This document shows, piece after piece, positions 1 to 35,033 of a DNA stretch of 35,033 bases. Within the stretch, counting starts at the first letter, position 1. Every line of letters begins with the position of its first letter. Location: contig QCSL01000023.1 in the NCBI GenBank assembly GCA_003209165.1, positions 1 to 35,033 on the forward strand, read 5' to 3'. A program made the translations under genes and the position numbers. Source of the stretch: Synechococcus sp. AG-670-B23. GTDB lineage: Bacteria; Cyanobacteriota; Cyanobacteriia; PCC-6307; Cyanobiaceae. The notes under the pieces are model-generated. The model was not told the origin of the DNA. It was given only the letters and a program-made list of their open reading frames with translations, and did not search any database.

Positions 1-31
1 TTAGAAGTCAATTGGCTTATTCAACTTAAGA

Positions 32-343
32 TCATGGAATAAATCTGAACATCATATGCAGACCTACAATGACTGAAATAACTGAGAATAACAATTCAAT
101 ACAATATTCAAATGGTTTAATCTTGGGTGTTTTGTAGTCTCTTCCATACCACCAGCCTCTAATGTAAGACTTACCCGTAACAACATCAGCTACTGGTCGC
201 AAACCTTGGAATAATCTCCAGAACAGCAAAGCCCAGAGAAGGTAAAACAGCCAATGCGCGCCTGACATTTCATCCCAGCTAAGAACTAGCTTAATTACAA
301 CAAGAGCAAGGACTGCAGCTTTTGCAAGATTATCTGAGTTCAT
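32..343 (-). CDS. Small hypothetical membrane protein
   Basis: I do not recognise the family. With the start at 343 the product is 103 residues with three hydrophobic stretches (about residues 7-22, 30-46 and 83-100). Between the second and third lies a polar loop rich in Trp, Tyr, Lys and Arg, so an integral inner-membrane or thylakoid protein is likely. The open frame extends upstream to 484 with other ATGs at 355, 364 and 367, but the added residues are Ser/Thr/Gln-rich and look unlike a natural N-terminus, so I prefer the ATG at 343. The gene is AT-rich compared with the core genes further right, and the DNA behind it holds a gene remnant. This suggests a flexible, possibly acquired region. 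Function unknown. Confidence 0.45.
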   Translation of the reverse strand: MNSDNLAKAAVLALVVIKLVLSWDEMSGAHWLFYLLWALLFWRLFQGLRPVADVVTGKSYIRGWWYGRDYKTPKIKPFEYCIELLFSVISVIVGLHMMFRFIP

Positions 344-484
344 TCTAGTAATCATATTGCACATCATAGCGCAATCCCAAATACTCTTGAAGATTGTTGT
401 ATTAATATTATACGATATTGAGCTGGCTGAGGATAGTTGAACTTGAGTGCTGGGCCTTAGTTTTGCTTGATGAATAAGTGGCAA

Positions 485-748
485 TCAGGGCCTGTTATTT
501 TGATGGATTTATTTTGTTCAAGATTATAAAGATCAGAGGTGCTGACTGAGCAATTGTCTGACAGGACTACTGATGCTGGGGAACAACGCGATTAAGGCTT
601 GGCAGACGATGCGAAAGACGGGCTGGAAGCGCTGCCCCCCGTCTGTGCGATGAAGCTTGAGGGAGGCGCGGGCGAGTGAACCCGCGAACATTCCGTCTCC
701 CAAGGCGCTGCAGTGGGTCGCTGACACCTGATCTTTAGATGGTGGTCA
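485..748. other. Stretch without a convincing gene; possible structured element
   Basis: Several short overlapping frames exist on both strands but none has a ribosome-binding site or recognisable motif. One segment can fold into a nested hairpin: an outer stem from 661-665 with 697-701 and an inner six-base-pair stem from 667-672 with 681-686 around an eight-base loop. It is visibly GC-richer than the flanking DNA. It may be part of a small RNA or the remains of a decayed gene. Confidence 0.3.
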
Positions 749-967
749 TTACGGGATGCATTCCCAGATGGCAAAAAATCCTTCAATGGTTAAATCGGCG
801 GTCGATAACTTTTCAAGTTCCGCATCCTTCTCCTCCAATGTCATGTCGTCATCACTTGGGTATCTTTCGCACACATATCTGTAATGCAGCATGGCAGACC
901 ATTTCATTACGGCTCTCCATGCTTTAACCAAGTCTCTAAAAATTGGAGACAAGCAACATTCGCGCAT
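749..967 (-). CDS. Small hypothetical protein (72 aa)
   Basis: Unrecognised. The ATG at 967 is preceded, about ten bases away, by an AGGA ribosome-binding motif, which is the main reason to believe it. The N-terminal half is basic and aromatic, the C-terminal half acidic (an SDDDMTLEEKDAELEKL-type stretch followed by a hydrophobic end). This gives a soluble, probably helical small protein. No signal peptide or membrane segment is visible. It lies alone in a gene-poor stretch next to a truncated gene, so it could also be a chance frame or the remnant of a longer gene. Confidence 0.4.
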   Translation of the reverse strand: MRECCLSPIFRDLVKAWRAVMKWSAMLHYRYVCERYPSDDDMTLEEKDAELEKLSTADLTIEGFFAIWECIP

Positions 968-1037
968 CCATATGATTTCCTAGCAACTGATTGTCCGACG
1001 ATCCACCAAATATCTGAACCTGGGAGATGAAGGCTGA

Positions 1038-1181
1038 TCACTGCTGCTGCTGTCGCTCCAGCACCAGATCCAGCTCCCCCCAGCGGCAGCGCCAGTTGCG
1101 ATCAAGCAACTGCCATCCCTGACCTACAAGCTGATCCAAGGCCTGCTGTTCCGCCCAGCCACCGCTGCATTGAGACTCCAC
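1038..1181 (-). pseudogene. yraN: Truncated YraN (UPF0102) family gene remnant
   Basis: Read from the GTG at 1181, this frame gives about 47 residues containing the N-terminal hallmark of the YraN/UPF0102 family: a Gly-Trp-Ala-Glu start, then a [15 protein letters not shown] core. It ends in four Gln codons and a stop at 1038-1040. The family is normally about 115-130 residues and continues with a Val-Glu-Val-Lys motif of the nuclease-like fold; that part is absent here and I do not see it downstream on the minus strand. The gene is therefore probably a decayed remnant with its 3' two thirds lost. The frame stays open for some codons above 1181, so the true start could be a little upstream. 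Confidence 0.6.
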
Positions 1182-1185
1182 CGGC

Positions 1186-1208
1186 TTGAACCACCATGTT
1201 TGGTTCAA
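1186..1208. repeat. Perfect 8-bp inverted repeat with 7-base spacer
   Basis: The arms are 1186-1193 (TTGAACCA) and 1201-1208 (TGGTTCAA). It sits about 35 bases upstream of the pentapeptide-repeat gene and at the start of the yraN remnant. It could be an operator or a small hairpin. No T-tract follows on either strand, so it is not an obvious terminator. Confidence 0.4.
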
Positions 1209-1243
1209 ACCATTCCCCCCAGGAACAGTTCTAGGGTTCAGCC

Positions 1244-1744
1244 ATGAAGGTTCCGATCATGCGCAGACGCTTCACGGCCGTTCTGGCTTCTCTGATGTTG
1301 TTCATATGCCAGTGGCTGTTGGCAGTTCCGGTGCACGCCGCCACGGATGTGGCCAAACAGGTGCTGATCGGTGCCGACTATTCGAATAAGGATCTGCGGG
1401 GAGCCACTTTCAACCTCAGCAACTTGCGCGAAGCCAATCTCTCCGGATCAGATCTCCGGGGAGCCAGCCTCTATGGCGCCAAGCTGCAGGACGCCGACCT
1501 GAGCGGCACCGATCTGCGCGAAGCCACCCTGGACGCCGCTGTGATGACGGGCACCAACCTTGCGGATGCCGTGCTGGAGGGAGCCTTCGCCTTCAACACC
1601 CGCTTCAGCGATGTGGTGATCACGGGAGCCGACTTCACCGACGTCCCCATGCGCGGGGACCAACTCAAAAGCCTCTGTGCCGTTGCCGACGGGACGAATT
1701 CCGTCACGGGGCGCAGCACCCGAGAGAGTCTCGGTTGCGCCTGA
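1244..1744 (+). CDS. Secreted pentapeptide-repeat protein
   Basis: 166 residues. The N-terminus is a clear signal peptide: basic MRRR at 6-9, a hydrophobic core at about 12-28, and a VHA-A type cleavage site near 30-33, so the mature protein should lie in the thylakoid lumen or periplasm. From about residue 42 to 125 it carries tandem pentapeptide repeats of the A(D/N)LxX type ([43 protein letters not shown]), which fold into a right-handed square helix. The C-terminal region has two Cys residues (in LKSLCAV and SLGCA) that could form a disulfide. Lumenal pentapeptide proteins are common in cyanobacteria but their roles are poorly defined. The following gene starts three bases after the stop, so the two are probably co-transcribed with rlmH. 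Confidence 0.85.
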
Positions 1745-1747
1745 ACC

Positions 1748-2176
1748 ATGAGTTTTGATCCTCGAAGCCTGGAGCGCCTGCGTGAGTTAGGGCGTCAACT
1801 CCCCGCACTTTTACCGGAACCTGAAAAGCCACCGGCAGCCCCCAAAGCCAGCCAGGTGCGTCACCGCGTTGAAACCGAGAAGAACCCTGAGGAGCTCTTC
1901 CGGGAACTGATGAAAGCCAGCCAGGACGGCACCGTTCCTGAGCATCTGATGGCACGCCTAAAACAGTTGGAGGCCCAACGCAAACAAACGGCTCATCCGT
2001 CGCCGTTCAGCTGCAACAACGACACCCCAGCTCTCGCCGCGCCAACGCGCAGCCAGCCCGGACCGGGAAAAAACACCCAACCGAAACGGCCGAAGGTCGA
2101 CCCAGGCAGTGAGGAGGAAAGCCTGTATGTGGCTTTCGCACAGCTGCTGCTCGAAGACGATGGAGACGACGATTGA
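1748..2176 (+). CDS. Hypothetical charged protein upstream of rlmH
   Basis: 142 residues with no recognised domain. The N-terminus is Leu/Arg-rich and probably helical ([17 protein letters not shown]). It is followed by a Pro/Ala-rich linker and a second helical stretch near residues 45-75 ([14 protein letters not shown] and [15 protein letters not shown]). A low-complexity Pro/Thr/Lys region leads to an acidic end ([21 protein letters not shown]). No membrane segment or signal peptide. Its stop overlaps the TTG start of rlmH, so the two are translationally coupled. That coupling suggests a ribosome- or RNA-related job, but this is only inference from position. Confidence 0.65.
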
Positions 2177-2607
2177 ACCCGGCCCGCTGCCGGATCCTTG
2201 CGGTGGGCAAAGTGCGTCGTGGCTGGATTCAGGACGGCATTGACCTTTACCTCAAACGCCTGCCTGGATTGACCATTAGCGAACTCCGCGAAAGCAATCC
2301 AGACAAGGAAGCCGATGCCATCAGGGCGGCCCTACGGCCCGATGAAACCCTGATTGCTCTGATGGAACAGGGCGACAACTTGGCGTCGGTTCCCTTCGCG
2401 CGACGACTCGAACAATTCGGCAACCAGCGGCTGGCCTTTGTGATTGGTGGAGCCGACGGACTGACCGCTGAGCTCAAGGACCAGGCCCAATGGCGTCTGA
2501 GCCTCTCCCCGATGACCTTTCCCCACGAACTGGCACGGCTGATGCTGGTGGAACAGCTGTTCCGAGCTCAGGCGATTGTCCAAGGCAGCCCTTATCACCG
2601 CGCCTAG
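2173..2607 (+). CDS. rlmH: 23S rRNA (pseudouridine1915-N3)-methyltransferase RlmH
   Basis: 144 residues, close to the usual 150-160 of the family. RlmH is a small SPOUT-class enzyme that uses S-adenosylmethionine to methylate N3 of pseudouridine 1915 in helix 69 of 23S rRNA, acting on assembled 70S ribosomes. Diagnostic motifs are all present: the cofactor-knot IGGADG at 91-96, the [15 protein letters not shown] helix at 118-132 and the terminal PYHR at 140-143. Translation starts at a TTG at 2173 that overlaps the stop codon of the preceding gene. No ATG lies in frame before the conserved ILAVGK start of the fold, so the TTG is well supported. Confidence 0.95.
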
Positions 2608-2615
2608 GGTTCGTG

Positions 2616-3476
2616 ATGGCCGCTTATCTCTCCCCCTCGACCATGCGTCTGGCCCTGCTGTCTCCGATCCATGGCCAGTCGATTGATCACATCGTTCGAC
2701 AACTGGAGAACTACAGGGTTTTTCTTGCGCCCTTTGAGTTGCGTCATTACTTTCACGTTTCTCTGGAAAGTCACCCAGATCTCCAATCCGAGCTCACCGC
2801 CTTCGCCGAACAGGAGGGGCACAGCATTGTCTTCACGGAACGCAGGCAACCCACCTGGCGGCCCTGCACGGCCTATGCCCTTTGTGAACTGATCAAAACG
2901 GCGCTTGCCGATCACCACATCCACAACAAGGTTCTGATTCACACCGATACTGATCTGCTGGTGTCCGCCAAAGCCAAAGATCAGCTGCAAAACCACCGCA
3001 TTGGCTGCGGCAACAGTCAGTGCCGACTTGAAAACAGCCGCTGGAGATGGGGAGCAAAAGCCAAAGCTGACCCTCGGCTCAAACGCTTTATCAAGGAAAT
3101 ACTGGACGGAGATCGTTCAAAACTTCGGAGCGGGCGGGTTTGCGGTGCCTACATGCCCTGGTCGGTCTTCAAGATTTTCGGCGTCATCTACTACCACTAC
3201 TTCAAAAACAACTACCTCAAGAAAAACCCTGAATCCGTCTGGCCAGTCACTGAAATCGCCATTCCCAGCATTCTTCATCATTTAGAAGGTCAACATGCCA
3301 GCTTTCAACCTCCTCTCATTGAAGTACCAAAGGACAAAAAAGTACCCCTTCAAACAATTGATCGACTGCTGAAAAGAGGCGACCAGTTTGGTCTCAAAAA
3401 AATTGCTCGTGACACTGATAGTGACGCGTTTCACTACGTGATGCGCCTGCAGGCACAAGCTGCAAGGGAGGCCTGA
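2616..3476 (+). CDS. Putative glycosyltransferase-like protein
   Basis: 286 residues if started at the ATG at 2616; an ATG at 2643 is also possible. The frame is open further upstream into rlmH but that part reads as out-of-frame rlmH sequence. Features compatible with a GT-A type sugar transferase are an N-terminal LALLSPIHG strand, a predicted alternating alpha/beta region, and an HTDTDLLV motif near residue 110 that resembles the metal-binding DxD of such enzymes. The middle is basic and aromatic (VIYYHYFKNNYLKKN). I cannot place it in a named family, so the call rests mainly on the DxD. The next gene downstream, two bases away, is a broken oxygenase. The pair may have belonged to a small surface-glycan or modification cluster. 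Confidence 0.5.
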   Translation: MAAYLSPSTMRLALLSPIHGQSIDHIVRQLENYRVFLAPFELRHYFHVSLESHPDLQSELTAFAEQEGHSIVFTERRQPTWRPCTAYALCELIKTALADHHIHNKVLIHTDTDLLVSAKAKDQLQNHRIGCGNSQCRLENSRWRWGAKAKADPRLKRFIKEILDGDRSKLRSGRVCGAYMPWSVFKIFGVIYYHYFKNNYLKKNPESVWPVTEIAIPSILHHLEGQHASFQPPLIEVPKDKKVPLQTIDRLLKRGDQFGLKKIARDTDSDAFHYVMRLQAQAAREA

Positions 3477-3478
3477 CC

Positions 3479-4076
3479 ATGCTCCACGTCGTGGACAACC
3501 TTCTGCCCACCACCGCCCTCAATGAGCTTCGCGACCTCTGTGACATTCCTGGGCGGCTCAAGGAACAACACTCGGCGATGCTCAGTTCAGCTGGCGAACT
3601 GAGACCCGGTCCCCCTTTCGATCCACGCAACCGCCCAGCGAGCCATCGTTGATCGCTACCTCGACGAGGCCCTTCTCCCCCTGGCAGCACCGTTCGCCCC
3701 CAAGCGGGCCGGAGTCGAGTGGTAGTGCAAGATCAACAACGATCTCGACTGGCACATCGACAAGGACGAACTTGAAGGCCGCCTGAGCGCCCGTTTCATG
3801 CTGCCGTTGCTATTCACCGTGTTCTATCCCCACGTGATCTGCGCTGGCGGCGAACTGCTGGTGGCCGACAACCCTCCGATCGAGAACGGATATGAGGGGC
3901 CGTTACCAACGTTCCGCTCAGTGATCTCGATCCCGCCGGTGGTGAACCGTCTGGTGCTGTTCTCCCCCGGCATCCTGCATTGCATCAACCCCTTCGAAAG
4001 CGAGCGCTACTCCGTCGCCGTGAACATCTGGAGCCAAGCCCCCCTCACCACAACGGCTGCAGAGCCACCGGCTTGA
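3479..4076 (+). pseudogene. Broken 2-oxoglutarate/Fe(II)-dependent oxygenase
   Basis: The ATG at 3479 opens a frame that ends at a stop near 3650. The protein clearly continues in the next frame from about 3642 (reading AIVDRYLDEALLPLAAPF). That frame is itself interrupted by a TAG at 3723-3725 directly after a Trp codon, and then runs to 4076. The parts together give about 195 residues with the iron-binding WHIDKDE (HxD) and, near the end, FSPGILHCINPF and ESERYSVAVNIW. These match the distal His and the 2-oxoglutarate-binding Arg of this superfamily. One frameshift plus one nonsense change means no full enzyme can be made without recoding. The adjacent upstream gene looks intact. It could alternatively reflect two sequencing errors, which is less likely. 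Confidence 0.75.
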
Positions 4077-4437
4077 ATTTCTCGATCGAAACCGTCCAGG
4101 CCCGCGGGGAAAAAGCCTGCAATTCGGCTTTGAACACAGCCGTATCACCCGTGTTCAGCCAGGCCGCCTTGAGCCTGGGCACATCCTCCGGCAGCCGCTC
4201 CATCGGCAGCTCCACCAGCAACAGGCTGTGGGCTCCAGCCGCGCGCTGCAAGCAACCCTGATCACTTCGCTGCCACACCCGCAGCAGCAGCTCCAACACC
4301 AGGACATGGCCCAACGCCTCTGGAGCCTCGCCCTGCGGAGCCACCTCTTTCTGAGACCGCCCCCCCAGAGGCAGGGCCCGCTGGCCCTGCTGATCAATCA
4401 GCGCCATGGCCACGAGATAAGGAGAGTCAGCCAACAC
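4045..4437 (-). CDS. Hypothetical protein beside umuDC
   Basis: 130 residues from a GTG at 4437. The frame is open upstream to a stop at 4483-4485 and those extra codons (LRVLVLADSPYLV) read like a continuation of the same strand, so the real start may be another non-ATG codon. The sequence shows alternating hydrophobic strands (LVAMALID, LGHVLVLELLLRVW, HSLLLVELPM), a soluble alpha/beta pattern, and a basic/aromatic C-terminus. I recognise no family. Its 3' end overlaps the 3' end of the broken oxygenase by about 32 bases, tail to tail. Its start lies next to the LexA box of the divergent umuD gene, so SOS control in both directions is possible but not shown. Confidence 0.5.
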   Translation of the reverse strand: MLADSPYLVAMALIDQQGQRALPLGGRSQKEVAPQGEAPEALGHVLVLELLLRVWQRSDQGCLQRAAGAHSLLLVELPMERLPEDVPRLKAAWLNTGDTAVFKAELQAFSPRAWTVSIEKFKPVALQPLW

Positions 4438-4484
4438 CAGAACCCGAAGACCACCATCCTCACCGGACCCTCCCCACAGAAATC

Positions 4485-4498
4485 AGTACATGTGTACT
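4485..4498 (+). promoter_or_regulatory. LexA (SOS) box of umuDC
   Basis: The site reads AGTACATGTGTACT: two perfect inverted arms (AGTAC and GTACT) separated by four bases. It fits the cyanobacterial LexA consensus I know (RGTAC-N3-DGTWCB) at every position. A TACTAT sequence at 4495-4500 overlaps its right arm and could be the -10 hexamer, so LexA bound here would block RNA polymerase directly. The ATG at 4490 lies inside the box and is therefore unlikely to be the umuD start. Confidence 0.85.
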
Positions 4499-4522
4499 AT
4501 TTGTTCAGCCATTGTCGCTGCC

Positions 4523-4954
4523 GTGGAGCTCCAACACAGTCCGCTGGCCCTGCAGCCCAAGCGCAGCCGGCTCGCCCTGCCTCTGGCTGGGGAACGCGTC
4601 ACCGCAGGCTTTCCGTCTCCCGCCGATGACTATGTCGACGTGGGGATCGACCTCAATGAACAACTAATCCGGCATCCCACTAGCACCTTTTTTCTGCATG
4701 TGAGCGGCGACTCGATGACCGACGCCGGCATCCACGATGGTGATCTTCTAGTGGTCGATCGCAGCCTCGACCCGCGCCCAGGCCACGTGGTTGTGGCCGT
4801 GCTTGACGGTGCCTTCACTCTGAAGCGCCTGGTGCGTCATCGCGGCCGGTTGCGCTTGGAAGCCGCCCATCCGGACTATCCCCCGCTGGAGCTTCACCGC
4901 TGCGGCGAGGTGCAGATCTGGGGCGTCGCTATCCACGTGATCCATCCGCTCTGA
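4523..4954 (+). CDS. umuD: UmuD, SOS mutagenesis peptidase subunit
   Basis: A LexA/UmuD-type (S24) protein that cuts itself after RecA activation; the shortened UmuD' dimer joins UmuC to form DNA polymerase V. I choose the GTG at 4523 because the in-frame ATG at 4490 is inside the LexA box. With this start there are 143 residues. The cleavage site is Ala28-Gly29 in ERVTAGFPSPADDYV, the nucleophile is Ser64 (VSGDSMTD) and the general base is Lys101 (FTLKRL). The spacings of 35 and 37 residues are the same as Gly25-Ser60-Lys97 in the E. coli protein, so it should be active. umuC follows after 12 bases in the same direction. Confidence 0.93.
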   Translation: MELQHSPLALQPKRSRLALPLAGERVTAGFPSPADDYVDVGIDLNEQLIRHPTSTFFLHVSGDSMTDAGIHDGDLLVVDRSLDPRPGHVVVAVLDGAFTLKRLVRHRGRLRLEAAHPDYPPLELHRCGEVQIWGVAIHVIHPL

Positions 4955-4966
4955 AGCGACATCGCC

Positions 4967-6241
4967 ATGCCTCAGGCCACGGCCCTGATCGATGGAAACA
5001 ATTTCTACGCCTCCTGCGAACAGAGCATGGACCCGGCTCTGTTCGCCCACCCCGTGGTGGTGCTGTCCAACAACGACGGCTGCATCGTGGCGCGCAGTGC
5101 CGAAGCCCGTGCCCTGGGCATCCGCATGGGGACGCCGTACTTCAAGGCGCGCCGGGAGCTTGAACGGCACAACGTGGTGGTGCGCAGTTCGAACTACGCC
5201 CTCTATGCCGACATGAGCCAGCGAATGATGAGCCTGCTGGAGGCCCACTGTGAAGAGCTGGAGGTGTATTCAATTGACGAAGCCTTTGGGAGGGTTCGTC
5301 GTCCCAGCAATGGCGACCTGCAGGATTGGGCCCGCCAGCTGCGGGCACGGGCCCGGCAGAACCTGGGACTCCCGATCGCCATCGGCCTGGGGGCCAGCAA
5401 GGCACAGGCCAAGCTGGCCAATCGACTGGCCAAACAGACCCCAGACCATGCCGGGATGTTCGACCTCGGCCAGTGCGACAACCCCGATCGCTGGCTGGAA
5501 ACCATTGCGATCGAGGACGTCTGGGGAATCGGTCGGCAATTGGCCCATTGGTGCCGCCTGCGGGGCATCAGCAACGCGCGACACCTCCGGGACATGCCGA
5601 GCGGTGAACTGTGCGCCAAATGCGGCGTGGTGGGTCTTCGGCTGCAACGGGAGCTGCAGGGCCATGCCTGCCTGCCGCTGGAGCTTGCACCGGCACCGAA
5701 GCAAGAAACCTGCGTGAGCCGCAGTTTCAGCCGACCCATCACCAGCCAAGAAGAGCTGAACCAGGCCATCGCTACCTATGTGGTGCGCGCCGCCGAAAAA
5801 TTGCGCAAGCAACGGCAACGGGCAGCAGCCCTCACCATCTATACCCGCACCAGCCCGTTCGCACCTGGGTTTTACAGCCAAGCGGCCAGCACGCAGCTGG
5901 ACCTACCGAGCAATGACACGGCCGTGCTACTGCAGGCGGCACGGCCCTTGGTGACACGGATCTTTCGCCCCCACCGCCCACTGGCCAAGGCCGGCGTGCT
6001 GATGCAACACCTGCAGAGCCACGACATCCTTCAGACCCATCTGATGGTGCCGATGAGTGAAGAGCAGCAGCAGAAACGGGAATGCCTGATGCAGACCATC
6101 GACCGGATCAATCGGCGTTACGGGCGTGGAACCCTGCAATGGGCCGGCTGTGGACTGCAGCCCAGCTGGTTGATGCGGCGGGGGCAACTCAGCCGCGCCG
6201 CTACCACCCGTCTGCAGGATCTACCGGTGGTAAAGGCCTGA
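4967..6241 (+). CDS. umuC: UmuC, Y-family DNA polymerase V catalytic subunit
   Basis: 424 residues, the usual length. A translesion polymerase that, with cleaved UmuD, copies past damaged bases during the SOS response. The palm motifs are present: ALIDGNNFYASCE with metal ligand Asp9, the nucleotide-binding VVVLSNNDGCIVARS and YALYADMSQR, and YSIDEAF with Asp104 and Glu105. A GLGASKAQAKLANRLAK helix-hairpin-helix region and a GIGRQLAHW segment follow. The C-terminal third is the little-finger and accessory region (LRKQRQRAAALTIYTRTS). It forms an operon with umuD under the LexA box. UV-exposed surface-ocean cyanobacteria commonly keep this pair. Confidence 0.96.
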   Translation: MPQATALIDGNNFYASCEQSMDPALFAHPVVVLSNNDGCIVARSAEARALGIRMGTPYFKARRELERHNVVVRSSNYALYADMSQRMMSLLEAHCEELEVYSIDEAFGRVRRPSNGDLQDWARQLRARARQNLGLPIAIGLGASKAQAKLANRLAKQTPDHAGMFDLGQCDNPDRWLETIAIEDVWGIGRQLAHWCRLRGISNARHLRDMPSGELCAKCGVVGLRLQRELQGHACLPLELAPAPKQETCVSRSFSRPITSQEELNQAIATYVVRAAEKLRKQRQRAAALTIYTRTSPFAPGFYSQAASTQLDLPSNDTAVLLQAARPLVTRIFRPHRPLAKAGVLMQHLQSHDILQTHLMVPMSEEQQQKRECLMQTIDRINRRYGRGTLQWAGCGLQPSWLMRRGQLSRAATTRLQDLPVVKA

Positions 6242-6250
6242 TCCCATCAA

Positions 6251-6619
6251 TCACCGCTCACCCAGAAAACGGCAAGCAGAAAGGCTGGTCGCCACCTGTT
6301 CCACGCCGTCGACAAAAGCCTCAGCATCAACAGCCCGTGTGCGTACAAAGCTGGTCTGGATCTCTTCAAGCTGAGCCATGGCGTGATCACGGCTCAAGCG
6401 CGTCGAGGTGTGGGCAAGGCTGCAGAGGGATGTGGCCACCCCACGGCCGAAGCCGCGTGAACTGGCCTGGCGCCGCACCGCCGAGAGCAGCATGGGCACC
6501 ACGAGGCCACCCAACACAAGAACGAGAGCAATCAGACCCCAGAGACGACCACCACGCACCAAATAGGGGAGACCGCTATTGGCAGGGGACGGTGACTCGG
6601 AAGGGGAAGGGGGCATCAC
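6251..6619 (-). CDS. Hypothetical single-pass membrane protein
   Basis: 122 residues. A Pro/Ser-rich N-terminus (about 1-18) precedes one strong membrane segment (about residues 29-47, LIALVLVLGGLVVPMLLSAV), followed by a basic stretch (RRQASSRGFGRG). The rest looks helical and soluble (SLAHTSTRLSRDHAMAQLEEIQTSF). I do not recognise the family. It is the last gene of a minus-strand run that starts with dnaG and directly abuts the preceding gene, so it is probably co-expressed. Its 3' end converges with umuC nine bases away. Confidence 0.65.
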   Translation of the reverse strand: MMPPSPSESPSPANSGLPYLVRGGRLWGLIALVLVLGGLVVPMLLSAVRRQASSRGFGRGVATSLCSLAHTSTRLSRDHAMAQLEEIQTSFVRTRAVDAEAFVDGVEQVATSLSACRFLGER

Positions 6620-6916
6620 TCAAAGCTCTTGCAGCAACTGAATCACTTGTTCACGGGTGCTGAGGAGCAACACCATCCGCTCACCGTGGGCATTGAGCCC
6701 AGTCTGCTCACGCACCAGATCGGTGCTGACCAACGCCAATCCTCCGGTTTCGGTGAACAGCACCGGCAGGGTGCCCTGGTGCCCGCGCATGCCCTGCAGA
6801 TCCAACGCCTGACGAACAGCCCGCTGGGCTTTATCAGAGCCCAGACGCTCTACAAAGGCTGGCCAAAGGTGGTTGACCGGGTCGAGCGCGGCGAAATCAA
6901 GCTGCGAATCAGACAT
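6620..6916 (-). CDS. Hypothetical small protein in the dnaG cluster
   Basis: 98 residues, soluble, with no recognised domain. It begins MSDSQLDFAALDPVNHLWPAFVERLG and shows alternating helices and strands (AQRAVRQALDLQGM, GTLPVLFTETGGLALVSTDLV, RMVLLLSTREQVIQLLQEL). The start codon shares one base with the stop of the upstream gene (TGATG), which indicates translational coupling. There is nothing in the sequence that suggests enzymatic residues. Confidence 0.65.
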   Translation of the reverse strand: MSDSQLDFAALDPVNHLWPAFVERLGSDKAQRAVRQALDLQGMRGHQGTLPVLFTETGGLALVSTDLVREQTGLNAHGERMVLLLSTREQVIQLLQEL

Positions 6917-7173
6917 CAGGACGGCAACAACGCAAGGGCTTCGCTGATCATCTGCGGGGTGACGACAATGCGCTCGAGCGGATCGGCATTGTCGAGGTAG
7001 GCCTCAAACGACGCGAACCGCTCGATAAATGGATCGGCTCCCTCGGCGGTGCAAGCCTCGAGCCAATCACCCTCTTCGGGCTTGACCGCGATGTAGGCCT
7101 GCAGCGCTTCCTCCAGATCGCCGCCATCGCCAACGCCCTCGCCATGCCAAATCGCTTCGAAGAATTCAGACAT
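6916..7173 (-). CDS. Hypothetical small acidic protein in the dnaG cluster
   Basis: 85 residues from the ATG at 7173 (MSEFFEAIWHGEGVGDGG). The open frame extends up to 7296, but the extra residues overlap the end of dnaG and look unlike a natural N-terminus. The protein is strongly acidic (EEALQAYIAVKPEEGDWLEACTAEGADPFIERFASFEAYLDNADPLE), has no membrane segment and belongs to no family I recognise. It follows dnaG by about 90 bases and couples to the next gene. Confidence 0.65.
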   Translation of the reverse strand: MSEFFEAIWHGEGVGDGGDLEEALQAYIAVKPEEGDWLEACTAEGADPFIERFASFEAYLDNADPLERIVVTPQMISEALALLPS

Positions 7174-7262
7174 CTTCAGCTCAAGGAAAAGGTCCTGATG
7201 CAGTTTGCCGAGACCACCGACAAACTCACCACCCCTCTCCTCAAAGACCAGTAGTCCATGGC

Positions 7263-9311
7263 TCAGGCGGCGGGGGGAACGGTGTAACTCGCGCAACGCT
7301 GCTGATCCAAATGGCCGATGTGTTTTCTCTCGGTGTAATAGAGCTCCTGGTAGCGCAACGCATCACGGTTGAGGTCATCGAACAGGGACTGAATCCGCAC
7401 CTCCATATCCAGGTTGGCCTGATCTGACGAAGCGTCCTGATCAATCAGTACAGCGATGCACGATTCCAGGGTCTGCAGACGCTGGCCGCCCCAGGCCTCC
7501 AACAGATGCCGGCAGCGCTTCAAGCTTTTCTGCCGCTCCAGCAAAGCAACAATGCCCCGCAACTGCTCAAGGGGCTCCGCCAAAGCGACACGCTGCAATT
7601 CACCGGGCTCAAGCAGAGGAGTCAACCGGGACACCAACGCACTGCTCTCTAGCAAGAGCTGGTCGGTGAGCAAACGGGGCAGATCGATGAGATCCAAACC
7701 CTCGCCATCGTCCTCGCATCGAATGATCGACTCCAACCGCCCCTCACCCAGGTTCGTCTCCTCGAGATCCGAGATGGCCGCCCAGAGATGGCGGTGATGG
7801 GGGATGGCGAAATCCTCCAGTTCGCGTTTGCGCAGTTCCTGGCGAATCGTGGCCCGATGCCGAGGGCAATGGAGGTATAGCCGCAGCAAATCTGCCTCGC
7901 AGCGCTCCCGCTGACCAGATTCTCCAGGCTGCTCATGGCGGCTGGAGCGCCCATGCCAACGCTGGCCTTTCACCTGCTGGCGTAGATCGTCCTCCAGCTG
8001 AAGCGCCAGCCGTCCCTGACCACCACTGAGCCTCTCTGCAACCCGTTGGAGATAGTGGGTGCGTACAGCTGACTGGGGCAGTTTGCCCAGCAACCCCACA
8101 AGGGCCGTTACCGCCTGTTGGAACTGGTCGGCCCGGCTGAGATCACGCTCCCCCAGCACCTGCTCGATCTGCCAGTCGAGCCAGAGGGGGGCCTGATCCA
8201 GCAGGGCGCGGTAGTCGCCGGCCCCATTTTGTTTGAGAAACTCATCAGGATCTTTACCGGACGGCAGGTGCAGAACCCGCAGCTCCAGCTGGCCCTGCAT
8301 CGCCAGCTGCTCAACCTCACCAATGGCCCGATTCGCCGCACGGACACCGGCGCCATCGGCGTCAAAATTCAGGACAATCCGCTTGCTGTCGCTGACGCGG
8401 CACAACTGGGTGATCTGCTGGCGGCTCAAGGCCGTGCCTAGCGAAGCCACAGCGTTGGTGATGCCGGCGGCATGCAGGGCAATCACATCGAAATAGCCCT
8501 CCACCACAACCGCTCTGTCGTCCTTTCGGATGGCATTGGAGGCCTTGTCGAGGCCGAACAGATGCTTACCCTTCTCGAATACTTCGGTCTCGGGGGAATT
8601 GAGGTACTTCGGTTCGCTGCCATCAAGGCTGCGCCCTCCAAAACCAATCACCCGGCCCTGACGGTCATGGATTGGAACCATGACCCGATGGCGGAAGCGG
8701 TCATAAAACCCATTACCGCCCTTGCGCGGCACCACCAGACCAGCTGCCTCCAGAAGCTCGGGAGCCAGTCCCTCCACCTGTTGAAGATGCTTCAACAGAC
8801 CATCCCACTGATCCGGCGCGTAGCCGAGCTGGAAGGACTCCTGGGTAGCGCGACTCAGCCCTCTGGTCTCGGTGATGTACTTGAGGGCTTGTGCGCCCAT
8901 GGGCGCCATCAACTGGCTGCGAAACCAGCCAGCAGCGAGTGCCAGAGCCCGTTGCAACTTGTCCCTCAGGGACAACTGTTGCCGCAGCCGCTCCTGCTGC
9001 GGACCATCGACCGTTTCGATGGGTAGCTGATAGCGCCGCGCCAGATCCAGCACGACATCGCTGAAACTCTGGCGCTGGAACTCCATCAAAAACTTGATGG
9101 AGTTGCCCCCGGCACCGCAGGAGAAGCAGTAGAAAAACTGCTTTGCGGGAGAGACCGTCATCGACGGTTTGCTGTCGTCATGGAATGGACAGATCCCGAC
9201 GAATTCCCGTCCTTTCTTCTTGAGCACCACGTGCTCGCCCACAACATCAACGATGTCGACACGTTCCTTGACGGCCTCAATCGTTCTTGGGTGTAGGCGC
9301 GCATTCACCAT
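7263..9311 (-). CDS. dnaG: DNA primase DnaG
   Basis: 682 residues. It makes the RNA primers for replication at the fork. The N-terminal zinc-binding domain shows Cys41, His44, Cys62 and Cys65 (CPFHDD and YCFSCGAGG). The catalytic TOPRIM core follows, with VVEGYFDVIAL and a conserved acidic LNFDADGAG. Before it is the RNA-polymerase-like domain (FGGRSLDGSEPKYLNSPET). The C-terminal helicase-binding part is less conserved, as usual. The length and all core motifs suggest a functional gene. It is divergent from the exporter gene at 9365, with about 50 bases between starts. Confidence 0.97.
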   Translation of the reverse strand: MVNARLHPRTIEAVKERVDIVDVVGEHVVLKKKGREFVGICPFHDDSKPSMTVSPAKQFFYCFSCGAGGNSIKFLMEFQRQSFSDVVLDLARRYQLPIETVDGPQQERLRQQLSLRDKLQRALALAAGWFRSQLMAPMGAQALKYITETRGLSRATQESFQLGYAPDQWDGLLKHLQQVEGLAPELLEAAGLVVPRKGGNGFYDRFRHRVMVPIHDRQGRVIGFGGRSLDGSEPKYLNSPETEVFEKGKHLFGLDKASNAIRKDDRAVVVEGYFDVIALHAAGITNAVASLGTALSRQQITQLCRVSDSKRIVLNFDADGAGVRAANRAIGEVEQLAMQGQLELRVLHLPSGKDPDEFLKQNGAGDYRALLDQAPLWLDWQIEQVLGERDLSRADQFQQAVTALVGLLGKLPQSAVRTHYLQRVAERLSGGQGRLALQLEDDLRQQVKGQRWHGRSSRHEQPGESGQRERCEADLLRLYLHCPRHRATIRQELRKRELEDFAIPHHRHLWAAISDLEETNLGEGRLESIIRCEDDGEGLDLIDLPRLLTDQLLLESSALVSRLTPLLEPGELQRVALAEPLEQLRGIVALLERQKSLKRCRHLLEAWGGQRLQTLESCIAVLIDQDASSDQANLDMEVRIQSLFDDLNRDALRYQELYYTERKHIGHLDQQRCASYTVPPAA

Positions 9312-9364
9312 CGGTCCATTCTGCGAAGTCGCAGCGTTCCGTGCACCTCGTCATCAGAACAAAC

Positions 9365-10258
9365 ATGGCCGAACCGCATAACGCACAACTCTGGTGGCAA
9401 CGGGAATCGGTGCGGGGCAGTCGAGCCCTGATACTCAGCTCACTGGCCTTCAGCCTGATGACGGTCTGCGTCAAGCAACTGAACAGTCGTCTTCCCGTAG
9501 CTGAAATCGTGCTGAGCCGGGCCCTGATAAGCATCGTTCTCACGGCTGTGGGCCTACGCATTGCGGGAATAAGCCCCTGGGGCCATCGACGGGGGCTGCT
9601 GGTGGCCCGCGGGGTGCTAGGCAGCTTGGCCCTTTTGTGCTTCTTCGAGGCGATTGACCAGTTACCGCTCGCTTCAGCGACGGTGCTGCAGTACACCTAC
9701 CCCACATTCACGGCCGTGGCTGCGCTGTTGCTGCTTGGCGAACCGCTGCGACGACGCATCATTACAGCGGTACTGCTGGGCTGGATCGGCGTCACGCTGG
9801 TGGTGCAACCACAGTGGCTCACAGGAACAGCACAACCTGCACAGCTGATACCTGCACTGATCGGGATCGCTGGCGCACTGATGACCGCACTGGCCTACGT
9901 CAGTGTGCGGCAGCTGTCGAAAACCGAACACCCGTTGGTGATCATCATGTATTTTCCAATGATATCGGTTCCCCTGACCCTGCCCTGGGTGCTTCACCAA
10001 GGGGTGTGGCCTCAGGGCATCGAATGGTTTTGGCTCCTAGGAGTGGGTGTGATGACCCAACTGGGCCAAATCTGGGTGACCGAGGGTCTGCGCTGTCTTC
10101 CCGCTGCCCGTGCCACGTCGATCAACTACGTACAGGTGGTTTTCGCCGCTGGCTGGGGCTGGCTCTGGTTTGCTGAATCGGTCAATGCCTGGCAGGTGGG
10201 TGGAGGGATGCTGGTGCTGGGGGCCACATGCATCAGCCTCTCAACTCGGCGCAACTGA
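9365..10258 (+). CDS. DMT-superfamily (EamA) transporter
   Basis: 297 residues from the ATG at 9365. The frame opens earlier at 9287, but that start would overlap the dnaG start and adds a polar tail. The protein has about ten hydrophobic segments arranged as two five-helix halves, each with the EamA pattern (SLAFSLMTVCVKQLNSRLP; later ALMTALAYVSVRQLSK). The first half ends in the typical ATVLQYTYPTFTAVAALLLLGEP and the second in RATSINYVQVVFAAGWGWLWFAES. Members export or import metabolites such as amino acids or purines; the substrate cannot be told. Its stop codon directly abuts the stop of the minus-strand lipoprotein gene (TGATCA). Confidence 0.88.
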   Translation: MAEPHNAQLWWQRESVRGSRALILSSLAFSLMTVCVKQLNSRLPVAEIVLSRALISIVLTAVGLRIAGISPWGHRRGLLVARGVLGSLALLCFFEAIDQLPLASATVLQYTYPTFTAVAALLLLGEPLRRRIITAVLLGWIGVTLVVQPQWLTGTAQPAQLIPALIGIAGALMTALAYVSVRQLSKTEHPLVIIMYFPMISVPLTLPWVLHQGVWPQGIEWFWLLGVGVMTQLGQIWVTEGLRCLPAARATSINYVQVVFAAGWGWLWFAESVNAWQVGGGMLVLGATCISLSTRRN

Positions 10259-10732
10259 TCAACTTGCCGGAAGGCCAAGGGGGTACAGCAGCCAACGCTG
10301 GATATCATCAGCCTTCCCTGAAACTGGTCGTGCAAGCGTCCAACCCTCTCCACGCTCGCCTCTTAAGAGGAACAATTCAAAAGAGCTATCAACACGTACT
10401 GGGTCCTGGGGGAGTTGCCAATCAAAACTGCCCTCAAGGTGTGTAAACCGTTGACCATCCAATTTGAGCGTTTCCTGATGACCAACCCGGACACGACTTA
10501 CAACGGGATCAGTGGTAGGGGGATTGAGGCCAAGACTTTCAGAAATTGATGACTGAGTAGCCGTTATTTGCGCTTGCAAAGCTTCCATGACGATGCTTCT
10601 AGGCGGATCTGAATTAAAACCACATGAAGTACATATGATAGCTATATTAAATAGGCAGAAAATATTTATAACAAGAAATGCTACGCGACTCGAAAAGGCG
10701 CCGCTGGGCATTCTGCACCGATAAGACATCAT
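10259..10732 (-). CDS. Small putative lipoprotein, last gene of the island
   Basis: 157 residues from the ATG at 10732 (another at 10729-10727). The frame reaches 10831 but that would overlap the carrier gene. A basic N-terminus and a hydrophobic stretch (AFLVINIFCLFNIAIICTSC) end at Cys37, a loosely lipobox-like site, so it is probably a lipoprotein facing the periplasm. The rest is soluble with an Ile/Gln/Ser-rich helix and a beta-rich end (VGHQETLKLDGQRFTHLEGSFDWQLP, ELFLLRGERGEGWTLARP). No family recognised. The 5' part is very AT-rich (15 of 60 bases G or C in the line at 10621) while the 3' part is GC-rich like the core genome (35 of 60 at 10261). A recombination joint within the gene is likely. 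Confidence 0.6.
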   Translation of the reverse strand: MMSYRCRMPSGAFSSRVAFLVINIFCLFNIAIICTSCGFNSDPPRSIVMEALQAQITATQSSISESLGLNPPTTDPVVSRVRVGHQETLKLDGQRFTHLEGSFDWQLPQDPVRVDSSFELFLLRGERGEGWTLARPVSGKADDIQRWLLYPLGLPAS

Positions 10733-10745
10733 TGGTAGAGAATAA

Positions 10746-12086
10746 TCAAACAGCAGATTCAGGATTTGGTGGTGCCTCCTTAGCGGGCGATTGGAAGGAC
10801 GAAACAACAGCGATAGCCATCGCGAGAACACCGGTCGTTGCAGCTCTCGGGAGGGTTAATATTGGGTCGATAGCAAGCAGAAGAACCAAAATCGGTGGAT
10901 ATGGTACTTGAAAGAATAAAAGAGCTACAGAAATTGTAGGTACAGTTGCCACTCCTGTGAGCCCAGCAGCAGAAATACCAGTGATGGCCCCCCAACCAAT
11001 GACCTCAACAATCCTTAAAGGAGTAATACCTACGTCATAAAGATTCAGCGCAAATAAGATAGCAATTACGTTATAAGAAACGTTGCCAAGCCGGGCAATC
11101 AACAAACTTAGAGAAGCTGAAGCCTCAACTTCAGATTCATTACGTCCCATACCCGTGAGGGTCTCAAAGAGCAATGGATAAGCGGTCATACTGCTTCCTG
11201 TCGACAGACTTAGCAAAAATACTGAATCAACCGGGTTCACTGAAATTCCAACACGTTCGCTTTTAGAAGTAAATCGACGATAAATTAATCTCGAAACACC
11301 AAGTGAGGCAATTGCCGTAAGAAAAACGCATATTGTAAAATTTAGGAGCGCAATGACTATTTCAGCATTGATTGTAGAAATGGCTGCGGAAATTAGGCAG
11401 ATAAGAACCAAGGGAGCAAGATTGAGTACAATATTAAGAGCTTGGACAGAAATTGAGTTAACACTCCGGAGAAGTGAAATAAGAGGCGATGTCAAATCTG
11501 GCTTAAGCCGTGAAATAGCCAAACCAGCAATGACAGAACCACTAATTACTTTGAGTGTTTGACCATTTGAGGCATCAGCAAAAATGTTACTAGGAATAAT
11601 TTTCGAGATCCAAATATCATTAGCTTGTGAGGTAGAAGCAACAGCACCAACATGAATATCAGTAACATCAAGCATAAATCGACCTATTGACAACTTCGCA
11701 CTAGGCGAAAGAATTCCTGGGCTCTGATATAGAGATAGAAGCAAGGCCAATGATGTAGCAAATAAAATTGCTGAAAGTAAAGAAACTACAAATCTAGTTC
11801 CAAATCTGATGCGATCAGCATTATTTCGGGTGTGGGAGCTAAAGATGTTAGCTATAGAAATCATCACAGCAGACAAGACCAGGGGGATCGCCGGAAAAGC
11901 AATAAGCTGAACCATCGAAAGGCCAATATCATTAAGAGCAGAAGAAGAAGAAGGAGGAATAAGCCTTCCTAAGACAATCGAGAATGGCAATATATAAAAG
12001 AAAAAATTACGAGGCTCCCGTAATTTTGGCAAAAAGGATAATATCGAGGAACAGATCGCTTGGATGGTTGAGGGATTAATGTTCAT
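10746..12086 (-). CDS. Divergent SDF (DAACS-type) secondary carrier
   Basis: 446 residues, very hydrophobic. The glutamate/dicarboxylate:cation symporter fold is recognised from IPSNIFADASNGQTLKVI (about 163-180), the Ser-rich hairpin LSLSTGSSMTAYP (292-304), and an IDPILTLPRAATTG stretch (406-419) in the place of the family's DRxxDMxRTxxN. The family is Na+ or H+ coupled and imports acidic amino acids or C4-dicarboxylates. Key substrate residues differ: the usual NMDGT of helix 7 is replaced by LGNVSYN (332-338), and the last motif is diverged. The substrate is therefore probably not ordinary glutamate or succinate. It begins two bases after the solute-binding protein stop, which suggests that the two work together. 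Confidence 0.8.
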   Translation of the reverse strand: MNINPSTIQAICSSILSFLPKLREPRNFFFYILPFSIVLGRLIPPSSSSALNDIGLSMVQLIAFPAIPLVLSAVMISIANIFSSHTRNNADRIRFGTRFVVSLLSAILFATSLALLLSLYQSPGILSPSAKLSIGRFMLDVTDIHVGAVASTSQANDIWISKIIPSNIFADASNGQTLKVISGSVIAGLAISRLKPDLTSPLISLLRSVNSISVQALNIVLNLAPLVLICLISAAISTINAEIVIALLNFTICVFLTAIASLGVSRLIYRRFTSKSERVGISVNPVDSVFLLSLSTGSSMTAYPLLFETLTGMGRNESEVEASASLSLLIARLGNVSYNVIAILFALNLYDVGITPLRIVEVIGWGAITGISAAGLTGVATVPTISVALLFFQVPYPPILVLLLAIDPILTLPRAATTGVLAMAIAVVSSFQSPAKEAPPNPESAV

Positions 12087-12088
12087 GG

Positions 12089-12940
12089 TCAGGAGGCAAG
12101 ATAGTAAGATTGGAACTCATCCAGAATCGCGATATCGTTTTTGATCCCCCCCCACTCACGCTGCAAAGTCATATCTATAAAGTCCTCAAGACCAAGTCTA
12201 CCTTCCTGGGAGAAATAGATAGACTTTCGATCAATCAGTTCGTCGAAAAGTATAGGTACGTATTCAAGTGATAAATCAGGTTTCGAGTAAACAATAGGTT
12301 TAATTTCAGTAGCATCACGATATATAGCGTCAACAATAGAATCATTAGCAAACAAAGCCTCTTTCGCGGCTGTCCAATTGTCAAAACCAACAAATTCTGC
12401 GTTTGGAAAGTTAACTCTCGCCTCAGTTTCCCAGGTTGAATTCTTGATAGAGCCAATTCTAATATTTGAATTTTTTAAAATCTCACCAAAGCTGGGGTCA
12501 TCTGGGTCTACTTTCAATGAAGAAATAAAACCTCGATTAGCAAGAAAAGCATGGCGAAAACTTAGATATTGAATTGGGAAGGCATCAAAAAGTCGAGTAT
12601 ATGTTAGCCCGAGTTTGCCAATCCCAAGGTCAAAATCGCCAAGCCCAACACGTTCTACCAGGTTGTTAAAACTCGTTGAAGAACGGTCAAATTCAATATC
12701 TACTTTAAGTTTGCTGGCCAGAGTTTTGGCAATTTCAACATCATACCCCGTGAGCTCCTTAGATTCTGGATCTATATAGTAAGCAGGAGGAGTGTTGTAG
12801 GGAGGCAGGCCAACTTTCAAATAACCACGACGTTGGATGGATTCAACAAAATTATTAACAGCGTTGACTTGAAGAGGGCTAAGTAACATTAAAGAGACAA
12901 AGGCAAATGCGACCAATGATCTCAAAAAAGGTTTAAACAT
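12089..12940 (-). CDS. Periplasmic solute-binding protein, family 3
   Basis: 283 residues. The N-terminus is a signal peptide (basic start, hydrophobic core at 8-22, VNA cleavage near 25-27), so it acts in the periplasm. The mature part has the family-3 pattern: RRGYLKVGLPPYNTPPAYY, KELTGYDVEIAKTLASKLKVDIEF, then SFNNLVERVGLGDFDLGIGKLGLTYTRLFDAFPIQY. The TR in that last stretch fits the position of the Arg that grips an amino-acid carboxylate in this family. These proteins normally feed ABC importers for polar amino acids or opines. No ABC permease or ATPase is present here; the next gene is a secondary carrier. A TATAAT sequence lies upstream, so a promoter of its own is possible. Confidence 0.88.
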   Translation of the reverse strand: MFKPFLRSLVAFAFVSLMLLSPLQVNAVNNFVESIQRRGYLKVGLPPYNTPPAYYIDPESKELTGYDVEIAKTLASKLKVDIEFDRSSTSFNNLVERVGLGDFDLGIGKLGLTYTRLFDAFPIQYLSFRHAFLANRGFISSLKVDPDDPSFGEILKNSNIRIGSIKNSTWETEARVNFPNAEFVGFDNWTAAKEALFANDSIVDAIYRDATEIKPIVYSKPDLSLEYVPILFDELIDRKSIYFSQEGRLGLEDFIDMTLQREWGGIKNDIAILDEFQSYYLAS

Positions 12941-12972
12941 GCAGCAAAGACTGCCAGACGAAACATGTTTTG

Positions 12973-13001
12973 ATTATAGACCGGTTCTATTAAGCTTGCA
13001 T
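12973..13001 (-). promoter_or_regulatory. Possible promoter before the solute-binding protein gene
   Basis: On the minus strand a perfect TATAAT lies at 12978-12973, 33 bases upstream of the ATG at 12940. Seventeen bases before it is a poor -35 match (ATGCAA at 13001-12996, three of six). The intergenic gap of 103 bases is the largest in the otherwise gapless operon, which supports a second start of transcription for the binding-protein, carrier and lipoprotein genes. Confidence 0.5.
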
Positions 13002-13043
13002 TGAAATAAACTAATCCAAGAACTCAGAATATTTCGTTCGACA

Positions 13044-13778
13044 TTAAATGGACATTAACGTATCTGAACGCAAGCCCTTGCGCAAGGATTCAACCCCAAC
13101 GAGGTCATCAAGAGAAAGGTTCCCCAAGTTGACCAGCGGACCGTAACGATTAATCAGGTATGACTGAACTGACTTGATGGGGGCCTCAAAGAGAAAGCAA
13201 CCAATTGGAAGCCTTGCGGTAATAGACTCAAGCAAAACACTATCAACTTGACCTCCATCAGATACGTAGCCACAACGTCCAGATTCCCTAGATTCGAGAA
13301 TGATAAGTGAGGCACCTGATTCTGATGACATCTCACAATGGTTAATCCACTGTTGAGAAGTAAGTTCATGCTCAGAATCGGACGTTTTACGACCCACCTC
13401 ACTCATCACAAAATAATTCGAGGAAAGTTTTTTAATATATGAACAGTAAGTTGAGTCGTCAAGATCAATTATTCCTCTACTCAACTCGATACAATCGAGG
13501 CCGAACAAATCTATATGACGTAAAAATTCATCAAACCCATGGTGATGCATCATATATTCAAAAAAAGTTCCTCCTAAGACCGGGTAAATACTAAATTCAT
13601 TGCAAAGAATTTTTTTGCGAGAGAAATCGGGATCAACAAGTGCGCTACCCCAGCCAAACTTTATAATGTCAATATATTTAGAATACGAATTCAAGTACGT
13701 TTCAAAAAGTTGAAATGGTGTTCCTACCTCAAGAACATGATTTAAAGAATTAGGATTTAAGGATAGATTATTAATCAT
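13044..13778 (-). CDS. comA: ComA-family phosphosulfolactate synthase
   Basis: 244 residues, the family's usual length. ComA is a TIM-barrel enzyme that adds sulfite to phosphoenolpyruvate to give (2R)-phospho-3-sulfolactate, first known from coenzyme M synthesis in methanogens; plants have the related HSA32. The motifs that define it are in order: IIKFGWGSAL (38-47), LGGTFFE (68-74), IELSRG (97-102), SEVGRK (126-131), LESRESG (161-167), FEAPIKSVQ (197-205), VNLGN (216-220) and SLRKGLRSDTL (231-241). I remember ISDG rather than LSRG at the third site, so the residue after Ser is changed. Start is the ATG at 13778, six bases after the K+ channel stop. Function in a cyanobacterium is unproven: sulfolactate synthesis or a heat-tolerance role like HSA32 are both possible. 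Confidence 0.85.
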   Translation of the reverse strand: MINNLSLNPNSLNHVLEVGTPFQLFETYLNSYSKYIDIIKFGWGSALVDPDFSRKKILCNEFSIYPVLGGTFFEYMMHHHGFDEFLRHIDLFGLDCIELSRGIIDLDDSTYCSYIKKLSSNYFVMSEVGRKTSDSEHELTSQQWINHCEMSSESGASLIILESRESGRCGYVSDGGQVDSVLLESITARLPIGCFLFEAPIKSVQSYLINRYGPLVNLGNLSLDDLVGVESLRKGLRSDTLMSI

Positions 13779-13784
13779 TTTAGC

Positions 13785-14540
13785 TTAAGAATCAGACGAT
13801 TCCTCAAGTGCATTAAATCTTGAATTAGACTCTAGAATGTTAGCAGTAAGAAGCGCAACACAAATAATTCCGACAATACCAAAACCGATTGCTACAAATT
13901 TGCCAAGTGTTGTAGAAGGAGTTATATCACCATAACCAATAGTTGTGGAAGTAACAATAGAAAACCACAAAGCTCGGATTATAGATCCAAAATGCTCTGA
14001 ATCAAAATCCCTTTCAATTAAATAGATACAAAAGGCCATGACATATGTCACTACCGAAAGCAAAATCAAAGGGAAAAAAGTATAACCAGGAGAATCCGTA
14101 AGTATAAATTGGACACGCTTCAACACACGCTGGAAACCAGAGAAATATATGGATAATAAGGATTTGACGATATAGATACCAATGACGACGAAAGAGTCGT
14201 TGGGAAATATATCAGTTACCAAAATAAGGACGATAACAAGGTCTATTAAAGCACTTTTTTGGAGAAAAGACCTTATTAGACCAGAAAATGAATAACATAA
14301 GGAAGACCAAGAATTGGAAATCTTGCCAATATAATCAGCAATAAAGAATAATTCAATAATATTTAAGGCAAAGTCGAGATAGAAATTTCCTTCAAAGGTA
14401 TCTAAACTAGGTTCGGTGCTCAAGGCAATTTGCGCCAACAAGAAAACTATTACACAATTTAGCAATAAGGAGTAATTGTTACCAGGAAGACCACCCAAGT
14501 AATCACCAAAATACCATGGATCCTTTCCTGAATATTTCAT
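13785..14540 (-). CDS. Six-helix potassium channel subunit
   Basis: 251 residues with about six hydrophobic helices. The pore loop carries the K+ selectivity filter TTIGYGD at 199-205, followed by the pore-lining helix (VAIGFGIVGIICVALLTANI). Helix four (about 121-145) has only scattered Lys/Arg (Lys126, Arg138, Lys141, Arg142) rather than the regular ladder of voltage sensors, so voltage gating may be weak. There is no RCK/TrkA-N domain or cyclic-nucleotide domain after the pore; the protein ends soon after the last helix. It starts six bases after the last mrp gene and is followed six bases later by comA, so it belongs to the operon. Likely role: K+ flux across the inner membrane linked to ion or pH balance. 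Confidence 0.88.
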   Translation of the reverse strand: MKYSGKDPWYFGDYLGGLPGNNYSLLLNCVIVFLLAQIALSTEPSLDTFEGNFYLDFALNIIELFFIADYIGKISNSWSSLCYSFSGLIRSFLQKSALIDLVIVLILVTDIFPNDSFVVIGIYIVKSLLSIYFSGFQRVLKRVQFILTDSPGYTFFPLILLSVVTYVMAFCIYLIERDFDSEHFGSIIRALWFSIVTSTTIGYGDITPSTTLGKFVAIGFGIVGIICVALLTANILESNSRFNALEESSDS

Positions 14541-14546
14541 ACTGGA

Positions 14547-15269
14547 TCAGAGCACACCTCTCTTGATGACGAAAAGTCGCAAAATTGACCAAGCACCAAA
14601 AGTAACTTTTAGAGCCGCAATTACATTCAAGATGGGAATATAAAAGACTGGAGATAATTCTGAAAAAATAGATGAAGGGTACAAAAATGAAGATAGAGTA
14701 GCCAATGAAAACAATATAAAACAAGCAACCGCAAATTTCTCAATTGCTGGCGCATTTGCCTTGAAGTAAAAATTCTCAACCTTTTGAAGTCTGCCTGTGA
14801 TCATTAACAGAGTGATAGCAGTAGCTCCAGCGACACCTGAAGCAAAGCCACCACCAGGCGTTAAATGACCCTTGAGAGCAAGATCAACTGCAAGAAAGAA
14901 ACTCAACAATGCGGCAAAGTCGAGAAGAAGACGTACAGCTTCATCGTTGATTCCAACAAATCTCTCTTCTGAATTCTCCTGATGCAATAAAATCTTTACA
15001 CCTAATCCTGCAACTGTGAAGACACTGACTTCACCTACAGTATCAAACAGTCGCGTGACTAATATGACAGAAGTCACTGAATTTGGTATTTGGGTATAAC
15101 TAGAGAGATAAGCGACTATTGCTTCCGTATCCCTAGCAAAGGAATCATCTCTAGCCAATAAAGCGATAAGCATAACTACCGTAATAGCAAGAAGGTAGAC
15201 AAGCGACTTCAAAGATTGGCTAGAAATTCCTAAAACTCGAGTGCTACGAGTTTGGGTTGTTTGTGTCAT
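14547..15269 (-). CDS. mrpB: MrpB with N-terminal MbhE-like (MrpA C-terminal) domain
   Basis: 240 residues. The first half corresponds to the tail of a full MrpA, the MbhE-like unit (SVTSVILVTRLFDTVGEVSVFTVAGLGVKILL, around 63-95). The second half is MrpB, with GHLTPGGGFASGVAGATAITLLM, the family's signature in a four-helix domain. MrpB is one of the small membrane subunits of the Mrp cation/proton antiporter, which couples proton entry to Na+ (or Li+, K+) extrusion. The division of MrpA into separate pieces is known in cyanobacterial and archaeal Mrp/Mbh systems. Its start overlaps the upstream gene's stop by four bases (ATGA). Confidence 0.82.
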   Translation of the reverse strand: MTQTTQTRSTRVLGISSQSLKSLVYLLAITVVMLIALLARDDSFARDTEAIVAYLSSYTQIPNSVTSVILVTRLFDTVGEVSVFTVAGLGVKILLHQENSEERFVGINDEAVRLLLDFAALLSFFLAVDLALKGHLTPGGGFASGVAGATAITLLMITGRLQKVENFYFKANAPAIEKFAVACFILFSLATLSSFLYPSSIFSELSPVFYIPILNVIAALKVTFGAWSILRLFVIKRGVL

Positions 15270-15811
15270 GTCAAAGAAGAAATGGTAGAAAAAGATAGAT
15301 TAAAGTTCATATCTGTGAAACTATCTATATTTTGCACGTCATAGAGCAAGCTTTCTGCCTCAAAATAGACAATTGAATCGAGTAGAATCGCATGTGGTGA
15401 ACCAGAATATTTTGAAGATGATAGGAATTCAAGATTTGACTTCTCATTGGTAGACAAATCTTCAGCTTGGTATATAATATTCAGATGCAGTTCATCAAAG
15501 ATTGATTTTAATTTGACCTTCAAGGGTTCTGGAGGGGGTGTCTTTTTATCATAAATCAAAACAATAGAATAGCAGGATCTTATTGTGACGATATAAAGCA
15601 ATGACGAAAGAAGAGTTCCAACCATGACCTCTGTTAACGCAACATCAGGTGCACCTAAAAGGGCAAAGATAAGCGCTGAGATGCTTCCTAGAAATGAGCG
15701 GTAAATTAAACTATTAATCGGTGACTGTGAGCCTATTAAAAGAATCCCAAGAAGTGGCAACAGAAGCTCAAATGGGAAAATTAAAGCTGTACTGATAGAT
15801 ACTTGATTCAT
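15266..15811 (-). CDS. mrpA: MrpA fragment, MbhD-like subunit with long soluble tail
   Basis: 181 residues. The first 85 contain three hydrophobic helices and the conserved LGAPDVALTEVMVGTLLSSLLYIV stretch of the DUF4040/MbhD domain that lies within full MrpA. The remaining hundred residues are polar with no membrane segment (TPPPEPLKVKLKSIFDELHLN, then a Ser-rich end). I do not know this tail from other MbhD proteins. The large NuoL-like part that makes up most of a full MrpA (about 500 residues) is absent. It is coupled by ATGA overlaps to mrpG upstream and mrpB downstream. Confidence 0.75.
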   Translation of the reverse strand: MNQVSISTALIFPFELLLPLLGILLIGSQSPINSLIYRSFLGSISALIFALLGAPDVALTEVMVGTLLSSLLYIVTIRSCYSIVLIYDKKTPPPEPLKVKLKSIFDELHLNIIYQAEDLSTNEKSNLEFLSSSKYSGSPHAILLDSIVYFEAESLLYDVQNIDSFTDMNFNLSFSTISSLT

Positions 15812-16083
15812 AATCTTCTATCAGAAATATTTCCAAGAATGTAACTGGATATAGTGTTCCACAAAGCCAAGGAAACAGCAGCTACAAATAATAAAGGCCA
15901 ATATTGGGGAACACGAATCAACAAACCTAAAATGATTAGTAGAGAGCCAACACTATCAGACACTGTAAGAGTGTGCAATTTGTAGAAAATTGAATGTTCG
16001 CGATTGAGGATGGGGAAAGTACCCCATGTCCAAAAGAACAGACCGATCAACAGTGTTGTATATGAAACAAATGAAGTAGTCAT
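15808..16083 (-). CDS. mrpG: MrpG, Na+/H+ antiporter subunit
   Basis: 91 residues with three membrane helices, the usual size. The pattern LLIGLFFWTWGTFPIL, then FYKLHTLTVSDSVGSLLIILGLLI fits the MnhG/MrpG family (the LHT-x4-D-x-x-G core is the family mark). A small subunit needed for assembly of the Mrp complex. It starts four bases after the stop of mrpF and overlaps the following gene. Confidence 0.82.
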   Translation of the reverse strand: MTTSFVSYTTLLIGLFFWTWGTFPILNREHSIFYKLHTLTVSDSVGSLLIILGLLIRVPQYWPLLFVAAVSLALWNTISSYILGNISDRRL

Positions 16084-16086
16084 GAT

Positions 16087-16368
16087 TTAAATCCTCATCT
16101 CCAGCAAAGAAAGAATGAGCATTCCAGCATCCCCAACAATGAGAATAAAAGCGCCAATGCAAGCAATCATCCAATCTCCTCTGAATACACCACTAACAAG
16201 TATAATCAATGCCAATTTGTTCCCAAAGCTTGATGCATATGCAATACGCTCTGTTGTTTCTTTTGACCTAGATATAGCGATAACAGGTATTAAGCTGACT
16301 AACAACATAAGGTATATGATTATATATTGAATACCTTCGAGGTGATCAACTTTAATTGTTTCTGTCAT
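16087..16368 (-). CDS. mrpF: MrpF, Na+/H+ antiporter subunit
   Basis: 93 residues with three hydrophobic helices (about 13-32, 50-64, 67-87). It matches MnhF/MrpF by size, topology and position between E and G; the TTERIAYASSFGNKLALIILV stretch corresponds to the family's DRIxAxDxxG region, in a diverged form. MrpF is a core small subunit of Mrp antiporters. Its start overlaps the stop of mrpE by four bases. Confidence 0.72.
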   Translation of the reverse strand: MTETIKVDHLEGIQYIIIYLMLLVSLIPVIAISRSKETTERIAYASSFGNKLALIILVSGVFRGDWMIACIGAFILIVGDAGMLILSLLEMRI

Positions 16369-16802
16369 TTCGAATCTACCTCGTTTTCATTGTTAACAGT
16401 CGATGATGAAAAGACAGTATGAACTCTCCATGTTTCACTATCTTCAAGTCCTGTGACCAACGTCATAGGGGTGAATGTCATTCTGAACAGATCTAGAAAT
16501 TTCGAGAATCTTGACCCACTTTTTGCTCTTGAAGTAAGCTTCTGTTTAGTAAAACCATCTATAGGATCTGAAATAAATATCAACTGAAAACTCTCCTTAA
16601 TCATATCAAATGGAAGGCGTAGAGTGAGTAAAGTCTCACGAATCAAAGGGTATAGCTTAAGTTTCCTAAAATCACCAAAAGGTATTAACAAACAAATTGC
16701 GATTCCAATTAAAATATTGGTTAGCTCAAAGCTCGCAGTTACTAAGCACCAAAAAGTCATACGGAATAAAAGAATTAAACAAAGCCTAAAAAAGTTAGTC
16801 AT
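16365..16802 (-). CDS. mrpE: MrpE, Na+/H+ antiporter subunit
   Basis: 145 residues. The N-terminal half is membrane-spanning (FFRLCLILLFRMTFWCLVTASFELTNILIGIAICLLIPFGDF) and the C-terminal half is a soluble cytoplasmic domain, ending in TPMTLVTGLEDSETWRVHTV. That layout, and the conserved P-x-T-L-V stretch near the end, are typical for MrpE. Its start overlaps the mrpD stop by one base (TAATG). Confidence 0.8.
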   Translation of the reverse strand: MTNFFRLCLILLFRMTFWCLVTASFELTNILIGIAICLLIPFGDFRKLKLYPLIRETLLTLRLPFDMIKESFQLIFISDPIDGFTKQKLTSRAKSGSRFSKFLDLFRMTFTPMTLVTGLEDSETWRVHTVFSSSTVNNENEVDSK

Positions 16803-18328
16803 TAGATTTTAAAATAAAGAAGATTTGCAAGTAATAGTGCAGCCACCAGAAAAGGTGCACCCACAAGATCGAGTGTTCTCGTTACAGGCTTGACAAAGTC
16901 ATCAGCCTGTATGCCAACAACAGAAACAAATAGAATGCCACCTAATATGGCAGATACAACTGCAGTCTGTATTGATTCAATTGTAAAGAAACTAGGATAT
17001 GTAAACGAAGAAGCGACAAGTAGTAGGGTGGACAATATTAGAATATAGTTTTTAGGTGATAACAATATTTCTTCTACAGTAACTATGAGGTTGAAACTAT
17101 TTGACTGAATTCTACTTCTCCTTTTCACAAACACATTAATTCTGTCAAATATAAGACGTGCATACACAGTTGATGTGAGTAGCGAAGCGGTTGTATATAT
17201 CAGTTTTGCTTCAAATGGAAGATCGTACTTAACCCAATTTTTTGTGACAAAACCGGCCAAGAAAGGGAATCCCATTATAGACAAACTAGAAAAGACAAAT
17301 ACAGTTACTCTCATCAATTCGTGTGGAGACTCCCGCAAACTTGATTTTGATTGGTGGCTTACAGATAGATCCGCTGAAATTTTATCTTCGTCGTGAAGTG
17401 TAGAGAATAGTAAAGCTTTACAAATGCCATGCTGCATAGCATAAATACATCCATAAGTAGGAGACAAAATTGCAATACCTAGTTGAGAGACAGAACTCCA
17501 TCCAAGAGCCCTACCGCTTTCACGCTCAAAGACTGCATAAATTGCGGCAACTACTCCACTAATTACGCCTATCACAATCATGGAGTCACTTATAGGTGTG
17601 AGAATCTGACTCATACGAGCTATGGGAGCGATTCCAGCACAGGTAACGCAACCCGAAAGTATCGCGGATGATTGGCAGTTCGCATGGGAATAAATGTTAG
17701 GTACCCATAGCCCACAAAGAAAAACTCCAGATTTAGTCAGCAAACCGGCAATAATTAGGCAGAGTGCTGTATTTGGAGCTCTAACTAAATCCTCGAGCAA
17801 GAAACTACCAGTAAATGTGAATGCTTGTACAACACCGATTAAGAAAATAAGCATAGCTAAGCCGCCCCCAATCAAATATTGAAATGAATTAAAAAGCGAC
17901 TTTTTATCATTGCGATCAGCGATAAGCAAAAAGGCGCAGAATCCAAGTAGTTCCAATGATATGAACAAGCTGACCAAATCAACAGTAGTGAAAGATATGA
18001 ATAATGCCGTAAGCAACACTAAACATATCTGGTAGAAGTAATGAGAAAAACGATTAGCAAAAAGACCAAAAACGATGAGCAGTGTGACAGAACTTCCAAA
18101 AATGAGTGGGAAACTATACGAATCTACTGAAAATTGAATCCCACCTTCACCCACTAAGGTAAATGCGTATGTGAAATCACCTCCTAATACACTCAAGCTT
18201 GCTGTTGCAAAGCCAAGAAGGCTAAGAATGCCCAAAGGAAAAATAATTTCAGGAAATACGCAACCCAAAAATCCAAGTAATGCTGGCAGGAATATAAGTG
18301 CAGGTAAAATAATTTGCAGATCAATCAT
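16802..18328 (-). CDS. mrpD: MrpD, proton-pumping NuoN/L-like antiporter subunit
   Basis: 508 residues with about fourteen hydrophobic helices, the usual length. It is the ion-translocating subunit, related to complex I NuoL/M/N. Ionisable residues placed as in the family are Glu126 (FISLELLGF), Lys199 (LLTKSGVFLCGLWVPNIYSHA) with His215, and His300 and Lys304 (QHGICKALLFSTLHD). The HA-x-x-x-SSAILSG stretch at 215-225 is a family signature. This is the only NuoL/N-like protein in the cluster, whereas Mrp systems usually carry two. A full partner may be encoded elsewhere. AT-rich (23 of 60 bases G or C in the line at 17821). Start overlaps the mrpC stop by four bases. Confidence 0.9.
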   Translation of the reverse strand: MIDLQIILPALIFLPALLGFLGCVFPEIIFPLGILSLLGFATASLSVLGGDFTYAFTLVGEGGIQFSVDSYSFPLIFGSSVTLLIVFGLFANRFSHYFYQICLVLLTALFISFTTVDLVSLFISLELLGFCAFLLIADRNDKKSLFNSFQYLIGGGLAMLIFLIGVVQAFTFTGSFLLEDLVRAPNTALCLIIAGLLTKSGVFLCGLWVPNIYSHANCQSSAILSGCVTCAGIAPIARMSQILTPISDSMIVIGVISGVVAAIYAVFERESGRALGWSSVSQLGIAILSPTYGCIYAMQHGICKALLFSTLHDEDKISADLSVSHQSKSSLRESPHELMRVTVFVFSSLSIMGFPFLAGFVTKNWVKYDLPFEAKLIYTTASLLTSTVYARLIFDRINVFVKRRSRIQSNSFNLIVTVEEILLSPKNYILILSTLLLVASSFTYPSFFTIESIQTAVVSAILGGILFVSVVGIQADDFVKPVTRTLDLVGAPFLVAALLLANLLYFKI

Positions 18329-18669
18329 TTTTCAAGATCCCGATATCGAAGCATGGGCGATTTTCTACCAAGCCGAAGGGCAATTGCACAAAGTAACGCC
18401 TGAGTGGCAAATCCAATAACAATCGCTGTCAAAATGATGGCTTGAGGATAAGGATCGGAATATGAGCTATATCGTTCAATCGACACAATGGGGGTTTGAT
18501 ACCCCACTGATGCAGCGGTAATCACAAAAATGCTTATAGTAGCCGTATCTATAACATCAAGTGACAACAAGGAACGTAATATTGACTTTGAATTGAGCAA
18601 GCCAAAACATCCAATAATCATCAATAAGATTATTGGCATTAATCTTATTTTTTCCAGGGTTAATTCCAT
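18325..18669 (-). CDS. mrpC: MrpC, NuoK-like antiporter subunit; first gene of the operon
   Basis: 114 residues with three helices, the NuoK/MrpC size. The DPYPQAIILTAIVIGFATQALL stretch (about 72-93) is the MrpC signature (DPLPQALILTAIVIGFA in relatives). It lies in the membrane domain next to MrpD and probably helps form its proton channel. The ATG at 18669 is only about 22 bases below the -10 of a good promoter and has no ribosome-binding motif in front, so the message may be nearly leaderless. Confidence 0.88.
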   Translation of the reverse strand: MELTLEKIRLMPIILLMIIGCFGLLNSKSILRSLLSLDVIDTATISIFVITAASVGYQTPIVSIERYSSYSDPYPQAIILTAIVIGFATQALLCAIALRLGRKSPMLRYRDLEK

Positions 18670-18690
18670 AAAGTTGTCAGTTCTTCATCA

Positions 18691-18718
18691 TAATATCAAG
18701 TTCAGCAACTACGTCAAG
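18691..18718 (-). promoter_or_regulatory. Strong sigma70-type promoter of the Mrp/ComA operon
   Basis: On the minus strand, TTGACG at 18718-18713 and TATTAT at 18696-18691 are separated by 16 bases. Each hexamer matches the consensus in five of six positions. Transcription would begin near 18684, about 15 bases before the mrpC ATG. It lies back to back with the putative ruvA promoter, so both share about 120 bases of intergenic DNA. Confidence 0.7.
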
Positions 18719-18738
18719 CTAATGAAATAATTTGCGGC

Positions 18739-18768
18739 TTGCGGACTAGGTTGTGCTTCAACTATAGT
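18739..18768 (+). promoter_or_regulatory. Possible ruvA promoter
   Basis: TTGCGG at 18739-18744 and TATAGT at 18763-18768, spaced 18 bases. The -10 matches five of six positions and the -35 three or four. It stands about 20 bases upstream of the ruvA ATG, which has an AAGAGG motif 13 bases before it. No LexA-type GTAC palindrome is visible, so SOS control of ruvA is not indicated. Confidence 0.45.
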
Positions 18769-18788
18769 TAAGAGGTTGTTGAATTTCC

Positions 18789-19433
18789 ATGATTGGCTGG
18801 CTTGAGGGTGTAATTGTATACAAACTTGAACGAGGCAGCCGAAATCACATTACTTTGAATTGCAACGGTGTTGGTTATGAAATCCAATTAACAAGACGTA
18901 AATGGCAAGCGTTTAACTCTGGGCAAAATGTTCAAATTTGGGTGCATCAAGCCATTAACGCCGACAGTTGGCAACTGTTCGGTTTTAGTTCCACTCATGA
19001 GCGAGATATTTTCAGGGAACTGATCAGAGTCAGTGGTGTCGGAGCCCAAGCTGGTCTGGCCCTGATGCAGGAATGCGAGCCCCAAGAGCTTGTCGAAGCG
19101 ATCAGTAACGGTGATCTCCGCCGACTCTGCAAAGCAAAAGGCATTGGCAAACGCACTGCGGAGCGCCTGGCGGTGGAGCTCAGGGCCTCCATTGCGGCAT
19201 TTGCCGGCGTGGACCCCGCGCCTTCGCTAGCGGAAGGGGTCAGTTCAGGACGAATGCCGGAGAGTGGGGCCGACGTGGAAGCAACCCTCTCAATGCTGGG
19301 GTATGACGATCTCGAAATTCGTCGCGCCATCCGTGCGATCTCCGAGGGTTCGGAAGGTCCCCCACCGCCAGGAGACGACCAGGACGCTTGGCTACGGGGC
19401 TGCCTCCAATGGTTGAGTCGCCAATCTGCTTAA
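18789..19433 (+). CDS. ruvA: Holliday junction branch-migration protein RuvA
   Basis: 214 residues. RuvA tetramers bind four-way DNA junctions and load the RuvB motor. The N-terminal OB-fold begins MIGWLEGVI and includes GVGYEIQLT. Two helix-hairpin-helix motifs follow: [19 protein letters not shown] and [19 protein letters not shown]. The small C-terminal domain ([22 protein letters not shown]) contacts RuvB. Base composition changes sharply within the gene: 20 of 60 bases G or C in the line at 18841, 32 of 60 at 19081 and 41 of 60 at 19201. The 5' third looks like the neighbouring island, the 3' part like the core genome. Confidence 0.96.
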
Positions 19434-19492
19434 GCCGTCCCTTGCGAAGGTAAGATGGTTGTTTGCACTGACAGGGCTGCTGCCCCCCGCGC

Positions 19493-19762
19493 ATGTCGCT
19501 TGATACCACCGAGAAGCAACAGCTGATCAACACCCACCAGACCCACGGCACCGACACCGGCTCAGCCGAGGTCCAGGTGGCCATGCTGAGTGAGCGGATC
19601 AACCGTCTCAGCAGCCACCTGCAAACCAACATCCACGACTTCTCCTCTCGCCAGGGGTTGCTCAAGATGATTGGGCGACGCAAGCGCCTGCTGAGCTACA
19701 TGCGCAGCAAGAGCGAGCAGCGTTACGCCGACACAATCGCCAAACTGGGCATCCGCGGCTGA
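19493..19762 (+). CDS. rpsO: 30S ribosomal protein S15
   Basis: 89 residues, the exact usual length. Begins [39 protein letters not shown] (family features: the GS-x-E-x-Q and the ERI core) and includes [23 protein letters not shown], the helices that bind the central domain of 16S rRNA. S15 is a primary binder in 30S assembly. The PAM68-like gene follows 12 bases later. Confidence 0.97.
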
Positions 19763-19774
19763 TCGAATTGCCCC

Positions 19775-20188
19775 ATGGCTAAGCAACGCAATGCCCTTCC
19801 CTTTGAGCCCAAAGGGTCTGGAAAGGTAAGCAAGCTTGCTTCAGGGGCGCCTCGACAGGAAGCCATTCCTAGCTACGTGGCCAATCGAATGGCACGCCGT
19901 GTGGCAGTGTTCGCAGGACTCCCTTCCATTGCTGGGATGGGGGTTTTTGTTGGCAGTTATTTCGTTGTCACCCGTGGCATTGTCGACATCGCTCCTGTAC
20001 TGACGCTTACAGGCTCCGGTATGTTCTTCCTCTTGGGCCTGGTTGGCCTCAGCATTGGCGTGTTGACAGCCAGCTGGGATCCCAAACCAGGATCCCTGCT
20101 GGGCTTTGAGAATTTCAAGCCGAACGTCCAGCGGATGAAGGAGTCAATTCGGGCCCAAAAGCAGCAACAAAAGGAATTGAAGTCCTGA
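19775..20188 (+). CDS. PAM68-family protein (DUF3464)
   Basis: 137 residues. Basic N-terminus (MAKQRNALPFEPKG), a short conserved region (AIPSYVANRMARRVAVFAGLPS), then two membrane helices (about 44-66 and 73-97) and a GVLTASWDPKPGSLLGFENFKPN signature before a basic helical tail. This is the layout of PAM68, which helps photosystem II assembly and chlorophyll insertion into CP47 in plants and cyanobacteria, in the thylakoid membrane. Its presence is one of the clearest signs of an oxygenic phototroph in the window. It is downstream of rpsO and probably co-transcribed. Confidence 0.9.
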   Translation: MAKQRNALPFEPKGSGKVSKLASGAPRQEAIPSYVANRMARRVAVFAGLPSIAGMGVFVGSYFVVTRGIVDIAPVLTLTGSGMFFLLGLVGLSIGVLTASWDPKPGSLLGFENFKPNVQRMKESIRAQKQQQKELKS

Positions 20189-20211
20189 TCGAAAGTTCCC
20201 TGATTTCCTGA

Positions 20212-23200
20212 TCAGGAGAGCACTAGACGTTTGCTACTGCGGGCTTCAAAAGCCTGAGTGCGAAGCGCCTCGATCGCTGTATCAACGTCTTTGACGCAGA
20301 ACTGGGAGCCGAGTCGCACGTAGCGAACGATGTTTCCTTGACGCACCTCAGCAACGACAGGCACCTTGACGCCCAACTCATCCCGTTCGGGGCGATGTTG
20401 GTTCAAGCATTCCCGCAGCTTGTGCTGAATGGCGATGTCGCTCGCCTGATCGGAGGGGATCTGAATAAGCAAGAGATTGAGCTCATCAACTGCCCGGCAG
20501 TCGTCAATGATCAGCTGCACGCGCTCGTCACGCCGATCCACCCCAGCCCAAACCAACAAGCGAGCTTCAGCCATCAGATGATCTGCGAGGCGGGCGTAGC
20601 TTTTGGGGAAGACCACAGCTTCGCAACTTCCGGTGAGGTCCTCAAGCTGAAGAATGGCCATGCGATCGCCCTTGCGCGTGGTCACCTGACGCATTTCAGC
20701 CACCATCGCAATGGCACTCACCTTGACTTTGTCCGGCTGCTCTGCAAGGGAGCCCAGACCGATGGGCGCCAGCAACTTCGACGAGGGCGTGAGCTGCTTG
20801 AGAGGATGATCTGAAAGGTAGAAGCCCACCAGATCTTTTTCAAGACGAAGCTTTTCGGTGGGGAGGTAATCTGGAACAGGTGCAGCCTTGGGAGCATGGC
20901 TGAGATCTGCCGGCCCATCAGCATCGGCTGCAGGAGTCATCAAATCAAAGAGATTGCCCTGGCCACTGTCACGGTCTTTGGCCCGTGAGGAGGCCCAGTC
21001 GAGCAGCAGATCAAGATCAGCCATCAACTGAGCGCGGTTGGCCTGCAGGTCCATGGCATCCAGGGCGCCGCAGTGAATCAATGACTCCAGGCCACGGCGG
21101 TTGAGCACCGATGACGGGATTCGGTCACACAGATCCGCCAAGGAACGGAAGGGTCCATCGCTGTCGCGAGCGGCCATCAATTGACGAATCGCACCATCAC
21201 CAAGGTTGCGAACAGCGGAGAGTCCGAACAAGATCCGATCGCCATTGGGGGTGAAATCGGTCAGCGAAGCGTTCACATCTGGGGGCATCACCTCAATCCC
21301 CATCGCATTGCAGTTGGAGATGTAGCGCTGCACCTTGTCGGCGGCTCCGGCATTCACCGTTAGCAGGGCCGCCATGTAGGCCACCGGGTAGTGCGCTTTC
21401 AGATAAGCCGTCTGATACGTGACGGCGCCATAGGCCGTGGAGTGGCTCTTGTTGAAGCAGTATTCAGCGAAGAGAACCATCTGATCGAACAACTCGTCGG
21501 CAACCTTTTCATCAACTCCACGCTCTCCGGCACCCTGGACAAAGATGCCGCGATGCTTCTGCATCTCGGACACTTTTTTCTTGCCCATCGCCCGTCTGAG
21601 CAGGTCCGCCTGACCCAGGGAGTAGCCGGCCAGATCCTGTGCGATCCGCATGATCTGTTCCTGATACACCATGATCCCGTAGGTCTCCGACAGAATCGGC
21701 TCCAAAATCGTGTGGGCGAAATCAATCGCCTCGCGGCCGTGCTTGCGGTTGATGAATTTGGGAATCAATCCAGCGTCAAGGGGACCCGGCCGGTAGAGGG
21801 CCAAGATCGAAGAGATGTCTTCAAGCGATGACGGCTTGAGATCACGCACGATCTGCCGCATTCCGCTGGATTCCAACTGGAAGATTCCCTCAAGATCGCC
21901 TCGCGCAAGGAGAGCAAAGGTCTCTTCATCCTCCGGTGGCAGTTTGTCGGGATCGACACGGGTTCCACTGCTCACCTCCACCAACTCAAGGGTCTTTTCG
22001 ATCATCGTGAGGTTCTTCAACCCCAGGAAATCCATCTTCAACAGCCCCATGGATTCCACGTCTTCCATGAAGTACTGCGTGATCACCTGACCGTCGTTGT
22101 TGCGCTGCAACGGCACCAGTTCATCGAGGGGGTCTGCGGCGATGACCACACCAGCCGCATGGACGCCAAAGGTTTTGTTGGTGCCTTCCATCCGCATCGC
22201 CATGTCCACCCAACGCTTCACCGTTGGATCCGCCTCGTACTTATCGCGAAACTCAGGATTCGGTGATTCCTCACCGATCATCGCCTTGAGCTTGGCGGGC
22301 TTGCCGCGAACCACCGGAATCAGCTTCGCCAGACGGTCGGCTTCGCCGTAGGGAATATCGAGCACCCGGGCCACATCCTTCAAAACCGCCTTGGAGGTCA
22401 TCCGGTTGAAGGTGATGATCTGCGCCACCTTGTCTTCGCCGTAGCGCTTTGTGACGTAGTCGATCACCTCACCACGACGCTCGATGCAGAAGTCGGTGTC
22501 GATATCAGGCATCGACCTGCGTTCCGGATTGAGGAAGCGCTCGAACAGGAGGCAATTGGTGATCGGATCGATGTTGGTGATCCCAAGGCAGTAAGCAACA
22601 AGCGACCCTGCTGCAGAACCCCGGCCAGGGCCGACGGGAATGTTCTGTTCCCGCGCAAAACGGATGTAATCCCAGACCACCAGGAAGTAGGTGGGGAATC
22701 CCATCTGCTCCATGATTTTGAGCTCATGGCCCATACGCTCGGCGTAGTCCTCGGGCAAGGGAGCGTCCAGGCTGAGCTCGAGCCGATCCCGCAACCCTTG
22801 CTCAGTCACCTCCCTCAGGTAGCTGACGGGGGTATGCCCCTTGGGGATGGAGAAGCGAGGCATTTGATAGCGCCCAAGGATGTCGTAAGGCTCAACCTTC
22901 TCAGCCACCTTTACGGTGTTGGAGATCGCTTCTTGAACCACCTCGGGCTCGAGGTGATCTCCGAAGAGAAGGCCCATCTCCTCTTCGGTTTTGATGTATT
23001 CGGTACCGGTGTAGCGCAGGCGCTTCTCATCGGTGATCAGCTTGCCGGTGAGTACGCAGAGCAACGCGTCGTGGGCTTCAACGTCCTGCTTGCTCAGGTA
23101 GTGGGCATCGTTGGTCGCAACTATCTGGATGCCGAGTTCCTTGGCAATTTTGACGATCTCAACGTTGACGATCCGATCTTCCGGGGATCCGTGGTCTTGG

Positions 23201-23730
23201 ATCTCAAGATAGTAGTCGTCGCCGAAGACCTCCTGGTACCAAGCCGCCACCTTGCGTGCCACATCGGGGCGACCACGCAAAATCGCCTGAGCGATCTCGC
23301 CACCGAGACAGGCCGTGGCGATGATCAGGCCTTCGCTGTATTTCTTCAGCAGCTCCTTGTCGATGCAGGCGCGGGAGAAGATCCCGCGTCCCCTCATTCC
23401 CCGGAGGTGACTGATGCTAGTGAGCTTCACCAGGTTGCGGTAGCCGGTGGCGTTTTTCGCCAACACCACCAGGTGGTATCGCTTCTCTTTCTTGGGTTGC
23501 GGGTCGTCGATGGACCCGTTGATCACGTACATCTCATTGCCGATGATCGGCTTGAGATCCGTGCCCTGACAAAGCTTCAGCAGCTCAATCGCGCCATACA
23601 TCACGCCGTGATCGGTCAGGGCAATGGCAGGCATGCCCAGCTGCTTCGCCCGCTCCACCATGGCCGGCAGCTGCGAAGCGCCGTCAAGAAGGCTGTAGTC
23701 GCTGTGGTTGTGGAGGGGGACGAATGCCAT
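20212..23730 (-). CDS. dnaE: DNA polymerase III alpha subunit DnaE
   Basis: 1172 residues. The replicative polymerase. The N-terminal PHP domain starts [16 protein letters not shown]. The C-family palm carries MPDIDTDF (about 405-412) among its acidic ligands, and the segment [19 protein letters not shown]. An OB-fold region lies near the C-terminus ([31 protein letters not shown]). In many cyanobacteria dnaE is split by an intein after the Tyr of FAEY, with Cys-Phe-Asn next; here [11 protein letters not shown] is continuous (junction at 21459/21460), so the site is empty. Start at the ATG at 23730 fits the [13 protein letters not shown] beginning. Confidence 0.98.
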
Positions 23731-23773
23731 GGGATTAGACTAAGACCCAACGCAAGATCCAGCGTTTAAGGGG

Positions 23774-23798
23774 AACACAACCCCCCACATGTGGAGGG
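23774..23798 (-). terminator. Possible gatA terminator
   Basis: On the minus strand, 23798-23781 can fold into a seven-base-pair hairpin with one G-U pair around a CATG loop, followed by a TTGTGTT run (23780-23774). It starts just three bases after the gatA stop. It is a weak terminator by its poor T-tract, but well placed. Confidence 0.4.
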
Positions 23799-23800
23799 AA

Positions 23801-25261
23801 TTAGGGGACCAAGGTGGCTTCCGGCCGCGAAGCGAACACATTCGCCGCCTGCTCGTACTGGTGCGCCACCTGAAGCAGTCGCGGTTCATCCAGCACATTG
23901 CCGATTAGCTGCATCCCGATCGGCAAACCCGCATTACTGAAGCCGCAGGGAACACTGATGGCTGGCAACCCAGCCAGGTTGACCGGAATCGTCAACAGGT
24001 CGGCGAGATACATGGCCAGAGGGTCATCGGCGTGGGCACCAGCCTTGAAAGCCGTGGACGGTGCTGTTGGCGTAAGCAGCACATCAACACTCTTAAAGGC
24101 AGCATCAAAGTCGCGCCGGATCAGGGTGCGCACCTGTTGAGCCTTTTTGTAATAGGCATCGACGTATCCGGCTGAAAGGGCATAGGTACCGATCAGGATC
24201 CGCCGTTGCACCTCTGCGCCAAAGCCCTCAGCACGGCTTCGCGCCGTCATCGCGGCAAGGCTCTCGGCGTCTTTGGCACGAAAGCCGTATTTGACACCGT
24301 CGTATCGCGCTAAATTGGCCGAGGCTTCCGACGGCGCGATCACGTAGTAGGTGGCGATACCATCATTAAATCGGGGGCAGCTCACCACCACCAGTTCAGC
24401 GCCGAGAGCCTCCAGCTGAGCAGCTGAAGCCTGCACCGATGCCTTCACTTCAGCATCAAGACCTTCAGCATCGAAGCACTCTTTGATCACCCCCACCTTG
24501 AGCCCCTTTATGGGTTGGTTGAGGCCTGCGCTGAAGTCTGGAATCACCGCATCCAGACAGGTGGAATCACGGGGGTCAGGCCCTGCGATCACCTGAAGCA
24601 TTTCAGCCACATCAGCAACGCTGCCGGCAAAGGGACCCACTTGATCCAAGGAACTGGCGAAGGCCACGAGCCCCCAACGGCTGACCCGGCCGTAGGTGGG
24701 CTTAAGGCCCACCACGCCACAGAACGAAGCGGGTTGGCGAATTGAGCCACCGGTGTCAGAACCAAGCGAAGCGACGCAACTGCCAGCGGCGACGGCCGCA
24801 GCACTGCCTCCGGAGCTTCCACCCGGCACATGGGCGGTGTTCCAGGGGTTCTGTGTGGCGCCAAAGGCCGACGTTTCCGTTGAGCCGCCCATGGCGAACT
24901 CATCGAGGTTCGTCTTTCCAACCAACACACCTCCGGCCTTCCAAAGCCGCTCAGTCACCGTGGATTCGTAGGGCGGTACGAACTGCTCGAGCATGCGGCT
25001 GGAGCAGGTGGTGCGGACACCTTTGGTGCAGAGGTTGTCCTTGATCGCCAGGGGCAATCCAGCCAGAGGGCCCAGGCTCTCCCCAGCCGCCCGGGCTTCA
25101 TCGATGCGGGACGCCTCAGCACGTGCCTTCTCTGCCGTGACTTCAACAAAAGCGTTCAGCGAGGGCTCAGAACTTTCGAGCCTCTTGAGGTGTTGATCGA
25201 CGAGCTCCCGGGAGGAAATCTCGCCGCTTTGCAGTTGCTGACGCCACGCGCTGATCGTCAT
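23801..25261 (-). CDS. gatA: Glutamyl-tRNA(Gln) amidotransferase subunit A
   Basis: 486 residues from the ATG at 25261 ([21 protein letters not shown]); the frame is open up to 25417 but that is Ser/Pro-rich and not family-like. GatA is the amidase that frees ammonia from glutamine, so that GatB can turn Glu-tRNA(Gln) into Gln-tRNA(Gln). The Ser-cisSer-Lys triad is visible: [10 protein letters not shown] (Lys), [14 protein letters not shown] (cis-Ser) and [16 protein letters not shown] (nucleophile Ser). Located between the DUF1816 gene and dnaE, all on the minus strand. gatB and gatC are not in the window. Confidence 0.96.
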
Positions 25262-25304
25262 GTCCCTGCGATCCATTGCAGGGAGGACGCTATCAGCCGC
25301 AGGA

Positions 25305-25550
25305 TCAGCCCTCAGCGGTGATGGTGAGGGGCTCAGAGCGGCGGGTCCGCAGGAGGGAGTGGCTAATCGACTCGGGTTGCTCCGACTTGACGTCGTCCAG
25401 GAAGGAGCCGATCTCACTTTCGAGCCCCTTGCGGGTGATGAAGGGACCGAACCAATAGGTCACGTCAGGACCTGAGGTCTGAATGCGAGCCCACCAAGCG
25501 ACTCCAAAGCCATTGGCCAGGCTGCGTAGCGGCCGAATCAGGGGACTCAT
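25305..25550 (-). CDS. DUF1816-family protein
   Basis: 81 residues from the ATG at 25550, or 89 from the ATG at 25574. The conserved [41 protein letters not shown] block is the mark of DUF1816, a small family known almost only from cyanobacteria. Some relatives resemble phycobilisome rod-linker ends, but that is only my memory of the family. The tail is polar. Start choice: a GAGG lies about 13 bases before 25550, slightly favouring the shorter form. Located between the RNA methyltransferase gene and gatA. Confidence 0.8.
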
Positions 25551-25607
25551 GGGAGAAACAAGACCTCGTGGCATTGTGCCCCGAGATTTTGGAAAACCAC
25601 GCTGTTT

Positions 25608-27167
25608 TCAGGGAGATAGCTGGATGTTCTGATCGAACTGCAAGGCAGCATCCGGTTGAGATGGATTCAGATCCAGATCAATCCGCTGTTCCGGGGCCTG
25701 CTCCACATCAGCTTCAGCCTGTCCAGCCGTCTCAAGAGGCGATTCAGCACCCGCAAGCTTTGGCCGCCGAATCGAGGGAGACGGGGCTTGGCCGTGAATG
25801 TCCTTCATCCAGTTGCGCCGGGCCACCTCGTACACGCAAAGGGCAGTGGCAACCGAGGCATTGAGGCTGGGCGTGATGCCCCGCAGCGGGATGCGAACCA
25901 ACTGATCGCAATGACGCCGGGTCATCAGCGATAAACCTTGGTCCTCGGATCCTGTAACCAGCACCATCGGCCCGCTGAGGTCGACATCGGTGAGGGTGAC
26001 ATCCCCTTCAGCCGCAAGGCCCACCACCCTGTAGCCCGCGTCTTTCAGCTTTTCCAAGGACCGGTTGAGGTTGACCACACGCGCCACCGGCAGATGTTCC
26101 AGGGCTCCGGCTGCCACCTTGGCGACCGAACCCGTCAAGCCAGCACTGCGGCGCTGGGGAATCACCACACCGTGGGCTCCCATGGCCTCTGCGGAGCGAA
26201 CAACCGCACCGAGGTTGTGGGGATCGGTGACACCATCCAAGGCCACCAACAAGGGGGGTTCCCCCAGATCAGAGCAGCCCTCGATAAGGCTGTCGAGATC
26301 GAGGGTTTCAGCCGCCGCCGTCTGCAGGGCGATGCCCTGGTGAACGGAACCACCTGTGATTTGTCCCAGCCGAGCCCAGGTCACCTCTTCCACGAGAACG
26401 CCCGAAGCCTTGGCATCGCGCAGGAGCTGGAGGAATTTGGAGGCACTGCGCATCTCCGCAGTGCACCAGATACGATGGATGGGTCGTCCTGCCTCCAGTG
26501 CAGCCTGGGTGGCATGACGCCCCCAAATCAGATCGTCGGCTGGGGGTACGGCCGCCGCCGCATCCGGTGCTGCATCCTGCCGCTGGGAACGAGCTTCTTC
26601 GAAACGGGATCGGGACCGCTGGGACGGTTGGCGCCGTTCATCTCCGGAACGACGGCGATCGCCGTAACGATCGTTCCGATCGCGAGAACGCCCGGGTCCA
26701 GAGCGATCGTTCTGAGACTCCGAACGGAAGGAATTCTGTTCTCGATTGTAGGAACGGGACCGATTGCCGAAGCGCTCTTTAGGGCGATCACCGGATCGAT
26801 CTCCCGATCGTTCACCGAAGCGATTACCGAACCGCTCTCCGGATTGATCGGAATGACGATCACCAAACCGATTGCCGGGTCGATCACCACCTCGCGACTG
26901 TTCCCAGCCACCATCCCGTGGCGCACTTCGTTCTCGATAGCCGCCGCCATCACGCCCCGGTTTGGCGTATGGCGAACGACCGCCATCGAAACGGCGGTTA
27001 CTGGGCATGGGCCGACCATTGTCCGAGCGCCCCATCGAGGAGCGGCCAGCGGATGCGCGTCCACTGGGCGGCCTGCCCCCTGGTGGTCTTCCACCCCCAC
27101 TCCCTCCTGGTCCCGAACGCCCATCGCGGGATGGGCCGCTGGAGCGGCGTTCAAAGCGAGGGCTCAT
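25608..27167 (-). CDS. rlmB: SPOUT-family 2'-O-methyltransferase (RlmB/TrmH-like) with Arg/Gly-rich tail
   Basis: 519 residues, about twice the family's normal size. The catalytic part starts near 212 (DDLIWGRHATQAALEAGRPI), with the substrate-binding domain first and then the SPOUT fold: VALDGVTDPHNLGAVVRSAEAMG, MVLVTGSEDQGLSLMTRRHCD and IPLRGITPSLNASVATALCVYE. These motifs fit RlmB, which methylates the ribose of G2251 in 23S rRNA. The first 200 residues are a low-complexity Arg/Gly/Ser/Asp-rich extension with repeated FGNR, GDRSGDR and GERFG units, likely disordered and RNA-binding. A Gln/Glu/Pro-rich tail of about 60 residues closes the protein. Follows mini-RNase III, also an rRNA enzyme, in the same direction. 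Confidence 0.9.
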   Translation of the reverse strand: MSPRFERRSSGPSRDGRSGPGGSGGGRPPGGRPPSGRASAGRSSMGRSDNGRPMPSNRRFDGGRSPYAKPGRDGGGYRERSAPRDGGWEQSRGGDRPGNRFGDRHSDQSGERFGNRFGERSGDRSGDRPKERFGNRSRSYNREQNSFRSESQNDRSGPGRSRDRNDRYGDRRRSGDERRQPSQRSRSRFEEARSQRQDAAPDAAAAVPPADDLIWGRHATQAALEAGRPIHRIWCTAEMRSASKFLQLLRDAKASGVLVEEVTWARLGQITGGSVHQGIALQTAAAETLDLDSLIEGCSDLGEPPLLVALDGVTDPHNLGAVVRSAEAMGAHGVVIPQRRSAGLTGSVAKVAAGALEHLPVARVVNLNRSLEKLKDAGYRVVGLAAEGDVTLTDVDLSGPMVLVTGSEDQGLSLMTRRHCDQLVRIPLRGITPSLNASVATALCVYEVARRNWMKDIHGQAPSPSIRRPKLAGAESPLETAGQAEADVEQAPEQRIDLDLNPSQPDAALQFDQNIQLSP

Positions 27168-27183
27168 GGTGTGCGAGGCAAAG

Positions 27184-27594
27184 TTATGGGTTGGATCCGG
27201 CTTGCTCTAAGTGATCGAAAAGCTCCGCAAGCCGGGCTGGATTGTTCAGAAACAGCCAGCCCACCATTGTCTCAAACCCTGTGGCCCTTCCATAAACAGC
27301 AGCGTCTGCGCGCCGAGGACCACGACCTGCACTATTGCGCCCTCGACGCACCAGATCCAGTTCCTCTGAACTCAGGAGTTCATTGTCTTCTAACCAGCTC
27401 AGCAATCGGGACTGGGCATCAGCACGGACATCGGCCACAACAGCCCGATGCAATTGAGCGGAGCGACCAGGCCTCGCCCCATGGCGTAGCCGTTGGTGCA
27501 GCTCCCAAACAGCATCGCCAATCCAAGCAAGTTGCAATGGCCCCAACTGTTCGTTGATGCCACTGGGAGACTGGCTTCGAATCCAGTTGCTCAA
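27184..27594 (-). CDS. mrnC: Mini-ribonuclease III
   Basis: 136 residues. A single RNase III catalytic domain without a double-stranded-RNA-binding domain, which in Bacillus matures 23S rRNA. The domain shows LAWIGDAVWELHQR with Asp27 and Glu31, then the conserved RRGRNSAGRGPRRADAAVYGRATGFETMVGWLFL. The length is typical. Its start codon overlaps the stop of the STAS gene by four bases (ATGA), and the RlmB-like gene follows, so the rRNA-processing functions are clustered. Confidence 0.92.
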   Translation of the reverse strand: MSNWIRSQSPSGINEQLGPLQLAWIGDAVWELHQRLRHGARPGRSAQLHRAVVADVRADAQSRLLSWLEDNELLSSEELDLVRRGRNSAGRGPRRADAAVYGRATGFETMVGWLFLNNPARLAELFDHLEQAGSNP

Positions 27595-27986
27595 GCGGCC
27601 AACTGATTCAGAGCAGTGGGCAGATCCTCCACCAGATGCAGGAACTGCTCAAGACGCACCAACTTGATCGTCTGAGTCACCCTGGTATTTCCCACCAGAA
27701 GAAACGACCGTTTGGCATCTGTGCATTGCTTGGCCAACTGCACCAACGCCCCAAGGCCGGATGAATCAAGGAAATCAATCTTGCTGAGATCGAGAACAGA
27801 AGGAAGCTTGTTGGCCTTCAAAACATCGCCCACATATTCCGTGAACTGTTTCTCGGAGTAGGCATCTAGCTGACCGGTGAAATGAAACACCAAACAGCCA
27901 TCCTTCTGTTCGAATCCGCCCCGGAGTGAGACGGTCAGTCGCTGCAGTTCACTGATGGGATTAAGCCCCCCAGGCATCATCGGCAC
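27591..27986 (-). CDS. STAS-domain protein (anti-sigma factor antagonist type)
   Basis: 131 residues with one STAS domain of the SpoIIAA/RsbV class. After a short N-terminal tail come GCLVFHFTGQLDAYSEKQF and VLDLSKIDFLDSSGLGALVQLAK. The DSSG motif holds Ser75 and Ser76; the second is at the usual site of phosphorylation by an anti-sigma kinase. Whether it controls a sigma factor or another partner is unknown; no kinase or phosphatase gene is near. Overlaps mrnC by four bases, so the two are translationally coupled. Confidence 0.85.
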   Translation of the reverse strand: MPMMPGGLNPISELQRLTVSLRGGFEQKDGCLVFHFTGQLDAYSEKQFTEYVGDVLKANKLPSVLDLSKIDFLDSSGLGALVQLAKQCTDAKRSFLLVGNTRVTQTIKLVRLEQFLHLVEDLPTALNQLAA

Positions 27987-28022
27987 GAAGTGTAGTGATG
28001 CTGAGCGTTGGCTACCACCTCA

Positions 28023-29162
28023 TCAACGGCGATCGGCCATCAGCGTCACAAAGCGGGCGAAATGATGGTCTGCGTCATGGGGGCCCGGACTCGCTTCCGG
28101 GTGGTACTGCACCCCGAAAACAGGCTTTTGACGGTGGGCAATCGCCGCAACAGTGCGGTCATTCAGATTGAAGTGGGTAACCTGAATAACGTCTAAATCC
28201 AGCGAACCGGCAGACAGTGCAAAGCCGTGGTTCTGACTGGTGATTTCTACCTGCCCAGTGGTTCCACAGGGGTGATTTAAGCCGCGATGGCCGTAGGACA
28301 GCTTGAACGTCTCTCCGCCGAGGGCCAGACCAAGAATTTGATGGCCCAGACAGATGCCAAACAGGGGAAGATCGGATTCCTCTAGCAACATTTTGGCCAA
28401 GACAATCCCTTGGGTTACAGCTGCCGGGTCGCCAGGGCCGTTGGACAAAAAGACGCCGTCCGGTCGGTGGGAACGAACCGTGGCCAGATCAGTGTCTGCA
28501 GGCAGAACAGTGACGTCACAGCCATGGGCGACAAGTCGATCGAGAATGGCTCGCTTGATGCCGAAATCGATGGCGACAATACGGAAGGGCGCGTCGCTGC
28601 GGCGCTGCAACCGCTGATCGAAGCCAACGCTGCAGGCCTGATTCCACTGGTAGGGCTCACGGGTAGTGACGCGGTCAGCCAGGTTCAGCCCTTGCATCGT
28701 CGGTGCCTGTTTCAGGAGCTCAAACAACTGGGCCGGGGTCTGACCGTCACTGCTGATTACGCCATTCATGGCCCCCACCTCACGCAGATGGCGCACCAAT
28801 GCACGGGTGTCCAATCCACTGATCCCAACCAGCTGATGGGTCTGCATCCAGCTCTCAAGCGGCTGTTCACAGCGCCAGTTGCTGGGCAAAGGAGCCAGCT
28901 GGCGGGCAATCACGCCACGGGCGTGGGGAAGATCAGCTTCTTGATCGTCAGCATTCACCCCGGTGTTGCCGAGTTCGGGATAAGTGAAGCTCACCAGCTG
29001 TCCGGAATAGGAGGGGTCTGTAAGTACCTCCTGGTATCCGGTCATGCCGGTGTTGAATACCACCTCACCGATGGTGGTGCCGCGATGGCCAAAACCGACA
29101 CCGGTAAGAACCGTGCCATCGGCAAGGACGAGATAGGCCTTGTCTGATGGGGAATCAGGCAT
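28023..29162 (-). CDS. carA: Carbamoyl-phosphate synthase small subunit
   Basis: 379 residues from the ATG at 29162 ([16 protein letters not shown]); an ATG at 29183 adds seven residues and cannot be ruled out. The subunit splits glutamine and passes ammonia to CarB, feeding arginine and pyrimidine synthesis. The N-terminal domain has [24 protein letters not shown]. The class I amidotransferase domain follows with [16 protein letters not shown] (nucleophile Cys) and [13 protein letters not shown] (His-Glu). Lies about 40 bases after trpD, possibly in one transcript. carB is not in the window. Confidence 0.97.
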
Positions 29163-29202
29163 CGATGGGCCGCCGCAGGTCATGAGTCACTCATTCTCCA
29201 CC

Positions 29203-30237
29203 TCAGTCGGACAGGGCATCCCGCAGAGCAACAAGCTTGTCCCAGGCCTTGCCCTCGTTCAGAACAGTGAGGGCCTGGGCAATAGCAGTTGTTAGATCGA
29301 TTTGAAGGCCGGCAGCCCAGAGCACCAAGCCTGTGTTGAAGGCCACAACCTCCGCCTGCGCCAACGATCCCTGCCCCTGCAGAACGTTCTGAAGGATCTG
29401 CTGATTCACAGCGCAGTCACCACCGCGAAGTAGGTCGAGGCCTGCACGCGTCAGGCCCAGGTCTTCAGGGCACACCTCTTTTGTGGTGATGCCCCCGGAT
29501 TCGATCAAACGCAAAGCATTGGGACCCGCCAGAGAAGCCTCATCGAGGCCTCCAGCTCCATGAACAACCACGGCACGGGTCAAGCCCAACTGCTGAAGAG
29601 CTCCCGCCATGGGATCTAGAAGCTCCGGACGAGCCACGCCGAGAACCTGCGCCTGGGGCTGCAGTGGATTGACCAGTGGGCCCAGAAGATTGAACACTGT
29701 GCGCACCCCCAGGGTGCGTCGCAGCGGTGCCAGATTGACAAGGGCGGGATGCCAAGCCGGAGCAAACAAGAATGTGACACCTGTTCCCGGCAAAGCCTCC
29801 ACCACCTTGTTCAACGGTGCTTTGAGGTTGAGACCGAGCCCCTCGAGCACATCAGCTGAACCGACTTTGCCGCTGGCGCTGCGGTTGCCGTGCTTGGCCA
29901 CATTGACCCCACAAGCCGCGGCGGTGAAGGCGACAGCCGTAGAGATGTTGAAGGTGTCTGCACCATCCCCACCGGTGCCACAGGTGTCGACCATGGCCAG
30001 ATCGGGCCTGGCGCAGGGGAGTGGGCAGGCATCGCGCAAGACAGCCGCCATGGCCGCCAGCTCATCGGCCACCATCCCCTTGGCCCTCAGTCCAGCCAGG
30101 AACGCCCCGGTCTGAACGGGTTCGAGCTCTTCAGCCAGCCAGGCATGCATCAGGGCGGTGGCATCATCGGAGCTGAGGTTGTTGCCCTGCAGCAAATGGT
30201 CCAAGCAACCGGACCAGGAACGCGTTTCTGAGGGCAT
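29203..30237 (-). CDS. trpD: Anthranilate phosphoribosyltransferase
   Basis: 344 residues, the usual length. The second step of tryptophan synthesis, joining anthranilate to phosphoribosyl pyrophosphate. Motifs: [22 protein letters not shown] (CGTGGDG at 86-92) and [21 protein letters not shown] (115-135), which hold the diphosphate and magnesium. The [10 protein letters not shown] start at 30237 is preceded, within 19 bases, by a terminator-like hairpin on the same strand, so early termination may govern its expression. Confidence 0.96.
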
Positions 30238-30255
30238 GGGAGAGCAGCTGGCAGT

Positions 30256-30284
30256 AAAAAACCCGGGGTGCGAGGCACGCCGGG
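30256..30284 (-). terminator. Intrinsic terminator or attenuator before trpD
   Basis: On the minus strand, 30284-30262 folds into a ten-base-pair stem with one G-G mismatch around a three-base loop, and is followed by six T (30261-30256). This is a strong Rho-independent terminator. The trpD ATG follows 19 bases later. No gene lies upstream on the minus strand: the next gene, an ABC exporter, is divergent. It fits an attenuator in the trpD leader, or a stop for antisense transcription from the exporter gene. Confidence 0.7.
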
Positions 30285-30349
30285 CCAGGTGATGGGGACA
30301 ATCCCACTATCCCTCAAATCAACGGAGAACAACCAGCCGTTGAAGACGG

Positions 30350-32152
30350 ATGCCTAGGTTGGCGTCCCAACGGGACCCTCGAGCTCGCATGGCCGCCCTT
30401 CGTCTCGACCTGATCGGCCGCTATCTGCGTCCCCATCGCCGCACCGTGCTGGTGGGAGCCATCGCCTTGGTGGTGGTAAACGTTCTGCGGGTCACGATCC
30501 CGATGGAAGTGCGCAGCGTTGTGGATGAGCTGCAGGAGGGATTCAGTTACGCCGGAATCCTGCGCCAGGCGGGATGGGTTGTGCTTCTTGCCAGCACTAT
30601 GGGAGTGATCCGGCTGGCCTCGCGTCAACTCATCTTCGGGGTGGGTCGGCAAGTGGAAGTGGATTTGCGTCAGCGCCTGTTCGAGCACATGCTGCGCCAG
30701 GAACCCGATTGGATTCAGAGCAAGGGCAGCGGTGAAGTGATAAGTCGGGCCACGAGCGATGTGGAAAACATCCGACGCCTGCTCGGGTTCGCGATTCTCA
30801 GCCTGACCAACACTCTGCTGGCCTATGCGCTCACGCTGCCCGCGATGTTGGCCATCGATCCGTGGCTGACCCTGGCCGCCGTCGGGCTCTATCCCGTGAT
30901 GCTTAGCACAGTGCGCCTCTTTGGCGGGCGCATGATGCGTCAAAAGCGTGCGCAGCAGGAAGAACTTTCCGCCCTCAGCAATCTGATTCAGGAAGATCTA
31001 TCGGGAATCGGGGCCATAAAGATCTATGGCCAAGAGGGAGCAGAACAGGAGGCCTTCGCCTCACGCAACCGCCGCTACCGCGACAGCGCCATTGGGCTGG
31101 CAAGAACACAAAGCACCTTGTTCCCGCTGCTTCAGGGCATTTCATCCCTATCTGTTCTTTTATTGTTGGCCATCGGCAGCGGTCAACTCGAAGCCGGTCG
31201 CCTCAGCATTGGAGGACTGGTTGCCCTGATCCTTTATGTTGAGCAACTCGTCTTCCCCACGGCACTGCTGGGATTCACGCTCAACACCTTCCAGACCGGA
31301 CAGGTCAGTCTCGAGCGGGTGGAGGAATTGCTGCAACGCGAACCGGAGATCAAAGATCCCGATCCCTGTGATGATCGGCCCCATCCAACGACCCAACGCC
31401 GGGGTCGTTTTGAAGCCCGCGGCCTGACCGTTCGTTACCAGGGTGCTGAGCAGAACACCCTCAATGGCCTGGGGTTCTGCATCGAGCCCGGGGAGTTGGT
31501 GGCAGTTGTGGGAGCCGTCGGCTGCGGCAAGACAACCCTGGCTCGGGCGTTCGGTCGCATGGTTTCACTGGAACCCGGACAGCTGTTCCTGGATGGAGTG
31601 GATGTCACCCAGATGCCTCTAAGGGAGTTGCGCCGTGTCGTGGCGATCGTTCCCCAGGAGGGCTTTCTGTTCACCAGCACCCTGGCGGACAACCTCCGTT
31701 ATGGCGACCCTGAAGCCAGTGATCAACGGGTTGAGCTGGCGGCAGAGCAAGCCCGGCTTGCTGATGACGTCAAAGGCTTTCCAGATGGCTTCGGAACCAT
31801 CGTTGGGGAACGCGGCATCACCTTGAGCGGTGGTCAACGTCAACGCACAGCACTGGGACGGGCCTTGCTCATGTCAGCGCCAGTGTTAATCCTCGACGAC
31901 GCTCTGGCAAGTGTCGACAACAACACTGCAGCGGCGATTTTGGATTCGATCAGGGCCCAGGACGAACGAACCATCGTGATGATCAGCCATCAACTTTCAG
32001 CCGCAGCAGCCTGTGATCGCATCCTGGTGATGGAGAACGGACGGATCGTTCAGCAGGGACACCACACCGCCTTGATTCAGCAGCCAGGTATCTACAAGCG
32101 CCTTTGGGAGCGTCAGCAGGCGTCACAACAATTGGATGCTTTGGCTTCTTGA
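30350..32152 (+). CDS. ABC exporter (MsbA-type half-transporter)
   Basis: 600 residues; an ATG at 30389 is an alternative start. The N-terminal half has the six-helix type I exporter domain, including the coupling-helix pattern (RQVEVDLRQRLFEHMLRQ) and SGEVISRATSDVENIRRLL. The nucleotide-binding half shows Walker A VGAVGCGKTTLA (about 386-397), signature LSGGQRQRTALGRALL (about 492), Walker B VLILDDALASVD, and the switch His in MISHQLS. The Walker B is followed by Asp-Asp rather than the common Asp-Glu, so the catalytic Glu is replaced by Asp; in half-transporters such a site is often degenerate. Substrate unknown (lipid, peptide or drug). It stands alone or with the small gene at 32220. Confidence 0.92.
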   Translation: MPRLASQRDPRARMAALRLDLIGRYLRPHRRTVLVGAIALVVVNVLRVTIPMEVRSVVDELQEGFSYAGILRQAGWVVLLASTMGVIRLASRQLIFGVGRQVEVDLRQRLFEHMLRQEPDWIQSKGSGEVISRATSDVENIRRLLGFAILSLTNTLLAYALTLPAMLAIDPWLTLAAVGLYPVMLSTVRLFGGRMMRQKRAQQEELSALSNLIQEDLSGIGAIKIYGQEGAEQEAFASRNRRYRDSAIGLARTQSTLFPLLQGISSLSVLLLLAIGSGQLEAGRLSIGGLVALILYVEQLVFPTALLGFTLNTFQTGQVSLERVEELLQREPEIKDPDPCDDRPHPTTQRRGRFEARGLTVRYQGAEQNTLNGLGFCIEPGELVAVVGAVGCGKTTLARAFGRMVSLEPGQLFLDGVDVTQMPLRELRRVVAIVPQEGFLFTSTLADNLRYGDPEASDQRVELAAEQARLADDVKGFPDGFGTIVGERGITLSGGQRQRTALGRALLMSAPVLILDDALASVDNNTAAAILDSIRAQDERTIVMISHQLSAAAACDRILVMENGRIVQQGHHTALIQQPGIYKRLWERQQASQQLDALAS

Positions 32153-32219
32153 AGAATCTCGGGGCTGTTTCTGACAATTCCAACGTCCGTGGCTTAGCTG
32201 TGAAGAAAACTCTTTGTCT

Positions 32220-32483
32220 ATGAACAGCGGATCCCCCTTTGCGGTGCGCTGCACGCTCACCTTCGGCGATATCTACGGACAGGTGCTGGCCTGGATGGCA
32301 GTCATTTTTGTGAGCTTGGCATCGGGTCTTGCCCTCATGGGCTCGTCGCGACCGGTGTTTGCGCTCGTGGGGGTGGGGCTGATTTTGGTGCTCAGCTTGC
32401 CGTTTCTGCTGTTCGCCTTCGTCACAACGCTGCTGAACCACATCCAGCTCAACCCCGTTGAGGGTGACGCCCCGGTGTCTTAG
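32220..32483 (+). CDS. Small two-helix membrane protein
   Basis: 87 residues from the ATG at 32220 (a TTG six bases earlier would add two). There are two strong hydrophobic helices, about 24-43 (VLAWMAVIFVSLASGLALM) and 49-70 (VFALVGVGLILVLSLPFLLFAFVTTLL), and a short acidic tail. No family recognised; small two-helix proteins of this kind are frequent in picocyanobacteria. It follows the ABC exporter by about 70 bases and may share its transcript. Confidence 0.7.
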   Translation: MNSGSPFAVRCTLTFGDIYGQVLAWMAVIFVSLASGLALMGSSRPVFALVGVGLILVLSLPFLLFAFVTTLLNHIQLNPVEGDAPVS

Positions 32484-32630
32484 ACATCCACTGGCAATGA
32501 CGTCATACAAACATGTCCGGAACGGTTGCTCCGATCTCGATTGCGCGCGAATGACTTGCTGATTGAAATTCGCATGCAGGAGGTTCCGCAGGACGAGACC
32601 ACTGCTCCTTGGGCAGCCATCAACAGAAGC

Positions 32631-32960
32631 TCATACCTCATTCCATCTTGCACAGCGATTGGCAACAGGCATTCCTGGCCCAGTAGCCATGTCTGATCCA
32701 CCAGAATGAACAGCCTGTTTTGCGATATCAGAAACACCTTTTTTAATCAAAAAGCCATCAATCAATTGCAAGCAATTGATTGATCCATCAAATTCGTCTT
32801 GCTTTCTGTCCCTTTGCCATCCGTCAGCAAGATCTTCTCCACCCCTGATGACATTCTCTTTGGTGTCAACAGCCAAATTCGTCGGACACTCAGAATCGCA
32901 TAGAAACGGTTCAGCAACAGCAACATTCAGGCTGAAAACTGCTGACCAAAGAATCAACAC
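32631..32960 (-). CDS. Putative small secreted protein
   Basis: 109 residues if a GTG at 32960 is used; an in-frame stop lies just before it. The N-terminus is signal-peptide-like (LILWSAVFSLNVAVAEPF, with cleavage near AVA-E), and the mature part opens with CDSEC, offering two close Cys, with more acidic, soluble sequence after. There is no recognised domain. It contains a perfect 28-base palindrome in its coding frame. The start codon is weak and an AAAG motif touches the GTG, so expression is uncertain. Confidence 0.4.
   Translation of the reverse strand: MLILWSAVFSLNVAVAEPFLCDSECPTNLAVDTKENVIRGGEDLADGWQRDRKQDEFDGSINCLQLIDGFLIKKGVSDIAKQAVHSGGSDMATGPGMPVANRCARWNEV
32757..32784. repeat. Perfect 13-bp inverted repeat with AA centre
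   Basis: The arms at 32757-32769 and 32772-32784 are exact reverse complements with two A between them, so the whole is a near-perfect 28-base dyad. It lies within the putative secreted-protein frame. It could be a protein-binding operator, a replication or recombination site, or an RNA hairpin. No T-tract follows. Confidence 0.75.
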
Positions 32961-33043
32961 CTTTCAGCAGATCATTGTTGAAAGAATAAGAAGAACCACC
33001 CTTCAAATATGACTCTTGATTTGTTCCTTTTCATCCCTCACTT

Positions 33044-33079
33044 GGGGGGCAATCACTGAGAGTTCACTGATTGCTCCCT
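33044..33079. repeat. Long stem-loop upstream of msrA
   Basis: 12-base arms at 33044-33055 and 33068-33079 are complementary except for the ends (near GG/CT) around a 12-base loop. The core GCAATCA/TGATTGC is perfect. No T-run follows on either strand, so it is not a standard terminator. It may be a regulatory hairpin in the msrA leader. Confidence 0.6.
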
Positions 33080-33139
33080 ACGCGGCAGCATCACGTCGAC
33101 GAATCGGCTGCCTAAGCTCTGCGGATCGACGGAATCAAA

Positions 33140-33853
33140 ATGTTGCCCTCCTGGCTGTCTCCCCGCGGCAGCGCTGAATCATCTACATCGGCAAGACACG
33201 CTGTGTTGAGAACACCGCTGAAGGCCCCATTAATGGCCGACCAAGAGCAAGCCGTCTTTGCCTGCGGATGCTTCTGGGGCGCTGAGAAAGGATTTTGGCG
33301 ACTGCCGGGGGTGGTAACCACTGCGGTGGGCTACGCAGGCGGCCATACCGAGCAACCGACCTACAACCAGGTCTGCTCCGGCAGAACCGGGCACACGGAA
33401 GTGGTGCGCGTTGTTTGGAGCCGCCCTGCTCTGGACTTCAGCGACCTGCTGAAACTGTTCTGGGAATGCCACGACCCCACCCAGGGAAACCGGCAGGGCA
33501 ACGACACCGGCAGCCAATATCGGTCAGCCATCTACACGTTCAATCAAGAGCACCTGCAACAGGCCCTGTCCAGCAGGGACGCCTATCAAGCCGCCCTCTC
33601 TGCCAAAGGCTATGGCGCCATCACCACCGAAATCCTGGCGAACCAAACCTTTTACTTTGCCGAGGAGTACCACCAGCAATACCTGGCGCTTCCCAATAGC
33701 AGGCCATATTGTTCGGCTCAGCCCACGCAGGTTGAACTAGGTGAGTTCGAGGGATCCAACTACAAGCTCCCGAAGCAGGTCTGGGCCAAGTACGAGTGGT
33801 CCATCAGTCACTGCGTGCTTCGGTCCGACAACAATCCAATCACTCTGGGCTAG
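33140..33853 (+). CDS. msrA: Peptide methionine sulfoxide reductase MsrA
   Basis: 237 residues. Reduces the S-form of methionine sulfoxide in proteins. The catalytic Cys44 sits in [47 protein letters not shown] and [27 protein letters not shown] carry the other core residues. The first 32 residues before MADQEQAVF form an extension without a clear transit function. I believe it is common in marine Synechococcus MsrA, so I keep the ATG at 33140. A start at 33233 is the alternative. The C-terminal quarter is a diverged tail (YNWA-like [10 protein letters not shown]). Confidence 0.94.
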
Positions 33854-33886
33854 TTCAGCGAGGGTGGGAGGACACCGAACTATGTC

Positions 33887-34051
33887 ATGCCCGAGCCCTG
33901 GTCTGATCGTCAGGTGATCCTTGCCATCGCCCTCACCTTGATCTTGGTTCTGGGCCTGATCCTCGGCAGTGTCTCCCACAACCAAGAGCCACAGGCTCCG
34001 ATGCTTTGGCGGGAGACACCTCAACCCAAAACAACACCATTGGCAATCTGA
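33887..34051 (+). CDS. Small single-pass membrane protein (54 aa)
   Basis: An ATG at 33887 gives a 54-residue product: a short charged N-terminus (MPEPWSDRQV), one long hydrophobic helix (ILAIALTLILVLGLILGSV) and a polar Pro/Thr-rich tail with a stop at 34049-34051. The composition, with one clean helix and no frame disruption, supports a real small membrane protein. The partner ORF at 33969 on the same strand has a worse start. It follows msrA by about 30 bases. Confidence 0.55.
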   Translation: MPEPWSDRQVILAIALTLILVLGLILGSVSHNQEPQAPMLWRETPQPKTTPLAI

Positions 34052-34154
34052 CCACCAGTCAAGAAACACGTTTCATCTTGGTGCGATCGTGGGTGGTGAA
34101 GGACCCTTCCGTTCTGCAGTGAGTGAGCGGCCTGATCCATCCGAGCAACGTCAA

Positions 34155-34454
34155 ATGCATCCTCTACCAAGAGGGCTGGTTGAGCTATATGGCTTGATCG
34201 CCGTACTGGTGGTGCTCATTCCTGAGTGGTTGGCGGACGGAACCCTGAATCTGGGCCAGGCCAAAGGCCCTGCGTCACTCCCGATGCGCTCCAGAGCCTG
34301 GCGCACTCTGCCCGAACTGCGTTTGGCCGCGATGACTCTGGCCGAGCTTCGCAAGGCCGCTTCGGAACTGCGGATTTACCACTACGGATCAGCATCGCGA
34401 GACCAGCTCACCACTCGGTTGCTTAGGCGACTCAGACGCCGGGATGCACTGTGA
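34155..34454 (+). CDS. Hypothetical protein with SAP/Rho-N-like end
   Basis: 99 residues from the ATG at 34155. The frame opens earlier at a GTG at 33969, but that would overlap the small membrane gene and read as polar noise. The N-terminus is hydrophobic (LVELYGLIAVLVVLIPEWLADGTL), which may be a membrane anchor. The C-terminal half (TLAELRKAASELRIYHYGSASRDQLTTRLLRRL) resembles the helix-turn-helix fold of SAP or Rho-N domains that bind nucleic acid. This would give a membrane-tethered DNA/RNA-binding protein, a guess from pattern only. tRNA-Pro follows 14 bases later. Confidence 0.65.
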   Translation: MHPLPRGLVELYGLIAVLVVLIPEWLADGTLNLGQAKGPASLPMRSRAWRTLPELRLAAMTLAELRKAASELRIYHYGSASRDQLTTRLLRRLRRRDAL

Positions 34455-34468
34455 TAACTTAATTCTGA

Positions 34469-34542
34469 CGGGGCGTGGCGCAGCTTGGTAGCGCACCACT
34501 TTGGGGTAGTGGGGGTCGTGGGTTCAAATCCCGCCGCTCCGA
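34469..34542 (+). tRNA. tRNA-Pro (anticodon GGG)
   Basis: 74 bases that fold into a full cloverleaf. The acceptor stem is CGGGGCG with CGCTCCG (one G-T pair), the anticodon stem CCACT with AGTGG around the loop TTGGGGT, and the T-arm GTGGG-TTCAAAT-CCCGC. The loop gives anticodon GGG, reading CCC and CCU. The discriminator is A and the CCA end is not encoded. A terminator follows about 45 bases later. Confidence 0.95.
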
Positions 34543-34588
34543 TTCAACCGTCTTGTTTCCCCACCTGAACCTCAACCATTCAGGTTAT

Positions 34589-34615
34589 GAGCCGGCAGCG
34601 ATGTCGGCTCTTTTT
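34589..34615 (+). terminator. Intrinsic terminator of tRNA-Pro
   Basis: An eight-base-pair stem (34589-34596 with 34603-34610, one G-T pair) around a six-base loop, followed by five T. It stands 46 bases after the tRNA and fits as its terminator. Confidence 0.8.
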
Positions 34616-34819
34616 GATGCATTCAGCCACAGTCGGTTCAGGTCACAACAAGATGCCTGGGAGGATCTATGTGAAGCCACCCTTCATCAAGCAGTTGTCA
34701 CAACGCGCAGCTGAATGTCACCCGTGTGGTGCTGAGCGCACTGGCGATGTCCTGATGGGTGAGGCGGAGCTTGAGCCGCAAATCATCATCACAGGGCTCA
34801 CCAAATCAAAGATTGGCGT

Positions 34820-35033
34820 TCAGGGCTGAAGGCCCTCCACCGCTCTGCGGGATTTTTCGAGGATGGTTCCGCGGAGAGGCACAAAGTCCAAAGCCGCCGC
34901 CCGCTCCTGGGTGGAGTCTTCCAGCATATAGTTGAAGACCTCACGCAGAGCGTCGGCCGTCGTGCCATTGCCCTTGGCGTAGGCCAACACCCAGGTGAGG
35001 GTTGCGATGGGGTAGGCACCAGCAGCCTCGGGG
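34820..35033 (-). CDS. pstS: PstS phosphate-binding protein, C-terminal part
   Basis: The last 70 residues of a gene that runs off the right edge; the stop is at 34820-34822. The visible part has AAGAYPIATLTWVLAY followed by the conserved end of the PstS family, including LREVFNYMLEDSTQERAAALDFVPL. PstS is the periplasmic receptor of the high-affinity phosphate ABC importer. Start, signal peptide and phosphate ligands lie outside the window. Phosphate-scarce marine cyanobacteria usually have one or more copies. Confidence 0.85.
   Translation of the reverse strand, partial: PEAAGAYPIATLTWVLAYAKGNGTTADALREVFNYMLEDSTQERAAALDFVPLRGTILEKSRRAVEGLQP

Follow-up and report, generated by a model that had tools for sequence, protein, structure and literature searches.

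The window analysed here, a stretch of 35,033 nucleotides from Synechococcus sp. AG-670-B23, contains a block of 11 minus-strand genes at positions 10746-18669; its gene order is preserved across 15 marine Synechococcus/Prochlorococcus genomes. Ten of these genes form a constant core across the 15 genomes, consisting of Mrp subunits, a K+ channel, a periplasmic binding protein (SBP) and an SDF carrier; the eleventh encodes a ComA homologue. We put at about even the chance that marine picocyanobacteria possess in this block a conserved unit of ten genes for ion handling and uptake, containing an SBP-linked SLC1-type carrier devoid of the Na+ site and joined optionally by ComA. One of the 15 genomes is known from two contig pieces, and a contig break in G279 coincides with the SBP gene. 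Literature searches for the gene set or for an SBP-linked SDF named neither, in a body of text in which subscription papers were mostly outside coverage, in keeping with the first-pass annotation, which knew of no described system of this composition.

Seven core genes encode Mrp-type subunits: mrpC (18325..18669, 114 aa; Pfam Oxidored_q2, 1.1e-17; NCBIfam antiporter subunit C, 140.3 bits against a cut-off of 91), mrpD (16802..18328, 508 aa; Proton_antipo_M, 5.6e-26), mrpE (16365..16802, 145 aa), mrpF (16087..16368, 93 aa), mrpG (15808..16083, 91 aa; PhaG_MnhG_YufB, 5.5e-15), an MbhD / MrpA C-terminal-type subunit (15266..15811, 181 aa; MbhD, 7.4e-15) and mrpB (14547..15269, 240 aa; MnhB, 1.6e-14; NCBIfam subunit B, 293.5 against a cut-off of 184). 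All except F are recognized by profile, E only below the cut-off (MNHE, 1.1e-4, 22.4 bits against 27), so that its assignment draws on position as well. The mrpF candidate gives no meaningful match in Pfam or NCBIfam and is assigned because of its position and its match to the same-place gene of L082 and L083, two ordinary Mrp clusters of cyanobacteria. MrpD is the sole Proton_antipo_M protein of the block, and its E...L.GF and TK[SA]G residues are conserved in 15/15 block genomes. As in Mrp/Mnh antiporters and the MbhA-H module of membrane-bound hydrogenase, C, D, E, F-like, G, MbhD and B subunits lie together; the block differs from those systems in lacking a second large NuoL-like (MrpA N-terminal) protein and in the joining of its subunits to the channel, the SBP and the SDF.

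The Mrp genes are followed by the K+ channel (13785..14540, 251 aa; Ion_trans_2, 2.5e-17; Ion_trans, 2.6e-11), which carries the filter TTIGYGD, conforming to the selectivity-filter pattern T[VI]GYG, in all 15 genomes, and then by the ComA homologue (13044..13778, 244 aa; Pfam, 4.4e-59), the family 3 SBP (12089..12940, 283 aa; SBP_bac_3, 9.2e-10) and the SLC1/DAACS-type SDF carrier (10746..12086, 446 aa; SDF, 9.3e-34, 117.5 bits against a curated cut-off of 27.9). Spacings in the window are -4 (mrpC/D), -1 (D/E), -4 (E/F), +3 (F/G), -4 (G/mbhD), -4 (mbhD/mrpB), +6 (mrpB/channel), +6 (channel/comA), +103 (comA/SBP) and +2 nt (SBP/SDF). The 103-base gap (12941..13043, minus strand) is the slot that a glyoxalase-type (VOC) gene occupies in four other genomes. 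Scans for promoters (28 found, 23.3 expected) and terminator-like elements (11 found, 7.1 expected) give no evidence either way, and an Rfam search returned one tRNA only.

The first-pass annotation had counted twelve minus-strand genes, ending with a lipoprotein. The open reading frames are indeed present and all on the minus strand; the twelfth (10259..10711, between ruvA and eamA), a small protein that is possibly a lipoprotein and has no match in family searches, adjoins the SDF gene on the same strand but proves to be a core neighbour and not a block member. Of 34 genomes of the genus, 30 have it (19 of 19 good ones). In 17 genomes it is the immediate neighbour of ruvA and the block is missing between them, and in two ruvA stands between it and the block. 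Its overlap with the SDF gene stems from a long open reading frame, the conserved part fitting a start near 10711.

Of the ordered set that the first-pass annotation proposed to look for, the ten-gene core does recur in the 15 genomes. Gene order is identical across these genomes, which span two genera, with identities of 40-50% in single block proteins between some of them. In 300 genomes of the family, SDF (E<=1e-40) is found in 13, ComA in 12 and both in 11, a co-occurrence that, together with the same gene order, is more than chance. The ten-gene core is thus not scattered, although the family also contains ordinary Mrp clusters that include neither SDF nor ComA; of its 72 genomes with Mrp, 61 have no SDF. 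It is nevertheless conceivable, if unlikely, that the block is an island for pH/Na+/K+ homeostasis, with SBP-SDF and ComA as functionally unrelated passengers kept by co-regulation only. Such an island would be consistent with an Mrp and K+ channel set able to balance ions unaided, with the dispensability of ComA, and with the lack of the block at its site in 17 of 30 genomes; the order kept in 15 genomes argues against it, as does the remnant in G033 (a genome 53% complete), which keeps channel-SBP-SDF while neither ComA nor MnhB was found there.

Trees of the module and of its flanking genes share nearly all groupings, which makes repeated capture of the block, in the manner of a roaming island, the less favoured view. 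The exceptions are G162/G112, placed by the module tree with the G630/G186 side (support 100) and by the flank tree with the AG-679/AG-673/G637 side (support 83), and a disagreement inside the AG-679/AG-673 group. The block has a GC content of 38.5% versus 58.3% in the remainder of the window; this low GC, like the existence of three insertion points, argues for capture, against the agreement of the trees.

The SBP and SDF genes form a pair well beyond the block, directly adjoining one another in 50 of 52 distinct loci examined. These comprise 24 loci (22 adjacent) and the best 30 cyanobacterial loci (30 adjacent), with two repeats; the cyanobacterial count is confined to the 30 top-scoring places, those that score lower (E 1e-128 and worse, to 1e-31) lying outside it. 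G279, in which the SDF is cut by the contig end, is excluded from the 52, as are second SDF copies in L121, L122 and L124, which also have Arg at 311, the L124 copy being without R397. SBP-SDF pairs also occur in Burkholderiales and on a Rhodobacterales plasmid, so that the pairing extends across lineages, whereas SDFs of another group of the phylum, used as a control, have an SBP match within 1.5-kb flanks in 0 of 20 cases. L079 and L080 have an SDF of the same type with no SBP nearby. Viral contigs searched with the SDF alignment gave no confirmed match, and phages searched with the SBP gave no match at all. Most SBP-SDF loci seen are without Mrp and channel, but in G047 a CPA-type Na+/H+ exchanger gene precedes the pair on the same strand, and an SBP-SDF-racemase-SDF cluster in Gemmobacter ends with a K+-channel-type gene. 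The SBP starts with a signal peptide-like segment, and its R and [YF]RD positions, which align with the anchors of the alpha-amino-acid group, are retained in 22 of 22 aligned sequences. An Asp/Glu racemase gene lies close to 27 of 35 pairs outside the marine block, which, together with the retained anchor Arg and Asp, suggests a link to acidic amino acids.

By Pfam and PDB sequences the carrier matches the glutamate/dicarboxylate transporters of the SLC1/DAACS family (PF00375), to which GltPh, GltTk, EAATs, DctA and GltP belong, and shares their hairpin Ser residues, D390 and R397; it differs in the loss of the NMDGT motif and the TM8 cation residues, in an Arg at 311, in one extra HP2 residue and in the SBP gene next door. 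In the window, A-R332-L-G replaces N-M-D-G, and D407 and R414 (GltPh D390 and R397) are kept. Across the 52 carriers, the hairpin motifs, D390 and R397 are always retained, N310, D312, N401 and D405 (GltPh numbering) never, and Arg stands at 311 in 51, G630 having Gln; the control SDFs, in contrast, keep N401 and D405 in 20/20 and NMDG in 19/20. Residue roles are taken from PMC12668577, which gives the Na+-coupled site as [S/T]92-93, N310, [M/S]311, [D/E]312 and [D/E]405, where the window has S, A, A, R, L and A (92, 93, 310, 311, 312, 405) and so departs from it. The same paper describes the known H+-coupled branch as [ALIVMF]92, L311 and N405, likewise unlike the window (S, R, A), and allows for further H+ signatures.

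The absence of the Na+-site residues in 52/52 carriers argues against the expectation of the first-pass annotation that Mrp builds a Na+ gradient spent by the SDF as an ordinary Na+ symporter. The adjacency of Mrp, and of the CPA-type exchanger in G047, to SBP-SDF would fit such coupling, which we nonetheless consider quite improbable. Loss of the canonical sites may leave room for Na+ binding elsewhere, and mutating the motif Met alone left Na+ stoichiometry unchanged according to PMC8431971. Met311 points into the substrate pocket and D394 contacts the amino group (PMC12668577). At the substrate site of the window, R397 is kept while D394 and N401 are both Thr, and position 394 is Thr in every aligned marine-block member except the remnant G033. 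Thr at 394 fits a dicarboxylate better than an amino acid and is hard to square with the SBP anchors. For the DAACS gene all0342 of Anabaena, PMC4500139 reports a mutant with increased uptake of several amino acids; two published primers for all0342 matched 0 of 30 loci within 3 mismatches, which gives no ground for placing it in the present type.

In the reading we prefer, based on gene content and conserved residues, the SBP would act in the periplasm, binding a small acidic amino acid or a dicarboxylate-like anion and passing it to the SLC1-fold carrier. Because the NMDGT/TM8 Na+-binding residues are lost and Arg replaces the pocket Met311, import by canonical Na+ symport is improbable; H+ coupling, exchange or facilitated transport is the likelier mode. 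Mrp, exporting Na+ and importing H+, would together with the K+ channel hold cytoplasmic pH, Na+ and charge in balance during import, and ComA would be an add-on, plausibly metabolizing the cargo or a linked sulfonate. The joint action of SBP and SDF, the substrate class, the coupling and the roles of Mrp and channel are all deduced from sequence. AlphaFold models from 6-row alignments (mean pLDDT 56.6 for SBP, 36.7 for SDF) are unusable.

TRAP and TTT systems are SBP-dependent secondary transporters. The block resembles them in that a secondary carrier accompanies a periplasmic SBP and an ATPase is lacking, but its membrane part is an SDF, not DctQM or TctAB, and its SBP is of family 3; Pfam finds no DctQM- or TctAB-type membrane protein among the block proteins. 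Polar amino acid ABC importers also use a family 3 SBP, which has the same fold family as the block SBP and the same positions for anchoring the amino acid; no ABC permease or ATPase is found within the block by Pfam. Alternatively, SBP-SDF might be a sensor or ligand-gated pathway and not an importer, the SBP reporting an amino acid to which the SDF or the K+ channel responds. The SDF fold can also conduct anions, and glutamate-gated K+ channels exist, which an SBP_3-type gene beside a K+ channel with a weak Lig_chan match (Pfam) resembles; the lost coupling residues point the same way. The hairpin motifs, D390 and R397 in 52/52 are, however, as expected of a working carrier, and a channel is missing from the sequence examined around most of the SBP-SDF pairs, so that we hold a sensor to be very unlikely.

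ComA is an optional cassette of the block, present in 13 of 15 block genomes and missing from G630 and G637, which retain the other ten genes. The first-pass annotation inferred that ComA links the load to a sulfonate such as sulfolactate; on this distribution, ComA as a constant or essential link is rejected. Searches of the gaps in L117 and L115 by tblastn found no ComA remnant, and a contig scan with a single ComA query gave no confirmed match. The whole domain of phosphosulfolactate synthase (ComA, PF02679) aligns with the Bacillus subtilis homologue 1u83 (1.5e-60) and Methanocaldococcus jannaschii 1qwg (3.1e-57), and the PF02679 profile scores 200.3 bits (cut-off 25.2). A set of ComA homologues used here contains 8 of 11 sequences tried, L010, L011 and L002 being left out. 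The score against the archaeal NCBIfam equivalog TIGR03849, 175.6 bits, is under its cut-off of 280. Unlike in those relatives, the gene sits in a transport block without ComB/C/D/E. Little credence is given to a sulfonate system in which phosphosulfolactate would be produced by ComA out of PEP and sulfite, and the cargo of SBP-SDF would be sulfolactate or cysteate, which are sulfonate counterparts of malate and aspartate. The frequency of ComA, the occurrence of PF04029 (ComB-type) in 10 of 11 genomes searched for it, and two pocket Arg with Thr394 that could suit a dianion are outweighed by G630 and G637, by PF04029 in three block-free genomes and the failure to find it in G000, and by the sub-threshold equivalog score.

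Taken more broadly, the pairs may constitute a further kind of SBP-dependent secondary transporter, a proposal to which we assign slightly less than an even chance: an SLC1 carrier with a family 3 SBP, its Na+ site replaced by Arg, widespread in cyanobacteria and present in proteobacteria, usually with an Asp/Glu racemase, and in marine picocyanobacteria incorporated into the Mrp/K+-channel unit, where ComA would supply the cargo chemistry. If SBP and carrier cooperate, they would add one more type to the SBP-dependent secondary transporters and would provide a natural SLC1 series with the Na+ site replaced, bearing on the gain and loss of Na+ coupling in glutamate transporters. G131 has almost identical flanks to G216 and G249 but is without the block; if the proposal is true, the block would represent an inherited, patchily distributed trait of uptake and ion balance in the ocean that separates such close relatives.

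The eleven minus-strand genes at 10746–18669 of the window (seven of Mrp type, a K+ channel, comA, the family-3 binding protein SBP and the SDF carrier) are closely spaced, with a GC content of 38.5% versus 58.3% in the remaining window. The corresponding values are 38.9–42.0% versus 54.2–60.5% in the nine other Synechococcus loci measured and 28.7–29.1% versus 31.4–32.1% in two Prochlorococcus loci. Within this block mrpF is assigned by position and mrpE from a sub-threshold match; MrpD retains its characteristic residues, and the K+ channel an intact selectivity filter in 15/15 block genomes. The count of 15 block-bearing genomes takes in G630, G632, G637 and AG-410-A05, which were added to the survey of 300 family genomes. 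The conserved ordered gene set proposed in the first-pass annotation is borne out, the order being identical in every readable block among these genomes; in G279 the block is split over two contigs, with breaks inside comA and inside the SDF gene, and the SBP falls in the contig gap and is hence unseen. Within the named collection, this locus type belongs to single-cell genomes of Synechococcus and Prochlorococcus, which the sample tables of PMC6122165 assign to the open Atlantic and North Pacific.

Of the 300 family genomes, 12 have ComA (PF02679), 13 have the SDF (E<=1e-40) and 11 have both. The exceptions are G155, whose ComA sits in another cluster, G047, where an SBP-SDF pair lies downstream of a CPA-type exchanger, and G033 (53% complete), which carries a remnant made up of channel, SBP and SDF and in which ComA and MnhB were not found. 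The remnant (L037 3306–6441) looks decayed, with a channel devoid of the TIGYGD filter and an SBP frame interrupted near its start, the SDF reading frame being open. MnhB is present in 72/300 genomes, 61 of them without an SDF of the block type, so that Mrp without SDF is common.

The gene order of the window, dnaG-eamA-lipo-[block]-ruvA-rpsO-PAM68-like-dnaE, together with its relatives places it in marine Synechococcus; its sole Rfam match is a tRNA-Pro (GGG) at 34469–34542. The block lies between ruvA and lipo in ten genomes, whereas G186 and G273 have it between rpsO and ruvA, and G630 (L113/L115) shows a third insertion point, between lipo and eamA. The possible lipoprotein gene lipo, previously counted as a twelfth member, is placed outside the block by this varied position and by empty sites: of 30 genus genomes in which the lipo locus could be inspected, 17 have ruvA next to lipo and no block there. 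In both Prochlorococcus loci the block is located elsewhere; the genes upstream (L019 6919–10745, L045 767–4596) are in the same order in both, namely a TPP-dependent enzyme, two small ORFs, an additional glyoxalase-like ORF and an aquaporin-like ORF. G131 has no block, although its flanks almost match those of G216 and G249. The low GC content and the differing insertion points leave exchange of the block open. Nevertheless, a tree of ten module proteins and a tree of the flanking proteins give nearly the same groupings, differing in the attachment of G162/G112 and in branching inside the AG-679/AG-673 group, and long residence with losses therefore appears to fit better than frequent capture.

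The pairing of SBP with SDF reaches far outside the marine block. The two genes adjoin in 22/24 loci of the first set and in 30/30 of the best-scoring cyanobacterial places (two of them repeats), or 50 of 52 distinct loci overall; an SDF without a nearby SBP was seen only in L079 and L080, both from one genus. Of the pairs found outside the marine block, 35 with the G033 remnant excluded, at least 27 are accompanied by an Asp/Glu racemase gene, a lower bound because several sequence stretches stop within 1.5 kb. Racemases were called by PF01177 scan in L077, L078, L081, L121 and L124, by eye in L122, and in the 30 best-scoring cyanobacterial loci, 23 of which have one, with a profile made from four of these. 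Racemase-SBP-SDF clusters with an Arg311-type SDF are thus widespread in other cyanobacteria (L077, L078, L081, L126–L155). Plasmids of Cupriavidus, Paraburkholderia and Gemmobacter aquarius (L124 3073–8752) share the order SBP-SDF-racemase-second SDF. In L124 an ion-channel gene (Ion_trans 5.7e-33) converges on the cluster end; the second SDF there is without R397.

The window carrier matches the SDF profile clearly, its closest solved sequence by profile being 9bgz, an ancestral aspartate transporter (1.5e-27). In PMC12668577, the NMD loop is described as coordinating all three Na+ ions plus substrate, the M311 side chain as facing the substrate pocket, N401 as among the most conserved residues, D394 and R397 as contacting the amino group and the side-chain carboxylate, respectively, and L311 and N405 as marks of H+-coupled relatives. 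When 52 carriers were aligned to 9bgz (GltPh numbering), N310, D312, N401 and D405 were each lost in 52/52, D390 and R397 were retained in 52/52, and position 311 was Arg in 51, with Gln in G630. Twenty control SDFs, drawn from a different group within the phylum and showing no SBP match within 1.5-kb flanks, keep N401, D405 and R397 in 20/20 and the motif NMDG in 19, with SMDG in one. The window carrier matches neither the Na+-coupled nor the H+-coupled residue set, and the losses common to all 52, at positions largely kept in the controls, argue against the ordinary Na+ symporter assumed earlier. Arg311 could stand in for Na+ and N401 by gripping a second carboxylate; caution against over-reading this residue comes from GltTk, where, according to PMC8431971, mutation of the motif Met alone left Na+ stoichiometry unchanged.

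As for the cargo, the SBP has a signal-peptide-like N-terminal start and no ABC partner within the block. Its Arg and Asp, which in alignments with solved members of the family fall on the residues that anchor the amino acid, are kept in 22/22 and favour an alpha-amino acid. Carrier position 394, however, is Thr in 14/14 aligned marine-block carriers, which suggests a dicarboxylate or a hydroxy acid as a possible cargo there instead of an amino acid; the 30 best-scoring cyanobacterial loci have either Asp or Asn at this position, and G033 has Asp. The SBP anchors and Thr394 fit awkwardly together.

ComA had been suggested to link the load to a sulfonate. It is present in 13/15 block genomes; G630 (89% complete) and G637 (87% complete) keep the ten other genes without it, which argues against it as a constant link. 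A VOC/glyoxalase gene (PF00903) follows comA in G186, G273, G261 and AG-410-A05, and no VOC gene of that type was found anywhere in the window's genome, G112, G162, G216, G249 or G630. ComA and VOC are also adjacent in G155 (L013 4833–17442), where the cluster further contains genes for PEP mutase and a TPP-dependent enzyme and, by eye, large adenylation/condensation-type (NRPS-like) ORFs, possibly a sulfonate or phosphonate natural-product locus. Given its absence from two block genomes and the pairing with VOC in this other cluster, ComA is, as judged from gene content, a cassette rather than the hinge of the block. A ComB-type PF04029 gene, present in 10 of the 11 genomes tested, had no match in the whole assembly of the window's genome (2.27 Mb, 100 contigs, 87.7% complete), from which it may simply be missing.

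No description of this gene set or of SBP-linked SDF carriers was found in the literature searched, mainly outside subscription journals. The observations underlying a mechanism, all of them genomic, are the conserved unit, the SBP-SDF pairing, the residue losses, the intact K+ filter and the kept MrpD residues. The SBP would deliver a solute to the SDF, which would transport it other than by canonical Na+ symport; Mrp would bring H+ back in and expel Na+, the K+ channel would carry balancing charge, and ComA might act on the cargo or on a linked sulfonate. Since a Na+/H+ exchanger (G047) and a channel (Gemmobacter) recur beside SBP-SDF, in one case each, a functional link of the ion transport genes with SBP-SDF is preferred over chance company.
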